DNA of 64,000 nucleotides from positions 1,426,001-1,490,000 of the forward strand of contig NZ_CP009571.1 of the NCBI RefSeq assembly GCF_000764535.1, read 5' to 3'. Source of the stretch: Sphingomonas taxi (GTDB lineage Bacteria; Pseudomonadota; Alphaproteobacteria; Sphingomonadales; Sphingomonadaceae). Below are positions 1-64,000 of the stretch, piece after piece. The number at the start of each line of letters is the position of its first letter. The first letter of the stretch is position 1. A program made the position numbers and the translations under genes. The notes below the pieces were generated by a model. That model searched no databases and was not told the origin of the DNA. It saw only the letters and a program-made list of their open reading frames with translations.

Positions 1-738
1 GCGCCGACGCTGGGGATGCTGGTCGAGCGGATCCTGCGCCATGTGCCGAAACTGGCGCGGCTGCGGCTGTCGTCGCTCGATTCGATCGAGATCGACGAAC
101 GCCTGTTCGAGCTGGTCACCGGCGAGGCGCGGGTGATGCCGCATCTCCATCTCTCCTTCCAGGCGGGCAACGACCTGATCCTCAAGCGGATGAAGCGACG
201 GCACAGTCGCGCGCAGGCGGTGGCGACGGTGGCGCGGCTCAAGGCAGCGCGGCCGGATATCGCGATCGGCGCCGACCTGATCGCCGGCTTCCCGACCGAG
301 GACGAGGCGATGTTCGCCGATACGCTGGCGCTGATCGACGATGCCGATATCGTCCATGGCCACATCTTCCCCTATTCGCCGCGCGCCGGCACGCCGGCGG
401 CGCGGATGCCGCAGGTCGCGGCGGCGGCGATCAGGGCGCGCGCCGAGCGGTTGCGCGACGCGGCGGCGCGGCGCAAGGCGGCGTGGCTGGCGGCGCAGGT
501 CGGATCGGTGCAGCAGGTGCTGCTCGAACGCCCCGGCGACCGCGGCCATGCCGGCACTTTCGCGGAAGTACGGCTCTCCCCCTTCCCCGTTCGGGCTGAG
601 CCTGTCGAAGCCCTGCTCTCCACGAGCGTGACACCCGCGGAAGGCAGCTCTTCGACAGGCTCAGGGCGAACGGGAACGATCGCAGAGTTGCGCATCACCG
701 CCGCCACCGACTCCCACCTTCTAGGTACGATGATATGA
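1..738 (+). CDS. mtaB: tRNA t6A37 methylthiotransferase MtaB, 3' part
   Basis: Radical-SAM enzyme of the MtaB family, which adds a methylthio group to t6A37 of ANN-decoding tRNAs. The window opens inside the gene, so the N-terminal MTTase domain and the radical-SAM CxxxCxxC lie upstream. The 245 visible residues hold the distal radical-SAM barrel (LSFQAGNDLILKRMKRR, GADLIAGFPTE, HIFPYSPRAGTPAA) and a TRAM-like tail. The tail is split in frame by a palindromic repeat (586-674) between GTFAEVRL and GTIAELRI, adding about 30 residues not expected in the family. The stop overlaps ftsY by ATGA, suggesting translational coupling. Family call firm; activity of the interrupted TRAM region is unknown. 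Confidence 0.9.
   Translation, partial: APTLGMLVERILRHVPKLARLRLSSLDSIEIDERLFELVTGEARVMPHLHLSFQAGNDLILKRMKRRHSRAQAVATVARLKAARPDIAIGADLIAGFPTEDEAMFADTLALIDDADIVHGHIFPYSPRAGTPAARMPQVAAAAIRARAERLRDAAARRKAAWLAAQVGSVQQVLLERPGDRGHAGTFAEVRLSPFPVRAEPVEALLSTSVTPAEGSSSTGSGRTGTIAELRITAATDSHLLGTMI
586..674. repeat. Palindromic repeat inserted in frame in mtaB
   Basis: Inverted-repeat element whose arms are ccgttcgggctgagcctgtc and its near-complement ending in gcgaacggg, separated by about 40 bases of unique loop. The same arms recur at 35984-36057 inside an amine oxidase gene. Here it is translated as PVRAEPVEA...SSTGSGRTG without stop or frameshift. Confidence 0.85.
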
Positions 739-1673
739 GCACCACCCCCACCTGGCACGAGCGGCTGCTCGGCGGCTTCAAGAAGACCTCGGACCGGTTG
801 GTCGGCAATCTCGCGGGCCTCGGCGGCGCGCGGCTCGACGACGATACGCTCGACGAGGTCGAGGAGGCGCTGATCGCCTCCGACCTCGGCCCCGATACCG
901 CGGGCAAGATCCGCACCCGGCTCGCCGAGGGGACGTTCGAGCGCAACATGGAGGAACTCGGCATCCGCCTCGTCGTCGCCGAGGAGGTCGAGAAGACGCT
1001 GGCGCGCGTCGCCACCCCGATCGAGGTGACCGCCTTCCCGCGGCCGCAGGTGATCCTCGTCATCGGCGTCAACGGATCGGGCAAGACGACGACGATCGCC
1101 AAGCTCGCGCATCTGCTGATGGAACAGGATTACGGCGTGATGCTCGCGGCGGGCGACACCTTCCGCGCCGCGGCGATCGGCCAGTTGCGCACCTGGGCGG
1201 AGCGGGTCGGCGTGCCGATCGTCACCGGCCCGGAGGGCGGCGATGCCGCCGGCGTCGTCTGGGACGCGGTGAAGAAGGCGACCGAGACCGGCATCGACGT
1301 GCTGATCGTCGACACCGCGGGCCGCCTGCAGAACAAGCGCGAGCTGATGGACGAGCTCGCCAAGATCCGCCGCGTGCTGGGGCGGATCAATCCGGCGAGC
1401 CCGCACGACGTCGTCCTCGTCCTCGATGCGACGACGGGCCAGAATGCGCTCAGCCAGATCGAGGTGTTCAAGGAGGTCGCCGGGGTCACCGGCCTCGTGA
1501 TGACCAAGCTCGACGGCACCGCGCGCGGCGGCGTGCTGGTCGCGGCGGCGGAGAAATACGGGCTGCCGATCCATGCGATCGGCGTCGGCGAAGGGATGAC
1601 CGACCTCAGGCCGTTCGACGCCAACGAGGTGGCGCGCATCATCGCCGGCGTCGATCAGGGGGTGCGCAAGTGA
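735..1673 (+). CDS. ftsY: Signal recognition particle receptor FtsY
   Basis: SRP-family GTPase that docks SRP-ribosome complexes at the inner membrane for co-translational insertion. It has 312 residues: an N-domain helical bundle (about 5-90), then the G domain with P-loop GVNGSGKTTT near residue 111, the DTAGR motif near 193 and TKLDG near 257. The acidic A-domain of enterobacterial FtsY is absent, as is usual in alphaproteobacteria. It starts at the ATG overlapping the mtaB stop and its own stop overlaps the next gene by GTGA, so mtaB-ftsY-ispZ looks like one operon. Confidence 0.96.
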   Translation: MSTTPTWHERLLGGFKKTSDRLVGNLAGLGGARLDDDTLDEVEEALIASDLGPDTAGKIRTRLAEGTFERNMEELGIRLVVAEEVEKTLARVATPIEVTAFPRPQVILVIGVNGSGKTTTIAKLAHLLMEQDYGVMLAAGDTFRAAAIGQLRTWAERVGVPIVTGPEGGDAAGVVWDAVKKATETGIDVLIVDTAGRLQNKRELMDELAKIRRVLGRINPASPHDVVLVLDATTGQNALSQIEVFKEVAGVTGLVMTKLDGTARGGVLVAAAEKYGLPIHAIGVGEGMTDLRPFDANEVARIIAGVDQGVRK

Positions 1674-2350
1674 GCGGCGGCACGACGCAACAATCCTCCC
1701 CCGGCCTGCGGATGGGGGTGGAATACGGGCCGCTGCTCGTCTTCTTCGCGGTCAATTTCCTGTTCCCCGCGAGCCTCGCGATGCGGATCGTCGCGTCGGG
1801 AACGGGCTTCCTCTCCGATCTCGACCGCGCCGGCGCGCTGGTGATCGCCAAGGTGATCGTCGCGACCACCGCCTTCGTCATCGCCACCGTGATCGCGATG
1901 GTGGTGTCCAAGTCGAAGCTCGGCACGATCTCGCCGATGCTATGGATTTCGGGCGGGTTCGTCGTGGTGTTCGGCGGGCTGACCGTCTGGTTCCACGACC
2001 CCCGCTTCATCCAGATGAAGCCGAGCTTCGTCTACGGCATGTTTGCCGCCGTCCTCGCCTTCGGGCTCATCACCGGGCGGCCGCTGTTGCAGGGCCTGCT
2101 CGGCACCGCCTATCCGGGGCTGGATGCGCAAGGGTGGCGCAAGCTGACGCGCAACTGGGCGCTGTTCTTCGTCGCCATGGCCGCGCTCAACGAGGCGGTG
2201 TGGCGGAACACCAACTGGGATTTCTGGGTCGGGTTCAAATTGTGGGGAGCAATTCCGCTCACCCTGCTGTTCGCCTTCGCGAATATCCCGATGCTGCTGC
2301 GGCACGGGTTGAACACGGACGACCCGCAGGCGGGCATTCCGCCGGAGTGA
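1670..2350 (+). CDS. Inner-membrane septation protein, IspZ/YciB family
   Basis: Polytopic inner-membrane protein of 226 residues with about six hydrophobic segments (around 20-40, 55-80, 90-107, 121-138, 163-180 and 195-210). The segments MGVEYGPLLVFFAVNF near the N-terminus and NEAVWRNTNWDFWVGFK near 180 match the YciB/IspZ septation-protein family, needed for normal division or envelope shape in enterobacteria; its molecular role is not settled. The GTG start overlaps the ftsY stop. The last gene of the mtaB-ftsY operon; a palindromic repeat follows. Confidence 0.85.
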   Translation: MSGGTTQQSSPGLRMGVEYGPLLVFFAVNFLFPASLAMRIVASGTGFLSDLDRAGALVIAKVIVATTAFVIATVIAMVVSKSKLGTISPMLWISGGFVVVFGGLTVWFHDPRFIQMKPSFVYGMFAAVLAFGLITGRPLLQGLLGTAYPGLDAQGWRKLTRNWALFFVAMAALNEAVWRNTNWDFWVGFKLWGAIPLTLLFAFANIPMLLRHGLNTDDPQAGIPPE

Positions 2351-2353
2351 AAA

Positions 2354-2485
2354 TCCTCCCCGGCACGGGGAGGGGGACCGCCGGCGAAGCCGGTGGTGGA
2401 GGGGGATCGCCACGCAGCACACCGTTTGCGGAAACCCCCCTCCACCAGCCTGCGGCTGGTCCCCCTCCCCGCCAAGCGGGGAGGA
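2354..2485. repeat. GC-rich intergenic inverted repeat, copy 1
   Basis: About 130 bases bounded by tcctccccggcacggggagg and its counterpart ccccgccaagcggggagga, with an inner pair built on ggtggtggaggggg/ccccctccacca. Related copies lie at 47954-48100 and 54244-54374. It lies between two convergent genes, where its hairpins could also stop transcription. Confidence 0.8.
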
Positions 2486-2493
2486 GCTGAAGG

Positions 2494-3099
2494 TTACGCC
2501 GCGTCGAAGCGCTTGCCGGCCTCGTCCCAGTTCACCACGTCCCACCACGCCTTGAGATAGCCCGGCCGGTCGTTCTTGTAGGTGAGGTAATAAGCGTGTT
2601 CCCACACGTCGTTGCCGAGGATGGGCGTACCCTTGTCCTTGGCGTCGTCCATCAGCGGATTGTCCTGATTGGGCGTCGAGGTGACCTTGAGCGCGCCGCT
2701 CGCATCCTTGATGACCCAAGCCCAGCCGGAGCCGAACTGGCCCGCACCCTTGGTGTTGAAGTCTTCCTTCAGCTTGTCGAGCCCGCCATAGGCGTCGATC
2801 GCGTCCTTGAGCGCGCCCGACGGCTGCGTCGAGCCCTTGGGGCCCATGATCTTCCAGAAGAAATCGTGGTTCCAATAGCCGCCGCCATTGTTGCGGACGA
2901 GCGGCGGCAGCGACGAGATGCGGCCGAGGATGTCCTCGATCGACAGGCCTTCGAGGCTGGAGTCGGCGGCGACGCCCTCGTTGAGCTTCGCGGTATAGGC
3001 TGCGTGATGCTTGTCGTGGTGGAAGGTCATCGTTTCCTTGGAGATGACCGGTTCCAGCGCGTCATAGTCATACGGCAGCGGCGGCAGTTCGAATGCCAT
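2494..3099 (-). CDS. sodB: Superoxide dismutase, Fe/Mn family
   Basis: Cytoplasmic dismutation of superoxide to peroxide and oxygen. It has 201 residues, the full family length, with metal ligands H27, H78, D164 and H168 (the last two in DVWEHAYY). By known metal-type markers the protein is closer to Mn or cambialistic enzymes: the second-shell glutamine appears as STPNQD (Q145) in the C-terminal domain, and the N-terminal position reads GGGYWNH instead of the AAQVWNH of typical FeSOD. The symbol sodB follows usual alphaproteobacterial naming and should not be read as proof of iron. Single gene, convergent with the operon upstream. Confidence 0.95.
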   Translation of the reverse strand: MAFELPPLPYDYDALEPVISKETMTFHHDKHHAAYTAKLNEGVAADSSLEGLSIEDILGRISSLPPLVRNNGGGYWNHDFFWKIMGPKGSTQPSGALKDAIDAYGGLDKLKEDFNTKGAGQFGSGWAWVIKDASGALKVTSTPNQDNPLMDDAKDKGTPILGNDVWEHAYYLTYKNDRPGYLKAWWDVVNWDEAGKRFDAA

Positions 3100-3185
3100 G
3101 GGAAAGGCTCCTCTTGGATAGGGACGATGTCGTCCCCGCGTTAACGCAAAAGCCGGCCTAACGCTCCCGCCCCGTTACGCAAGCG

Positions 3186-4238
3186 TCACGAACCCGTCGC
3201 GTTGATAAGCTCGTGTCGCCGCAGCGCGTGGCGGAGCTGGTCGTAGCTGAGGCCGAGCGCCTCGGCGGTGGCGCGCTGGTTGAAGCGATGCTCGGCGAGC
3301 GCACGGGCGAGCAATTCGCGCTCGAAACTGGCGACGCGCGACTTGAAGTCGGACGGGCCGGCGTCGCAGGCGGCGACCGGACTGTCCTCGGGCTCCTGCC
3401 GGTTCGGTGCGGGCGCGTCGGCGGCGGGCGCCTTGCTCGGGCCGCCGCCGGGGCCGCCCTGCGGCCGGAACGGCGAGGCGAAGGGGTCGATCTCGATCCC
3501 GTCGACCGGCCCGTCGCTCGCCCAGCGATAGACCGCGCGCTCGACGACGTTGCGCAGCTCGCGGACGTTGCCGGGCCAGCGGTAATTGTGGAGCTGGTCG
3601 AGCGCGCGCGGGCCGAAGCCGGGCCAGCGGTCCCAGCCGATCTCCGACGCCATCCGCCGGCCGAAATGGTCGGCGAGCACCGCGATATCGCCCGAACGCG
3701 CGCGCAGCGGCGGCAGCGTCACCACCTCGAACGAGAGCCGGTCGAGCAGATCGGCGCGGAACTCGTGGCGATCGACCTTGTCGGGCAGATGCTCGTTGGT
3801 CGCGGCGACGATGCGGACATCGACGCGCAGCGGCCGCGACGACCCGATGCGCGTCACCTCGCCATATTCGACCGCGCGCAACAACCGGTCCTGCGCCGCC
3901 ATCGACAGCGTCCCCAGTTCGTCGAGGAACAAGGTGCCGCGATGCGCCTCCTCGAAGCGGCCGGTGCGCGCCTTGGTCGCGCCGGTGAAGGCGCCCGCCT
4001 CATGGCCGAACAATTCCGCCTCGATCAGCGACTCGGGGAGCGCAGCGCAGTTCATCACCACCAGCGGCTGGTCCCAGCGCGGCGACAGGCGGTGGAGACG
4101 CTCGGCGACCAGTTCCTTGCCGGTGCCGCGCTCGCCGATCACCAGCACCGGCCGATCGAGCGCCGCCGCGCGGCTGGCACGTTCCAGCGCGTCCAGAAAG
4201 GCGCCCGATTGGCCGATGACTTGCGACGTTCGTTCCAT
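3186..4238 (-). CDS. pspF: Phage shock operon transcriptional activator PspF
   Basis: Sigma-54 enhancer-binding activator of the psp operon, normally held inactive by PspA. The AAA+ domain starts directly (no regulatory domain, as in PspF): Walker A GERGTGKE, the sigma-54-contact loop GAFTGA, Walker B LFLDELG, R-finger region, then a proline/glycine-rich linker and a C-terminal Fis-type helix-turn-helix (NQRATAEALGLSYDQLRHAL). The start at MERTSQVIGQSG gives 350 residues and matches the PspF start; ATGs 9 and 36 bases further upstream are possible. Divergent from the psp operon, sharing the control region that holds the sigma-54 promoter. Confidence 0.93.
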   Translation of the reverse strand: MERTSQVIGQSGAFLDALERASRAAALDRPVLVIGERGTGKELVAERLHRLSPRWDQPLVVMNCAALPESLIEAELFGHEAGAFTGATKARTGRFEEAHRGTLFLDELGTLSMAAQDRLLRAVEYGEVTRIGSSRPLRVDVRIVAATNEHLPDKVDRHEFRADLLDRLSFEVVTLPPLRARSGDIAVLADHFGRRMASEIGWDRWPGFGPRALDQLHNYRWPGNVRELRNVVERAVYRWASDGPVDGIEIDPFASPFRPQGGPGGGPSKAPAADAPAPNRQEPEDSPVAACDAGPSDFKSRVASFERELLARALAEHRFNQRATAEALGLSYDQLRHALRRHELINATGS

Positions 4239-4338
4239 CGCCAACATCTGGCGGAAAACGCCAACGTTACGCAAGCGTTCATCCGTGTTTTACAGACATA
4301 AGACACGATCGAAGCACGCAAATCCGCCATTTCTTGAA

Positions 4339-4355
4339 TTGGCACGCTCCCTGCA
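4339..4355 (+). promoter_or_regulatory. Sigma-54 (-24/-12) promoter of the psp operon
   Basis: ttggcacgctccctgca matches the consensus YTGGCACGrNNNTTGCW at all but two positions, with the invariant GG and GC ten bases apart. It sits about 57 bases before the first small gene of the psp operon and opposite the gene for the sigma-54 activator PspF, so its assignment is strong. Confidence 0.88.
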
Positions 4356-4412
4356 ATGCTCCTGGCATACCGCCACACGGTGGTGACAAGGTTCAGAATT
4401 CAGGAGGTTTCC

Positions 4413-4550
4413 ATGTTCAAGTCCGAGATCGCTCGCAAGCTCGCCGCCATCGCCTGCACCGTCCTGTTCAGCGCCACCTGCGTCGCTGGCGCGGTCGGAC
4501 CGGCGACCGGAGGGAGCCAGAGCGTGACGACCGCCCGCCAGACGGCGTAA
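4413..4550 (+). CDS. Small exported peptide at head of psp operon
   Basis: 45 codons preceded by an excellent ribosome site (caggaggtttccATG). The peptide has a classic signal sequence: charged start MFKSEIARK, hydrophobic core LAAIACTVLFSATCV, and a likely cleavage after CVAGA or nearby, leaving about 20 residues rich in small and polar amino acids (VGPATGGSQSVTTARQTA). It is the first gene after the sigma-54 promoter and lies 63 bases before pspA. I recognise no family. Its position implies envelope-stress induction. It could be an exported peptide or a secretion-sensing leader; either is inference. Confidence 0.7.
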   Translation: MFKSEIARKLAAIACTVLFSATCVAGAVGPATGGSQSVTTARQTA

Positions 4551-4613
4551 AGCGGTTCCAAACCGGGGCGCACGCCAAACCGCCCCGGCCCGTATTCAGG
4601 AGCACCGATACCG

Positions 4614-5279
4614 ATGGGCATTTTCTCCCGCACCCGTGACATCGTCGCCGCCAACTTCGCCGACCTGCTGGAAAAGGCCGAAGATCCGGCGAAGATGATC
4701 CGGATGATCATCCTCGAAATGGAGGAAACCCTGGTCGAGGTCCGCGCCTCCGCGGCGCGCACGATCGCCGACCAGAAGGAGATGCGGCGCCATATCAGCA
4801 AGCTGGAACAGTTGCAGGACAGCTGGACCGAAAAGGCCGAGCTGGCGCTGAGCAAGGACCGCGAGGACCTCGCCAAAGCGGCGCTGGTCGAGAAGCAGAA
4901 GGCCGCCGACATGGCCGAGCAGCTCAAGATCGAGGTCAAGGTGCTCGACGATGCACTGCGCGCGTCGGAAGAGGATATCGCCAAGCTGCAGAAGAAGCTG
5001 ACCGAGGCGCGCACGAAGCAGTCGAACGTCCAGACCCGGCTGGAGAGCGCCAACAACCGCTACCGCCTGCGCGAGATGTATTCGGGGCCGAAGACGCACG
5101 AGGCGTTCAGCCGCTTCGACATCCTCGAACGCCGCGTCGACGACGCGGAGGGCCGTGCAGAAGCGCTGGGCCTGGGCGCGCCGAAGAGCCTCGAGGACGA
5201 GATCGCCGAGCTGCGCGCCAGCGACAAGGTCGACGCCGAGCTCGCCGCGCTCAAGGCGCGCATGAAGAAGGAGGATTGA
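4614..5279 (+). CDS. pspA: Phage shock protein A
   Basis: Peripheral inner-membrane protein of the PspA/IM30 (ESCRT-III-like) family, which oligomerises on stressed membranes to limit proton leak and in resting cells binds PspF. It has 221 residues, nearly all long coiled coil: amphipathic N-terminal helix (MGIFSRTRDIVAANFADLLE), then heptad-rich helices such as AALVEKQKAADMAEQLKIEV and a C-terminal helical hairpin ending ALKARMKKED. The start has the upstream aggag. One base separates its stop from pspB. Confidence 0.96.
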   Translation: MGIFSRTRDIVAANFADLLEKAEDPAKMIRMIILEMEETLVEVRASAARTIADQKEMRRHISKLEQLQDSWTEKAELALSKDREDLAKAALVEKQKAADMAEQLKIEVKVLDDALRASEEDIAKLQKKLTEARTKQSNVQTRLESANNRYRLREMYSGPKTHEAFSRFDILERRVDDAEGRAEALGLGAPKSLEDEIAELRASDKVDAELAALKARMKKED

Positions 5280-5280
5280 G

Positions 5281-5547
5281 ATGGACTTCGAAGGAGTTCT
5301 GGCGATCTTCCTAGCGCTGATCGGCCTGCCGTGGCTGATCTTCCACTACATCACCAAGTGGAAGCAGGCGCCGAAGATCACCGACGAGGACGAGAAGCTG
5401 CTCGACGAGATGTTCAATCTCGCCCGCCGCCTCGAAGACCGCCTCAACACCGTCGAGCGGATCGTCGCCGCCGACAATCCGGACTTCAAGCCGGGCCTCA
5501 ATGCCCCGCACCAGTCCACCCCTTACCAGATCGACCGGAGGAACTGA
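5281..5547 (+). CDS. pspB: Phage shock protein B
   Basis: Inner-membrane partner of PspC that senses stress and releases PspF from PspA. It has 88 residues: one transmembrane helix (about 5-24, EGVLAIFLALIGLPWLIFHY), a basic segment and a C-terminal coiled coil (LLDEMFNLARRLEDRLNTVE) followed by RIVAADNPDF, which is the family signature. The tail after residue 70 is longer than in E. coli PspB. The motif L-x-x-R-L-x-x-V-E-x-I-V recurs in four further genes downstream. Confidence 0.95.
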   Translation: MDFEGVLAIFLALIGLPWLIFHYITKWKQAPKITDEDEKLLDEMFNLARRLEDRLNTVERIVAADNPDFKPGLNAPHQSTPYQIDRRN

Positions 5548-5548
5548 G

Positions 5549-5923
5549 ATGTCCGCCCGCACCAAATTCTACGTCGACAAGCAAGAAGGCAAGTGGCTCG
5601 GCGTCTGTGCCGGGATCGCGGACTACACCGGCTTCGACATCACGCTCGTCCGGGTTGCGATGATCGTGCTGACGCTGGCGACCTCGGGCTGGGTGTTCGT
5701 CGCTTATGTCGCGGCGGGCTGGCTGGCGCCGAAGAAGCCGCTCGGCCTCTACGAGACACAGGAAGACGCCAAATTCTGGCAGGGCGTCCGGACCAATCCC
5801 AAACGCTCCACCGCCGAGGTGCGCAGCAAGTTCCGCGACATCGACCGCCGGCTCGCCGACATCGAGCTGCATTACACCAGCCGCAACAGCCGGCTGGCCG
5901 AGGAAATCGACAGCCTGCGCTGA
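5549..5923 (+). CDS. pspC: Phage shock protein C
   Basis: PspC-domain membrane protein, 124 residues. The N-terminal half carries the family core (KFYVDKQEGKWLGVCAGIAD, then a hydrophobic segment LVRVAMIVLTLATSGWVFVA ending GWLAPKKP). The C-terminal half is a predicted coiled coil that ends RLAEEIDSLR, a sequence closely echoed at the ends of the next three small proteins. The ATG after ggaggaactgag is used; a longer in-frame start would run into pspB. Works with PspB as the stress sensor for PspA-PspF. Confidence 0.93.
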   Translation: MSARTKFYVDKQEGKWLGVCAGIADYTGFDITLVRVAMIVLTLATSGWVFVAYVAAGWLAPKKPLGLYETQEDAKFWQGVRTNPKRSTAEVRSKFRDIDRRLADIELHYTSRNSRLAEEIDSLR

Positions 5924-5961
5924 GCAACGACTCGGCGCGGCAGGGCTCAGGGAGAATCACG

Positions 5962-6276
5962 ATGGACATGGGTTGGATGGTGCCGGTCGGCGTCGTCGGT
6001 GCGATCAGTGCGCGCCACGCCTTCACCACCTGGGTCAAGGCCAAGCATGGCTACCCGATCGAAGACGACAGCCGGCGCAGCCGCCGTCGCTGGCGCGGCG
6101 CCACCGGGGCCGAGGATATCGAGGCGGAGCGCAAGATCATGCTGCTCAGCAACGAGAACGACAAGCTGACCGGGCAGGTCAGCCGGCTGGAGGAACGGAT
6201 CGCCGTCCTCGAACGCATCGCCACCGATCCCGCCGAGCGTACCGCCCGCGAGATCGAAGCGCTCCGCGACAAATAA
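5962..6276 (+). CDS. PspB-like small membrane/coiled-coil protein 1
   Basis: 104 residues with a short, weakly hydrophobic N-terminus (MGWMVPVGVVGAISARHAF), an arginine-rich stretch (RRSRRRWRG) and a long coiled coil ending RLEERIAVLERIATD and AREIEALRDK. The coiled-coil motif is that of PspB (LEDRLNTVERIVAAD), and the very end resembles the end of PspC. No named family is certain. It sits 38 bases after pspC with an upstream ggga site, so it is almost certainly in the psp operon and may bind PspA/PspBC at the membrane. Confidence 0.8.
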   Translation: MDMGWMVPVGVVGAISARHAFTTWVKAKHGYPIEDDSRRSRRRWRGATGAEDIEAERKIMLLSNENDKLTGQVSRLEERIAVLERIATDPAERTAREIEALRDK

Positions 6277-6291
6277 GAAGGAACCGGAATC

Positions 6292-6555
6292 ATGGGTCCC
6301 GATCACGTCTTCTGCATGGTCCTCGGCGCGGCGATCACGCTCGCCATCCAGTGGTACGGCCGCCGCAAGGTGCGGCAGGCGACCGTCTCCCCCGATCTGG
6401 AGGCGCGCCAAAACATCGACCTGCTCGACGCCGAGAACGCCCGCCGCATCGGCCAGATCGACCGGCTGCAGGAGCGGCTGGCGACGGTCGAGAGCATCGT
6501 CACCGACCGGGCGCACCGACTTGGCCACGAAATCGAACAATTGCGCGCCGGCTGA
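6292..6555 (+). CDS. PspB-like small membrane/coiled-coil protein 2
   Basis: 87 residues: one N-terminal transmembrane helix (about 6-22, VFCMVLGAAITLAIQWY), a basic cluster GRRKVRQ on the presumed cytoplasmic side, then a coiled coil with RLQERLATVESIVTDRAHRL and end GHEIEQLRAG. Topology and motif copy PspB. The start follows aaggaaccggaatc. It is 15 bases from its neighbour and part of the psp operon by spacing. Function not known; a PspB paralogue is the simplest reading. Confidence 0.82.
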   Translation: MGPDHVFCMVLGAAITLAIQWYGRRKVRQATVSPDLEARQNIDLLDAENARRIGQIDRLQERLATVESIVTDRAHRLGHEIEQLRAG

Positions 6556-6567
6556 AAGGACTGACCG

Positions 6568-6846
6568 ATGAACCCCATGATGATCCCCATCCTCGGCATC
6601 TGCTGCGGCCTGCTCGCGATCTTCGGCGGCGTCTTCGTCAAGCCGTGGTTCGCGCTCCAGCACCGCCGGATGGAGATCGAGGCGGACAAGGTCGCCGAAA
6701 AGGCCGCGCAATATGCCGCGCAGACCGAGCGGCTCGAAGAACGCGTCCGCGTGCTCGAACGCATCGTCACCGACCGCGGCGCCGATCTGGCGCAGGAGAT
6801 CGAGGGGCTGCGCGATCCGCACGTCGGGCGCCTGCCGATCAACTGA
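6568..6846 (+). CDS. PspB-like small membrane/coiled-coil protein 3
   Basis: 92 residues: N-terminal transmembrane helix (about 4-25, MMIPILGICCGLLAIFGGVF), then a charged helix and RLEERVRVLERIVTDRGADL with AQEIEGLRD near the end. It shares the PspB-type motif with its neighbours most clearly of all (LEERVRVLERIVTD). The start follows aaaggactgacc, twelve bases after the preceding stop. Part of the same transcription unit by spacing. Confidence 0.82.
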   Translation: MNPMMIPILGICCGLLAIFGGVFVKPWFALQHRRMEIEADKVAEKAAQYAAQTERLEERVRVLERIVTDRGADLAQEIEGLRDPHVGRLPIN

Positions 6847-7003
6847 CCGACGCTACCCGCAACCACGATACCGACCGCCTCGCGCGCGAGGCACCGACCG
6901 ACCGACGCGCCCCATGTTGGCGCGCGTCATCACCCACATCCGCAGCACCGCCGATCCCCACTTATGCGATCGAAGGCTGCGCGACCGCTAACGGAGGCCG
7001 ATC

Positions 7004-7237
7004 ATGACCGATCCCAACGTCTATCTCACCCTTTCGCTGGTGGCGCTGGCCGGGCTGGCGATGCTCGTCACCGCTTGCCTCTCGGGCTGGCGCGGCTGGC
7101 TGGCGCTCAAGCACCAGCAGCTCGACGCACAGGCGCCGATCGCGGCCGGCCCCTCCGCTGGCTCGCGGATCGAGATCGCCGATCTGAAGGAGCGCATCCG
7201 CAAGCTGGAGGCGATCGCGGCGGGGGTGGATCTGTAA
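7004..7237 (+). CDS. PspB-like small membrane/coiled-coil protein 4
   Basis: 77 residues: transmembrane helix about 7-27 (YLTLSLVALAGLAMLVTACL), a tryptophan/arginine stretch, and a short C-terminal coiled coil DLKERIRKLEAIAAG, a cut-down version of the motif of the three proteins upstream. A good ribosome site (cggaggccgatcATG) supports the start. It lies 157 bases beyond its neighbour, in which I see no gene, so it may be read through or have its own promoter. Confidence 0.75.
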   Translation: MTDPNVYLTLSLVALAGLAMLVTACLSGWRGWLALKHQQLDAQAPIAAGPSAGSRIEIADLKERIRKLEAIAAGVDL

Positions 7238-7264
7238 CGGGAAGTCCTCCCCCCACCCACCGTC

Positions 7265-7290
7265 GTCATCCCCGCGAAGGCGGGGATGAC
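7265..7290. repeat. Single short palindrome gtcatccccgcg family
   Basis: Perfect hairpin of gtcatccccgcg and cgcggggatgac type (stem around gaag loop). The same unit occurs in paired form at 34088-34178 and 57984-58076. It lies between the last psp-like gene and sufE. Confidence 0.8.
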
Positions 7291-7360
7291 GAAGAGGGAA
7301 TAGGCGGGACTTACGGCCCGACGGTTGCCCCTCCCCGTCCCCGCCTGTACCGCGCAGGGC

Positions 7361-7765
7361 ATGACCAGCATCGCCGACATTCGCGACGAATACGACTTCC
7401 TCGATCCCGACGATCGCTATCGCCTGTTGATCGATCTCGGCCGCTCGCTGGAGCCGATGCCCGAGGCGTTGAAGACCGAGGCGACGTTGGTACGCGGCTG
7501 TTCGGCGTCGGTCTGGGTCTATCCGACGCGGCGCGACGACGGCACGCTCCACTTCCTCGCCGACAGCAACGCCGCGATCACCAAGGGCATCATCGCGCTG
7601 GTGCTGCTCACCGTGCAGGACGGCTCGCCGACAGCGATCGCCGGCGCGGATATCGAGGGCGAGCTGGCGCCGTTCGATCTGAAGAACCAGCTCAGCTCGA
7701 ACCGGACGCAGGGCATTCCCAACATGATCGCGCTGATCCGGGAGACCGCGGCGCGCTACGTCTGA
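7361..7765 (+). CDS. sufE: Cysteine desulfuration protein SufE
   Basis: Takes persulfide sulfur from the cysteine desulfurase SufS and passes it to the SufBCD scaffold in Fe-S cluster assembly. It has 134 residues, the normal SufE length. The active cysteine is in VRGCSASVWV (residue 47 or so), and the C-terminal SSNRTQGIPNMIALIRETA is family-typical. The start MTSIADIRDEYDFLD is chosen over an upstream in-frame ATG because it matches the family N-terminus. No other suf gene is nearby; it ends overlapping the convergent ferredoxin gene by ten bases. Confidence 0.93.
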   Translation: MTSIADIRDEYDFLDPDDRYRLLIDLGRSLEPMPEALKTEATLVRGCSASVWVYPTRRDDGTLHFLADSNAAITKGIIALVLLTVQDGSPTAIAGADIEGELAPFDLKNQLSSNRTQGIPNMIALIRETAARYV

Positions 7766-8091
7766 TTGCGGGCGGCGGGGGCCGGCCCCGCCGCCAGCCG
7801 CGCCGTCAGTTCGGCGACATCGGCGTCCTTCGGCACCACCAGCCACGTGCCGGGCGCGCGACCGTCGATCATCGCCACCGCATTGCGCGGGCACAGGCCG
7901 AGGCAGCGCGTCTCGACCACGCCGAGTGTCGCCTTGCGCCCCTTGCCCACGCCGAGGATCTTACGCAGCAGCTTGGCGAGCGGCGTGCGCCCCTTCTTGC
8001 CGAAACCGCCGTCGAGCTTCTTCGAACATTTGCCGCAGACGAGGATCGCGCCCTGCCAGGCGCTGGGGACCTGCTTCAGCGGGGGCGCCAC
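7756..8091 (-). CDS. Small (2Fe-2S) thioredoxin-like ferredoxin
   Basis: 111 residues with four cysteines in the pattern of thioredoxin-fold [2Fe-2S] ferredoxins: ILVCGKCSKK near the N-terminus and TRCLGLCPRNAVAMI in the C-terminal half, followed by a strand-rich segment (GTWLVVPKDADV). The stretch between holds a lysine-rich loop. Members are annotated as (2Fe-2S) ferredoxin domain proteins of unknown partner. It overlaps the J-domain gene upstream by 16 bases and probably forms an operon with it. Cluster type is inferred from the family. Confidence 0.8.
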   Translation of the reverse strand: MAPPLKQVPSAWQGAILVCGKCSKKLDGGFGKKGRTPLAKLLRKILGVGKGRKATLGVVETRCLGLCPRNAVAMIDGRAPGTWLVVPKDADVAELTARLAAGPAPAARNQT

Positions 8092-8615
8092 TCGCGCCGC
8101 TCCTCTGCCGCGCGCAACACCTCATAGGCGGCCTGCACCGCCTGAAAGCGGACCGCGGCATTGCTGTCGCCGGGGCGGATGTCCGGATGGTTTTCCTTGG
8201 CGAGCTTGCGCCACGCCGTCTTCACCGCATCGAAGTCCGCGTCGGTGTCGAGGCCCAGCGCCTCGAGCGCATGCATCTCGTCGCGCGAGCGACTGCCGTC
8301 GCCCGAACCGCCCCAGGCATAATGGCTGGCATTGGCATAGCCCGATGCGGCGCTGGTTTCCGACGCCTCGCGACGCGCCGCCTCTTCCGCCGAAAGCCCC
8401 TCGAAATAATTCCAGCCGCGATTGTATTCGGCCGCGTGCGTCGCGCAGAAATACCAGCGATCCGGGCTGTTGGGCGACTTCGGCGCGGGGCAATTGCCCG
8501 GCTCGTCGCAGCCGTGGCGGTCGCAGATGCGCACCGTCGTCGTCTCGCGGCCCGAGCCATAGCCGCGCCAGCGCGGAAACCCCCAATCGTTCGAACGAGA
8601 TGTGCTGCGCGCCAT
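8076..8615 (-). CDS. J-domain co-chaperone-like protein
   Basis: 179 residues. The C-terminal part is a J domain (HALEALGLDTDADFDAVKTA, then WRKLAKENHPDIRPGD) with the HPD tripeptide needed to stimulate DnaK ATPase. The N-terminal part has a cysteine-containing stretch (RICDRHGCDEPGNCPAPK, DRWYFCATHAAEYN) that may bind metal. This J-domain-at-the-C-terminus layout is common in alphaproteobacterial proteins annotated as DnaJ-domain proteins. MARSTSRSNDWG is taken as start, because reading further upstream would enter rnpB. Confidence 0.85.
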   Translation of the reverse strand: MARSTSRSNDWGFPRWRGYGSGRETTTVRICDRHGCDEPGNCPAPKSPNSPDRWYFCATHAAEYNRGWNYFEGLSAEEAARREASETSAASGYANASHYAWGGSGDGSRSRDEMHALEALGLDTDADFDAVKTAWRKLAKENHPDIRPGDSNAAVRFQAVQAAYEVLRAAEERREWRPR

Positions 8616-8660
8616 CGGGACCACATAAGCCTTGGGCGGCGCGGCGCAACGGGGGCATGA

Positions 8661-9029
8661 TGTCAGAGGGTCTGTAAGCCGGGTTCTGTCCACCCCCTTG
8701 CGGAGGATAGGCGACCATTCCTCTAGGACGACGCTCGCGCGCCGCCTCAAGCAACCAACCCGGGCGACGAGCTGAAACGAAGCCCATGTGCCGCCCCTAT
8801 TCGGTCTTGCTCCCGGTGGGGTTTGCCGTGCCGCCCCTGTTACCAGGCGCGCGGTGCGCTCTTACCGCACCCTTTCACCGTGGCGTGGCCGAAGCCGGCG
8901 CCGTCTGCTCTCTGTGGCACTTTCCCTGGGGTCGCCCCCGCCGGGCGTTACCCGGCACCGTCGTTCCGCGGAGCCCGGACTTTCCTCGCGTATCTCAAGA
9001 GATACCCGCGGCCGCCCGACCCTCTGACG
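8661..9029 (-). ncRNA. rnpB: RNase P RNA (alphaproteobacterial type A)
   Basis: Catalytic RNA of RNase P, which matures tRNA 5' ends. On the minus strand it shows the universal core: GAGGAAAGTCCGGGCT near the 5' end, GAGGAATGGTCGCC in the 3' half and AGAACCCGGCTTACAGACC at the 3' end. The first helix (P1) is closed by gtcagagggtc near 9018-9028 and gaccctctgac at 8662-8672, which fixes the ends within a few bases. About 369 nucleotides. It lies just upstream of the J-domain gene on the same strand. Confidence 0.96.
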
Positions 9030-9038
9030 TGACACCCC

Positions 9039-9728
9039 CTACTCATCCCCCTGCGGTTTGGGAAGCAATAGCGCGAGCAGGATCATGCGGCATTCGGCGT
9101 CGATCTCGCCATCGACGAGTTCGGGGCGGTAGCGGCGCTGGAACGCCATGATCGCCGCCATCGGATCGCTGACGTCATAGCCGAAGCGTTCAAGCGCGAG
9201 CAGGAAGCCGCCCTGCGGCCACATCGGGTCCATCAGATTGCGGGTCGGCCGCGGCAGCGCGAGCCGCAGCTTGGCGAGGCGATACCAGGGGAACAGCTCG
9301 CCGGGATCGCGCTTGCGCGCGGGTGCGATGTCCGAATGGCCGACGATATTGCCGCGGGTGATGCCGTGGCGGGCCTTGATCGCCGCGACCAGCGGGATCA
9401 GCGCGTCGATCTGCTCCTCGGTGAAGGGACGATAGCCCCATTCGTGGCCGGGGTTGACGATCTCGATCCCGACGCTCGCCGAATTGATGTCGGTGATGCC
9501 GCGCCAATGCGAGCGACCGGCATGCCAGGCGCGCATCGCCTCGTCGACCAGCCGGCAGACGGTGCCGTCCTCCTCGACCAGATAATGCGCGGATACCTTC
9601 GCCTCGGGATCGCGCAGCCGTGCCAGCGCCGACGGCCCGTCCTGCATGCCGGTATAATGCAGCACGATCATGGTGATCGGCAGCGACCGCTCGTCGAAGT
9701 TCGGCGAGGGCGTCTCGAGGATTGTCAT
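9039..9728 (-). CDS. N-acetylmuramoyl-L-alanine amidase, AmpD/Amidase_2 type
   Basis: Zinc amidase that cuts the bond between N-acetylmuramic acid and the stem peptide. It has 229 residues, no signal peptide seen. Zinc-ligand and active motifs are IVLHYTGM near residue 24, WHAGRSHWRG near 68 and VGHSDIAPARKRDPG near 130. The C-terminal third (FGYDVSDPMAAIMAFQRRYR) looks like a peptidoglycan-binding helix bundle, as in AmiD rather than short AmpD. Without a leader it would act in the cytoplasm on recycled muropeptides; AmiD-like export cannot be excluded. Confidence 0.88.
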   Translation of the reverse strand: MTILETPSPNFDERSLPITMIVLHYTGMQDGPSALARLRDPEAKVSAHYLVEEDGTVCRLVDEAMRAWHAGRSHWRGITDINSASVGIEIVNPGHEWGYRPFTEEQIDALIPLVAAIKARHGITRGNIVGHSDIAPARKRDPGELFPWYRLAKLRLALPRPTRNLMDPMWPQGGFLLALERFGYDVSDPMAAIMAFQRRYRPELVDGEIDAECRMILLALLLPKPQGDE

Positions 9729-9769
9729 CCGCGCAGCCTAGCGAAGCCCGAACGGACGCGTAAGGGGGA

Positions 9770-10618
9770 TCAGGCGGCGGCGCGGGCGGCGGTGCGTTGG
9801 TACAGCCCGCGCAGGGCCCGGCTCGGCTCGAACGCGCTCGTCTGGCCGATCACCGTCTCGCCCGCGCCGAGCGCCAGCGTGCCGCCCGGCCGGATCGCCG
9901 CCGCGAAGCGCGCGAACACCTCGCTCTTGGCGGCCACGGAGAGGTAGAGCAGCACGTTGCGGCACAGGATCACGTCGAACGCGCCAGGCGGCGGCGGTTC
10001 GGCGACGAGATTGTGGCGGCGCACCGTCACCAGCCGGGTCAGTTCGGGCTTGGCGACCCAGTCGCCGCCGTCGGCGTAGAACCAGCGGACCATCCGCCGG
10101 ATCGGCAGGCCGCGCTGGATCTCGAATTGCGTGTAGCGGCCGGCGCGGGCGCGGGTGACCGCCGCCTCCGACACGTCGGTCGCGACGATCTCGGGCACCG
10201 CCGCGCCGCCCTCCGCCCGTTCGGCGAACAGCATCGCCAGCGACAAGGGCTCCTGCCCGGTCGAACAGCCGGCACACCAGATACGCGGCCGGCGCCCCGC
10301 CGCCTCGGCAGCGGCGACCGCCTCCAGCACCAGATCGAAGATCGGCGCGTCGCGGAAGAAGGAGGTCTCCTGATTGACCAGCGCATTGACGATCTGGTCG
10401 CCGACCCGCGCATCCTGGCCGTCGAGCAGCAAGGTGACGAGCTGGTCGAGCGTGTCGAGCCGGCGTTCGCGCAGCAAGGGCTTGAGCGCGGTATCGATCC
10501 GCCACGAGCGATAGCTGGCGATCTGCTGGCCGGTGCGGGCCTCGAGCAAGGCGCTGAAGACGTTGAGGGCAACCTGGGAGATTGCGGGCGGAGCGGCGGG
10601 GCGCGGCGCGGCGGTCAT
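9770..10618 (-). CDS. cheR: Chemotaxis glutamate methyltransferase CheR
   Basis: SAM-dependent methylation of glutamates on chemoreceptors. It has 282 residues: N-terminal helical domain (QVALNVFSALLEARTGQQIA), then the Rossmann domain with the SAM loop IWCAGCSTGQEPLSLAM, EIVATDVSEAAV and FDVILCRNVLLYL. The ATG overlaps the cheB stop (ATGA), so the two opposing adaptation enzymes are translationally coupled. Last gene of the che operon; no receptor gene is in the window. Confidence 0.94.
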   Translation of the reverse strand: MTAAPRPAAPPAISQVALNVFSALLEARTGQQIASYRSWRIDTALKPLLRERRLDTLDQLVTLLLDGQDARVGDQIVNALVNQETSFFRDAPIFDLVLEAVAAAEAAGRRPRIWCAGCSTGQEPLSLAMLFAERAEGGAAVPEIVATDVSEAAVTRARAGRYTQFEIQRGLPIRRMVRWFYADGGDWVAKPELTRLVTVRRHNLVAEPPPPGAFDVILCRNVLLYLSVAAKSEVFARFAAAIRPGGTLALGAGETVIGQTSAFEPSRALRGLYQRTAARAAA

Positions 10619-11721
10619 GGCCGCCGCCGCGCCGCGGCGAGGCGGCCGATCGCGTCGGGGGGCAGCACCGCATCGGCGCTGCCGCCGTCGGCGACCGCGC
10701 CCGGCATGCCCCAGATCACCGAACTCGCCTGGTCCTGCACCAGCACGCATCCGCCGGCCTGACGGACCAGCCGTGCGCCCTCGGCGCCGTCGCGGCCCAT
10801 GCCGCTCAACACCACCGCCAGCATGCGCGCGCCGAAGACCTCGGCCAGCGAGGCGAACATCGGATCGACCGAGGGCGTGCAGCCGCTCGCGGCGGCATCG
10901 TGGGTCAGGCGGATCGCCGCCGATCCGTCGCCGAGCGCCACGCAGCGCATATGCGCGTCGCCGGGCGCGACGATGATCCGGCCGGGCCGCAGCCGCAACC
11001 GGTCGATCGCGACCTCGCACGGGCGGTTGCCGATCACCGCGAGCTGCGCGGCGAAATAGGGCATGAACGAGGCCGGCAGATGCTGGGTGATGAGGATCGG
11101 CAGGCGAAAGGTCGCCGGGATTTGCGCGAGCAGCGCGCTGAGCGCGTGGATGCCGCCGGTCGACGCGCCGATCGCCATCACGTCATATTCGTCGGCCGCC
11201 GGCACGGCGCGCGGGACCGGCGTGGCGGCGGTGCGCAGCGGCACCACGGCAGGCGCCGGCCGGCCGGCGCAGGCAACGCTGGCGAGCCGGTCGAGCTTGT
11301 CGATCAGGATCTCGCCGAACTGGCCCAGCCGCTCGCCGCTCGCCGGCTTGAAGACGGTATCGGTCGCGCCGAGCGCCAGCGCCTGGACGGTGGTCGCGGC
11401 GCCCTCGGCGGCCTGGCCGGAGACGACGAGGACGTTCGCCCCCTGCCCCGCCGCGATCAGGCCGGGCAAGGCGGTGAGGCCGTCGACGCCGGGCATCTGC
11501 ACGTCGAGCAGCACGAACTGGACGCGCTCGCGGGCGAGCACCGCCAGCGCCGCGGAGGCGGTGCTGACGCTGGCGACCACCACATAGCGGTCGGTCGCGG
11601 CGATGATCCGTTCCATCACCGCACGCGCGACCGCCGAATCGTCGACGATGAGCACGCGCGCGGGCGAGCGGCGGCCCGCTGCGGCGTCCGGCTGGTGGAG
11701 GGGATGGGCGGCGGTGGCCAT
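10615..11721 (-). CDS. cheB: Chemotaxis protein-glutamate methylesterase CheB
   Basis: Removes receptor methyl esters when phosphorylated by CheA. It has 368 residues: an N-terminal receiver with acceptor D73 in LLDVQMPG, a linker rich in A/P, and the C-terminal esterase with the serine in IGASTGGIHAL, the histidine in TQHLPASFM and the aspartate in SGMGRDGAEG. The length is normal for the family. It lies between cheY and cheR and overlaps cheR by four bases. Confidence 0.95.
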   Translation of the reverse strand: MATAAHPLHQPDAAAGRRSPARVLIVDDSAVARAVMERIIAATDRYVVVASVSTASAALAVLARERVQFVLLDVQMPGVDGLTALPGLIAAGQGANVLVVSGQAAEGAATTVQALALGATDTVFKPASGERLGQFGEILIDKLDRLASVACAGRPAPAVVPLRTAATPVPRAVPAADEYDVMAIGASTGGIHALSALLAQIPATFRLPILITQHLPASFMPYFAAQLAVIGNRPCEVAIDRLRLRPGRIIVAPGDAHMRCVALGDGSAAIRLTHDAAASGCTPSVDPMFASLAEVFGARMLAVVLSGMGRDGAEGARLVRQAGGCVLVQDQASSVIWGMPGAVADGGSADAVLPPDAIGRLAAARRRP

Positions 11722-11738
11722 GGCAGGGCTCCCGCCCG

Positions 11739-12104
11739 TCAGGCCATGCCGACGATCTGGAGCTTCGATTCGAGCGTGTCGCGGTCGAACGGCTTCATCA
11801 CATATTCGTCCGCCCCCGCCTCGATCGCGGCGCGGATATAGGCCATGCCGTTCTCGGTGGTGCAGAACACCACCTTGGGGCGCGAGGCGATCGGTGCCTC
11901 GCGCAGCGCGCGCAGGAAATCCATGCCGCTCATCACCGGCATGTTCCAGTCGAGCAGGATTACGTCCGGCGGCGAGGCGAGGCAGGCGTCCAGCGCCTCA
12001 CGGCCGTCGCACGCCTCCGCCACGGTGAAATCGAGCGTCTCCAAAATGTGGCGCGCGACCTTCCGGATCACCTTCGAATCGTCGACTACGAGGCACGTCT
12101 TCAT
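11739..12104 (-). CDS. cheY: Chemotaxis response regulator CheY
   Basis: Single-domain receiver of 121 residues. Acidic pocket VVDDS, phospho-acceptor D52 in ILLDWNMP, switch threonine in CTTENG and conserved lysine in EYVMKPFD. It is presumed to carry the CheA signal to the flagellar motor or another output. The start MKTCLVVDDSKVIRK is the only sensible one. It sits 65 bases after cheW and 17 before cheB, within the operon. Confidence 0.93.
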   Translation of the reverse strand: MKTCLVVDDSKVIRKVARHILETLDFTVAEACDGREALDACLASPPDVILLDWNMPVMSGMDFLRALREAPIASRPKVVFCTTENGMAYIRAAIEAGADEYVMKPFDRDTLESKLQIVGMA

Positions 12105-12169
12105 GGATAAGCCTTTTTACCAGCGATGACCGCTGCTTGGCATGATGGCAGCGAAGCGTAAGCGTCGCG

Positions 12170-12595
12170 TTAAGCGGCCAGCACCTGTTGCGGGACGAGA
12201 GCGGCGAGATCGACGATCAGCAACGGTTCGCCGTCCCGCTCTACCAGCCCGACGCCGACCTGCGCCCAGCCGCGATCGAGCGCGAGGCCGGGCGACAGCG
12301 GCTGGCGATCGAAGACGGACACGTCCTCCAGCTCGTCGACCAGAACCGCATAATGATGGCCGTCGATCCGCGTGATCACCGCGCGCCGCGCCGAATCGGG
12401 GGTCGGATCGAGGCCGAGCGCGGTGCCGGTGTCGATGACGGTGACCACCCGGCTGCGCAGCGCGACCAGCCCGCGCACCGCGGCCTCCGCACGGGGCACC
12501 GCGACGATCTCGGCGATGTCGACCACCGAATCGACTTGGCTGGTCTCGATGGCGACGCCGCGGCCGGCGATCTGCGCGATCAGGAACAAGCCCAT
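12170..12595 (-). CDS. cheW: Chemotaxis coupling protein CheW
   Basis: Adaptor that links chemoreceptors to CheA. It has 141 residues spanning one CheW SH3-like double barrel: FLIAQIAGRGVAIETSQVDS at the start, VPRAEAAVRGLVALRSRVVT in the middle and VGLVERDGEPLLIVDLAAL near the end. The start shares one base with the cheA stop (TGATG), giving tight coupling in translation. The sequence is divergent from enterobacterial CheW, but pattern and context agree. Confidence 0.9.
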   Translation of the reverse strand: MGLFLIAQIAGRGVAIETSQVDSVVDIAEIVAVPRAEAAVRGLVALRSRVVTVIDTGTALGLDPTPDSARRAVITRIDGHHYAVLVDELEDVSVFDRQPLSPGLALDRGWAQVGVGLVERDGEPLLIVDLAALVPQQVLAA

Positions 12596-14889
12596 CAGCG
12601 GCCTCCCACGGCATGCGCCAGCGCGTCGAGCAGCGCCGGCCGGTCGTAACGATAGATGCTCGCGGGATCGCCGGCGTCGTGACGCTCCTGACGCAGCCGC
12701 ACGACGTTGCGCGCGGCGGCAGGGGCGATCGCGACGTCGTCCATGACGAGTGCGACATCGGCCGGGCCGTCCGGCGGCGGCTGCATCACGCAGCGATAGC
12801 CGAGCGCCTCCAGCATCGGCCGCAGGAACGTCTCCATCCAGCCGCCGGCATCGGGTTGCAGCCAGCACAGACGATCACCGGCGAGCGGTTGCAGCGCACC
12901 GGCGAACAGCGCATGCGCATCGAGCAATTCGACCTGCTCGCCATCGATCATCACCACCCCGGCGACCGGCCCGACACCGCGCGCGGGCGCAACCTCGGTC
13001 GGCAGCTGGACGATCTCGACCGGCTCGTGGATCGCATAGGCGATCTCGGCGACGCCATCGGTCAGGCGCAGCACCGGCACGTCGCGGCGATCGCCGATCG
13101 GCGCGACGGAATAGAGCGGTACCAGACTGCCGCCGATCGCCAGCCGCAACTGGCCGCCGGTACGACGGATCGTCTCGGTCGAGACCGGCTCGACGCGGTC
13201 GATCGCGGCGAGCGGCAGCACGCGGCGCTGGCCGTCGAGATCCTCGAACATCAGCGCAAGCACGCCGGGCGCCGCCGCGGCGACCGCAACGTCCTGCTCG
13301 GCGGCGAGGCCGTGCAGGAAGCGCAGGCCGGCGACCGCGGCGATGCCGGATGCGTCGAGCAGCAGCATCGGCAGGCCCGAATCGGGCAACGTATGGCCGG
13401 CATAGACGCCGGTCGCCATCACCGCCGGCGCGGCGGGCTTCACCACCAGTTCCTCGGTATCGATGACGTGATCGATCGCCAGCGCGTAATCGCCGTCGCG
13501 GGTGGAGACGATCGCCAGCGTCGTCTCGCCGCCGTCGCCGATGCCGAGCAGCCGGCCGAGCGACACCAAAGGCAGCCGCCGGCCGCGGACCGTCGCCACC
13601 TCGGCATCGCCGACGGTGTCGATCCGCACCGATTCGCCGCGCACGCGCAGGATCTCGTCGACCGACTGGCGCGCGATCGCGAAGCGCTGGTCGCCGACGC
13701 CGACGACGATCGTCGACATGATCGACAGCGTCAGCGGCACCGCGATGACGATCGTCAGCCCCTGCCCCGGCCGGCTGGCGAGCTGGATACGCCCGCCGAT
13801 ATGTTCGATGTTGGAGCGCACCACGTCCATGCCGACGCCGCGGCCGGAGATGGCGGTGACGGTGTCGCGGCTCGACAGGCCGGCGTGGAAGACGAGATCG
13901 AGCCGCGCCGCGGCGTCCATGCCGGCGAGCGCGGCATCGGTGACCAGCCCCTGCGCCCGCGCCTTGGCGGCGAGCCGGTCGACGTCGATGCCACGGCCGT
14001 CGTCGGCGATCTCGACCAGGATCTGGTTGCCCGACTGGCGCGCCGAGACGAACAGCCGGCCGATATCGGGCTTGCCCGCGGCACGCCGCTCGGCGGGGCG
14101 CTCGATGCCGTGATCGACCGCGTTGCGGATGATGTGGACCAGCGGATCGCGCATCAGCTCGATCATTTCGCGGTCGAGCTCGACGTCGGCGCCGTCGATG
14201 CTGAGCGCCACCTGCTTGCCGAGTTCGCCGGCGGTATCGCGCACCATCCGCGGCAGCGCCGAGAAGAGCGCGTCGATCCGCTGCATCCGCGTGCGCGTGA
14301 CGGTGTCGCGCATGTCGGAAACGGTCAACGACAGCCGTTCCAGTGCCGCCTCGACCAGGGGATCGACCTGTTCGTCGCGCAGCCGGCGGGCGAGTTCGTT
14401 GCGCGCCAGCACCATCTCCGACATACCGCTCATCATCCGGTCGAGCAGGTCGACGTTGAGGCGGACCGAACGGCTGCTGGCGCGGACCATCGCGGCGGGC
14501 TGAACCTGTGCGACGGGCCGTGCGTCCTCGGCGAGCGCGGCGATCAGCAGATCCTCGCTGGAATCGTCGAGCGCCGTGCCCGAATCGATCGCCTCGACCA
14601 GTTCGCCGATGCGATCGACGATCGCGAGCACCGCATCGACCAGCAACGTGTCGGGCACGCGCTTGCCGTCGCGCACCGCGGCGAGCACGTCCTCGGCGGC
14701 GTGACTGAGCCGCGCCAGCCGCGGCAGATCGAGAAATCCGCAGCTGCCCTTCACCGTATGGACGAAGCGGAAGATCGCATCGAGCCGCGCCCGATCGGTC
14801 GGCGCCGCCTCCCACGCGACGATCTCCCCCGAGAGCGCCTCGAGCGTCTCGCGGGTCTCGGCGATGAATTCCTGTAAAAGGTCGTCCAT
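12595..14889 (-). CDS. cheA: Chemotaxis histidine kinase CheA
   Basis: Receptor-coupled kinase, 764 residues. P1 Hpt with phospho-acceptor H44 in FVHTVKGSCGF; no clear P2; P3 dimerisation helices (LLDRMMSGMSEMVLARNELA); P4 kinase with N-box HIIRNAVDHGIE, DDGRGID and GRGVGMDVVRSNIEHIGG; P5 CheW-like domain from about 400. After this comes a second CheW-like stretch (VLALMFEDLDGQRRVLPLAA) and an unusual C-terminal segment (FLRPMLEALGYRCVMQPPPD onward) resembling a receiver that has lost its phospho-site. First gene of the che operon. Kinase call firm; the domain reading after residue 520 is tentative. Confidence 0.93.
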   Translation of the reverse strand: MDDLLQEFIAETRETLEALSGEIVAWEAAPTDRARLDAIFRFVHTVKGSCGFLDLPRLARLSHAAEDVLAAVRDGKRVPDTLLVDAVLAIVDRIGELVEAIDSGTALDDSSEDLLIAALAEDARPVAQVQPAAMVRASSRSVRLNVDLLDRMMSGMSEMVLARNELARRLRDEQVDPLVEAALERLSLTVSDMRDTVTRTRMQRIDALFSALPRMVRDTAGELGKQVALSIDGADVELDREMIELMRDPLVHIIRNAVDHGIERPAERRAAGKPDIGRLFVSARQSGNQILVEIADDGRGIDVDRLAAKARAQGLVTDAALAGMDAAARLDLVFHAGLSSRDTVTAISGRGVGMDVVRSNIEHIGGRIQLASRPGQGLTIVIAVPLTLSIMSTIVVGVGDQRFAIARQSVDEILRVRGESVRIDTVGDAEVATVRGRRLPLVSLGRLLGIGDGGETTLAIVSTRDGDYALAIDHVIDTEELVVKPAAPAVMATGVYAGHTLPDSGLPMLLLDASGIAAVAGLRFLHGLAAEQDVAVAAAAPGVLALMFEDLDGQRRVLPLAAIDRVEPVSTETIRRTGGQLRLAIGGSLVPLYSVAPIGDRRDVPVLRLTDGVAEIAYAIHEPVEIVQLPTEVAPARGVGPVAGVVMIDGEQVELLDAHALFAGALQPLAGDRLCWLQPDAGGWMETFLRPMLEALGYRCVMQPPPDGPADVALVMDDVAIAPAAARNVVRLRQERHDAGDPASIYRYDRPALLDALAHAVGGR

Positions 14890-15016
14890 GGGTCCCCGGC
14901 AGTTCGTTACGGCTCATGGGGGGAGACAGGTTAAGGCGGCGTTTAGTCGTCGGGAGCGTGTATCGCGGAGGACGCGGGACCTATTCGAATGTCCGTAATG
15001 TCGGCGGATCAACACC

Positions 15017-15104
15017 GTGTTCCTGCGAAAGCAGGAACCCAGGGCCAAGCAGGACAACAACTTACGGCATACGGAACCCTGGGCTCCTGCGTTCGCAGGA
15101 GCAC
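15017..15104. repeat. Paired palindromes, gttcctgcg...cgcaggaac family
   Basis: Two hairpins facing each other: gtgttcctgcgaaagcaggaa at the left and gggctcctgcgttcgcaggagcac at the right, joined by about 45 bases. It is related to 26937-27028 and 45145-45237. It is the only thing I see in the 313-base gap (14890-15202) between cheA and the transporter, apart from presumed promoters for the two divergent genes. Confidence 0.8.
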
Positions 15105-15202
15105 TGGCGGACTTTGCCGAGGTCGCGCGCAGGCTTCACCCGACCGATGCGATGCGCCGCCGCTTACACAAAAGGCACACAGAGGCCGGCTATCCTGCGC
15201 GG

Positions 15203-16495
15203 ATGGGGACCACGCCAGCTTGTGATGGCCGGACGCGATCGGCGCTGGCGGCGGCAGTCTCGCCCTATCTGCTCGCGCATTTCGCCAAGAGCCAATTGTG
15301 GCATGCCAGCACCTTGCTGTTCGGCTTCTTCCTCACCGAGGCCTGTGGCCTGAACGCTTCGGCGATGAGCCTGGTGATGGCCGCGACGCTCGCGCTCAAC
15401 GGCGTGGTCGATGCGGCTCTGGGGGTCCACTGGCGCGGGCGGATGGTCGGTCTCGCCGGCGCGGCGCGGTTGCAGCTTGGCGCCACGCCGGCGACCTGCC
15501 TGTTCTTCCTGTCGTTCTGCGCGACGCCATTGCTCGGGGCGGAACTGCGGCTGCCGTGGGCGCTGGCGACGTTGCTGGGGTTCCGCGTCGCCTATCCGTT
15601 CATCGACGTGCCGCAGAATGCGATGGTCGCGCTGGCGCCGCTCGACGAGGACGGGCGCTGCACGCTGCTCGCGCGGCGCAACGTCGCCTCGGGGCTTGCG
15701 AGCATCGCGGTCGGTGGCTGCGGCGGGCCGCTGCTGATCCACGGCCATGCCGATCTGCCGTGGCTGGCGTGGGCGACGACCCTGTCGCTGCTGGTCTGCG
15801 CGACCGGCTGGTGGCTGGCCCGCGCGCCGGTCACCGGGGTCGCAGGGCCGCCGGCGCGGCGCGACGGGGACGGTAACGGGGCGGCCCTGCGCTTCACGAC
15901 GATCCTCGCCGCGTTGACGGTGATGGTGGCGGCGAGTTCGTTGTTCCGCGCGCTCGAGCCGTATTATGCCGCTTATGCCGCGGGGGGTGTCGGGCTGCTG
16001 CTGTGGGCGGGGATCGGCGGGCTCGTCAGCCAGCCGGCGTGGCTCGCCTGCCGGCGCCGGGTGCGGACCAGCGGCGCCTTGGGCGCGGCGGCGCTGGCGT
16101 TGCTGCTCGCCGCGCTGATCCTGCTCGGCCCGCTGCGGACCACGGCGGCGGGCGTGATCCTCGCCGGGCTCGGCTTCGGTGCGGGGACGAGCGGCCTGTG
16201 GCTGATGCTATGGGCGGCGATGATGCACCGCGCTGCGGCGGGCGGCGCGACCGGCTATGTCGGCGTCTTCACCTGCGTGTCGAAGCTGGCGCAGGCGGCA
16301 GCGATGCTGCTGCTCGGCCATGTCCTCGCCGGCTCCGCCTATCGCGATACGCTCACCGATCCGCACTCGCCGCCGTCGCTGCTGATCGTCGCGGCGCTTT
16401 CGACGCTGGCGGCGACGTGCGTCGCGCTGGCGCTCGCCTGCCGACACCGCGCGGCGTCCGGCGCGAGACTGCGGGCGGCGGTCAGCGGCAGCTAG
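15203..16495 (+). CDS. Major facilitator transporter, GPH/MFS_2-like
   Basis: Polytopic inner-membrane protein, 430 residues with about twelve hydrophobic segments from ALAAAVSPYLLAHFAKSQLW to IVAALSTLAATCVALALACR. Features such as the N-terminal FGFFLTEACGLNA, RVAYPFIDVPQNAMVALAPL and LLARRNVASGLAS fit the glycoside-pentoside-hexuronide symporter branch of MFS, whose substrates are often sugars. The ATG at MGTTPACDG is chosen; ATGs up to 190 bases upstream in frame would start within or beside the palindromic repeat. It ends overlapping a convergent aldose epimerase by 14 bases. Substrate unknown. Confidence 0.75.
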   Translation: MGTTPACDGRTRSALAAAVSPYLLAHFAKSQLWHASTLLFGFFLTEACGLNASAMSLVMAATLALNGVVDAALGVHWRGRMVGLAGAARLQLGATPATCLFFLSFCATPLLGAELRLPWALATLLGFRVAYPFIDVPQNAMVALAPLDEDGRCTLLARRNVASGLASIAVGGCGGPLLIHGHADLPWLAWATTLSLLVCATGWWLARAPVTGVAGPPARRDGDGNGAALRFTTILAALTVMVAASSLFRALEPYYAAYAAGGVGLLLWAGIGGLVSQPAWLACRRRVRTSGALGAAALALLLAALILLGPLRTTAAGVILAGLGFGAGTSGLWLMLWAAMMHRAAAGGATGYVGVFTCVSKLAQAAAMLLLGHVLAGSAYRDTLTDPHSPPSLLIVAALSTLAATCVALALACRHRAASGARLRAAVSGS

Positions 16496-17558
16496 GCGAT
16501 TCGGTGCCGTCGGTCCCGAACCGCCAGATCGTCGTCTGCCGATAGGTCTGGCCCGGTCGCAGGATCGTCGTCGGGAATTGCGGATGATGCGGACTGTCGG
16601 AGACGTGCTGCATCTCCAGCGCGACGCCGTCGCCGGGCTGGTAGACGTGGCCGCTCGGGCCGGCGTCGCTGCCGTCGATATAGCCGCCGGTATAGACCTG
16701 CACCGACGGCTCGGTCGTCTCGATCGTCAGCGTCCGGCCCGACGCCGGATCGATCAGCCGCGCCACCGGCGCGAGCGTCCCGACGGGCTTGTCGAACAGC
16801 CAGGCGTGATTGTAGCCGCGACCCTTGAGCACCGGGCTGGCGATCCGCTCGCCGATGCGGCGCGGGCAGCGGAAGTCCATCGGCGTATCGGCGACCGGCG
16901 CCAGCGCGCCGGTCGGGATGCCGCCGGCATCGGTGACGATCGCTTGCGCCGCCTTGAGCTGCAGCCACTGGCCGAACACGCTGCCGCTGCCCTCGCCCGC
17001 GAGATTGAAATAGCTGTGATTGGTGATGTTGAGCGCGGTCGGCCGGGTGGTGCGCGCGGTATAGTCGATGTGCAGCGCATTGTCGGCGGCGAGCCGGTAG
17101 CGCACCGTCACCGTCAGGCGGCCCGGAAAATTCTGGAAGCCGTCGGCACTGACCAACGTAAAGGTCGCACGGTCGCCGCCCGATCGGCGGCTCAAGCGCC
17201 AGTCTGCGGTGTCGAAGCCGAACGGGCCGCCGCCATGCAGCGCGTTGGCGCCGTCGTTGGCGACCAGGCTCACCGGCCGGCCATCGATCGCGAAGCGCGC
17301 GCCGGCGATCCGCCCGGCATAGCGCCCGATCGTCGCGCCGAACCCGTTCTTGCGGATCTTGGTCCGATAATCCGCGGCCCTGGGATAGCCGAGCACGACA
17401 TTGGCGACGCGGCCGGTCCGGTCGGGCACCTCGATCGCGGTCACGATCGCACCCTGCGGGATCAGGCGGACCGCCATCCCCTTGCCGTTGCGCAGCGTGA
17501 TCGTCGGATCGGCCGGGGTCGGCGCGGTGGCGGCGACGAGGAGCAGGAGAAGCATCAC
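16482..17558 (-). CDS. galM: Exported aldose 1-epimerase (mutarotase)
   Basis: Interconverts alpha and beta anomers of aldoses. It has 358 residues, with an N-terminal signal peptide (MMLLLLLVAATAPTPAD), so it acts in the periplasm, unlike E. coli GalM. The fold signature is present: NALHGGGPFGFD with the first histidine, ITNHSYFNLAGEGSG with the catalytic histidine region, and TIETTEPSVQVYTGGY with the catalytic glutamate. Convergent with the MFS gene, with which a shared sugar-uptake role is possible but unproven. Confidence 0.9.
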   Translation of the reverse strand: MMLLLLLVAATAPTPADPTITLRNGKGMAVRLIPQGAIVTAIEVPDRTGRVANVVLGYPRAADYRTKIRKNGFGATIGRYAGRIAGARFAIDGRPVSLVANDGANALHGGGPFGFDTADWRLSRRSGGDRATFTLVSADGFQNFPGRLTVTVRYRLAADNALHIDYTARTTRPTALNITNHSYFNLAGEGSGSVFGQWLQLKAAQAIVTDAGGIPTGALAPVADTPMDFRCPRRIGERIASPVLKGRGYNHAWLFDKPVGTLAPVARLIDPASGRTLTIETTEPSVQVYTGGYIDGSDAGPSGHVYQPGDGVALEMQHVSDSPHHPQFPTTILRPGQTYRQTTIWRFGTDGTESPSCR

Positions 17559-17686
17559 CCGCCGGTTCTATGGCAGTGCTTCCATCGGCGCGAGCTTCTT
17601 TTCACCTTGGTTGGCGCGCCGACGGGGTACGATTCCTGAACATCGGATACAGCCAAGGTTCAGCGCTTATGCTTAATATCGCCGTC

Positions 17687-18502
17687 ATGATTGACTCCGA
17701 TCTGCCAGCAACCGGGCCGCAAACGCCGCAGGCGACGCCCAAGATCAAAGGCGTGGCCGACGACATGGCCGCGATCTTCGGGCGCGAATTGCGCAGCGCG
17801 CCCGCGGCACTGCCGGTCCTCGCCCACCCGGAACGGCTGCGCCGCAGACGTCGCCCGTGGCTGGCGATGCTCGCCGCCGGCGGCGTGCTGGCGATGCTGA
17901 CCGCGGGAATTGTCGGCGGCAGCAACGTCATGGAGGCACCGGTCGCCGCGCCGGCGAAGCGCGTCGCGACGAAGCGACCGCAACCCCTGCCGCAACCGGC
18001 CGCCGTACCGGCCGTCGCGCCGCAGCCGGTCCAGATCGCCGACGCCACTCCAGCTTTGCCGCCCTCGCCCGACGCCGGCACGGAAGACGCGCCGGTGACG
18101 CCCGAGGCCCCCGCCCCCCGTCCTTATACGCCGGCGCGGGAGATGAGTGTCGACGCGCCGCCGCGCCCGGTTGCGCCCCGCGTCGAACGGCCGAGCTCTG
18201 CACCCGAGCGTGCCGCCGTACTGGCCACCGCACCGGTCCGCAGCGCCTGTTTCGACGAGGCGAGCTGCCTTGCGCCGCAATTGCGCAGCGCGGAGCGCAC
18301 CGTCGCGATCGCCTACGACCAGGCGACGATGGCGCAGGTCCGTGCCGGCACGCTGCGCGATTATCGGGACGAATGGCTCCGCGCCCGCCGCGTCGCCGTC
18401 CGGCGGCCGCGCGAGGCGTTGCGCATTTATGGCATGATCGCCGCCGACCTGCGCCTTTTCGCCGAGGATGCGCCGGCGGGGGATCGCGTGGCGCTGCAAT
18501 GA
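17687..18502 (+). CDS. Single-span membrane protein with proline-rich region
   Basis: About 271 residues from the ATG at MIDSDLPATG (an ATG 18 bases upstream, MLNIAVM, is also possible). Layout: cytoplasmic N-terminus with RRRRRPW, one transmembrane helix (LAMLAAGGVLAMLTAGIVGG), a long A/P-rich presumed periplasmic linker with TPEAPAPRPYTPA, then a folded-looking C-terminus with two cysteines (CFDEASC) and helices DYRDEWLRARRVAVRRPREA. No family recognised. Its stop overlaps the phosphatase gene downstream by ATGA, so the pair is probably co-translated. Confidence 0.7.
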   Translation: MIDSDLPATGPQTPQATPKIKGVADDMAAIFGRELRSAPAALPVLAHPERLRRRRRPWLAMLAAGGVLAMLTAGIVGGSNVMEAPVAAPAKRVATKRPQPLPQPAAVPAVAPQPVQIADATPALPPSPDAGTEDAPVTPEAPAPRPYTPAREMSVDAPPRPVAPRVERPSSAPERAAVLATAPVRSACFDEASCLAPQLRSAERTVAIAYDQATMAQVRAGTLRDYRDEWLRARRVAVRRPREALRIYGMIAADLRLFAEDAPAGDRVALQ

Positions 18503-19287
18503 TCGGCTTCCGGCGCGAGCGGCTCGCGCCGGCGGACGGCGTGCGGGCGGGCGTGCAGCCGCTCTATGCGATCGGCGACGTCCACGGCCGCTACGATCTG
18601 CTGCATGCACTGCTCGCCGAGATCAACCGCGATGCGGCGGAGCGCTATCCGGGCGTGACGCCGCTGCTGGTGCTGTGCGGCGATTATGTCGATCGCGGGC
18701 CGGCGTCCGCCGAGGTGCTCGCCGCGCTGACCTGGTTATTGCGCTCGACCGCCGTGGAAGCGCGGCTGCTCGAAGGCAATCACGAAGCGATGCTGCGCGA
18801 CTTCCTCGAACGGCCGACCGATCATGGCCGCTGGCTGGCGGTCGGCGGTGCCGCGACGGTGCGATCGTACGGCGTCGACCTGCCCGAGCCGGCCGAGCTG
18901 GAACGACCGGCGGCGCTGACCGCGCTGCGCGACAGCCTGCTCGATGCAATGCCGACCTCGCATTATCATCTGCTTCTCCGGCTCGAACTGCTGATCGAGA
19001 TCGGCGATTATGCCTTCGTGCACGCCGGTGTCGTGCCCGGCGTCGCGCTGCACGCCCAGCGCCGCGACGACCTGCTGTGGATCCGCGAGGGGTTCCTCGA
19101 CCATCCGAAACCCGCCGCGTCGATCATCGTCCACGGCCACACCTGGACGGGCGACCGCCCGACGGTATTGCCGCACCGTATCGGCATCGACACCGGCGCC
19201 TACAAGACCGGCGTACTCACCGCATTGCACCTGTGCGAGGATCGCGCCGAGATCATCCAGGTGATCGACGGGAGCACCGCGCGCTGA
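18499..19287 (+). CDS. Metallophosphoesterase, PPP-type Ser/Thr phosphatase
   Basis: Cytoplasmic metal-dependent phosphatase of 262 residues in the bacterial PPP/calcineurin-like group. Metal-binding signature blocks in order: IGDVHGRYD (about 29), CGDYVDRGP (about 57), EGNHEAM (about 92), then FVHAGVVPG and IVHGHTWTG. These match the lambda-phosphatase and ApaH-like family. Substrates could be phosphoproteins or dinucleoside polyphosphates. It overlaps by four bases the membrane protein upstream, suggesting that the phosphatase acts together with it. Confidence 0.9.
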   Translation: MIGFRRERLAPADGVRAGVQPLYAIGDVHGRYDLLHALLAEINRDAAERYPGVTPLLVLCGDYVDRGPASAEVLAALTWLLRSTAVEARLLEGNHEAMLRDFLERPTDHGRWLAVGGAATVRSYGVDLPEPAELERPAALTALRDSLLDAMPTSHYHLLLRLELLIEIGDYAFVHAGVVPGVALHAQRRDDLLWIREGFLDHPKPAASIIVHGHTWTGDRPTVLPHRIGIDTGAYKTGVLTALHLCEDRAEIIQVIDGSTAR

Positions 19288-19293
19288 CCGGAT

Positions 19294-19950
19294 TCAGGAA
19301 TAGCGTTCCTCCGTCCAGGGATCGCCGCGCATGTGATAACCGTTGACCTCCCAGAAGCCGGGCGCGTCGGCGCCGAGGATGTCGATGGCACGCAGCCATT
19401 TGGCGCTTTTCCACAGATAGAGATGCGGGACGAGCAACCGCGCCGGGCCGCCATGCGCGCGCGTCAGCGGCGCACCGTCCCAGCTGTGCGCCACCATCGC
19501 CTGCTCCGCCGCGAAATCGGTGAGCGGCAGATTGGTGGTGTAACCGTCATAGCCGTGCAGCATGACGAACGCCGCCGCGGCGCTCGGCTGCACCACGTCG
19601 AGCAGGTCGCGCGTCGCGACGCCGGCCCATTCATTGTCGTAGCGCGACCAGGTCGTGACGCAGTGGATGTCCGACCGGTCCTGCGTCTGCGGCAGCGCCA
19701 TGAACGCCGCCCAGTCGAGCGTCACCGGCCGCTCGACCAGGCCGCCGATGCGCAATTCCCACCGGTCGGTGGCGATATCCGGCTGGCGACCGAGATCGAG
19801 CACCGGCCAGTCACGCACCAGATGCTGCCCGGGCGGCAACCGCTCGCCCTCGGGTCGCGCGCCATGGCCGGTCAGGAACTTGTGCTCGCTCGCCCAGCGC
19901 CGCTTCGAGCGGGTCAGCTTGCTGTCGGGCGGCGTCGCATCGTCGGTCAT
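19294..19950 (-). CDS. Molybdopterin-dependent oxidoreductase, sulfite-oxidase fold
   Basis: 218 residues covering only the Moco-binding SUOX domain. The molybdenum-ligand cysteine is C97 in DIHCVTTWSRYDN; other family blocks are HGYDGYTTNLPL, LTRAHGGPARLLVPHLYLWK and GFWEVNGYHMRGDPW. There is no signal peptide or Tat motif, so the protein is presumably cytoplasmic, unlike MsrP. The start MTDDATPPDS is chosen because ggag lies six bases before it; an upstream ATG lacks a ribosome site. Substrate unknown; no haem or membrane partner nearby. Confidence 0.88.
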   Translation of the reverse strand: MTDDATPPDSKLTRSKRRWASEHKFLTGHGARPEGERLPPGQHLVRDWPVLDLGRQPDIATDRWELRIGGLVERPVTLDWAAFMALPQTQDRSDIHCVTTWSRYDNEWAGVATRDLLDVVQPSAAAAFVMLHGYDGYTTNLPLTDFAAEQAMVAHSWDGAPLTRAHGGPARLLVPHLYLWKSAKWLRAIDILGADAPGFWEVNGYHMRGDPWTEERYS

Positions 19951-20113
19951 GTCGATCTCCGTTCCGTTGTACATCCCGCATCATCGCCCCCGATGGCAAG
20001 CGGGATGACGGGCAGGTGAATTCCGCGTCACGATGACGTGTCGGGGGCACGGCGAGGTTGAACGCAGCGGGTCGGCGACCGATCTCCGCCGCCGTTCACT
20101 GCGAGGACGAAGC

Positions 20114-20662
20114 ATGACACCCGACGAACGCACCCTTCTGACGAATTTCCTCAACGAGCTGGTCGCGACGCGCGGCGTCGCCAAGGACAATGAGGCGGAC
20201 GCGCTGATCCGGCAGGCGCTCGCCGCCAATCCCGACGCGGGCTACGTGCTGGTCCAGCATGCGATCGTCGCCGACCAGTCGCTGCACGCCGCGCAGGCCC
20301 GGATCGCGGAGCTGGAGCGGCAAATCGCCCCGCCGGCGCCATCGCCAAGCTTTCTGCCGACCGACCGCGGACCATGGGGCGGGTCGCAACCCGCTTATGC
20401 GCCACCGGCACCGGAGGCACGGCCCGGCATCCTGTCGGGGGGTGGCGGCCTCGGCAGTTTCCTGCGGTCGGCCGGCACCACGGCGGCGGGCGTCGCCGGC
20501 GGCGAGATGCTGTTCAGCGGGCTTTCCGACCTGTTCGGCGGCCACCACGGCGGTGGCTTCGGCGGTGGCGGCCAGGGCTTCCTCGGTGCGCCCGAAGAGA
20601 ATGTCGTGATCAACAATTACGGCGACGACGACGACGATAGCAACGACAGCAGCGGCTGGTAG
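20114..20662 (+). CDS. DUF2076 family protein
   Basis: 182 residues, best fit to the DUF2076 group. An N-terminal helical region (MTPDERTLLTNFLNELVATR to LERQIAPP) is followed by a proline-rich stretch, a glycine-rich hydrophobic segment (GGGGLGSFLRSAGTTAAGVA) resembling a glycine-zipper, and an acidic end EENVVINNYGDDDDD. Members are of unknown function, sometimes described as periplasmic sensor-like; no signal peptide is seen here. It stands alone between divergent and unidirectional neighbours. Confidence 0.75.
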   Translation: MTPDERTLLTNFLNELVATRGVAKDNEADALIRQALAANPDAGYVLVQHAIVADQSLHAAQARIAELERQIAPPAPSPSFLPTDRGPWGGSQPAYAPPAPEARPGILSGGGGLGSFLRSAGTTAAGVAGGEMLFSGLSDLFGGHHGGGFGGGGQGFLGAPEENVVINNYGDDDDDSNDSSGW

Positions 20663-20780
20663 GTGCCGGCGCGGGCCGTGCCGCGCCGGACCATCGTCAC
20701 TTCCCGCTCGGCGTGGCCCGCATGCTGGTGTAGCGAAGCGCACGACACCGCCCCTGTAGGCGACCGATCGAGGCAGACGC

Positions 20781-21116
20781 ATGGCCCGCAAGCACGGCAA
20801 ATTCCGGTACGACGACGACCTCCCCGCCGAGGAGGAGGCGGCACCCGTGCCCCCCTGCTGGCTGTGCGGCCGGCCGACGGGCAAGACGATCGTCTGGCAT
20901 CATCCGGTGCCCAAGAGCCGCGGCGGGCGCGACGTCGTGCCGATGCATCCGATCTGCCAGCAGACGGTGACCGCCAATTTCACCAATTCCGAGTTGCAGC
21001 GCCACGGCATGAACGCCGAGGGGCTGCTCGCCGACCCGGCGACGCGCAAGTTCGTCGACTGGGTGGCGAACAAGGACCCGGACTTCACCGCCACCATCAC
21101 CAAGAAGCAGCGCTGA
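20781..21116 (+). CDS. Small HNH-type nuclease-like protein
   Basis: 111 residues. The core CWLCGRPTG, IVWHHPVPKSRGGRD and HPICQQTVTANFTNSEL matches the compact HNH zinc-finger fold: CxxC, the His-His catalytic pair and a third histidine-cysteine pair for zinc. The N-terminus is charged (MARKHGKFRYDDDLPAEEE). Proteins like this are common as single chromosomal genes and are usually annotated HNH endonuclease, with no known target; no restriction or phage genes are nearby. Start at ATG after gaggcagacgc. Confidence 0.8.
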   Translation: MARKHGKFRYDDDLPAEEEAAPVPPCWLCGRPTGKTIVWHHPVPKSRGGRDVVPMHPICQQTVTANFTNSELQRHGMNAEGLLADPATRKFVDWVANKDPDFTATITKKQR

Positions 21117-21124
21117 CCCGGCGT

Positions 21125-22210
<1,086 letters not shown>

Positions 22211-22289
22211 GAAAAATCCTCGATCACGCAGCTGGGGAGACAGCGACCAAAGCCATCGCCCGGGCAAAAGGTTGCCGGATCGCCGGCGA

Positions 22290-23357
22290 CTACATCGCGA
22301 GCGGCTTGTCGTAGCCGGTCAGTTCCAGATAGCCGCGCCCGCCGGGCGTGCGCACCGCCCCCTCCCAATAGACCGGCAGGCCGCCGCGCCGCGCGTCGAG
22401 TTCCTGCGCGGCGAACAGCGGCGTCAGCCGGTGCGTCGTGACCTTGCCGTCGACGCGAATGCTGAGATCCTGCATCACTGGATAGACCGCCCCGGTCGCG
22501 CGGCTGCGCCAGGTGGCGACCGGCCGGAAGGCGACGTCCCCCGGCGCCAGTACCGTCGTCCGTCCGTCGGGCCGGCGCAAGGATCCGCCCGTCCAGAGCG
22601 TTCCGCCGCCCTTGCGCCGGATGCGGAACGCCATCAACGCCGATCCGTCGTCGAGGTTGAGCCCGGTCCAGTCCCAGCCCTGCGCCGCGGGTGCAAGGTA
22701 GTTGGACGACCATTCGCGATCGAGCCACGCCTCGCCGGTCACCGCGACCGCGCGCCCGCCGATCTGCACCTGCCCGGCGACCCGCAGATGCGGGATCGAA
22801 TAATAATAGCTCGCCTCGTCGGGGAGCGGTCCCTTGCGGCTGTAGCCACCGCGTCCCTGCGGCAGCGGCGGCTGCGTCGGCCGGAACGCCAGTGCCAGCC
22901 GGAAGCCGTCCGCCGTCACCGCGGTCTGCCAGCGCCCGTCGGAGGCGCGCCGCAACCGCCAGTCGCGGATCGCCACGTCGGCGTCGCCGGTCCGCGCCGC
23001 GGCGAGGCCGAAGCCCTGCCGCGCGGAGCGCTCGCCGTGCAGCAGCCGCCCGGTGGCCGGATCGGACAGCGCGGCATGCGCGAACAGCACCTGCCCGGCG
23101 GCGAACCGGCTGGGGTTGCGCGGATCGACCGGCGGACGCGTGCGGAAGAAGGTGACTTGAAAGCCGAGATCGCGCCCCTCCGCGGTCTTCAGCCAGCCGG
23201 TGACGTACCACCATTCGGTCCGGAACGCGGGGTGCGCTCCGTGATCGACGGGAAAGCGCAGCACGATGCCGGGTCGCACCTGCGGATAGGGCGCCGCCGC
23301 CGGGGCCGCCACCGCGACCGCCGCCAGGCAGCCCGTCATCGTCGCCAGAGGCTTCAT
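22290..23357 (-). CDS. AttH/carotenoid 1,2-hydratase-like exported protein
   Basis: Exported protein of 355 residues in the lipocalin-like AttH/CrtC family. Signal peptide MKPLATMTGCLAAVAVAAPA; its CLAAV does not form a convincing lipobox. Family blocks: HPAFRTEWWYVTGWLKTAEG near residue 50, GEAWLDREWSSNYLAPAAQG near 203, and WTGLNLDDGSALMAFRIRR. The start shares one base with the permease stop (TGATG). As in Att-type clusters, it is probably the periplasmic partner of the FtsX-type ABC transporter encoded upstream, rather than a carotenoid enzyme. No carotenoid gene is near. Confidence 0.85.
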   Translation of the reverse strand: MKPLATMTGCLAAVAVAAPAAAPYPQVRPGIVLRFPVDHGAHPAFRTEWWYVTGWLKTAEGRDLGFQVTFFRTRPPVDPRNPSRFAAGQVLFAHAALSDPATGRLLHGERSARQGFGLAAARTGDADVAIRDWRLRRASDGRWQTAVTADGFRLALAFRPTQPPLPQGRGGYSRKGPLPDEASYYYSIPHLRVAGQVQIGGRAVAVTGEAWLDREWSSNYLAPAAQGWDWTGLNLDDGSALMAFRIRRKGGGTLWTGGSLRRPDGRTTVLAPGDVAFRPVATWRSRATGAVYPVMQDLSIRVDGKVTTHRLTPLFAAQELDARRGGLPVYWEGAVRTPGGRGYLELTGYDKPLAM

Positions 23358-25882
23358 CACCAATCCTCCCGTACCGAGGTGATCGCGCTGCGTGCGGTCG
23401 CGCGCCGCCCGGCGAGCACCGCCGTCACCGCCGCCGCCCCGGTCAGCGCCGTGGCGACGCCGACCAGCGTGCCGAACGGGATGCGGGTCGTCATCGTCCA
23501 GTTGAACGACTGCGGGTTGATGACGTGGATCAGCACCTGCGCCAACAGCAGGCCGAGTCCGATGCCGGCGAGCGCCCCGGTCAAGCCGACGATCGCGCCC
23601 TCGATCCCGAGCATCGCGGTCAACTGGCGGCGCGTCAGGCCGAGGTGGCGGAGCATGCCGAATTCGCGCTCGCGGGCGATCGTCTGCGCCGACATCGTCG
23701 CCGCCACCCCCGCCAGCCCGACGAGGATCGCCACCGCCTCGAGCAGATAGGTCACCGCGAAGCTGCGGTCGAACAGCGTCAGCGCCAATTGCCGCAACGT
23801 CGCCGGCCGGGTGATCTCGACCTGCCCGCGCAAGCTCGCGGGCAGCCGTGCGGTGAGCGCGGCGGCGACGCGGCCGGCGTCCTGCCCCGGCGTCAGCATC
23901 ACCGATATCTCGTCGCGGCCCTCGTCGCCGGTCAGCCGCTGATAGTCGCGCTCGTCGACCAGCACCGCGCCCGCCTGCCGGCCGTAGTCGCGCCAGACGC
24001 CGGCGACGACGAAGCGGGTGCGGCCGGCGATCGGCAATTCGATCGTCTCGCCGGGGTCCCAGCCGTACAGACGCTGCGCCGGCTCCGACACCCAGACCGG
24101 CAAGGCGCCGCGCGGCAGCGACGGCGCGCGGTCGATCAGCACCAGCAGCGGATCGCGGCCGCCCCGCTCCGGTCGAGCGATCAGGCTGATCGGCGGGCGG
24201 TCGGCGGTGATCGTCAGCGGCGATTGCCGGCTGAATGCCACCGTCGCGATGCCCGGCGTCGCCGCCAGCCGCGCGCGCGTCGCGGGATCGAACGACGCCC
24301 CAGCGGTGGTGCGCGCGTAGAGATCGGCGCCGAGCACGTCGCCGAGCCAATCGTCCACCGCGCCGCGGAAGCTCGTCACCATCGTCGCCATCGCGATCAT
24401 CAGTGCGGTCGACGCGACGATGCCACACAAGGCGGTCGCCGCCTCGCCCGGCGCGCCGTGCAGGTGCCGCACTGCCAGCAGGCGCGGCACGTCGCCACCG
24501 CCGCGACGCGCGAGCGGCGCCAGCAAGGTCCGGGCGAACCACGGCACGCCCGCCACCCCGCCCGCCAGCATCAGCGCCATGCCGACGAAGCCGAACAGCG
24601 GCAGGCCGGCGACCGCGGGTAGCAGCGCCGCCGCCGCGCCGGCGGCGAGCAGGGTCGCGGCGGGCCACCAGGCGACCGGCCGGCGCGGATCGAGCACGTC
24701 GCCCGCATTCTTCAGCGCCGCCGCCGGCGCCGCCCGCGCCGCGACGCGCGCCGGAAGCGCGCTGCCGAGGATCGCCGCGGCCAGACCGAGCGCGAAGAAG
24801 CCGAACGCCGCCGCAGGCTGGAAGACGACCTGCGCACGACCGCCACCGAAATAGCCCGCGCCGAGATCGCCGCCGAACCAGTGCAGCGCCGCCCAGGCGA
24901 GGCCATAGCCGGCGAGAAGACCCGCGGCGGCCCCGACCAGCCCGATCGCGACGCCCTCCACCACCACCGCGGCGATCACCCCGCCGCGCGGCATGCCGAG
25001 CGTCCGCAGCAAGGCGAAGGCGCGCTGCCGGCGGACCACCGACAAAGATTGCGCCGAGTAGACGAGGAAACCGCCGGTCAGCAGCGCGACCAGCGCCAGC
25101 ATGTCGAGATTGACGCGATAGGCGCGCGACAGCGCATCGCCCTGCGCGTTCTGCGACGCCGGAGAGGACAGCACGGCATCGGCGGGCAGCAGCGCGCGTA
25201 ACGTCGGCTCGGCCGCGTCGCGATCGGACATGGCGAGATCGAGCCGGTCGATCCGCCCCAGCCGGCCGAACCGCCATTGCGCCGCGGCGATGTCGATCAC
25301 GCCGACCGCGGTCTCGTCCGCCCCCGGCAGCGTCCCCGCGATCCGCAGCGGCACCGTCCGGCCGTTGGCGGTCGCCTGAACGATTTCCCCGACCCGCGCC
25401 TTCGTCTGGGCGAGCGCGCGGCGGGAGAGGAACAACGCCGCCTCGTCGAACACGCCGTCGTTGCCGGTATCGGGGCCGGCGGGGCGGATGCCGATCAGCG
25501 ACGGCGTCACCGCCGCGGCGCGGATCACGTCGATGCCGAGCAGCGTCAGGCGCGTGCCGCCGATCCGCGCGTCGAGGCTGACGACCGGGCTGGCATCGGC
25601 GACGCCGCGCGCCGTCGCCACGCGCGGATACAGCGCCTCGTCGAAGCCGAGCGGGCTGGTCGCGCGCACCGACAGTTCGGCCTCGCCGCTGATGCCGCGC
25701 ATCGCGCCGTCGAACGACGCCAGCGCCGATCCGTTGACGAGATGCACCGCGAAGCCCAGCGCGACGCCGACCGCGATCGCCACCGCCGTGGTCAGGAAGC
25801 GCGCCGGATGGAACCGCCACTCGCCGCCGATCAGCCAGCCGAGCGCCAGCCGTCCCCGGATCAGCCCGGCGCGCTCAGCCAC
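23357..25882 (-). CDS. FtsX-like ABC transporter permease
   Basis: Inner-membrane permease of 841 residues with two FtsX/MacB_PCD halves. Membrane segments: about 30-48 (LTTAVAIAVGVALGFAVHLV), several between 255 and 460, and a C-terminal set from about 710 (LLEAVAILVGLAGVAATMSA) to 815. Large extracytoplasmic domains lie between. The composition matches permeases of AttFG or the lipoprotein/envelope class, not metabolite importers. It overlaps by eight bases the ATPase gene upstream, and by one base the AttH-like gene downstream, so the three are one operon. Confidence 0.9.
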   Translation of the reverse strand: MAERAGLIRGRLALGWLIGGEWRFHPARFLTTAVAIAVGVALGFAVHLVNGSALASFDGAMRGISGEAELSVRATSPLGFDEALYPRVATARGVADASPVVSLDARIGGTRLTLLGIDVIRAAAVTPSLIGIRPAGPDTGNDGVFDEAALFLSRRALAQTKARVGEIVQATANGRTVPLRIAGTLPGADETAVGVIDIAAAQWRFGRLGRIDRLDLAMSDRDAAEPTLRALLPADAVLSSPASQNAQGDALSRAYRVNLDMLALVALLTGGFLVYSAQSLSVVRRQRAFALLRTLGMPRGGVIAAVVVEGVAIGLVGAAAGLLAGYGLAWAALHWFGGDLGAGYFGGGRAQVVFQPAAAFGFFALGLAAAILGSALPARVAARAAPAAALKNAGDVLDPRRPVAWWPAATLLAAGAAAALLPAVAGLPLFGFVGMALMLAGGVAGVPWFARTLLAPLARRGGGDVPRLLAVRHLHGAPGEAATALCGIVASTALMIAMATMVTSFRGAVDDWLGDVLGADLYARTTAGASFDPATRARLAATPGIATVAFSRQSPLTITADRPPISLIARPERGGRDPLLVLIDRAPSLPRGALPVWVSEPAQRLYGWDPGETIELPIAGRTRFVVAGVWRDYGRQAGAVLVDERDYQRLTGDEGRDEISVMLTPGQDAGRVAAALTARLPASLRGQVEITRPATLRQLALTLFDRSFAVTYLLEAVAILVGLAGVAATMSAQTIAREREFGMLRHLGLTRRQLTAMLGIEGAIVGLTGALAGIGLGLLLAQVLIHVINPQSFNWTMTTRIPFGTLVGVATALTGAAAVTAVLAGRRATARSAITSVREDW

Positions 25883-26585
25883 GCCGATCGACCAGTCCGT
25901 CCGCGCCGAGCGTCAGCACGCGGTCGGCGATCGCCGCGCTCGCCTCGGAATGCGTCACCATCACGCCGGCTGCGCCATGACCGCGCACCGCGGTGGCGAA
26001 CAGCGCCAGCACCCGCGCCGCGGTATCGGGGTCGAGATTGCCCGTCGGTTCGTCGGCGAGGATCAGCGCCGGGCGATGGACCAGCGCCCGCGCGATCGCG
26101 ACCCGCTGCAACTCGCCGCCCGACAGGTCGCGGGCATAGCCGCCGCCGCGCCCGTCCAGCCCGACCGCATCGAGCATCGCATCGGCCCGCCGGTCGGCCT
26201 CCGCCGCGTCCGGCGAGACCAGCGCCAGCGGCAAGGCGACATTCTGCCGCAACGTCAGATAGGGCAGGATATGGAAGGCCTGAAAGACGAAGCCGATCCG
26301 CTCGCGGCGCAGCCGCGTGCGCGCCGCCTCGTCGAGCGTGCCGAGATGAATGCCGTCGATCGCGACTTTGCCCTCGTCGGCGTCGTCGAGCCCGGCGAGG
26401 ATGTTGAGCAGCGTCGACTTGCCGACACCGGATTCGCCGATGATCGCGACCAATTCCCCCGCCGCGACCGACAGGTCGAGATTGCGGAACAGCCTTCGCG
26501 GTCCGGGCACCGATTTGCCGAGCGCGCGCACCGCGAGCAACGGCCGCTCGCCATGTCCATCGCTCGTCCCAGCGTCCATGCTCAT
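25875..26585 (-). CDS. ABC transporter ATP-binding protein, MacB/LolD type
   Basis: Cytoplasmic ATPase subunit of 236 residues. Walker [11 protein letters not shown]-loop [11 protein letters not shown], signature [15 protein letters not shown], Walker [13 protein letters not shown] and H-loop VMVTHSE. The LDPDTA after Walker B and the overall length match the FtsE/LolD/MacB group, which drives FtsX-type permeases. Two close ATGs (26585 and 26579) are possible starts; aggatgagc precedes the second. Together with the permease and the AttH-like protein it forms an export or envelope-lipid system of unknown cargo. Confidence 0.93.
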
Positions 26586-26727
26586 CCTACCGCCCCCCCG
26601 TGCGCGCACCGCAGGCTGCGCCGGCACTTAGTCGGTACATCTGGTCACCCATTCGGTTCCCGCCACTGTCGGGCGGGCAACGCGAGGGTTTGCGAACCCG
26701 CACGTAACGCAGGCGGTCGCAGGCGAT

Positions 26728-26904
26728 GATGAGGCTCGATCGGTTTCCCCGACAGATCCGTCACCCCGGATCCGTTCCGGGGTCCACCGGGCCGCAAGGG
26801 CAACGTCGCGCCTCCAGCCTTTCTCCTCGCCGCGGGGTGGACCCCGGAACCAGTCCGGGGTGACGGAGTGGGCTTGGATAGCGCCGGGCCCATATGGACG
26901 GCCA
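26728..26904. repeat. Composite ~177-bp intergenic repeat, copy A
   Basis: Starts gatgaggctc, then a large inverted repeat with arms cgtcaccccggatccgttcc and its partner near ggaccccggaaccagtccgg, and ends with a conserved tail built on gggcttggatagcg. The whole arrangement including flanks recurs at 39329-39506, so it moved or was copied as one unit. It fills part of the 573-base gap between the ABC operon and the channel gene; the rest of that gap holds only the next repeat and no gene I can support. Confidence 0.8.
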
Positions 26905-26936
26905 TATGCGATAGCGCCGCGATGCAAACCCAAGCC

Positions 26937-27028
26937 AGTGCTCCCGCGGAGGCGGGAGCCCAGGGCCAAGCAAAACAATATCCTATAGCGTGCGTGACTC
27001 CTGGGCTCCCGCCTGCGCGGGAGCACTG
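26937..27028. repeat. Paired palindromes, cagtgctcccgcg family
   Basis: Hairpins cagtgctcccgcggaggcgg and ctcccgcctgcgcgggagca, facing each other around about 45 bases. A sequence variant of 15017-15104 and 45145-45237 with the same spacing and the same gggcc/gggct inner ends. Immediately follows the composite repeat 26728-26904. Confidence 0.8.
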
Positions 27029-27158
27029 ATGGTGTTTTCGGAAGTTTCACCCCCGGCAGGTAACACACCAATTTTCCAAGAGGTCTCGCAACGCGGCGCT
27101 TGCACTCCACCGGCAACCTCCCGCACCACAAGCGCATGGTCAGCACCGCCCCCGCCCC

Positions 27159-28244
27159 GTGAACCGGCATCATACCCCACGGCCGGCGCTGGCACCCGGG
27201 CGGATGGCCGCACCGGCGGCCCTGCGCCCGGTGCGCCCGCGCTTCTATCGCGCCGGGCGGCTCGGCCCGCTCACCACGCTGGCGATCCGCGCCGCCGCCG
27301 TGCTGCTGCTCGTCGGCATCGCGCTCGGCGGTCACTGGATCGACCGGGCGGGCCTGCGCGACAATACCGACGGCGCGGTCAGCTTCCTCGACATCGTCTA
27401 TTTCACCGTCATCACCGTGACGACGGTCGGCTATGGCGACATCGTCCCGGTCAGCGATTCGGCGCGGATGTTCGATACGTTCGTCGTCACGCCGATCCGC
27501 ATCTTCGTGTTCCTCATCTTCCTGGGAAGCGCCTACAGCTTCATGCTGCGGCAGGGATGGGAGCGGTGGCGTATGGGACTGGTCAGGCACGAACTGAAGG
27601 ATCACGTCATCGTCTGCGGCTTCGGCCGCTCGGGCTCGGCGGCGGTCGGCGAATTGATCGAACGCGGCCATCCGCCGGAGCGGATCGTCGTGGTCGACGC
27701 CAACGCCGACCGGCTGCGCCTCGCCGAGGCATGGGGCGTCGCCACCGTCGAAGGCGATGCGACCCACAACAAGGTGCTCGAAACCGCCAAGGTCGGTGCC
27801 GCGCGCAACGTCATCATCTGCCCCGGCCGCGACGACACCGCGGTGCTGATCATCCTCACCTGCCGTCGCCTCGCGCCGCATGCCGGCATCGCCGTCTCGA
27901 TCGCGGCGATCGAGAACGAGTTGCTGGCGCGCGACGCCGGTGCCAGCATCATCGTCAACCCGGTGAGCTTCGGCGGCCAGTTGCTCGCGCAATGCACCGC
28001 CGGCCCGCACGTCGCCGACTATGTCGCCGACCTCGTCACCCGCGGCGGCCAGATCGAATTGCGCGAACGCCCGGTCCGCGCCGACGAGATCGGTACCGCG
28101 CCGCGCGACGGCACCGACGGCCAGATCGTCCGCATCTATCGCGACGACCGGGCGATCGGCGTCCTGCAACCCGAAGCGCGCGAGCTGCGCGCCGGCGATT
28201 GGGTGATCGAGCTGGTCGAGGCCGCCGATGCGACCAAAATCTGA
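27159..28244 (+). CDS. Two-helix potassium channel with RCK/TrkA-N domain
   Basis: Inner-membrane K+ channel subunit, 361 residues. Outer helix LAIRAAAVLLLVGIALGGHW, pore helix and selectivity filter VITVTTVGYGDIVPVS, inner helix PIRIFVFLIFLGSAYSFM, then a cytoplasmic RCK domain with the nucleotide-binding VIVCGFGRSGSAAVGELIER and acidic VVVDANADR, and a TrkA-C-like end. This is the MthK/Kch-like layout. The GTG start gives a long basic N-terminus; the ATG at MAAPAALRPV (27204) may be the real start. No accessory Trk genes are near. Confidence 0.88.
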   Translation: MNRHHTPRPALAPGRMAAPAALRPVRPRFYRAGRLGPLTTLAIRAAAVLLLVGIALGGHWIDRAGLRDNTDGAVSFLDIVYFTVITVTTVGYGDIVPVSDSARMFDTFVVTPIRIFVFLIFLGSAYSFMLRQGWERWRMGLVRHELKDHVIVCGFGRSGSAAVGELIERGHPPERIVVVDANADRLRLAEAWGVATVEGDATHNKVLETAKVGAARNVIICPGRDDTAVLIILTCRRLAPHAGIAVSIAAIENELLARDAGASIIVNPVSFGGQLLAQCTAGPHVADYVADLVTRGGQIELRERPVRADEIGTAPRDGTDGQIVRIYRDDRAIGVLQPEARELRAGDWVIELVEAADATKI

Positions 28245-28253
28245 ACCGCGCCG

Positions 28254-28658
28254 ATGCAGGAACTGACCCTCGCCGTCGTCGGCATCGACTTCGCCAATGC
28301 CGACGGCAGCAACCGCCGCTCCGAAACGATGATGACGCTGCCAGGCGAGCCGGTCGCCCTGGTGCCGGAGCCGAAGAACAAGCACGACGGCAATGCCATT
28401 GCGGTCATCGGCCCGCGCGGCGTGCAGCTCGGCTATCTCAGCGCCGAGCGGGCGCCTTATGTCGGCATGCGGCTGGGTCGCGGCGAAGCGGTGGCGGCGA
28501 TCTTCCAGGGCATGGACGGCAATGCGGCCTATATCCGGCTGCGCTTCGGCGGCGGCCAGCCGACCTTGCCGACGCCATCCGCGCCGGCGCGACGGTCCGC
28601 ACCTTATGACCCGGACGCCTTCTATCCCGACGACGACGGGCCGGAATGGGGCGCCTGA
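28254..28658 (+). CDS. HIRAN-domain protein
   Basis: 134 residues made almost wholly of a HIRAN domain: LAVVGIDFANADGSNRRS at the start, then GEPVALVPEPKNKHDGNAIA and VIGPRGVQLGYLSAERAPYV. In larger proteins such as Rad5/HLTF this domain binds 3' DNA ends; stand-alone bacterial copies are of unknown role. The end is proline-rich and acidic (YDPDAFYPDDDGPEWGA). It begins nine bases after the channel gene and may be co-transcribed with it. Confidence 0.85.
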   Translation: MQELTLAVVGIDFANADGSNRRSETMMTLPGEPVALVPEPKNKHDGNAIAVIGPRGVQLGYLSAERAPYVGMRLGRGEAVAAIFQGMDGNAAYIRLRFGGGQPTLPTPSAPARRSAPYDPDAFYPDDDGPEWGA

Positions 28659-28662
28659 CCGC

Positions 28663-28881
28663 CTAGCGCAGGCCGAAACCGGCGGCGCTGCTCTCGCCGT
28701 CATCGGTCCGCTCGCGCCCGGCGAGGATATTCTCCAGTTCGCCGAGCGTATGCGGCACGTCGAGATGCTGCGCCCCCAGGAACAGGCGGCTGCCCTCGCC
28801 CTCCGGCACCGCATGGGTCAGTTTGTCGATATCGACCAGCGCCTTGCCCGTGGGCAGTATCTCGATCTGAACGAACCGCAT
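28663..28881 (-). CDS. Small hypothetical protein
   Basis: 72 residues starting MRFVQIEILPTGKALVDIDK with a good ribosome site (ttggagaagacgATG). The middle has GSRLFLGAQHLDVPHTLGEL, and the end is polar. Composition and codon-position pattern look like a real gene; no family recognised. It is convergent with the HIRAN gene, four bases apart, and 174 bases of empty sequence (28882-29055) separate it from the next gene. Confidence 0.55.
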   Translation of the reverse strand: MRFVQIEILPTGKALVDIDKLTHAVPEGEGSRLFLGAQHLDVPHTLGELENILAGRERTDDGESSAAGFGLR

Positions 28882-29055
28882 CGTCTTCTCCAAGTCGCAC
28901 CGCCTCGGCGCGTCGGCAGGAAACGAACCACCGCCGCGAAAGACGCGTGGGCGGAAACCGTCATCGGGCGTTATACCCGTCCGACCCGTGCAGGAGCCTC
29001 CATGCCAAGACCCGATATCCTCCGACCGCGCCATGCCGGCGAGCCGCGCTGATCC

Positions 29056-29277
29056 ATGGCAGAGGTGGTAATCAGCCCGAGCGGGCCCGGCGCGATGGAA
29101 GCCGGCCTGATGATCGACGAGACCGGCACCCGCTTCGTGGTGCTGACCTTCAACGAGCCCGATGCCGATCCGGTGCTCGTCACCTTCACGGTGCCGATCT
29201 TCCAGGATTACGTCCGCCATCTCGTCAAGACCGCCGAGGCGGCGGCGGACGAGCTCAATTGGGTGGTGCCGGACTGA
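29056..29277 (+). CDS. Small hypothetical protein
   Basis: 73 residues, MAEVVISPSGPGAMEAGLMI at the start; strand-rich middle (TRFVVLTFNEPDADPVLVTF) and helical end (YVRHLVKTAEAAADELNWVV). No signal peptide or motif recognised. It stands in the same frame as, and 45 bases before, the zinc-finger-like coding region that follows, so the two could form a short operon. Regarded as real on composition only. Confidence 0.5.
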   Translation: MAEVVISPSGPGAMEAGLMIDETGTRFVVLTFNEPDADPVLVTFTVPIFQDYVRHLVKTAEAAADELNWVVPD

Positions 29278-29325
29278 TCCGCCACGCCGCCGACCGCCCG
29301 TGTCTGTCCGAGGAGACCAAAGATC

Positions 29326-29670
29326 GCCCATGCCAGCAACGTCGTCTATTGCGACGGCCCCAACAGCCCGCATGCCTTCGACATCATCGCGCTGCAGCCG
29401 CGTAACGGCACGCTCGATGCGAAATGCCCGATCTGCCACGGCTATGGCCAGTGGAACGTCGAGATCGACCTGGTCAGCTTCCGCTGCAAGCGCGCGATCT
29501 GCGACACCTGTCACGGCGCCGGCTGGATCGAGACGGGCAACGACCCCGTCGGCCATGCCGACATCGTGATGGCACCCGACGGCTATCCGCAATGGGTGGT
29601 CACCTTCGACCGCCCGCAGGAAGCCGGACCGGCGCCGAGCGACCCCGCCGCACCGCTGTCGCCGGAATGA
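29326..29670 (+). pseudogene. DnaJ-type zinc-finger small protein lacking a start codon
   Basis: An open frame of about 115 codons carries two CxxCxGxG modules (CPICHGYG and CDTCHGAG) with an extra cysteine CKRAIC between, as in DnaJ zinc fingers. It reads ASNVVYCDGPNSPHAFDIIA from its N-terminus and ends RPQEAGPAPSDPAAPLSPE. No ATG, GTG or TTG lies in frame between the preceding in-frame stop (29275-29277) and the conserved start. The ATG at 29330 follows a good site (gaggagacc) but is one base out of frame; one extra G after it would give MASNVVYCDG. So the gene has a one-base deletion, or there is a sequencing error. Confidence 0.6.
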
Positions 29671-29729
29671 TGCTGGAACTCTGCGAATGCCGTCACCAGC
29701 GGCATGCCGACCATGGCCGGTTGCGCTGC

Positions 29730-29804
29730 TGGTGACCCCTACGGGAATCGAACCCGTGCTTCAGCCGTGAAAGGGCCGCGTCCTAACCGCTAGACGAAGG
29801 GGCC
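29730..29804 (-). tRNA. tRNA-Glu (TTC anticodon)
   Basis: Folds as a cloverleaf: acceptor GGCCCCT/AGGGGTC, anticodon loop CTTTCAC with anticodon TTC, T-loop GGTTCGATTCC. The 3' CCA is encoded (tgg at 29730-29732 on the plus strand). D-loop TCTAGCGGTTAGGA. Isolated tRNA gene; I see no integrase or attachment duplication beside it. Confidence 0.96.
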
Positions 29805-29858
29805 AGCGAGGGGTGCTGCTAGAGGGGGGTCGGCGATCGGTCAAGGGGTTGTGATGCA

Positions 29859-31613
29859 TCAATTCGCCCAGGCGGCGTCTTCCAGGTGCATTTCCGCCGC
29901 CGGGCGGCTGCCCCAATCGTCGATCCTGGCGCGGCCGGCGAGCCATAGCCGGCGGTGCGGCGCGGCGGCGAGCAGCGCCTGCCCCAGCGCGGTGTCGGCG
30001 GCGCGGAACGCCACCGCCTTGAAGCTGCGGCCGTCGTCGCCCGCCACCACCGCGCGGACGTGGCCGCTGCCGACGACGTCCGCCTTGATGATCCGCACCG
30101 GCCCGGCGGCGATCCGCGGCGCCGGCCAGCCCATGCCGTACGGTCCGCCGACATCGAGCGATTCGACCAGCAGCGGGTTGATCCCGCCGGGCGCGAGCAC
30201 CGCGTCGACCAGCAACGCGCGCTCACCGATCGCGCGGTCGACGCCGGCGGCCAGCCGCTCTTCGAGGAAATCGGCGAAGGCGGCGATGCCGTCGGCGGCG
30301 ATCGTCAGCCCCGCCGCCATCGCATGGCCGCCGCCGGCGACGAGCAGGCCCTGCTCCTTCGCCGCGAGCACCGCCGCGCCGAGATCGACCCCGGCGATCG
30401 ACCGGCCTGAGCCTTTGCCGAGCCCGTCCTCGCCGATCGCGATGACGATCGCCGGCCGGCCGAACTTCTCCTTCAGCCGTCCGGCGACGATGCCGATCAC
30501 GCCGGGATGCCAGCCCTCGCCGGAGACGACGACGACGCGGCGGCCGTCGTTGGCGAGCAGCTCGGCGGCTTGCTGCACCCCCGCCTCGATCAGGCGGCGC
30601 TCCTCGTTGAGCCGGTCGAGTTCCTCCGCGATCGCGCGCGCCTCGTCGGGATCGCGCGTGGTGAGCAGCCGCACGCCTAGATCCGCGCGGCCCACCCGGC
30701 CGCCGGCGTTGATCCGCGGCCCGAGCGCGAAGCCGAGGTCGCTGCACGTCGGCGCGCGCGTCAGCCGCGACGCCTCGATCAACGCGGCGAGGCCGACGTT
30801 GCGGCGCTGCGCCATCACCTTGAGCCCCTGAGCGACGAAGGCGCGGTTGAGGCCGCGCAGCTGCGCGACGTCGGCGACGGTGCCGAGCGCGACGATGTCG
30901 AGATGGTGGATCAGATTGGGCTTGGGCCGATCGGCGAAGAAGCCGCGTGCCTCCAGCGTGCGCAGCAGCGCCGCGGCCAGTAGAAAGCAGACGCCGACCG
31001 CGGCGAGATGGCCGTGCGCCGCGCCTTCGTCCTCGTCGAGCCGGTTGGGATTGACCAGCGCATGCGCCAGCGGCAGCGCGGCGGCGCATTTGTGGTGGTC
31101 GACGACGACGACGTCGACCGGATGCGCGTGCGCCATCGCCAGCGCCTCGAACGCCTGTGCGCCGCAGTCGACGGTGACGATCAGCGACGCCCCCTCCCCC
31201 GCCAGCCGGACCAGCGCGTCGCCCGACGGGCCATAGCCTTCGAGCAACCGGTCGGGAATGTACGGCCGCGCCTCGAGCCCGAGATCGCGCAGCACGAGGA
31301 TCATCAGCGCCGCCGAGGTCGCGCCGTCGACATCGTAATCGCCGAACACCGCGACGCTCTCGCCCGCCTGCACCGCATCGGCGAGGCGGATCGCGGCGCG
31401 GTCCATGTCGCGGAACACCGACGGGTCGGGCATGAAGGCGCGGATCGACGGCGCGCGATGCTGGTCGAGCGTCTCGCGCTCGGCGCCGCGGGCGAGCAGC
31501 AATTGCGTGACGAGATCGTCGGCACCGAAACCGTCGCGCGCGTCGGCGGCGAGGCTGCGCCAATGCCAGGGCTGGCCGAGAATCGAATGCGATACGCCGA
31601 GAACGGGGGTCAT
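29859..31613 (-). CDS. recJ: Single-strand-specific DNA exonuclease RecJ
   Basis: 5'-3' exonuclease in recombination and mismatch repair. It has 584 residues: DHH phosphoesterase with metal motifs AVFGDYDVDGATSAA, TVDCGAQAFE and VVVDHHKCA, followed by DHHA1 with VVVVSGEGWHPGVIGIVAGR and GGGHAMAAGLT, then the OB-fold C-terminal domain. Length is normal for RecJ. Start MTPVLGVSHSILG. Alone on its strand, with a 96-base gap to the small membrane protein upstream. Confidence 0.95.
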   Translation of the reverse strand: MTPVLGVSHSILGQPWHWRSLAADARDGFGADDLVTQLLLARGAERETLDQHRAPSIRAFMPDPSVFRDMDRAAIRLADAVQAGESVAVFGDYDVDGATSAALMILVLRDLGLEARPYIPDRLLEGYGPSGDALVRLAGEGASLIVTVDCGAQAFEALAMAHAHPVDVVVVDHHKCAAALPLAHALVNPNRLDEDEGAAHGHLAAVGVCFLLAAALLRTLEARGFFADRPKPNLIHHLDIVALGTVADVAQLRGLNRAFVAQGLKVMAQRRNVGLAALIEASRLTRAPTCSDLGFALGPRINAGGRVGRADLGVRLLTTRDPDEARAIAEELDRLNEERRLIEAGVQQAAELLANDGRRVVVVSGEGWHPGVIGIVAGRLKEKFGRPAIVIAIGEDGLGKGSGRSIAGVDLGAAVLAAKEQGLLVAGGGHAMAAGLTIAADGIAAFADFLEERLAAGVDRAIGERALLVDAVLAPGGINPLLVESLDVGGPYGMGWPAPRIAAGPVRIIKADVVGSGHVRAVVAGDDGRSFKAVAFRAADTALGQALLAAAPHRRLWLAGRARIDDWGSRPAAEMHLEDAAWAN

Positions 31614-31709
31614 GGGTGTCGAGGGGTTCCGGGATAGGTGCCACGATCAGGCACCCTCATGCCTTAGGGCAGAACGGACGTTATCGTAACCATATTGCCC
31701 GAGGTACCT

Positions 31710-31994
31710 CTATCTATTTGCGTCCTCGCTCGCATGCGCGTTTCGGAACCACCAGACCCAAAGCAGCGTCAGCGCCGATAGCGTCCCGATCGCCCGGACG
31801 AGCAAGGGCATCGCCGCCCAGGGCGGCGCCGACCCGCTATACCGGGCGAGGGCATAGCCGATCGCCAAGGTGAAGGCGCCGAACCGCGCCGGAGCGAGCG
31901 GCGCCAACCACCGTATTCCCCAGAAGGCCACCGCGGCGACCAATAGCGTCGAACCGAAGGCGTTCAGCAGGTGCGACAGCAAATCCATCGCCAC
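31710..31994 (-). CDS. Small three-helix membrane protein
   Basis: 94 residues with three hydrophobic segments (LLNAFGSTLLVAAVAFWGIR, FGAFTLAIGYALARYSG and LLVRAIGTLSALTLLWVWWF) and a short polar end. No family recognised. Start at MAMDLL or two codons later. It diverges from dnaX and precedes recJ on the same strand. Confidence 0.6.
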   Translation of the reverse strand: MAMDLLSHLLNAFGSTLLVAAVAFWGIRWLAPLAPARFGAFTLAIGYALARYSGSAPPWAAMPLLVRAIGTLSALTLLWVWWFRNAHASEDANR

Positions 31995-32101
31995 AGGCTA
32001 TGCCGCTCCGCGACCAATGGCCAGATCGAATAGCGCGCGCGACGGAGTGCCGACCCTATGCACCTTCGACACCGGCCCCCCGCCGCCCTATATGCAAGCC
32101 A

Positions 32102-33748
32102 ATGGCCGATTCCTTCGATCTGGGCGAACCGCCGCAGCCCGCGGCCAAGGCCGCCCCCTATCGCGTGCTCGCGCGCAAATACCGTCCGCAGACCTTTTCC
32201 GAGCTGATCGGGCAGGATGCGATGGTCACCACGCTCGGCAATGCGATCAAGCGCGACCGGCTGGCGCATGCCTTTCTGATGACCGGCGTGCGCGGCGTCG
32301 GCAAGACCTCGACCGCGCGGCTGATCGCCAAGGCGCTCAATTGCGTCGGTCCCGACGGCACCGGCGGCCCGACGATCGATCCGTGCGGCGTCTGCGAACC
32401 GTGCCGCGCGATCGCCGAAGGGCGCCATATCGACGTCATCGAGATGGACGCCGCCAGCCATACCGGCGTCGACGACGTGCGCGAGATCATCGACGCGGCC
32501 CGCTATGCCGCGGTGTCGGCGCGGTACAAGATCTACATCGTGGACGAGGTCCACATGCTCTCCAAGAACGCGTTCAATGCGTTGCTGAAGACGCTGGAAG
32601 AGCCGCCCGCGCACGTCAAATTCCTGTTCGCCACGACCGAGGTGAACAAGGTGCCGATCACCGTGCTGTCGCGCTGCCAGCGCTTCGACCTGCGCCGCAT
32701 CTCGGCGGAGCAGCTCGCCGCGCATTTCGCCTTCGTCTGCAGGCAAGAGGGCGTAGAGGCCGAGCCCGAGGCGCTGATGCTGATCGCGCGTGCGGCGGAA
32801 GGCTCGGCGCGCGACGGCCTGTCGATCCTAGACCAAGGCATCGCGCATGCCGGGCTCGAAGGCGGCGGCGTGACCGCGGCGGCGGTGCGGCAGATGCTCG
32901 GCCTGTCCGATCGCGGCGCGGTACGCGACCTGCTCGCCCTCGTGCTCGCCGGCGATGCGGCGGGCGCCCTCGCCAGCCTGCGGCGGCAGTACGATTACGG
33001 CGTCGATCCGCAATCGGTGCTGCGCGCGATGCTCGAGAGCGTCCACGGCATCACGCTCGCCAAGGTCGGCACCGCCGAAGACCCGGCGCAGCCGGTCGAG
33101 GAGCGCAACGCGCGCGCCGAATGGGCGGAAAAGCTGTCCTTCCCTGCCCTGCACCGGCTCTGGCAGCTCTTCCTCAAGGGGCATGACGAGGTCGCCAGGG
33201 CGGCACTGCCGATCGAGGCGGCGGAGATGGCGCTGCTGCGCGCGATCCACGCCTCGACCTTGCCCGACCCCGGCGAGCTGGCGAAGCAGATCGCCAGCGG
33301 CAAGCTCGGCGCTTTGTCGGCGCCCGCGGCCGCTGCCCCCGCAGCACCGGCCGCGCCGGTCGCTGCCGAACGGCCCGGCGCGCCCGCCGATTTCGAGGGC
33401 CTCGTCACCCTGCTCGAGGACAAGGGCCATTTCGCCGTCGCCGCGCAGCTCAGCCACGGCGCGCGCGTCGTCCGCTACGAAGCGCCCGAGCTGGTGCTCA
33501 GCGGATCGCGGCCGATGTCGGCGGACACGCTGCGCGACGTCGCCGAGGCGCTGAAGGCGGCGACGGGGCAGGTATGGAAGATCGTCTTGGAGGATGCGCC
33601 CGGCGCGCCTACCTTGCGCGAGAAGGCCAAGGCGGATGAAGAGGCGACACGGCAGGCGATCCTCGCCACGCCGCTGGTGAGGGCGGCCTTCGCGGCCTTT
33701 CCCGAAGCCGAACTGGAAGCCTGGCCGGGCAAACGGAGCAACGCATGA
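32102..33748 (+). CDS. dnaX: DNA polymerase III subunits gamma and tau
   Basis: Clamp-loader ATPase, 548 residues. AAA+ domain with Walker A GVRGVGKTST, zinc site PCGVCEPCRAI, DEVHMLSKNAF and sensor SRCQRFDLRR; domain III follows, then an alanine/proline linker (SAPAAAAPAAPAAPVAAE, about 401-420) and a tau-type C-terminal domain that contacts the polymerase. MADSFDLGEPPQP is taken as start; the ATG upstream in frame has no family counterpart. I see no frameshift site for gamma. Overlaps ybaB by four bases. Confidence 0.95.
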   Translation: MADSFDLGEPPQPAAKAAPYRVLARKYRPQTFSELIGQDAMVTTLGNAIKRDRLAHAFLMTGVRGVGKTSTARLIAKALNCVGPDGTGGPTIDPCGVCEPCRAIAEGRHIDVIEMDAASHTGVDDVREIIDAARYAAVSARYKIYIVDEVHMLSKNAFNALLKTLEEPPAHVKFLFATTEVNKVPITVLSRCQRFDLRRISAEQLAAHFAFVCRQEGVEAEPEALMLIARAAEGSARDGLSILDQGIAHAGLEGGGVTAAAVRQMLGLSDRGAVRDLLALVLAGDAAGALASLRRQYDYGVDPQSVLRAMLESVHGITLAKVGTAEDPAQPVEERNARAEWAEKLSFPALHRLWQLFLKGHDEVARAALPIEAAEMALLRAIHASTLPDPGELAKQIASGKLGALSAPAAAAPAAPAAPVAAERPGAPADFEGLVTLLEDKGHFAVAAQLSHGARVVRYEAPELVLSGSRPMSADTLRDVAEALKAATGQVWKIVLEDAPGAPTLREKAKADEEATRQAILATPLVRAAFAAFPEAELEAWPGKRSNA

Positions 33749-34068
33749 AGAATATCGACGAAATCCTCGCCATGGCGCAGAACGTCCAGAACGAATTGCA
33801 GAAGGCGCAGGACCAGCTCGACACGATCGAGGTCGAGGGCGTCTCGGGCGGCGGCCTCGTCAAGGTCAAGGCGAGCGCCAAGGGCCGGATCATCAACATC
33901 GCGATCGACGATTCGCTGATCGAAGTGTCGGAAAAGCAGATGCTCGAGGATCTGCTCGCGGCGGCGTTCAACGACGCGCGGACCAAGGCAGACGCGGTGT
34001 CGGGCGCTGAAATGTCGAAGATGACCAGCGGTCTGCCCCTCCCGCCGGGCTTCAAACTGCCGTTCTGA
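33745..34068 (+). CDS. Nucleoid-associated protein YbaB/EbfC
   Basis: Small DNA-binding dimer, 107 residues: MKNIDEILAMAQNVQNELQK helix, then EVEGVSGGGLVKVKASAKGR strand region and C-terminal helices ending PLPPGFKLPF, the family signature. It is coupled to dnaX by an ATGA overlap, the usual dnaX-ybaB(-recR) order; recR is not next here, where a palindromic repeat and convergent mtgA follow. Confidence 0.95.
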   Translation: MKNIDEILAMAQNVQNELQKAQDQLDTIEVEGVSGGGLVKVKASAKGRIINIAIDDSLIEVSEKQMLEDLLAAAFNDARTKADAVSGAEMSKMTSGLPLPPGFKLPF

Positions 34069-34087
34069 CCTTTCCTTACCAAGGACT

Positions 34088-34178
34088 GTCATCCCCGCGC
34101 AGGCGGGGATCCAGACGCGCGGATTTCTCTTGAGCCGCAACGCCAGCGTTTATGGATCCCCGCCTGCGCGGGGATGAC
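34088..34178. repeat. Paired palindromes, gtcatccccgcg family
   Basis: Left hairpin gtcatccccgcgcaggcggg and right hairpin ccccgcctgcgcggggatga, with about 50 bases between. Same family as 7265-7290 and 57984-58076. Located between convergent ybaB and mtgA. Confidence 0.85.
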
Positions 34179-34205
34179 GATGATTTGGGAGGAGCGGGAA
34201 ACCCC

Positions 34206-34880
34206 TTATCTCAAACAGCTATCCAGCCCGCTCCGTCGCACCACGCCGACGTAGCGCGACAGCGCATTGCCATGCCGGCGCACGAAGCCATGCGGGTCGA
34301 TCGCCGCGCGCTTCTTGGGCAGCGGCAGCACCGCGGCGATCCGTCCCGCCTCGGTCGGCGACAGGTGCGACGCGTCGTGGTGGAAATAGCGCAGCGCCGC
34401 GGCATTGGCGCCATAGGTGCCGATCCCCGTCTCGGCGACGTTGAGATAGACCTCCATGATCCGCCGCTTGCCCCACAAGGTCTCGATCAGGACGGTGAAA
34501 TAGGCCTCGAACGCCTTGCGGACATAGCCGCCGCCCTGGAACAGGAAGACGTTCTTCGCGGTCTGCTGGCTGATCGTCGAGCCACCGCGCAGCCGCTTGC
34601 CCTGCGCGTTGCTATAGGCGGCGCTGGCGATTCCCTTCCAGTCGAAGCCGTGATGCTCGCAGAAGCGCGCATCCTCGCCGGCGATCGCCGCGCGCGGCAT
34701 GTCGGGGTCCATCTGCGACAGCGGCATCCAGTCCTTGGTGACGCTGCGCCCGCCGAGCAGGTCGCCCGCCATCGTCCAGGTGAACGGCACCGGCACGAAC
34801 CGGTAGATGCCGACCCACAGCAGGCTGATCGCGACGAAGACCAGACCGGCCTTGAACAGGAGGAGGAGGATGCGGATCAT
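34206..34880 (-). CDS. mtgA: Monofunctional peptidoglycan glycosyltransferase MtgA
   Basis: Polymerises lipid II into glycan strands in the periplasm. It has 224 residues: N-terminal membrane anchor (ILLLLFKAGLVFVAISLLWV) and a GT51 domain with catalytic glutamate in AIAGEDARFCEHHGFD, then RGGSTISQQTAKNVFLF and RRIMEVYLNVAETG. No penicillin-binding domain, so the monofunctional form. It lies nine bases after the amine oxidase gene on the same strand. Confidence 0.95.
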   Translation of the reverse strand: MIRILLLLFKAGLVFVAISLLWVGIYRFVPVPFTWTMAGDLLGGRSVTKDWMPLSQMDPDMPRAAIAGEDARFCEHHGFDWKGIASAAYSNAQGKRLRGGSTISQQTAKNVFLFQGGGYVRKAFEAYFTVLIETLWGKRRIMEVYLNVAETGIGTYGANAAALRYFHHDASHLSPTEAGRIAAVLPLPKKRAAIDPHGFVRRHGNALSRYVGVVRRSGLDSCLR

Positions 34881-34889
34881 CCCCGCTCC

Positions 34890-36221
34890 TTACGGGGACG
34901 GCGCAGCCCCCTTCAAGTGGAGGATCGCGGCGGCGGCGGCGGTGCCGGTCCGATACGCGCCGTGCGCGGTGGAGAAATCATGCGGCGAGCACGCCTCGCC
35001 GGCGAAGAACAGCCGGTCGTCGACCGGCGCGGCGAGGATCGCACGGGCGCCGGCCTGACCGACGCGGGCATGGCTGTAGCTGCCATGGATATACGCCTGC
35101 CCGCGCCAGTGCGTCGCGTGCAGCGGGACGAGCCGCTTGCGCCAATCCGCGCCGAGCAGACGGACCAGTTCCTCGATCGCGAAGTCGCTCGCGGCACGGC
35201 CGTCGGGCATCGCCTCGGCGCAGGCGCCGCCGAAGAAGCTCTCGACGATCGGCAGGCCGAAGGGCGACAGCCGGTGGCTCGCGGTGCAGGCGCTATGCGG
35301 ATCGCCGATCAGATGCGCCTGCGCCGGCCATTCGGGGCGATCGACCGCGAGGAATACCTTGTCGGCGAGCCCCAGCGGCAGTGCCGCCCCAGCCTCCTGC
35401 TTCTCGGGCAGCGGCGGATCGAAGACGATCTCCGCATAAGCGGTGGTCGGGATGGCGAGGACGACGCGGTCCGCTGCGATCGTCCCGGCGGGGGTGTCGA
35501 GACGGATCGTCCGGCCGGCATGATCGATCCGCGTCACCGGCGTGTTCAGCCGCACCGGCACATCGCCGGCGTGGTCGACGACCAGCGTGCCATAGCCCGC
35601 CGGCAACGCCCAATTGTCCTCGGTCGCCGCATCCTCATATGCCGCCCAATCGTGCAGCGAGACGCGGTCGAGCGGCGCACCATTGGCGTAGCCGGAGATC
35701 GCATCGATCATCGGCCGCCATGGCTCGTCCCCGGCAGCGACGAAGTCGGACAAAGGCCGGTCGGGACCGTCAAGCGCCGCATGGGCGGACTCGTCCCATC
35801 GTTCGTAAGCCGCGCGGAACGCCGCCTGTTCCTCGGGCGGATAGCCGAGGCCGCGCCATTGCACACCCCAATTGGGCGACGAACGGTCGATCGTGAACCC
35901 CTCGCGCTCGGCGATCGCAGTCCACGGATTACGTCCGGCGGAATGGAGCCAGCCGCAGCCAGCGTCGAGGACCGCCTCCCGGTCCGTTCGGGCTGAGCCT
36001 GTCGAAGCCCCGGTCTGCGGCCGAGAGAGGCCCTTCGACAGGCTCAGGGCGAACGGGATAGGGGAAGCGGCGCGCTGCAAGTCCGACAGGCGGAGACTAT
36101 GCGCCCGCCCGCCGAGCCGGTTCCCGGCCTCGACCAGCAACACGTCCTCGCCGGCATCGTGGAGCCGCCGCGCCGCCGCAATACCGGCCGCACCGCCGCC
36201 AATCACGACGGTGCCGACCAT
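34890..36221 (-). CDS. FAD-dependent amine oxidase, with inserted repeat
   Basis: Flavoprotein oxidase of the monoamine-oxidase family, 443 residues. N-terminal FAD Rossmann motif VVIGGGAAGIAAARRLHDAG with acidic LLVEAGNRLGGRAHS, then a C-terminal FAD contact FFAGEACSPHDFSTAHGAYR. Between RAHSLRL and LDAGCGWLHS lies an in-frame stretch of about 33 residues (PFALSLSKGLSRPQ, ASTGSARTD) encoded by a palindromic repeat; the family runs directly from one to the other. This lies beside the FAD adenine-binding region, so function could be affected. One base separates it from rpoH upstream. Substrate unknown. Confidence 0.88.
   Translation of the reverse strand: MVGTVVIGGGAAGIAAARRLHDAGEDVLLVEAGNRLGGRAHSLRLSDLQRAASPIPFALSLSKGLSRPQTGASTGSARTDREAVLDAGCGWLHSAGRNPWTAIAEREGFTIDRSSPNWGVQWRGLGYPPEEQAAFRAAYERWDESAHAALDGPDRPLSDFVAAGDEPWRPMIDAISGYANGAPLDRVSLHDWAAYEDAATEDNWALPAGYGTLVVDHAGDVPVRLNTPVTRIDHAGRTIRLDTPAGTIAADRVVLAIPTTAYAEIVFDPPLPEKQEAGAALPLGLADKVFLAVDRPEWPAQAHLIGDPHSACTASHRLSPFGLPIVESFFGGACAEAMPDGRAASDFAIEELVRLLGADWRKRLVPLHATHWRGQAYIHGSYSHARVGQAGARAILAAPVDDRLFFAGEACSPHDFSTAHGAYRTGTAAAAAILHLKGAAPSP
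35984..36057. repeat. Palindromic repeat inserted in frame in amine oxidase
   Basis: Arms ccgttcgggctgagcctgtc and its complement gacaggctcagggcgaacgg around about 25 bases of loop. Same element as 586-674 but with a different loop and translated from the other strand, again without a stop codon. Confidence 0.85.
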
Positions 36222-36222
36222 C

Positions 36223-37125
36223 TTACGCCGCGAGCAGCCGCTTCTCGCCGGCGATGCGCATCATCGCCTTCTGGAGCTTCTCGAACGCGCGCACCTCGAT
36301 CTGCCGGACCCGCTCGCGCGACACGCCATAGACCTGGCTCAGCTCTTCAAGCGTCTTCGGGTCGTCGGTCAGCCGCCGCTCGGTCAGGATGTGCTTCTCG
36401 CGATCGTTGAGGTCGTCCATTGCCGACACGAGCATGCCGTGGCGGACGTCCGCCTCCTGTGCCTCGGCGACGACGCTGTCCTGCAACGGCGCATCGTCCT
36501 GCAGCCAATCCTGCCACTGGCCCTCGCCGTCCTCGCGCATCGAGACGTTGAGCGACGTGTCGCCGCCCATCGCCATGCGGCGGTTCATGCTGATCACGTC
36601 GCTTTCGGCGACGCCGAGATCGGTGGCGATCTTGGTGATATGCTCGGGCCGCAGGTCGCCGTCCTCGAACGCATCGAGCTTCGACTTCATCCGCCGCAGG
36701 TTGAAGAACAATTTCTTCTGTGCCGCGGTGGTGCCCATCTTCACCAGGCTCCACGAGCGCAGGATATATTCCTGGATCGACGCGCGGATCCACCACATCG
36801 CATAGGTGGCGAGGCGGAAGCCGCGATCGGGCTCAAACTTCTTCACGCCCTGCATCAGGCCGATATTGCCCTCGGAGATCAGCTCCGACGTCGGCAGGCC
36901 ATAGCCGCGATAGCCCATCGCGATCTTGGCGACGAGCCGCAGATGCGAGGTGACGAGCTGCGCCGCCGCATCGGTATCGCCATGCTCCTGGAAGCGCTTG
37001 GCGAGCATGAACTCCTGCTCGGGCGCGAGGATGGGAAATTTCTTGATCTCGGACAGGTAGCGGTTGAGGCTCTGCTCCCCGCCGAGGGCAGGAATCGTCG
37101 CGGGGACGTTGCTGCGGGCTGCCAT
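36223..37125 (-). CDS. rpoH: RNA polymerase heat-shock sigma factor RpoH
   Basis: Sigma-32-class factor, 300 residues, directing heat-shock transcription. Region 1.2/2.1 SLNRYLSEIKKFPILAPEQE, region 2 HLRLVAKIAMGYRGYGLPTS and NIGLMQGVKKFEPDRGFRLA, the DNA-melting TYAMWWIRASIQEYILRSWS, and region 4 LEELSQVYGVSRERVRQIEV. The RpoH-specific segment between 2 and 3 is present (RMKSKLDAFEDGDLRPEHIT). It follows rluD divergently by a short gap, as in many alphaproteobacteria. Confidence 0.95.
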   Translation of the reverse strand: MAARSNVPATIPALGGEQSLNRYLSEIKKFPILAPEQEFMLAKRFQEHGDTDAAAQLVTSHLRLVAKIAMGYRGYGLPTSELISEGNIGLMQGVKKFEPDRGFRLATYAMWWIRASIQEYILRSWSLVKMGTTAAQKKLFFNLRRMKSKLDAFEDGDLRPEHITKIATDLGVAESDVISMNRRMAMGGDTSLNVSMREDGEGQWQDWLQDDAPLQDSVVAEAQEADVRHGMLVSAMDDLNDREKHILTERRLTDDPKTLEELSQVYGVSRERVRQIEVRAFEKLQKAMMRIAGEKRLLAA

Positions 37126-37187
37126 GATCTGATCTCCCTTTCTTGCGGAGGCATTCGTCCCGCACTGCGGCGACGAACGGCTCGAAC

Positions 37188-38135
37188 CTATACGTGAAGC
37201 TCGGTGAACAGTTCCTGCATATCGGCAGGCATAACGCTATCGAACGCCAAAGCGGTGGTTTTCACCGGATGGATGAACCCCAGATGCGCCGCATGCAAGG
37301 CCTGACGGCGGAAACCGAGGGTTTCGAGCAGCGCCTTTTGAGCACCCTTTGTTCTACCATAGACCGGGTCGCCCAGCAAGGCGTGGCCGATCGAGGCCAT
37401 GTGCACGCGGACCTGATGCGTCCGCCCCGTCTCCAGCCGGCATTCGACCAATGCCGCGTCGCGCAGCAACTGCATCGTGGTAAAATGCGTCACCGCACGC
37501 TTGCCGCCCTGGACGATCGCGATCTTCTTGCGGTTGGTCGCCGAGCGCGCGAGCGGTGCGTCGACCTTGCCCGCCGGCGGCCGCGGCACGCCGCCGACGA
37601 TCGCGCGATAGCGGCGGTCGATGCTGTGGTCGTGGAACTGGCGCGCCAGCCCCTCATGCGCACGGTCGGTCTTGGCGGCGACCATCAGCCCCGACGTGTC
37701 CTTGTCGATGCGATGGACGATCCCCGGCCGCGCGACCCCGCCGATCCCCGACAGCGAGCCCTGGCAATGATGGAGCAGCGCGTTGACCAGGGTTCCGTCG
37801 AGATTGCCCGCGGCGGGATGGACGACCAGCCCGGCGGGCTTGTCGATGACGATGAGATGCTCGTCCTCATAGGCGACGACGAGCGGGATATCCTGCGCTT
37901 CGTTATGCGGCAGCGTCGGCACCGGCACCGCGACCGCGAACGTGTCGCCCGCCGCCGCCTTCTTCGCGGCATCGCGGACCATTTGCCCGTCGCGGGTCAC
38001 CGCGCCGCTGGCGATCAGCACCTTGAGCCGCTCGCGCGACAGCGTCGGCACCGCGTCGGCGAGCGCGCGATCCAGCCGCCAGCCGTTCGCCGCCGGTGCG
38101 ATCGTCGCGTCGATGATGGAAACCCCCCGGTCCAT
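37188..38135 (-). CDS. rluD: 23S rRNA pseudouridine synthase, RluD-type
   Basis: Makes pseudouridines in helix 69 of 23S rRNA if true RluD. It has 315 residues: N-terminal S4 RNA-binding domain (LDRALADAVPTLSRERLKVL) and the RluA-type catalytic domain with active aspartate in VHRIDKDTSGLMVAAKT and GRTHQVRVHMASIGHALLGD near the end. RluD is preferred over RluC by length and sequence tone; the exact target is inferred. Divergent from the JAMM gene and 62 bases upstream of rpoH on the same strand. Confidence 0.92.
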   Translation of the reverse strand: MDRGVSIIDATIAPAANGWRLDRALADAVPTLSRERLKVLIASGAVTRDGQMVRDAAKKAAAGDTFAVAVPVPTLPHNEAQDIPLVVAYEDEHLIVIDKPAGLVVHPAAGNLDGTLVNALLHHCQGSLSGIGGVARPGIVHRIDKDTSGLMVAAKTDRAHEGLARQFHDHSIDRRYRAIVGGVPRPPAGKVDAPLARSATNRKKIAIVQGGKRAVTHFTTMQLLRDAALVECRLETGRTHQVRVHMASIGHALLGDPVYGRTKGAQKALLETLGFRRQALHAAHLGFIHPVKTTALAFDSVMPADMQELFTELHV

Positions 38136-38152
38136 GGGATAGGGATGTGGGC

Positions 38153-38611
38153 ATGACGGTGGCGATTACAAGCGATCTTGTCGGACAGATCCTGCGCGAC
38201 GCCGCCGCTACGCCCCAAGCCGAGGTCTGCGGCCTGCTGTTCGGCACCGCGACCGCGATCACCGCGATCCAGCCGTGCCGCAACGTCGCGGCCGATCCGG
38301 CTTGCTGGTTCGAGATCGACCCCGCCGCGCTGATCGCCGCGCATCGCGCGCAGCGCAGCGGCGGTCCGGCGATCGTCGGCCATTATCATTCGCACCCCAA
38401 CGGCGATCCCCGCCCCTCCCCGCGCGACGCGGCGAGCGCCGCGCCGGACGGCGCCTTGTGGCTGATCGCCGCGGGTGGCGTGCTGCGCGGCTGGCGTGCC
38501 GGCGCTGGCGGTGCCGTCGAGGGACGGTTCGATCCCGTCGCGCTCGGCGACGACCCTTGCGCACCGGAGCCGGCTCGGCCACATCGGTCGTCGCTTTTTC
38601 GAGGAACCTGA
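38153..38611 (+). CDS. JAMM/MPN-type metalloprotease-like protein
   Basis: 152 residues of the Mov34/MPN/PAD-1 family. The zinc-site JAMM motif is complete: E24 in AEVCGLLFG, H79 and H81 in HYHSHP, and S89/D92 in PSPRD. Bacterial relatives release ubiquitin-like or sulfur-carrier proteins, or cleave C-terminal cysteine adducts; the substrate here is unknown, and no sulfur carrier gene is adjacent. Start at the ATG after gatgtgggc; a GTG six bases earlier is possible. Its stop directly abuts the chpT start. Confidence 0.85.
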   Translation: MTVAITSDLVGQILRDAAATPQAEVCGLLFGTATAITAIQPCRNVAADPACWFEIDPAALIAAHRAQRSGGPAIVGHYHSHPNGDPRPSPRDAASAAPDGALWLIAAGGVLRGWRAGAGGAVEGRFDPVALGDDPCAPEPARPHRSSLFRGT

Positions 38612-39256
38612 ATGTCCGTCAGCCCGGTCGATTTCGCCAGCCTGCTCTGTTCGCGGCTGTGCCATGACCTGCTCTCGCCGGTCGGCGCGCTCAACAACGG
38701 GCTGGAACTGCTGACCGACGAGACCGACGAGGAGATGCGCGCACGCGTCTTCCAGTTGCTCAGCGAGAGTGCCCGCGCCTCGGCCAACAAGCTCAAATTC
38801 TTCCGCCTCGCCTTCGGCGGCGCCGGCGGCTTCGGCGAGCAGGTCGACAGCCGCGAGGCGAAGGCGGCGATCGAGGGGCTGCTGATCGACAACAAGCGCA
38901 CCACCTTCAACTGGTGGGTCGAGGCGGAGACGCTGCCCAAGGCGGCGCTCAAGGTGATGCTCAACCTGACGCTGATCGCCAGCGAATCGCTGGTGCGCGG
39001 CGGCACGCTCGACGTCGGCGGCGAGGAGAACAACGGCCAGCTCGAGATCGTCGTCAAGATCGAGGGGCCGCGCATCATCCTCGCGCCCGAATTGCGCACC
39101 GCGCTCAACCATGGCGAAGGCCCCGAGGGCGTCACCCCGCGCACCGCCGCCGCCTATCTCGTCCACAGCCTGGTGACGCAGGCCGGCGGCACGATCCAGA
39201 TCAGCGAACCCACCGAGACGATCATGATCTTCGGCGCGGTATTCCGGGGAAAGTAG
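38612..39256 (+). CDS. chpT: Histidine phosphotransferase ChpT
   Basis: Passes phosphate from the hybrid kinase CckA to CtrA and CpdR in the alphaproteobacterial cell-cycle relay. It has 214 residues: a DHp-like helical hairpin with phospho-histidine H18 in LCSRLCHDLLSPVGALNNGL, followed by a degenerate ATPase-like domain (NTLTLIASES-like region, EGVTPRTAAAYLVHSLVTQA) without the ATP-binding boxes. Both fit ChpT. The ATG follows the JAMM stop with no gap. CckA and CtrA are not in the window. Confidence 0.92.
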   Translation: MSVSPVDFASLLCSRLCHDLLSPVGALNNGLELLTDETDEEMRARVFQLLSESARASANKLKFFRLAFGGAGGFGEQVDSREAKAAIEGLLIDNKRTTFNWWVEAETLPKAALKVMLNLTLIASESLVRGGTLDVGGEENNGQLEIVVKIEGPRIILAPELRTALNHGEGPEGVTPRTAAAYLVHSLVTQAGGTIQISEPTETIMIFGAVFRGK

Positions 39257-39328
39257 GCGGAAGGGGGACGCCGCTGACCTCCCAATGCGCGTCCGCGGTC
39301 ACACAGGGCGATCACATATCACGACGGC

Positions 39329-39506
39329 GATGAGGCTCCATCAATATCCCCAAAGGATCCGTCACCCCGGACTCGTTCCGGGGTCCACCCTGTGGCGAGG
39401 AGAAAGGCTTGAGGCGAAATCGCTCTCTCGCGGCCTGGTGGACCCCGGAACGAGTCCGGGGTGACGGTGTGGGTTGGGAAAGCGTAGGGCCGACCTGAAC
39501 GCCCGT
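39329..39506. repeat. Composite ~177-bp intergenic repeat, copy B
   Basis: Second copy of the element at 26728-26904: same gatgaggctc start, same facing arms cgtcaccccggactcgttcc and cggaacgagtccggggtgac, same tail. The two copies differ in the loop but not in layout. Lies between convergent chpT and apbE; the 290-base gap (39257-39546) holds nothing else. Confidence 0.85.
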
Positions 39507-39546
39507 TTTCGCGGGCATACAATTCAGCAGCCTCCAACCATCCCGC

Positions 39547-40512
39547 TCAGTCCGCCAGCATCGCCTCCAACGCCGGGGTCAGGGTCTCGTCCCCACCCTC
39601 CACCACGATCCGCGCCGCGACGCCCTGCCCGGCCGCCAGCGCGCGACCCGCGTCCGGCCCGAGCACGGTCAGCGCGGTCGCCCAGGCATCCGCGCTCAGC
39701 GCATCCGCCGCGATCACGCTCACCGACACCACGCCGTTATCCGTCGACCGCCCCGTCCGCGGATCGATCGTATGCCCCCCGCGCCGATAATCCCCCGAGG
39801 TCGCCACCGCGAGCCCGTGCAGTGCGATGCGCAGCGGCGCGACATCCATCCCCGGCGGCGCCTCCAGATCGACCCACCACGGCTGGCCGTCCGGCCGCAC
39901 CCCGCGCCCGACCAGTTCGCCCCCGATCTCGACCAGGGCATGGACGACACCGAGCCGTGCCAGCGTCGCCGCCACCGCATCGACCGCGAAGCCCTTGGCG
40001 ATCCCCGACAGATCGAGCGCCACCCCGCCCGGCTGCGACAGCCGCCGATCGCCGGCGCTCCAGCCGAGCCGCCGCCAGCCGGAGGCGGCGCGCGCCGCGT
40101 CGAGCGCCGCCGCGTCCGGCGCCGACGCCACCAGCACCGGCCCGAAACCCCACAGGTCGACCAGCCGTCCGATCGCCGGATCGAACGCGCCGCCGGTCGC
40201 CGCGGCGATCGCCAGCCCGCGCGCCATGACGTCCGCAAAGTCGGGCGGCAGCACCATCGCGCTCCCCGCCGCCGCGCGATTAAAGCGCGACAGCAACGAC
40301 GTAGGCAGCCAGTGGCTCATCTCCGCGACGATAGCGTCGAGCCGCGCGACCACCGCCGCGTGCACCGCGCTCGCGCCCAGCCCGGCCGGCAGGACGGCGC
40401 GCACGCTCCACCGCGTCCCCATCGTCTCGCCGCCGAGATCGGTCACCACCGCCGCCGGATCGCACGCCGCGATCGCCGCTGCGGAGATCGCCGCGGGAAG
40501 CGCGATCCTCAC
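39547..40512 (-). CDS. apbE: FAD:protein FMN transferase ApbE, lipoprotein form
   Basis: Attaches FMN from FAD to a threonine in SGAT-type motifs of exported proteins. It has 321 residues; the N-terminus has a leader ending in the lipobox-like AIAAC (C18), so it is probably a lipoprotein on the periplasmic face. Domain blocks: GETMGTRWSVRAVLP, LDLSGIAKGFAVDAVAATLA and ALSADAWATALTVLG with the Mg-site region. It starts 11 bases after the DUF4198 gene and is last in the operon. Its likely substrate is the DUF2271 protein of the same operon, which carries DGISGAT. Confidence 0.93.
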   Translation of the reverse strand: MRIALPAAISAAAIAACDPAAVVTDLGGETMGTRWSVRAVLPAGLGASAVHAAVVARLDAIVAEMSHWLPTSLLSRFNRAAAGSAMVLPPDFADVMARGLAIAAATGGAFDPAIGRLVDLWGFGPVLVASAPDAAALDAARAASGWRRLGWSAGDRRLSQPGGVALDLSGIAKGFAVDAVAATLARLGVVHALVEIGGELVGRGVRPDGQPWWVDLEAPPGMDVAPLRIALHGLAVATSGDYRRGGHTIDPRTGRSTDNGVVSVSVIAADALSADAWATALTVLGPDAGRALAAGQGVAARIVVEGGDETLTPALEAMLAD

Positions 40513-40522
40513 CGCGCCGCCG

Positions 40523-41362
40523 TCACGGCGTCAGCACTTCCAGCGTCGTGACGTAGCTCATCCGCCGCTCGGTCGCGCGCGGCGTCGTGGTCTTCGCGTC
40601 CGTCGCGGTGGCGTTGAGCCAATACATGCCCGCCGCCGGCCAGGTCACGCTGACCACGCCATCGCCGCCGGTGGTCAGGGTCATCGCGTTTTCGTCGTTG
40701 CGATAGCGCTTACCGCCGGGAATGACGGTGACCTTGAGCCCCGCCGCCGGCTTGCCATCGATCAAAAATCGGAATTTCGCCGCCTCGCCGGCGATCAGTT
40801 CGTCCGGATGCGTCACCGGCGCGAATTCGAGGCCCTTGCCGGTCGGCGCAAACACCGTCGTCGTCGGTGCGCCCGCGGTCAGGAACACCTCGTTGCGCGA
40901 CGATGTCTCGGTCAGCTTCACGTCGGTCGCATTGGCCGGGATGTCGGCGACGGTCAGCGGCGCCGGCTGGCCGGGACGCGGCGGGCCGCCGCGACCGCCG
41001 ACTCGCTTCTCGACGCCGTCGACCTTGAAGCTGCCCATCACCCCCGACATGGCGGTGCCGACCTTCCACGTCCCCGGCTTGTCGAGCTGGACGTCGAATA
41101 CCGAGCGATAGCGCCCGGTCGCGCCATTCTGGAGCTGCCCCGGCGTGCCGTCGGGCTGCCAGACCTTCATCCCGTCGAGCCGCAGCGGCTGGTGATCGAA
41201 GAAGAACAGGTCGTTCGACACCGCGGCGTCGATCGTCACCCAGCTGTCGGTGCCGGAAAAGACCGTGCCCGACGGCAGCAGCCACATGCGATGCGCGGAG
41301 AGCATCGCCGGCGTGGCGAGCAGCGCCGCGGCGGCGAGCAGGCGGACGGTGAAGGGCTTCAT
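40523..41362 (-). CDS. DUF4198 exported protein
   Basis: 279 residues with a signal peptide (LLAAAALLATPAMLSA, cut just before HRMWLLPSG). The HRMWL at the new N-terminus is typical of DUF4198 proteins, some linked to metal (nickel/cobalt) uptake; a free N-terminal histidine could bind metal. The rest is beta-rich with Ig-like repeats (GGDGVVSVTWPAAGMYWLNA near the end). Operon position between the flavin-carrying DUF2271 protein and ApbE suggests a periplasmic metal or redox role, unproven. Confidence 0.85.
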   Translation of the reverse strand: MKPFTVRLLAAAALLATPAMLSAHRMWLLPSGTVFSGTDSWVTIDAAVSNDLFFFDHQPLRLDGMKVWQPDGTPGQLQNGATGRYRSVFDVQLDKPGTWKVGTAMSGVMGSFKVDGVEKRVGGRGGPPRPGQPAPLTVADIPANATDVKLTETSSRNEVFLTAGAPTTTVFAPTGKGLEFAPVTHPDELIAGEAAKFRFLIDGKPAAGLKVTVIPGGKRYRNDENAMTLTTGGDGVVSVTWPAAGMYWLNATATDAKTTTPRATERRMSYVTTLEVLTP

Positions 41363-41376
41363 GATATGCGCTCCTT

Positions 41377-41856
41377 TCAGCGGGCGGACACGGTGACGGC
41401 GCCGAGCTCGGTCTTGCCCGATCCGCGCGCGCTGGGATTGGGGACGGTCAGCGGCAGCGTCACCAGCTCGCGCCCCCCGGTCTCGCGCGCGGCCTCGACG
41501 GTAAGCACATAGGCGCCGGGCTTCAGCCCGTCGGGCAGCTTGACGCTATATTGACCGGGTGCGCGCGTCGCGCCGCTGATGCCGTCGGCGGGGACGGTCA
41601 TCGACCGCCCGCCCTTGCGCCACCAGGCGCGCAGGTCGGCGAGATATTTGGTGCCCGCATCCTTGCCGGTCTTCTTGGTCTCGTACCACAGGGCCACCGT
41701 CCGCGCCGCGCCGCCGCCGGCGGGCTCCAGCCAGATCGCGACATAGGGCCGGTGATATTCGGCGACGTCCTGCTTGGGGATCGTCACGGTGACGGTCGCG
41801 GCACCCGCCGGCGCGGCGATCACGCCGCCGAGCAGGGCAAAGGTCGTTGGGCGCAT
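41377..41856 (-). CDS. DUF2271 exported protein with FMN-attachment motif
   Basis: 159 residues with a signal peptide ([20 protein letters not shown]). The family block [16 protein letters not shown] and [20 protein letters not shown] are typical DUF2271. Residues 91-97 read DGISGAT, the D-x-x-S-G-A-T sequence where ApbE links FMN to threonine (T97 here). So the protein is very likely a periplasmic flavoprotein electron carrier. apbE is in the same operon and the PepSY membrane protein just upstream. Start at MRPTTF rather than the ATG nine codons earlier, for the signal peptide. Confidence 0.88.
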
Positions 41857-41910
41857 GGTTCGTTCCCCTTTCAAATCAATCAATTCTCGTCGGGTATCGG
41901 CGTCACGGCA

Positions 41911-42570
41911 TCAGTGGATGAAGACGAGGATCAGGACGACCGGAACGATCACGCCGAGCGCCACGATCGGCCAGGTCGCCGGGCGGTGCTTGCCGTGCAT
42001 CTGCAGCAGCAGCAGTCCGGTCAGCGTGAACAGGATGCAGGCGACCGCGAACACGTCGAGGAACCAGCCCCACGCTGCTCCGGCATTGCGGCCTTTGTGC
42101 AGGTCGTTGAGATAGGCGATCCAGCCACGACTGGTCACTTCGGCGGTGATCCTGCCGTTGGTCCGGTCGATGCTGACCCAGGCGTCGCCGCCGGGCCGCG
42201 GCAGCGCGACATAGACGTCGCTGTCCGACCATTCGCCCGGCTTGCCCGCCGCATCGAGCTCCACCGCGCGCGCCACCGCCGCCGCAACCCGCGGCGGCAA
42301 GGCCGCATCGGCCGCCGCCGGTGCCGGTGCCTTGAGGTCGCGCAGGAGCGGCGGCGGCAGCGTCCCCGCCCGGTCGGTCACCACCGGCGTCGCGCCGATC
42401 GACGCGGCGTGGTTGAGCGTGATCCCGGTCGCCGCAAACAGCAGCATGCCGACCAGCGACACCGCCGCACTCATCCAGTGCCAGCTGTGCAATTGCTTGA
42501 GCCACCAGCCGCGCCATTTGCGCTTGGCCTGACGTGCCGGAGCGGCGGAAACGGATCGGACGGTGCTCAC
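41911..42570 (-). CDS. PepSY-associated membrane protein
   Basis: 219 residues of the PepSY-associated TM helix family. Basic cytoplasmic start ([20 protein letters not shown]), helix [20 protein letters not shown], a periplasmic loop with the PepSY core ([20 protein letters not shown]), then helices [20 protein letters not shown] and [20 protein letters not shown]. The histidines in LHSWHW, LNHAAS and LHKG could hold haem, as in related ferric-reductase-like proteins. First gene of the flavin operon, 40 bases from a Fur-type box. Confidence 0.88.
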
Positions 42571-42611
42571 CGCTCCCGGCTAGCGGGCAAAGCCACATAT
42601 TTCAACCGTCT

Positions 42612-42632
42612 TGCGAATGAGTATCATCCGCA
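42612..42632. promoter_or_regulatory. Fur-type iron box
   Basis: tgcgaatgagtatcatccgca is a 9-3-9 inverted repeat with one mismatch (TGCGaATGA ... TCATcCGCA) and matches the alphaproteobacterial Fur/iron-responsive operator form (TGCRAATGAnnnTCATTYGCA). It lies 42 bases before the PepSY gene and 74 bases before adhC; the iron logic fits the PepSY/flavin operon better. Confidence 0.7.
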
Positions 42633-42705
42633 TGGCCCACCCTGTGCTTGCCCTGCCCTACCGACAGGCGGTAACCGCCGCGCACGCCTTACCGGAGCCT
42701 GCCCC

Positions 42706-43812
<1,107 letters not shown>

Positions 43813-43844
43813 CCCGCGCATTCGGCGCTACAAGGACAAACCAG

Positions 43845-44228
43845 ATGTTTTCCCACGTCATGCTCGGCACCGACGATATGGCTGCCTCGAAAGCCTTCTA
43901 CGACGCAGCGCTCGGCGCACTCGGCGTGCCTGCCGGGATCAGCGATCCCAAGGGCCGTACCGCCTATATGCATGCCGGCGGCCGGCTGCTGCTGAGTAAG
44001 CCGATCAACGGCGAGCCCGCCTGCCACGCCAATGGCGGCACGATCGGCTTCGCCGCCGGCTCACCCGAGGCGGTCGAGGCATGGCATGCCGCCGGCCTCG
44101 CCAACGGCGGCACCGCGATCGAGGATGCGCCCGGCCCGCGCGAATCGCCCTTCGGCAAGCTCTATCTCGCCTATCTGCGCGATCCCGCCGGCAACAAGGT
44201 GTGCGCCGCGCATCGCATGGCGGCCTGA
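43845..44228 (+). CDS. VOC-family protein in formaldehyde cluster
   Basis: 127 residues with the paired beta-alpha-beta modules of vicinal oxygen chelate proteins: FSHVMLGTDDMAASKAFYDA at the start and SPFGKLYLAYLRDPAGNKVC at the end. Between adhC and fghA with 32 and 3 bases of spacing, so part of the same operon. VOC proteins here are often annotated glyoxalase-like; a role as a glutathione-formaldehyde condensing helper (as Gfa) is only an inference from position. Confidence 0.85.
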   Translation: MFSHVMLGTDDMAASKAFYDAALGALGVPAGISDPKGRTAYMHAGGRLLLSKPINGEPACHANGGTIGFAAGSPEAVEAWHAAGLANGGTAIEDAPGPRESPFGKLYLAYLRDPAGNKVCAAHRMAA

Positions 44229-44231
44229 GCG

Positions 44232-45068
44232 ATGACGTTCGAAACCGTCTCGACCGCCAAAGCCTACGGCGGCACGCAGGGAGTCTACCGCCACGACTCG
44301 ACCGCGACCGGCACGCCGATGACCGTTTCGGTCTACGTACCGCCGCATAAAGAAGGGCAGAGGCTGCCGGTCGTCTGGTATCTGTCGGGACTGACCTGCA
44401 CCCATGCCAACGTCACCGACAAGGGTGAATACCGCCGCGCCTGCGCCGAACTCGGGCTCATCTTCGTCGCCCCCGACACCTCGCCGCGCGGCGAGGGCGT
44501 CGCGGACGATCCCGCCTATGACATGGGTCAGGGCGCGGGCTTCTACGTCGATGCGACGCAGGCACCGTGGGCGCCGCATTTCGGCATGTGGTCCTATGTC
44601 ACCGAGGAACTGCCGGCGCTGGTCGCCACGCATTTCCCTGCCGACATGGATCGCCAGTCGATCATGGGCCATTCGATGGGCGGCCACGGCGCGCTGACCA
44701 TCGGCCTGACCTTGCCCGAGCGGTTCAGGGCGATCTCCGCCTTCGCGCCGATCGTCGCGCCGAGCCAAGTGCCGTGGGGCGAGAAGGCGCTCGGTGGCTA
44801 TCTCGGCGATGATCGCGCATCGTGGCGCCGCCACGATGCGGTCGCGCTGATCGAGGACGGTGCGCGCGTGCCCGCGATGCTCGTCGATCAGGGCGATGCC
44901 GATCAGTTCCTCGAGGAACAGCTCAAGCCGCACCTGCTGGCGACGGCATGTGAAGCGGCGGGCATCGACCTGACGCTGCGCATGCAGCCGGGCTACGACC
45001 ACAGCTATTATTTCATCTCGACCTTCATGGCCGACCACCTCGCGTGGCACGCCGAGCGGCTGCGGTAG
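44232..45068 (+). CDS. fghA: S-formylglutathione hydrolase
   Basis: Alpha/beta hydrolase of 278 residues that splits S-formylglutathione to formate and glutathione. Catalytic serine in GHSMGGHGALTIGL, aspartate in LVDQGDADQFL and histidine in PGYDHSYYFISTF; the FghA start GGTQGVYRHDSTATGTPM is typical. Third gene of the formaldehyde detoxification operon. Confidence 0.95.
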   Translation: MTFETVSTAKAYGGTQGVYRHDSTATGTPMTVSVYVPPHKEGQRLPVVWYLSGLTCTHANVTDKGEYRRACAELGLIFVAPDTSPRGEGVADDPAYDMGQGAGFYVDATQAPWAPHFGMWSYVTEELPALVATHFPADMDRQSIMGHSMGGHGALTIGLTLPERFRAISAFAPIVAPSQVPWGEKALGGYLGDDRASWRRHDAVALIEDGARVPAMLVDQGDADQFLEEQLKPHLLATACEAAGIDLTLRMQPGYDHSYYFISTFMADHLAWHAERLR

Positions 45069-45144
45069 CAACCGGGAACGCCGTTATACTGGACAAACCT
45101 CCTTCATCCCCCCGGACTTGATCGAAACCTCTGCGAAACCCCAC

Positions 45145-45237
45145 CAGTGCTCCTGCGAACGCAGGAGCCCAGGAGTCCGGAACGCCGTCAACCGTTGCTC
45201 TGCTTGGCCCTGGGTTCCTGCGTTCGCAGGAACACTG
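45145..45237. repeat. Paired palindromes, cagtgctcctgcg family
   Basis: Hairpins cagtgctcctgcgaacgcag and gttcctgcgttcgcaggaac around about 45 bases; kin of 15017-15104 and 26937-27028. In the gap between the convergent fghA and the next gene. Confidence 0.8.
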
Positions 45238-45305
45238 CACAGCAACCATGGCCGGGTCGACTTTCGCGGAGGTCTTGAACTGGCGAGGGCAAGGCGAACC
45301 TCCCG

Positions 45306-45620
45306 CTATGCCCCCTTCGCCAGCATCTTCTCCGCACTCGTCTTCACGAATTCGGCGATCGGGCCGGACATCATCGCCAGCATCATCGGCACCTTCACCG
45401 TACCGCTGACGTTGCCCTCGCCCACCGCCATGTCGACCGCGACCTTCTGTCCCATCGCGACGATCGCCAGCGCGAGCGCATCCGGCCCGGTCCATTCGGC
45501 ATCGACCGTGCCGCCGCCGGGAATATGCTGCGCCAGTTTCGGCAGCCCCGCGTCGATCCGCCGCCGCGCCTCCGCGCGACCGAGGCTGTGGGGAATGTCG
45601 AACGGAATCGCGGCCATCAT
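45306..45620 (-). CDS. Polyhydroxyalkanoate-system family protein
   Basis: 104 residues of the PHA_gran_rgn-type family: FDIPHSLGRAEARRRIDAGL at the start, PGGGTVDAEWTGPDALALAI in the middle and VPMMLAMMSGPIAEFVKTSA near the end. Function in polyester granule regulation is assumed from naming only; no pha gene is near. Two adjacent ATGs are possible starts. Divergent from purL, 104 bases away. Confidence 0.8.
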   Translation of the reverse strand: MMAAIPFDIPHSLGRAEARRRIDAGLPKLAQHIPGGGTVDAEWTGPDALALAIVAMGQKVAVDMAVGEGNVSGTVKVPMMLAMMSGPIAEFVKTSAEKMLAKGA

Positions 45621-45724
45621 CGTCTCCAGAAATCTAGTGCCGCGCGCCCTGCCCGTGTCTGTCGTACAGCGTCAACCGATCACCACAGGTGACGAACCCG
45701 CCCCGCCCCGCTAAGGCCCCGCGC

Positions 45725-47944
<2,220 letters not shown>

Positions 47945-47953
47945 GGTTCCGGT

Positions 47954-48100
47954 TCCTCCCCCGCCAGGGGGAGGTGGCGCGCCGAAGGCGTGACGGAGGG
48001 GGAGGACAGGTGGGCGTTCCGTTATGGAGCTCCCACCTGTCCTCCCCCTCCACCATTCGGCTAACGCCGAACGGTCCCCCTTCCCCCTGACGGGGGAGGA
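47954..48100. repeat. GC-rich intergenic inverted repeat, copy 2
   Basis: Same element as 2354-2485: outer arms tcctcccccgccagggggag and tccccctgacgggggagga, inner pair around gacggagggggagg/cctccccctccacc. Follows purL on its downstream side. Confidence 0.8.
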
Positions 48101-48134
48101 TTTTCGCAGTTGCGACGAACCGTGCGTCAGCGAC

Positions 48135-48149
48135 TGCGAATTAGTCGCA
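48135..48149. promoter_or_regulatory. Candidate iron-responsive operator before bfd
   Basis: tgcgaattagtcgca is a 15-base imperfect palindrome of the TGCGAA-type half-sites seen in sphingomonad iron-regulated genes, 59 bases before bfd. Weaker than the box at 42612; offered because bfd is a known iron-starvation gene. Confidence 0.4.
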
Positions 48150-48207
48150 AATCCACTTGCGAACGTCTCGCAGTATCCGCATACAGGCGGCGAAGCGAGG
48201 AGCATCC

Positions 48208-48378
48208 ATGGTTGTCTGCGTTTGCAATGCCATACGAGAATCCCAGGTCCGTGCCGCCGCGCGCAGCGGCTGCCAGACGGCCTGCCAGGCCTATCAATCG
48301 CTTGGCTGCCGGGCGAAATGCGGCCAGTGCGTCGTGGTAGCGAGAGCCATTATCGACACCGAACGCGCTGCTGCCTGA
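48208..48378 (+). CDS. bfd: Bacterioferritin-associated ferredoxin
   Basis: Small [2Fe-2S] protein, 56 residues, that reduces and frees iron stored in bacterioferritin. Cysteine ligands C4 and C6 in MVVCVCNAI and C38 and C41 in AKCGQC give the BFD pattern. Start after gaagcgaggagcatcc. A hairpin terminator lies just after, and bacterioferritin is the next gene, so the two are functionally paired but separately controlled: bfd is usually induced in low iron and bfr in high iron. Confidence 0.95.
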   Translation: MVVCVCNAIRESQVRAAARSGCQTACQAYQSLGCRAKCGQCVVVARAIIDTERAAA

Positions 48379-48388
48379 CGTTCGCAAC

Positions 48389-48418
48389 GTAAAAAACGGC
48401 AGATTTCTGCGGTTTTTT
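48389..48418 (+). terminator. Rho-independent terminator of bfd
   Basis: aaaaaacggcagatttctgc followed by ggttttttgc: stem gcaga/tctgc extended by A/T pairs, with a U-tract. Lies ten bases after the bfd stop, before the bfr gene. Confidence 0.75.
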
Positions 48419-48481
48419 GCTTGCAGCACTACCCTTCCGAAGCCTAGATCGTCCGCAACACGGACAATCTAGGGTGGACAT

Positions 48482-49003
48482 ATGGCGATCAAGGGCGACC
48501 CGCGGGTCATCGAATATCTCAACGAAGCGCTCAAGAACGAGCTGACCGCGATCAACCAATATTGGCTGCACTATCGCGTCCTCGACCATTGGGGCGTCTA
48601 CAAGCTCGCCCAGTATGAGCGGATGGAATCGATCGACGAGATGAAGCACGCCGACTGGCTGTCGGAGCGCATCCTCTTCCTCGACGGCCTGCCCAATTTC
48701 CAGCTGCTCGGCCGGCTGCGCATCGGCGAGACGGTGGAGGAGATCCTCCGCGCCGATCTCGCGATGGAGGAAGAGGCCGTCGTCCAGCTCAAGGGCGCGA
48801 TCGCTTATTGCGAGGAGGTCAAGGACTTCATCAGCCGCGACCTGTTCACGCGGATCCTCGCCAGCGAGGAAGAACATGTCGACACGCTCGAGCGCCAGTT
48901 CGAGATGATCGAGCGGATGGGTATCCACAATTACGTGCAGCTCAACTCGATCAGCGAGCATGATTCGCCGAAAGCCGGCGCTGCGCCGCATCTCAACGGC
49001 TGA
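48482..49003 (+). CDS. bfr: Bacterioferritin
   Basis: Iron-storage 24-mer subunit of 173 residues. Ferroxidase ligands E20, E53 and H56 with haem-axial M54 in ESIDEMKHADWL, then the second pair in LAMEEEAVVQLK and EEEHVDTLERQFEM. Longer than E. coli Bfr by a polar tail (SPKAGAAPHLNG). Start MAIKGDPRVIEYL. A stable hairpin follows. Confidence 0.95.
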   Translation: MAIKGDPRVIEYLNEALKNELTAINQYWLHYRVLDHWGVYKLAQYERMESIDEMKHADWLSERILFLDGLPNFQLLGRLRIGETVEEILRADLAMEEEAVVQLKGAIAYCEEVKDFISRDLFTRILASEEEHVDTLERQFEMIERMGIHNYVQLNSISEHDSPKAGAAPHLNG

Positions 49004-49016
49004 TCCCCAATGCAAA

Positions 49017-49042
49017 ACGGCCCCGCGTGATCGCGGGGCCGT
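49017..49042 (+). terminator. Hairpin at bfr 3' end
   Basis: acggccccgcg-tga-tcgcggggccgt: an 11-base-pair stem with short loop and weak U-tract, between convergent bfr and the glycine-zipper gene. It could end both transcripts. Confidence 0.65.
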
Positions 49043-49054
49043 CGAACGTTCAGC

Positions 49055-49453
49055 TTAGCGGCACTTGACCTTGCCGCGATCGACCGACCGGCCCAGCAAC
49101 GCGCCGCCGCCCGCGCCGAGCAGCGTGCCCAGCGTGCCGCCGCCGACGAGGTTGCCGAGCACGCCGCCGCCGACCGCACCGACCACTAGGCCCGTCGTGC
49201 CGTCGTTGCGCTTGCAATAGGCGCGGCCGTCGCGGCCGCGATAGATCCGGTCGTCGCGGCCGAGGCGGCGCTCGCGATAGCGGCCGTCGCGATAGGAATT
49301 GGCGGGGTCCCAATTGCCGTCATTGTCGCCCTGCCAGCGATTGTCGCGCCGCTGATCCTGATACCGATCACCGCGCTGCGCGGAGGCCGGCTCCATGGCG
49401 ATCGGCGATACCATCGCCACGGTCGCCAGTACGGCTAGAAATCCGGTCTTCAT
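49055..49453 (-). CDS. Exported glycine-zipper protein
   Basis: 132 residues with a signal peptide (MKTGFLAVLATVAMVSPIAM, cut after ASA), a highly charged middle of R/D/Y/G repeats (DRYQDQRRDNRWQGDNDG), and a C-terminal glycine-zipper segment (TTGLVVGAVGGGVLGNLVGG, GTLLGAGGGALLG) flanked by two cysteines. Glycine-zipper 2TM proteins of this type sit in the outer membrane or periplasm; role unknown. Convergent with bfr. Confidence 0.85.
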   Translation of the reverse strand: MKTGFLAVLATVAMVSPIAMEPASAQRGDRYQDQRRDNRWQGDNDGNWDPANSYRDGRYRERRLGRDDRIYRGRDGRAYCKRNDGTTGLVVGAVGGGVLGNLVGGGTLGTLLGAGGGALLGRSVDRGKVKCR

Positions 49454-49524
49454 CGCTGCTCTCCTGAAAGATAGCGTGATAACCGGGCCGGCGGGCAATG
49501 GTTGCACCAGCCCCTTGATATGGC

Positions 49525-50172
49525 TCAATTCGCTTTGCGGTCCGTGGTCTTCACCAGCCACGGCTTGACCAGTCCCGTGGGGTGCGGCGTGCCGGTCAGC
49601 CGGCGTGCGGCGACCAGCCGGATCGGCTTCAGCAGCAGCTGTCCGCCCATCCCGCCCCCGGTCGGCAGCGCCAGGATACGCTTCACCACCGGCATGCCCG
49701 ACACGACATGACCGAAGGCCGCATAGCCGGGATAGTCGCCCTTGGCGTCCATGCTCGGCATCGCGCCGACGGTGATGAAGAAATTGCCGCCCGCCGACCC
49801 GGCCTCGGCACGCCGCGCCATCGAAATCGTGCCGTCGACGTGGCGCAGCCCCGTCATCGCCGTCGTCTCCAGCGGGAACGACGGCAGGATGCGCCGCGCA
49901 TCGGTGCGGATACCGCCCTGGATGAAGCCATAGGTCGGCGCGCTGCGATTGCGAGCGGACCGGTAGAAGCTCATCCCGTCGAACCGCCCGTCATCGACAT
50001 AGCCCATGAAATTGGCGACCGTCCGCGGCGCATGGCGCGCATCCAGCGCCAGCACGATCGGACCATAAGGCGTGTCGAGGCGCACCCGGACGATGGCGGG
50101 CTCGCGCGGTGCCGCCGCCGGCGTGGCGCTGGACAGAGCGATGGTAGCAAGCAGGATCAAGGGCAGACGCAT
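49525..50172 (-). CDS. Exported cyclophilin-type peptidyl-prolyl isomerase
   Basis: 215 residues with a signal peptide (LPLILLATIALSSATPAAA). Cyclophilin blocks: DARHAPRTVANFMGYVDDGR, GMSFYRSARN, IQGGIRTDARRILPSFPLET, DGTISMARRAEAGSAGGNFF and YAAFGHVVSGMPVVKRIL. The active arginine region is altered (SFYRSARN instead of FHRVI), as in some periplasmic PpiA-like proteins. It helps fold exported proteins. The C-terminal tail (TPHPTGLVKPWLVKTTDRKA) is extra. Confidence 0.88.
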   Translation of the reverse strand: MRLPLILLATIALSSATPAAAPREPAIVRVRLDTPYGPIVLALDARHAPRTVANFMGYVDDGRFDGMSFYRSARNRSAPTYGFIQGGIRTDARRILPSFPLETTAMTGLRHVDGTISMARRAEAGSAGGNFFITVGAMPSMDAKGDYPGYAAFGHVVSGMPVVKRILALPTGGGMGGQLLLKPIRLVAARRLTGTPHPTGLVKPWLVKTTDRKAN

Positions 50173-50239
50173 GCCACTCCGCTATGCCGATCCCGACGCG
50201 GGCACAACCGCCGCGGTCGCCGTGACGGCATGACGATTG

Positions 50240-50368
50240 TCATTAACGAAAGCGTGATTGCGCCTTTTGCAATTGCACCGATCCTTGCTGCGATGCACAA
50301 AGACCGTGCCTTTCAGGCATCCTCTCCTAAAAACTTTTCGGCCGGTCGCAAGACCGGCCTTTTTTTTG
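50240..50368 (+). ncRNA. Candidate orphan small RNA with anti-Shine-Dalgarno sequence
   Basis: The strong terminator at 50340-50368 is preceded on its strand by no gene: the nearest upstream gene faces the other way. The 100-odd bases before it contain cctctcctaa (50321-50330), complementary to ribosome-binding sites, in a likely single-stranded stretch (caggcatcctctcctaaaaac), as in known alphaproteobacterial small RNAs. The 5' end is not visible and 50240 is only a guess. Confidence 0.35.
50340..50368 (+). terminator. Strong rho-independent terminator
   Basis: ggccggtc-gcaa-gaccggcc stem with a tight GCAA tetraloop, followed by nine T. In a 451-base gap (50173-50623) in which no open frame is convincing; a second structured stretch around 50430-50500 has no clear assignment. 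Confidence 0.88.
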
Positions 50369-50623
50369 GCCGCGGACTGCGCTATTCGATCCTTGCCCAG
50401 AACGCGCCGTCAACGAAATATACGGAGCGGAGCCAGCCGGTAAAAGCCGGCACCGGCACGTTTCGGGACGCGGGGGATCGAGTGTACCGGCTGACGGACT
50501 CTCCCCCGCGGTTTCCCTGATCCAATCTTCCATCGCGGCAAACGCCGACCTTCCCCCACGTCTACAATATCCCTGGACGGCATGCCCACGCTGCGGATGT
50601 CCGCCGGGGAGACATGACGCACG

Positions 50624-52201
50624 ATGACCTGTTCCAGCCGCCGCAATGCCTTAGTGACGACCTTCCATCGCATCTGGTTCGGCGATGCGACGATTCCCGA
50701 GCGGTACGAGCAATATTGGCGGGCGTGGCAGCGTCAGTTTCCGCAATGCCGGTTCGTCACTTGGACGGATGCGGACATCGATCGACTGCCGCTCAGCCGC
50801 GATCGCCTCCAGGAGTTCACAAGCCACGCCACCCGGGCCGACCTCGCCCGCTACGAGATTCTCCACGCGGAGGGGGGCATCTATCTCGACTGCGACATCA
50901 GGCCGCATCTGCCGTTCGCCGTCGATGACATGACGAGCCGGCTTACGGTCTGCAACGAGACCGAGGCCACCGATTACTGCTCGATCGGCTTCATCGCCAC
51001 GCCGCCCGGCCATCCGCTATTTCTGGAACTGACCAACCATATCCTGCAAAGCCCGATCGACGAGACGCGTCCCAACGTCTCCACTGGACCGTGGCTGTTC
51101 GGCGCGGCGCTGCAACGGCACCCGCACCGGCGGCTGCCGCCCGCGGCTTTCTATCCCTATCTCTACGACGAGCCGCTGGCGGCGACCCGGATGCGCGACC
51201 TCGATCAGACGTTTGGTGTCCATATCTGGGGCGGATCGTGGCTGACACCTGCCGCGAAGCAGGACATCGCGCTAAAGCTGCTCGGCAAGGGTGATATCGC
51301 CGAGACCGCCGCCATCGTCGCGCGCCTCGACGGACCATGGGCGCAGGATGCCGCCGCAATGATCGACACGATCCGCGACATCCGGGAAAAGACGCTGCAG
51401 GTCGGCCCCGCGCTGTTCCCGGATCTGGCGATTAGACCCCATGATCGGCCTGCCTTCGAATTCGCCAAGGTGGTCGATTGGCTGTTGTCGCAGGATGCGG
51501 ATCGCATGGTGTGGCAGATCGGCGCCGCCGACGGCACGCTGGTCGACCCGCTGCGCCCGGCATTGGTCAATTACGACCCGCCGGCGGTGTTGCTCGAGCC
51601 CAACCCGCATCTCTTCGCGATGCTGAAACAGGCCTATGCCGGCAATTGCAACAGCCGCCTGCTTCCCGTCGCTTATGGCACGCGCGCCGGCACATTGATC
51701 CTGAACGCGATCGATCCGGCCCGCGCCGTCGCGCTCGCCCTTCCCGACTGGGTGCTTGGTATCTCTTCGGTCTACGACGACCGCAAAGCCCTTGGCGGCA
51801 AGACGATCGACGCGGCGACGACCGAGCGGATCCACCGCTGCATCGATCGCATCCCCGTGCCGGTCATCGATCACCCGATGATGCTTGCCGAGGCGGGCGG
51901 GCGAGCCCCCGACATCCTCGTCGTCGATGCCGAAGGCATGGACCGCGAGATCATCGACGACATCCTCGTGCAAGGTGCCCGGCCGCAGGTGATCCACTTC
52001 GAGATCCAATGCCTCGATCCCGCCGACCAGCAGGGATTGCTGGCAGCGCTGGCCGAACATTATGCGGTGATCGCTTTCGGCAACGACATGACCGCCTATC
52101 GCCACGACGTCATGCTCGATTATGCCCGCGCGCTGTATGTCGAGCATGGCCTGCCGACGATATTCGCGGGTGCCGTCGCCGGTATCAACGGCTTGGCCTA
52201 A
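50624..52201 (+). CDS. Glycosyltransferase / FkbM-type methyltransferase fusion
   Basis: 525 residues. Residues 10-240 are a DXD-type glycosyltransferase of the OCH1/GT32 (sugar-binding DXD) kind: TTFHRIWFGDATIPERYEQY, ATRADLARYEILHAEGGIYL then DCDIRP with the metal site near residue 89. Residues 296-500 are an FkbM-family SAM methyltransferase: VWQIGAADGTLVDPL, VLLEPNPHLFAMLKQ, ILVVDAEGMDREIIDDILVQ and IHFEIQCL. Probably makes a methylated glycan or glycolipid in the cytoplasm. No polysaccharide genes are adjacent, and the GTG at 50654 could be the start. Confidence 0.82.
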   Translation: MTCSSRRNALVTTFHRIWFGDATIPERYEQYWRAWQRQFPQCRFVTWTDADIDRLPLSRDRLQEFTSHATRADLARYEILHAEGGIYLDCDIRPHLPFAVDDMTSRLTVCNETEATDYCSIGFIATPPGHPLFLELTNHILQSPIDETRPNVSTGPWLFGAALQRHPHRRLPPAAFYPYLYDEPLAATRMRDLDQTFGVHIWGGSWLTPAAKQDIALKLLGKGDIAETAAIVARLDGPWAQDAAAMIDTIRDIREKTLQVGPALFPDLAIRPHDRPAFEFAKVVDWLLSQDADRMVWQIGAADGTLVDPLRPALVNYDPPAVLLEPNPHLFAMLKQAYAGNCNSRLLPVAYGTRAGTLILNAIDPARAVALALPDWVLGISSVYDDRKALGGKTIDAATTERIHRCIDRIPVPVIDHPMMLAEAGGRAPDILVVDAEGMDREIIDDILVQGARPQVIHFEIQCLDPADQQGLLAALAEHYAVIAFGNDMTAYRHDVMLDYARALYVEHGLPTIFAGAVAGINGLA

Positions 52202-52268
52202 CGGCCTTGGTCGTTGAAGTTCGCTCTTTCGTCACCCGGGGCTTGATCAAGACTTCTGAGAAAGCGCG

Positions 52269-52295
52269 GTGCTCCTGCGGACGAAGGAGCCCAGG
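52269..52295. repeat. Half unit of palindrome, gtgctcctgcg family
   Basis: gtgctcctgcggacgaagga followed by gcccagg: a single arm of the family at 45145-45237, without the facing partner. Between the fusion gene and the convergent Hpt gene. Confidence 0.6.
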
Positions 52296-52326
52296 AGCCG
52301 CGGCGCCAGTGAGGGTCGATCCCGCC

Positions 52327-52740
52327 TTAGATCTTGCGCCCGAAGCCCCCCGGCACCGGCCGGCGCGGGACGAGCGGATTGGCTTCGCGTTCGAGCAGGC
52401 CGAGCGTTTCGAAGAACAGCGGCCGCAGTTGCACGACCAGCTCCAGCGCCTCCTCGCAGGTGTCCTGCCGCTCGACACAGCCGCGGGCGAGTTCCTCGAT
52501 CGATTCGGCCAGCGTCGCCAGCGGCTCCGCACCGAACTGGCGCGCCTCGCCCTTCAGCGTATGGGCGGGGATGACGATCGCCGCGGCGCTGCTGGTGCGC
52601 ATCGCCTGTTCGATCGCGACCACCGACTTGACGCCGTCTTCGCGAAAATAGCCGAGGATGCGCACGAAACCGGCGCCGAGGTCGCTGCGCGCCTGCGCGA
52701 ACACGGCCCAGTCCACCAACGTGCTGCCTGCGAACGACAC
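52327..52740 (-). CDS. Stand-alone Hpt-domain phosphotransfer protein
   Basis: 137 residues with an Hpt helical bundle: phospho-histidine in IPAHTLKGEARQFGAEPLA. The start at GTG (MSFAGSTLVDWAVFAQ) has ggggagaaggca before it and gives a sensible length. It would relay phosphate between a hybrid kinase and a response regulator; ChpT and CheA are other relay proteins in this window, but no partner gene adjoins. It is divergent in direction from the upstream fusion gene and lies 93 bases after der on the same strand. Confidence 0.82.
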   Translation of the reverse strand: MSFAGSTLVDWAVFAQARSDLGAGFVRILGYFREDGVKSVVAIEQAMRTSSAAAIVIPAHTLKGEARQFGAEPLATLAESIEELARGCVERQDTCEEALELVVQLRPLFFETLGLLEREANPLVPRRPVPGGFGRKI

Positions 52741-52833
52741 TGCCTTCTCCCCTCGGCCGTGGGGACATCCCACATCGGTTCGCCGGCGATCCTAAGCCCA
52801 AGCGGTAAACACGACGTTGCCAAGTCTTTCCGC

Positions 52834-54207
52834 TTATTCCTTGTTGTCGAACGGATTCTTCGGCGCGCGAAAGGTCATTCGCACCGGAACGGCGCCGAAG
52901 CCCAGTTCCTTGCGCATCGAATTGACGAGATAGCGTTCGTAGCTTGCCGGCAATTGGTCGACGCGGGTGCCGAACACCACGAAGCTCGGCGGCCGCGTCT
53001 TGACCTGCGTGACGTAGCGCATCTTGATCCGCTTGCCACCGGGCGCGGGCGGCGGGTTGGCCTCGATCGCGCGCTCGAACCAGCGGTTCATCTCGCCGGT
53101 GCCGACGCGCTTCGACCACGCCTCGCGCGTATCGAACGCCGCCTGGATCAGCTGGTCGATGCCCTTGCCGGTCGCCGCCGATACCGTCATCACGGTGACG
53201 CCCTTCACCTGGCTGAGGCCATCCTCCAACGCCCGCTTGACGCCGTTGAACAAAGACGAGGCATTTTCCGCCACGTCCCATTTGTTGAGCGCGATCACCA
53301 GCGCGCGCCCCTCTTCGAGCACCTTGTCGGCGATGCGCAGGTCCTGCGCCTCCAGCCCCAGCGTCGCATCGAGCAGCAGCACCACGACCTCGGCGAAGTC
53401 GACCGCGTGCAACGCGTCGGCGACCGACATCTTCTCGAGCTTGTCCTGCACCTTGGCGCGCTTGCGCATGCCGGCGGTGTCGATCAGCCGCACCGGGCGG
53501 GGTTCGCCCTTGGGATCGTGCCACAGCCAGTCGACCGCGATCGAATCGCGCGTGATCCCCGCTTCGGGGCCGGTGATCATCCGGTCCTCGCCGAGCATGC
53601 GGTTGATCAGCGTCGACTTGCCCGCGTTGGGCCGACCGACGATCGCGAGCTTGAGCGGCGCGTCGGGACGGTCGTCCTCGTCCTCCTCGGGAATTGCGGC
53701 GAGCGCCTTCTCGATATGCGGCAGCAGCGCCTCGAACAGGTCGCCCATCCCCTCGCCATGTTCGGCGGACAATTGCACCGGGTCACCGAAGCCGAGGCTG
53801 AGCGATTCGAGGATACCCTGTTCGCCCGCCCTGCCCTCGGCCTTGTTGGCGGCGAGGATCACCGGCGTGGTCGAGGACCGCAGCCAGCGGCCGATCTCCT
53901 CGTCGAGCGGCACGATGCCGGCGCGCGCGTCGAACAGGAACAGCGCGACGTCCGCCTGACCGATCGCCGCCTCGGTCTGGATGCGCATCCGGCCGGGCAG
54001 CGTCTGGGCGTCGTGATCCTCATAGCCCGCGGTGTCGATGACGCGGAAGTCAAGGCCGATCAGATGCGCATCGCCCTCGCGCCGGTCGCGGGTGACGCCG
54101 GGCCGGTCGTCGACGAGCGCGAGCTTCTTGCCGACCAGACGGTTGAACAGCGTCGACTTGCCGACGTTGGGACGGCCGACGATCGCGACGGTGGGAATAC
54201 GGGACAT
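52834..54207 (-). CDS. der: Ribosome-biogenesis GTPase Der
   Basis: Double Era-like GTPase for 50S assembly, 457 residues. First G domain GRPNVGKSTLFNRL and DTAGYED; second GRPNAGKSTLINRMLGEDR, DTAGMRKRAKV and NKWDVAE; KH-like C-terminal domain (RFERAIEANPPPAPGGKRI-like, ending FRAPKNPF). The start MSRIPTVAIVGRPN is family-typical; an upstream in-frame ATG is not used. Confidence 0.95.
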   Translation of the reverse strand: MSRIPTVAIVGRPNVGKSTLFNRLVGKKLALVDDRPGVTRDRREGDAHLIGLDFRVIDTAGYEDHDAQTLPGRMRIQTEAAIGQADVALFLFDARAGIVPLDEEIGRWLRSSTTPVILAANKAEGRAGEQGILESLSLGFGDPVQLSAEHGEGMGDLFEALLPHIEKALAAIPEEDEDDRPDAPLKLAIVGRPNAGKSTLINRMLGEDRMITGPEAGITRDSIAVDWLWHDPKGEPRPVRLIDTAGMRKRAKVQDKLEKMSVADALHAVDFAEVVVLLLDATLGLEAQDLRIADKVLEEGRALVIALNKWDVAENASSLFNGVKRALEDGLSQVKGVTVMTVSAATGKGIDQLIQAAFDTREAWSKRVGTGEMNRWFERAIEANPPPAPGGKRIKMRYVTQVKTRPPSFVVFGTRVDQLPASYERYLVNSMRKELGFGAVPVRMTFRAPKNPFDNKE

Positions 54208-54243
54208 GCCCCGGCTCTTAGAAGAGGTGGCGGGAAATACCAA

Positions 54244-54374
54244 TCCTCCCCGGCACGGGGAGGTGGCAGCGCGTCAGCGCTGACGGAGGGGGGGCTTCCA
54301 CGCACGACTCGCTTGTGGAAGCCCCCCTCCACCATTCGCTTCGCAAATGGTCCCCCTCCCCGTGCCGGGGAGGA
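54244..54374. repeat. GC-rich intergenic inverted repeat, copy 3
   Basis: Third copy of the element at 2354-2485 and 47954-48100: outer arms tcctccccggcacggggagg and ccccgtgccggggagga, inner pair around acggaggggggctt/aagcccccctccac. Between der and bamB. Confidence 0.85.
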
Positions 54375-54380
54375 TCGGCT

Positions 54381-55706
54381 TTACCGATACGCGGTGATCT
54401 TGCCCGATTGTCCCAGCGTGTACAGCGTCGACTTCACCACGATCGGCGGCAGCGCGAAACTGTCCTTCGCCTCGACCGTCGTCGCGATGCTGCCGTCGGT
54501 CGGCGAGGCGAACACCACCTGCCCCAGCGAATTGGTCAGCACCAGCCGCCCGCCCGCCAGCACCGGGCCGAACCAGGTGACCTGCGGCCCCTTGTTCTTC
54601 TTGGCGTTCTTGAACCGCTGCAATTGCGCGATCCAGCGTGCCTTGCCGTTCGACCGCGCGAGGCAGACGAGGCGCGCATCGTCGGTGACGACGAACAGCC
54701 ACTCGCCCGCGATCCATGGCGTCGAGATGCCGGCGAAATTCTGCTCCCACAGCCGCTGGCCGGTGGCGAGGTCGAGGCTGACCATGCGTCCGCCCTGGCC
54801 GACCGCGAAGACGCGACCGTTGTCGACCACCGGCGCCGCGTCGATGTCCGATAGGCTCGACACCGAGGTGGTGATCGAGGTGCGCGACAATGCGTCGCCC
54901 CACAGCACGCGGCCGTTCTCGTAGCGATAGGCGTTGAGCTCGCCGCTCGAGAAACCGGCGACCACCGTCCCCTGGCTGGCGGCGGGTGCGGCGACGCCGA
55001 ACACGCCCTGCGTCTCGAGCGTGCCCGACTGCGCCCACTGGACCTTGCCGTCGCTCTGATCGAGCGCGAAGATCTGATTGTCCTGGCTCAGCACATAGAC
55101 CGAGCCGTTGGCGACGGTCGGCGCGCCGCGCAGCGGCCCGCCCGGCTTGGCACGCCAGATCTCCTTGCCGTCCGCGGCATTGAGCGCGACGACGTCGCCG
55201 ACGCCGTCGGTCGCGAAGACGCGGCCCTCGTCATAGCTCGCGCCGCCGCCGAAGCGCGCCGGGCGGTTCTCGTCGCCGCTGCTGACCGAGGCGTCCCACA
55301 ATTTCGCGCCGGTATCGGCGGCGAAGGCATGGACCTGCGCGGCGACGTCGACGACGAACAATTTGTTGTCCGCGACCACCGGCGCCGCGCCGAGCCGCTC
55401 GCGGTTCGAGCCGCCGGCGATCGACGCCTGCCACGCGCGCGACGGCGTCGCGGCGAGTGCGAGCTGGCCCATCGACTTGGCGGCATTGCCGCCCGGCTGC
55501 GTCCAGGCATCGTTCGCCTCGGCAGCGGGGAGCGTCACCTGGATGTCGGCGATCGTGCTGTCCGCCTCGATCGCGTTTTCGGAGGCGAGGATCGGCACGC
55601 GCTCGCCGACCGTCGGGGTCTTCTTGGCGCCGCCCTTGAAGATGCCGCAGGAAGACAGCGCGATCAGCGCGGCGACGGCCACCGAGGCCCGATATCTGGT
55701 CGTCAT
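54381..55706 (-). CDS. bamB: Outer-membrane assembly lipoprotein BamB-like
   Basis: Beta-propeller lipoprotein, 441 residues, part of the BAM machine that inserts outer-membrane proteins. Signal peptide with lipobox LSSC (C20), followed by PQQ-type blades such as GKLFVVDVAAQVHAFAADTG-like, VYVLSQDNQIFALDQSDGKV and RVFAVGQGGRMVSLDLATGQ. Overlaps the TPR gene upstream by ATGA, the conserved yfgM-bamB order. Confidence 0.93.
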   Translation of the reverse strand: MTTRYRASVAVAALIALSSCGIFKGGAKKTPTVGERVPILASENAIEADSTIADIQVTLPAAEANDAWTQPGGNAAKSMGQLALAATPSRAWQASIAGGSNRERLGAAPVVADNKLFVVDVAAQVHAFAADTGAKLWDASVSSGDENRPARFGGGASYDEGRVFATDGVGDVVALNAADGKEIWRAKPGGPLRGAPTVANGSVYVLSQDNQIFALDQSDGKVQWAQSGTLETQGVFGVAAPAASQGTVVAGFSSGELNAYRYENGRVLWGDALSRTSITTSVSSLSDIDAAPVVDNGRVFAVGQGGRMVSLDLATGQRLWEQNFAGISTPWIAGEWLFVVTDDARLVCLARSNGKARWIAQLQRFKNAKKNKGPQVTWFGPVLAGGRLVLTNSLGQVVFASPTDGSIATTVEAKDSFALPPIVVKSTLYTLGQSGKITAYR

Positions 55707-56458
55707 TGCGCAGGTGCTTCCTTCGATTGTGCCGCGGCCGCGCTGGCGGGGGAGACGATGCGCACGTTCGCGCCGCCGTCGGCACCCGCAGTGTCGACCC
55801 CCATCGTGCCGGCCATCTGAACCGCGCGTTGACGGATCGAGTCGGGGACGGCGTCGCTCTGCGCGAGCTGGCCGAACAGCCGGCCGGCGAGGTCCTTGCG
55901 GCCGCTGTCGAGATAGGCGATCGCGACCAGCTCGCCGGCGCTGCCGAAATAGGCGTTGCCCGGCACCGCCAGCGGCCGCAGCCGCTCGATGACGACCTGC
56001 GGTTTCAGCGTGTCGAATTCGGCGGTGGTCTGGCGGATCAGCGCGATGTCGCGGAACGGCTGCGCGAGGCTCGTGTCGGCGGCGATCTTGGCGAAGAGCG
56101 CGGCGGCGGCCTTGTCCTGCTTCTTGCCGAGCAGGATGTCGGCCTGCGTCATCAGCGCGAGCGCGCGATAGCCCTCGCGGCCCGAGCCGGCGATCGGCGC
56201 GAGCGCCTTGTTCGCCTGATCGGCCTGCCCCGCGCCGAGCGAGTCATAGGCCGCCTGCAATTGCTCGCCCTCGACCCCCGCCGCCTCGGTCTGGCGATGC
56301 TGCCAGTAGAGGACGCCGGCGAAGGCCGCGAGCGCCACCACGATTCCCGCGATCGTCCAGCGGCCGTAGCGCTCCCAGAAGCTGGTCAACTGATCGCGGC
56401 GCAGCTCGTCGTCGACTTCGCGCAGGAACGCTTGGTTGTTTTGCGGCGTGAGGGCCAA
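55703..56458 (-). CDS. TPR-like membrane protein, YfgM family
   Basis: 251 residues: cytoplasmic start MALTPQNNQAFLREVDDELR, transmembrane helix WTIAGIVVALAAFAGVLYWQ (about 33-52), and a periplasmic helical-repeat domain (LQAAYDSLGAGQADQANKAL, AYLDSGRKDLAGRLFGQLAQ). Matches YfgM, which assists periplasmic chaperones and the BAM/Sec machinery. Translationally coupled to bamB. The C-terminus is alanine-rich. Confidence 0.88.
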   Translation of the reverse strand: MALTPQNNQAFLREVDDELRRDQLTSFWERYGRWTIAGIVVALAAFAGVLYWQHRQTEAAGVEGEQLQAAYDSLGAGQADQANKALAPIAGSGREGYRALALMTQADILLGKKQDKAAAALFAKIAADTSLAQPFRDIALIRQTTAEFDTLKPQVVIERLRPLAVPGNAYFGSAGELVAIAYLDSGRKDLAGRLFGQLAQSDAVPDSIRQRAVQMAGTMGVDTAGADGGANVRIVSPASAAAAQSKEAPAQ

Positions 56459-56559
56459 GGAGGGCTCCGGAACAGACAGAGGAAGTGGCGCGCACTCTTA
56501 GCGGCGACGTCGGCGAAACGAAAGCACGGGAAATGTGGCGGGTTGAGGGCGTCGCCTGC

Positions 56560-57435
56560 CTAGTCCTTCGCGGGATAGATCTGCTCGGGTCCCGGAAAGA
56601 CGCGCGCGCGGACCTCGCCGGCATAGGCTTCGACGGCGGCGGAGATCCGCCCGGCCATGTCGTCGTAGCGCTTCACGAAGCGCGCGGTGCGCTCGAACAG
56701 GCCGAGCATGTCCTCCGCCACCAGCACCTGCCCGTCGCATTGCGCGGAGGCGCCGATGCCGATCGTCGGACAGGCGATCGCCTGCGTGATGCGGATCGCG
56801 ATCGGCTCCATCACCCCCTCGATCACCACCGCGAAGGCGCCCGCCTCGGCGACCGCGGTGGCGTCGGCGACGATCTTCGCCGCCTCCGCCTCGCTTTTGC
56901 CGCGCGCGCCATAGCCGCCGAGCACGTTGACCGCCTGCGGCGTCAGCCCGACATGGCCCATTACCGGGATGCCGCGTTCGCTAAGGAAGCGCACCGTCGG
57001 CGCCATCGCCTCGCCGCCCTCCAGCTTCACCGCCGCCGCGCCGGTTTCCTTGAGCAGGAACGCCGCGCTTTCGAACGCCTGCTGCGGCGAGGCCTCGTAG
57101 CTGCCGAACGGCATGTCGATGACGACGACGGCATGATAGCTGCCGCGCACCACCGCCGCGCCATGCGCCGCCATCATCTGCAGCGTCACCGGCACCGTCG
57201 ACGGCAGGCCGTAGATCACCTGCCCCAGGCTGTCGCCGACCAGCAGCATGTCGCAATGCGGATCGAGCAACTGCGCGGTACGCACGGTATAAGCGGTGAG
57301 CATCGCCAGCGGCTCGCCGCCGCCCTCCCGGCTCGACTTGCGCCGGCGGATCGCCGGCACGGTCAACCGCTTGCGCGGCGCCGGGGTGGGATTGGCGCGG
57401 CTGGTGGCGGTATCGATGGTATAGGTGGTGGACAT
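56560..57435 (-). CDS. panB: 3-methyl-2-oxobutanoate hydroxymethyltransferase
   Basis: First step of pantothenate synthesis, 291 residues. Mg- and substrate-site blocks [50 protein letters not shown] and [20 protein letters not shown], plus [20 protein letters not shown]. The N-terminus is longer than in E. coli (about 25 residues before VPAIRRRK). panC is not next; it lies between the ArsC-like gene and the TPR gene on the same strand. Confidence 0.96.
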
Positions 57436-57492
57436 CGCGCGGCTGTACCGCGCGGCGCGGACGCGATCCAGAGCCGTCGATCGGCGCCCTGC

Positions 57493-57861
57493 TTACCGTA
57501 TCGCGGCGCCGCCTTCCCCCAACGCCTGTTGCCATTCGGCCGGCTTGAACCCCACGAGCAGCGTCTCGCCCGCCTCGATCACCGGTCGCTTGATCATCGA
57601 CGGCTGCGCGCACATCAGCGCGACCGCGCGCACCGCGTCGAGGTCGGCCTTGTCCGCGTCGGGCAGATTGCGGAACGTCGTCCCGGCGCGGTTGAGCAGC
57701 ACCTCCCAGCCGCGCCGCTCCACCCAGCCTTCCAGCCGCGCCCGGTCGACGCCCTGCGTCTTATAGTCGTGGAATTCGTAGGCGATCCCCGCCCCGTCCA
57801 GCCACGCCCGCGCCTTCTTCACCGTGTCGCAATTGCGGATGCCATAAACGATCGTGTTCAT
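57493..57861 (-). CDS. ArsC/Spx-family reductase-like protein
   Basis: 122 residues with a thioredoxin-like fold: the redox cysteine in IRNCDTVKKARAWLD, then GIAYEFHDYKTQGVDRARLE, LLNRAGTTFRNLPDADKADL and MIKRPVIEAG. This pattern (single N-terminal cysteine, RPV/cis-Pro) is the YffB branch rather than arsenate resistance ArsC. No ars operon nearby. Function unknown, possibly a thiol reductase. Confidence 0.88.
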   Translation of the reverse strand: MNTIVYGIRNCDTVKKARAWLDGAGIAYEFHDYKTQGVDRARLEGWVERRGWEVLLNRAGTTFRNLPDADKADLDAVRAVALMCAQPSMIKRPVIEAGETLLVGFKPAEWQQALGEGGAAIR

Positions 57862-57983
57862 GCGGCGCCCTTACCACGCCGTGAGCAGGACGCCACGCGC
57901 TCACCATCGGCGCCATGCTTCCATGCGTCCCGACCTGCGCGGGGACGACGGTAGGGGGAGAGCGTATCCCCCACCCCCAAACC

Positions 57984-58076
57984 GTCATCCCCGCGCAGGC
58001 GGGGATCCATACCCGCGGACCTCACCGCTCCATCGCGACACCTGCGGATCTGGATCCCCGCCTCCGCGGGGATGAC
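57984..58076. repeat. Paired palindromes, gtcatccccgcg family
   Basis: Hairpins gtcatccccgcgcaggcggg and ccccgcctccgcggggatga around about 50 bases. Same as 34088-34178. With the next repeat it fills the 535-base gap (57862-58396) between the ArsC-like gene and nadE; I see no gene there. Confidence 0.85.
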
Positions 58077-58158
58077 GACGGATGGGGTGTCCCCGTATGA
58101 CCCCCCGCCCCGTATAACCGTCCGCGTTGCCACGAGGTGATCGGACGTACGCCCCATC

Positions 58159-58260
58159 GTCATCCCGGCGAACGCCGGGACCCATGGACACGATGCAGCC
58201 AGCGTCTGCCCCCACCATCGGCGTTCCGCATCCGTGGGTCCCGGCCTGCGCCGGGATGAC
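58159..58260. repeat. Paired palindromes, gtcatcccggcg variant
   Basis: Hairpins gtcatcccggcgaacgccgg and ggcctgcgccgggatgac around about 60 bases; a variant of the preceding family, with gggaccca/tgggtccc inner ends. About 136 bases before nadE. Confidence 0.85.
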
Positions 58261-58396
58261 GATCAGAGAAAGCGCATTCCACTGCCCACCCGGTCGCGGG
58301 CGAGACCAGTTTCACGCCACCCATGCATCCTGCCCCCTCCCGGACCAGTCGTTGCAAAGGGTGACTTCTCCCCATCATCACGGCTACCACCGCTCC

Positions 58397-60442
<2,046 letters not shown>

Positions 60443-60484
60443 AATCTTGCCTTTATAAGGGGGCAGGCGCATTATGAAGATCTG

Positions 60485-61345
60485 ATGACACCGCCTCCCC
60501 GGGATGGCTCGCGCGATCGCCGGATCGAGGACCCATCGAATCTCTACCTGATTCACCCAGCGTCGCACGCCCTGCTCCCCCTTGCCCTGCGGCACGGTGT
60601 CTCGGCCAATATGGTCTCGCTGATCGGCCTTGCCTGCGGCACGGTCGCGGCGGTCGCCTATGCGCATTGGCGCGATCCGGCGATGGCGCTGGTCGGTCTG
60701 GTATTCTCGGTCGCCTGGCTGGTCGCCGACGGACTCGACGGCATGATCGCGCGCGCGACCAAGACCGCGAGCGCGCTCGGCCGCACGCTCGACGGGCTGT
60801 GCGACCACGGTGTCTTCGCGCTGATCTATCTGTCGCTCGCCTGGACGATCGGCACGACCGGCGGCTGGATGCTCGCCATCGCCGCGGGCGGCTGCCACGC
60901 GGTCCAGTCGAGCCTTTACGAAGGCGAGCGCGCCCGCTTCCACCGCCGCACCCGCGGCACGCCGCTCGCCACGGTGCCGGTGCCGACCGGCATGGTCCTC
61001 GTCCGCCTGTATGACAGCGTCGCGGGGTCGGTCGACCGCATCTCGATGCCGTTCGAGCGCCGCTTCGGCGCCGCCGAGGACCCGTCCGCCTTCGCCGCCG
61101 CTTATGCCGCCGCCGCCGTTCCGGTGATGCGACTGCAGTCGCTGCTCACCGCCAACGTCCGCGTCTGGGCGGTGTGCGCCGCGTGCCTGCTCGGCAGCCC
61201 ACGCCTCTTCTTCTGGTTCGAGATCGTCCCGCTGACGCTGGTCTGCGCGGTCGGTCTTTACCGCCACCGGCGCGTCGAGCGCCGTTTCGTTCACGGCGCC
61301 ACGCCGCAGTCCATTCTTTATCCAAGCGAACAGGGTCATTCATGA
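60485..61345 (+). CDS. CDP-alcohol phosphotransferase family protein
   Basis: Integral membrane enzyme of 286 residues with about six helices. The catalytic motif D-x2-DG-x2-AR-x8-G-x3-D-x3-D is complete: DGLDGMIARATK then GRTLDGLCD, near residues 82-107. It joins a CDP-linked alcohol to an acceptor alcohol. Because it overlaps by ATGA the inositol-phosphate synthase gene, followed by a cytidylyltransferase-like gene, the product is probably an inositol phosphodiester (phosphatidylinositol phosphate or di-inositol phosphate type). The first 35 residues are polar. Confidence 0.88.
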   Translation: MTPPPRDGSRDRRIEDPSNLYLIHPASHALLPLALRHGVSANMVSLIGLACGTVAAVAYAHWRDPAMALVGLVFSVAWLVADGLDGMIARATKTASALGRTLDGLCDHGVFALIYLSLAWTIGTTGGWMLAIAAGGCHAVQSSLYEGERARFHRRTRGTPLATVPVPTGMVLVRLYDSVAGSVDRISMPFERRFGAAEDPSAFAAAYAAAAVPVMRLQSLLTANVRVWAVCAACLLGSPRLFFWFEIVPLTLVCAVGLYRHRRVERRFVHGATPQSILYPSEQGHS

Positions 61346-62433
61346 AGAGCATCAACATCGCCATCGTCGGCATCGGCAACTGCGCGAGCTCGCTCGTCCA
61401 GGGGCTGGAGCATTATCGCGAAGGCGCCAACGATCTCGTCGGCCTGATGCACTGGGAACTCGGCGGCTATAAGCCTTCCGACATCAAGGTCGTCGCCGCC
61501 TGGGACGTCGACACGCGCAAGGTTGGCAAGGACGTCGCCGAGGCGATCTTCGCCAAGCCGAACTGCACCGCCGTCTTCGCCGCCAACGTGCCGGCGACCG
61601 GCACCGTCGTGAAGATGGGCGCGGTGCTCGACGGCGTCGCCGACCATATGGCCGATTACAAGGACGACCGCACCTTCATCGTCGCCAACGACACGCAGCC
61701 GAGCAAGGCCGACGTCGTCGCCGAACTCAAGGCGAGCGGCACCGACGTGCTGATGAACTACCTGCCCGTCGGCAGCCAGCAGGCGACCGAATTCTACGCC
61801 GAATGCGCGCTCGAGGCGGGCGTCGCCTTCGTCAACAACATCCCCGTCTTCATCGCGTCGAACCCCGAATGGGCGAAGAAGTTCGAGGATGCCGGCGTCG
61901 CGATTATCGGCGACGACATCAAGGCGCAGCTCGGCGCGACGATCGTCCACCGCGTGCTGACCGATTTGTTCGCCAAGCGCGGCGTCAAGCTCGACCGGAC
62001 CTATCAGCTCAACACCGGCGGCAACACCGACTTCCTCAACATGTCGAACCACCGCCGGCTCGAATCGAAGAAGATCTCGAAGACCGAGGCGGTCCAGTCG
62101 GTCGCGGCGGAGCGGCTCGACGACGACAACGTCCACATCGGCCCGTCGGATTACGTGCCGTGGCAGAACGACAACAAGGTCTGCTTCCTGCGCATGGAAG
62201 GCCAGTTGTTCGGCGGCGTGCCGATGAACCTCGAACTGCGCCTCTCGGTCGAGGATTCGCCCAATTCGGCGGGCGTCGCGATCGACATGATCCGCTGCGC
62301 GGCGATTGCCAAGGACCGCGGCATCGCCGGCGTCATCGATCCCGCCTCGGCCTATTTCTGCAAGCACCCGCGCACGCAGATGACCGACGACCTCGCCCAG
62401 ACCGCGGTCGAAGCGTTCATCAAGGCCGCCTGA
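61342..62433 (+). CDS. ino1: Myo-inositol-1-phosphate synthase, actinobacterial type
   Basis: Converts glucose-6-phosphate to inositol-1-phosphate with NAD. It has 363 residues, close to mycobacterial Ino1 rather than eukaryotic length. NAD site IAIVGIGNCASSLVQGLEHY, then TDVLMNYLPVGSQQATEFYA, PVFIASNPEWAKKFEDAGV, GDDIKAQLGATIVHRVLTDL and LNTGGNTDFLNM/RLESKKISKTEAV, all mycobacterial-like. Coupled upstream to the CDP-alcohol enzyme and downstream by TGATG to the nucleotidyltransferase. Transfer from actinobacteria is possible. Confidence 0.94.
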   Translation: MKSINIAIVGIGNCASSLVQGLEHYREGANDLVGLMHWELGGYKPSDIKVVAAWDVDTRKVGKDVAEAIFAKPNCTAVFAANVPATGTVVKMGAVLDGVADHMADYKDDRTFIVANDTQPSKADVVAELKASGTDVLMNYLPVGSQQATEFYAECALEAGVAFVNNIPVFIASNPEWAKKFEDAGVAIIGDDIKAQLGATIVHRVLTDLFAKRGVKLDRTYQLNTGGNTDFLNMSNHRRLESKKISKTEAVQSVAAERLDDDNVHIGPSDYVPWQNDNKVCFLRMEGQLFGGVPMNLELRLSVEDSPNSAGVAIDMIRCAAIAKDRGIAGVIDPASAYFCKHPRTQMTDDLAQTAVEAFIKAA

Positions 62434-63137
62434 TGATCACCACGGGCCTGCTGCTCGCCGCCGGACAGGGCAGCCGGCTCCGTGCGGTAACGCCGTTCAA
62501 GCCGCTCTGCCCGGTGGCGGGGCGCGCCTTGATCGACCATGCGCTCGACGGCATGGCGGCGGCGGGGCTGACGCGTGCGATCGTCTCGCTCGGCTATGGC
62601 GCCGACGCGATCGCCGCCCACCTCGCCGGTCGGCAATGGCCGCTCGAGGTGGTGACGGTGATGACCGACTATCATCAGCCCAACGGCGTGTCGGCGCTGG
62701 CGGCGCGCGCGCTGATCGGGCCGCAGGGCGCGGTGCTCGCTATGTGCGATCACCTCGTCCAGCCGCGCCACTATCGCCGTCTCGCCAGGGCTGGCGCCGG
62801 CGACGGCCTGCGGCTCGGCATCGACCGCCGTCTCGGCCATGCCTGGGTCGACCCGCTCGACGTCACCTGCGTCGCGACGCGCGGCGACGGGATCGTCGCG
62901 ATCGGCAAGGGCCTCGAACCGCACGATTGCTACGACACCGGCATCTTCGCGGTCTCGCAACGCTTCTTCGAGGTGCTGGCGACGCTCGACAGCCCGTCGC
63001 TGACCGAAGGCGTCCGCCTGCTAGCCGCCGAAGGCAGCGCGAAGATCGTCGATTGCAGCGACCTCGACTGGCTGGACGTGGATGACGCGCCGGCATTCGC
63101 CCACGCCGAAGGCTGGATGACCAAGCTCGCGGCCTGA
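62433..63137 (+). CDS. Nucleotidyltransferase, probable inositol-phosphate cytidylyltransferase
   Basis: 234 residues of the NTP-transferase fold: LLLAAGQGSRLRAVTPFKPL at the start, SLGYGADAIAAHLAG, and a metal/substrate motif MCDHLVQP that resembles the SDH motif of inositol-1-phosphate cytidylyltransferases; later LTEGVRLLAAEG and DLDWLDVDD. The operon places it directly behind inositol-phosphate synthase, so CTP plus inositol-1-phosphate to CDP-inositol is the likeliest reaction, for use by the CDP-alcohol phosphotransferase. A sugar-phosphate substrate remains possible. Confidence 0.82.
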   Translation: MITTGLLLAAGQGSRLRAVTPFKPLCPVAGRALIDHALDGMAAAGLTRAIVSLGYGADAIAAHLAGRQWPLEVVTVMTDYHQPNGVSALAARALIGPQGAVLAMCDHLVQPRHYRRLARAGAGDGLRLGIDRRLGHAWVDPLDVTCVATRGDGIVAIGKGLEPHDCYDTGIFAVSQRFFEVLATLDSPSLTEGVRLLAAEGSAKIVDCSDLDWLDVDDAPAFAHAEGWMTKLAA

Positions 63138-63219
63138 CCCGGCGCTCCCCTCGCGGGAGAGGATTTTATCCGAAGACGCGGCAACTGGCGAAGTCAGAAA
63201 GACGTCTTAGTCGCGAACG

Positions 63220-63510
63220 TCAGCGGCCAGTACCATCCTGCCGCTGCGAAGATGCGATCCGCGTGGCTTCGCGCTTCCACTCCTCCTTGGTCTTACAGAC
63301 CGTTCGGCCGGTCTTGCGCTCCGTCAGGCAGTGCCTTTCGGCAGCACGATTGCCGGAACCGTAAAAAGCATCGCCCTGCAAACGCCCAATAGCACCCTGC
63401 CCTGCGGCACGGATCTCCGCACTGGAAGGATATGGCACGCCCTGTCGCATCTGGGCCGTAGCCGTTCCACATGCGGCTAAACAGACCGCGAAAGATATGG
63501 CAACTTTCAT
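63220..63510 (-). CDS. Small exported hypothetical protein
   Basis: 96 residues with a signal peptide (MKVAISFAVCLAACGTATA, cut before QMRQG). The mature part is polar, with two cysteines in RHCLTERKTGRTVCKTKEEW that may form a disulfide. No family name given here. It is convergent with the inositol module and divergent from the trehalose-phosphatase gene. Confidence 0.7.
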   Translation of the reverse strand: MKVAISFAVCLAACGTATAQMRQGVPYPSSAEIRAAGQGAIGRLQGDAFYGSGNRAAERHCLTERKTGRTVCKTKEEWKREATRIASSQRQDGTGR

Positions 63511-63640
63511 GTCAATCGCCTTTCACGCCGAACATTTGTAACGATCTAGCATCACTGCCGTTCCTTGCAACGTCGTCTGTCCCCGCCCCGTCGCTGTCAC
63601 CACCTTGACCCCCGCCGCCCGATCCCCGACACCGCGCCGC

Positions 63641-64000
63641 GTGACGCACCTCCCCCCGCCCCCCGCCGACCTGCTCCGCGACGCCGCTTTGTTCCTCGAC
63701 TTCGACGGCACGCTCGTCGAACTCGCCGAGCATCCGGAGGCGGTCGCGGTCGACGCGCGCCTCGCCGCATTGATAGAGCGGCTGTCGGATCGGCTCGACG
63801 GCCGCGTCGCGATCATCTCCGGCCGCCCGGTCAGCGGCATCCGCGCCCTGTTCGGCGATCCGCATTTCGCCATCTCGGGCAGCCACGGGCTTGAGGTGCG
63901 TTGGCCCGACGGACGGCACGAACGCGCGGAACGCCCGGCCGCCCTCGACCGTATAGTGACCGAGATGAAAGCCTTCGCAACTGCAACATCGGGTGTGCTG
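63641..64000 (+). CDS. otsB: Trehalose-6-phosphate phosphatase, 5' part
   Basis: HAD-family phosphatase releasing trehalose from its 6-phosphate. Only the first 120 codons are present. The nucleophile motif is LFLDFDGTLVELAEHPEAV and motif II region VAIISGRPVSGIRALFG, then FAISGSHGLEVRWPDG, all typical of OtsB. The GTG at 63641 is taken as start, giving the usual distance to the first motif. otsA would be expected nearby, beyond the window edge. Confidence 0.9.
   Translation, partial: MTHLPPPPADLLRDAALFLDFDGTLVELAEHPEAVAVDARLAALIERLSDRLDGRVAIISGRPVSGIRALFGDPHFAISGSHGLEVRWPDGRHERAERPAALDRIVTEMKAFATATSGVL

Follow-up and report, generated by a model that had tools for sequence, protein, structure and literature searches.

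The window analyzed here, a stretch of 64,000 nucleotides from Sphingomonas taxi, carries a three-gene operon that very probably directs the formation of CDP-inositol. Whether the operon as a whole makes CDP-inositol and with it builds an envelope inositol phosphodiester is, in our estimate, an even bet. The genes and their junctions are as follows:

60485..61345, + strand: CDP-alcohol phosphotransferase (class I CDP-AP), 286 aa, PF01066
61342..62433, + strand: myo-inositol-1-phosphate synthase (MIPS, mycobacterial type), 363 aa, PF01658
62433..63137, + strand: nucleotidyltransferase, proposed CTP:inositol-1-phosphate cytidylyltransferase (IPCT), 234 aa, PF12804
61342..61345, + strand: stop/start overlap of CDP-AP and MIPS, ATGA, 4 bases, from the sequence
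62433..62433, + strand: stop/start overlap of MIPS and nucleotidyltransferase, TGATG, 1 base, from the sequence

Coordinates, frames and overlaps agree with the sequence, confirming the gene order and the overlaps of 4 and 1 bases given in an earlier sequence-only reading of this DNA. The CDP-AP start at 60485 is backed by homologues of equal length, such as P0004 from Sphingomonas melonis (286 aa, 92% identical), and the close homologues that carry names are all from Sphingomonas. A NAD synthase gene lies upstream of the module, and about 0.5 kb downstream begins a trehalose operon with a trehalose phosphatase, a GH15 trehalase-like gene and OtsA. No HAD hydrolase belonging to the module was found beside the operon in the window; the trehalose phosphatase is itself a HAD-superfamily protein, yet part of the trehalose operon.

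In the pathway we propose, MIPS would convert glucose-6-phosphate to inositol-1-phosphate, the nucleotidyltransferase would couple inositol-1-phosphate to CTP, yielding CDP-inositol, and the membrane-embedded CDP-AP would displace CMP and move inositol-1-phosphate onto an acceptor alcohol. The first two steps, and CDP-inositol as the donor for the third, are very likely given the homology of the enzymes, the gene fusions found in relatives and the co-occurrence of the genes. The acceptor is a good deal less certain and would most likely be a membrane lipid, either ceramide or diacylglycerol, so the product would be inositol-phosphoceramide or phosphatidylinositol made by a head-group-activated route.

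The assignment of MIPS draws on a PF01658 match of 129.6 bits (cut-off 27) and on near full-length homology to its solved namesake, inositol-3-phosphate synthase 1gr0 (E 4e-121, residues 4-360 of 363), which together place it in the family. Its score with TIGR03450, 451 bits, is below the 638 set as the cut-off for the mycothiol INO1 equivalog. We infer from these matches that the enzyme makes inositol-1-phosphate from glucose-6-phosphate.

The nucleotidyltransferase has the NTP-transferase fold (PF12804, 47.3 bits against a cut-off of 27). Its top solved chains in a phmmer search are 2xme (E 3.1e-9) and 4mnd (E 1.6e-8), both A. fulgidus IPCT and both matched over residues 5-217, followed by MurU (E 9.1e-8, residues 5-65) and GlmU (E 1.4e-7, residues 5-68). 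The best NCBIfam model is the IPCT-DIPPS model NF041135, with 69.4 bits over residues 5-226, below a cut-off of 580 that was set for the bifunctional protein. By its closeness to characterised IPCT sequences the protein groups with IPCT. The CDH-type motif attributed to it earlier is real: MCDHLV occupies residues 104-109, and M104, D106 and H107 are invariant among the 36 sequences aligned. R15, K23 and D106, also invariant in 36 of 36, supply the catalytic Arg, Lys and Asp, being equated by motif rather than by computed alignment with R16, K26 and D112 as given in PMC12275187. We propose that this nucleotidyltransferase is a CTP:inositol-1-phosphate cytidylyltransferase.

Gene fusions in other lineages bear directly on how the steps connect. 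MIPS and the nucleotidyltransferase form one protein in three genomes from three other alphaproteobacterial families (L311, 621 aa; L313, 626 aa; L315, 611 aa). A gene resembling CDP-AP2, a second type of CDP-AP, is next door in L311 and L313, and the L315 genome encodes on another contig a full-length relative of the window CDP-AP (36% identical). A fourth genome (L309) has MIPS, the nucleotidyltransferase and a CDP-AP 34% identical to that of the window as three neighbouring genes. In another family of the phylum, the nucleotidyltransferase and a CDP-AP domain are joined in one protein directly beside MIPS (L219 and L222); with the archaeal IPCT-DIPPS model these fusions score 248 and 287 bits over nearly its whole length, below 580. 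Other members of that family (L213, L217 and L220) have MIPS and the nucleotidyltransferase beside a CDP-AP2-type gene. As each pair of neighbouring steps is fused in different relatives, the nucleotidyltransferase would use the product of MIPS and pass its own product to CDP-AP. The fusions are the strongest non-biochemical evidence for linking the proposed steps. Along with the closeness to IPCT, both kinds of fusion back the earlier suggestion that these genes are a set for CDP-inositol and then an inositol phosphodiester.

The genes occur together beyond chance. At E <= 1e-40, the nucleotidyltransferase and CDP-AP are found in an identical set of 108 of 181 Sphingomonas-genus genomes with zero discordant cases; the Fisher value for this co-occurrence, 1.6e-52, ignores kinship and is not to be taken literally. 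The two genes are on one contig in 108 of 108, with starts 899-2133 bases apart, and MIPS starts within 2.2 kb of the nucleotidyltransferase start in every one of the 108. MIPS itself is encoded in 119 of the 181 genomes, that is, in all 108 and in 11 without the module. We read 30 of these 108 loci: the three genes are together in all 30, with CDP-AP in the same direction in 20 and divergent in 10, and NAD synthase adjoins the module in 8. Sphingomonas parapaucimobilis YK209 keeps this gene order (CDP-AP, MIPS, nucleotidyltransferase), the genes overlapping by 1 and 4 bases. In the Novosphingobium sample, defined by the tool's genus grouping of N. hassiacum, 92 of 149 genomes match the nucleotidyltransferase (E 1e-40), 3 of them by partial or split matches only. 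A genome scan matched 253 relatives, and the best 80 of the 253, mostly Novosphingobium or sphingomonads, were analysed. MIPS is directly upstream of the nucleotidyltransferase in 78 of these 80 loci, the other 2 starting at a contig end, and a module-type CDP-AP is present in 67; 10 of the 13 loci without one begin no more than 2.1 kb from a contig end. The module is common across Sphingomonas and Novosphingobium and is no local curiosity.

MIPS is found in 32 of 119 genomes sampled from the family (E 1e-20). Among 32 family-sample loci with the MIPS gene called, a set that leaves out L076 with its MIPS at a contig end, the nucleotidyltransferase occurs in 12 and CDP-AP in the same 12. Most of the other 20 have epimerases, glycosyltransferases, a methyltransferase and dehydrogenases around MIPS (Pfam assignments made on L058 only) and represent a different use of MIPS. 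Of 299 genomes from the phylum, 15 have the nucleotidyltransferase, and 11 of the 15 lie outside the family of the window. Of 385 genomes from the class, 10 have CDP-AP (E 1e-15), with near full-length matches in the window's own genome and two others. One of those two (L310) has its CDP-AP on a contig without MIPS and the nucleotidyltransferase, and the fused MIPS-nucleotidyltransferase gene on another contig of the same genome.

These counts also bear on what the nucleotidyltransferase activates. Its fold alone does not discriminate IPCT from related enzymes, and it could act on another phospho-alcohol, for example phosphoglycerate as does Caulobacter CpgD, with MIPS serving some other purpose at the locus. 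CpgD is described as the cytidylyltransferase for a sphingolipid head group, with the inositol enzyme of T. maritima as its top structural match (PMC12275187). Against such a substrate stand the MIPS-nucleotidyltransferase fusions and the constancy of MIPS as a neighbour, both in the best 80 of the 253 relatives and in the 108 Sphingomonas-genus genomes; we regard this alternative as extremely improbable and favor inositol-1-phosphate.

For the third step, CDP-AP is a clear class I enzyme. PF01066 matches with 38.8 bits (cut-off 22), and the signature is complete (D82-G-L-D85-G-M-I-A-R90...G99-R-T-L-D103-G-L-C-D107), all residues of the D-x2-D-G-x2-A-R...G-x3-D-x3-D consensus being invariant in 48 of 48 sequences. 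The closest structure to its predicted model is AF2299, then 4mnd, and a long helical stretch lies between predicted helices 125-156 and 223-235. A Kennedy-type CHPT1/CEPT1 identity, raised by CEPT1 as the first solved-sequence match (E 7e-4), was dropped: the catalytic Glu/His pair is absent, as where the Kennedy motif has G-E-x-x-D-H-x-x-D the window protein (P0001) reads G99-R-T-L-D103-G-L-C-D107, with G104 invariant in 48 of 48, and the structural match to CEPT1 is weaker than those to AF2299 and DIPPS. The best NCBIfam sequence models for CDP-AP are archaetidylinositol-phosphate synthase (39.7 bits) and PIP synthase (36.0 bits). They favor an ordinary PIP synthase that uses CDP-diacylglycerol and inositol-1-phosphate, the nucleotidyltransferase then belonging to another pathway. 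The PIP synthase score is short of the 170-bit cut-off of NF045883. We give this reading little credence. With the IPCT-DIPPS model, CDP-AP reaches 23.3 bits against 580, so it is divergent from DIPPS; the two separate proteins of the window, at 69.4 and 23.3 bits, do not make up an IPCT-DIPPS. In a profile alignment made for acceptor-discriminating residues the TM4-TM5 region of CDP-AP aligned poorly, and one such profile, of four proteins, was impure, as p222 lacks the signature and does not resemble a CDP-AP. We propose that CDP-AP takes inositol-1-phosphate from CDP-inositol and passes it to an acceptor in the membrane.

CDP-AP could instead join CDP-inositol and inositol-1-phosphate in the manner of a DIPP synthase, giving soluble (phospho-)di-myo-inositol phosphate as a compatible solute in a mesophile. 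The neighbouring trehalose genes had been taken earlier as a hint of this, which proves weak: of 30 other Sphingomonas loci read, 1 has trehalose genes next to the module. Those 30 include two of the five genomes whose MIPS is most similar, one of these two on a contig ending 3.4 kb downstream, so the count bears little on the very nearest relatives. The lack of a phosphatase in the window operon, the recurrence of envelope and export genes in some relatives, and the divergence of CDP-AP from DIPPS, to which the rarer CDP-AP2 is closer, also argue against a soluble solute, and we consider it unlikely.

CDP-AP2 leads to the wider genomic context. It is present in 9 of 181 Sphingomonas-genus genomes (E 1e-20) and in 24 of the best 80 of the 253 relatives, of which 7 have an additional nucleotidyltransferase together with a HAD phosphatase, and 3 a Kps-like exporter. 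The copy in the window's own genome scores 92.4 bits with the DIPPS model and had no match against plasmids. Eight of the 9 CDP-AP2 genomes carry the nucleotidyltransferase, which is unremarkable given the base rate of 108 in 181. Next to the module in L040, L280, L050-L052, L129, L157 and L159 (L050 and L157 belong to a single species) lie CDP-AP2, GT4 glycosyltransferase genes and genes for Kps-like export, and the window's own genome has a cluster of this kind on contig C2 at about 51.3-60.7 kb, where the exporter gene model scores are below the equivalog cut-offs. A Wzi-type capsule assembly gene is downstream in L041, L042, L044 and L047-L049 (by Pfam in L041, by similarity in the rest). 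Apart from the loci with Kps-like genes, a set of loci has MIPS and the nucleotidyltransferase flanked by a larger CDP-AP, whose N-terminal domain looks like a degenerate nucleotidyltransferase, and mostly by a Wzi-type gene. In two other alphaproteobacterial families (L309 and L310), CDP-AP converges on lptF-lptG.

Such neighbours raise the prospect that CDP-inositol is the phosphoinositol donor for an exported capsule-like or teichoic-acid-like polymer; the Kps-like clusters, including that on contig C2, and the Wzi-type genes speak for it. A capsule as the general function, as suggested by L040 and L050-L052, was set aside given the counts for CDP-AP2 and the Kps-like genes, and was kept as a rival. 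CDP-AP2 is far rarer in Sphingomonas than the module, Kps-like genes are found in just 3 of the 80 Novosphingobium-type loci, and the three core genes persist without adjoining export genes. A surface glycan is to our minds an improbable main product, about on a par with the compatible solute. As the envelope contexts vary among relatives, context does not define the product. Under the lipid route that we prefer, the extra CDP-APs, Kps-like exporter and GT4 glycosyltransferases of a minority of relatives seem to share the CDP-inositol.

CDP-inositol has so far been tied mainly to the solutes and lipids of hyperthermophiles. A common Sphingomonas and Novosphingobium operon for its synthesis, if true, would extend this chemistry to ordinary mesophiles and offer a simple bacterial system for studying head-group-activated inositol lipid synthesis. 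Inositol lipids in bacteria are described as relatively rare (PMC9246714). The module may account for an inositol-type sphingolipid that such bacteria are reported to make and for which no genes are known, and would then give a direct genetic handle on that orphan lipid. In Novosphingobium acidiphilum, the retention and head-group fragmentation of a sphingolipid are reported to fit phosphoinositol-dihydroceramide, and homologues of both Bacteroides inositol-lipid clusters are stated to be lacking; S. paucimobilis is reported to have a phosphohexose-like sphingolipid without the m/z 241 fragment (PMC9246714). We hypothesize that the sphingomonad module is a natural candidate for the orphan lipid of N. 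acidiphilum. More tentatively, sphingomonads may have their own way to inositol-phosphoceramide, in which CDP-AP moves inositol-1-phosphate from CDP-inositol directly onto ceramide and neither CDP-diacylglycerol, phosphatidylinositol nor an AUR1-type transferase takes part; this would be the missing Novosphingobium lipid pathway. As a limit on the link to N. acidiphilum, roughly 4 in 10 of the genomes sampled from its genus have no match, and in the published account BLAST with Bacteroides proteins flagged no module (PMC9246714). N. acidiphilum is absent from the best 80 of the 253 loci, and neither it nor S. paucimobilis is among the named matches in lists of 120; the module was shown by name in S. 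parapaucimobilis. In the open-licence papers searched, mostly at listing level, we found no description of the module in sphingomonads.

Among known systems, the IPCT and IPCT-DIPPS of A. fulgidus and Thermotoga share by homology the same three activities (MIPS, IPCT and CDP-AP). The sphingomonad system differs in its separate genes, its mesophilic alphaproteobacterial hosts and its divergent CDP-AP, and we think the archaeal enzyme lacks the long helical stretch of the window protein. The PIP synthase route of mycobacteria and Bacteroides likewise leads from MIPS and a CDP-AP to an inositol phospholipid, but uses CDP-diacylglycerol and needs no inositol cytidylyltransferase. Nearer in gene content is the 'alternative' cluster of Bacteroides vulgatus, where MIPS has an NTP transferase and a CDP-alcohol phosphatidyltransferase close by; its authors propose a Kennedy-like route via CDP-inositol, with functions unconfirmed, and a HAD hydrolase that turns phosphatidylinositol into the ceramide lipid (Heaver et al. 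2022, PMC9246714). The window operon has no such hydrolase, and our comparison is by description, not by sequence. Caulobacter forms ceramide diphosphoglycerate through CpgA-D. There the CDP-alcohol for the sphingolipid head group comes from CpgD, a related cytidylyltransferase, and its proposed user is CpgA, which has a CDP-alcohol-type domain (PMC12275187, PMC11324152). The substrate there is phosphoglycerate, the gene context is different, and MIPS is not named among the genes in the parts of those papers drawn on here. Caulobacter gives a precedent in which a cytidylyltransferase supplies the CDP-alcohol of a sphingolipid head group (PMC12275187).

The trehalose operon adjoins the module of CDP-alcohol phosphotransferase, myo-inositol-1-phosphate synthase (MIPS) and nucleotidyltransferase genes in the window locus and in one of the 30 other loci read. 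In two different alphaproteobacterial families, the phosphotransferase gene faces lptF-lptG.

63641-64000 and beyond (extended window locus, L053:10300-14251), trehalose phosphatase, GH15 trehalase-like gene and OtsA
L309:7577-10742, phosphotransferase gene convergent with adjacent lptF-lptG
L310:3980-7091, the same arrangement

A Kps-like export cluster of the window's own genome, distant from the module, comprises KpsE, KpsM, KpsT, KpsD-like and three GT4 genes and ends in a CDP-alcohol phosphotransferase whose transferase domain is like that of di-inositol-phosphate synthase (DIPPS; 92 bits). Its gene order is that found in relative L040, where cluster and module are contiguous.

Contig C2, ~51.3-60.7 kb (L061, continued in L077), Kps-like export cluster

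Three proteins join MIPS to an inositol-phosphate-cytidylyltransferase-like domain. Several sphingomonad relatives have MIPS flanked by a larger phosphotransferase gene, the N-terminal domain of whose product resembles, by eye, a degenerate nucleotidyltransferase. The third Asp of the signature is His in this family (H307 in L041), invariantly across nine aligned members as judged from the alignment summary.

L311:2270-4135, fusion, 621 aa
L313:7971-9851, fusion, 626 aa
L315:3427-5262, fusion, 611 aa
L041, L042, L044-L049, phosphotransferases of ~420-490 aa (alignment A5)

The nucleotidyltransferase is absent from a distinct sphingomonad MIPS locus, annotated on L058, which mostly carries epimerase and GT4 genes along with genes for a methyltransferase, a Zn-alcohol dehydrogenase and a GFO/IDH oxidoreductase; its product is perhaps an inositol- or cyclitol-containing polysaccharide.

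L043, L054-L059, L064-L073, L075, distinct MIPS locus

In seven Novosphingobium-type loci (L083, L109, L110, L114, L118, L133, L145), genes for an additional nucleotidyltransferase and for a HAD phosphatase lie 5' of MIPS, an arrangement that recalls the alternative cluster of B. vulgatus (PMC9246714).
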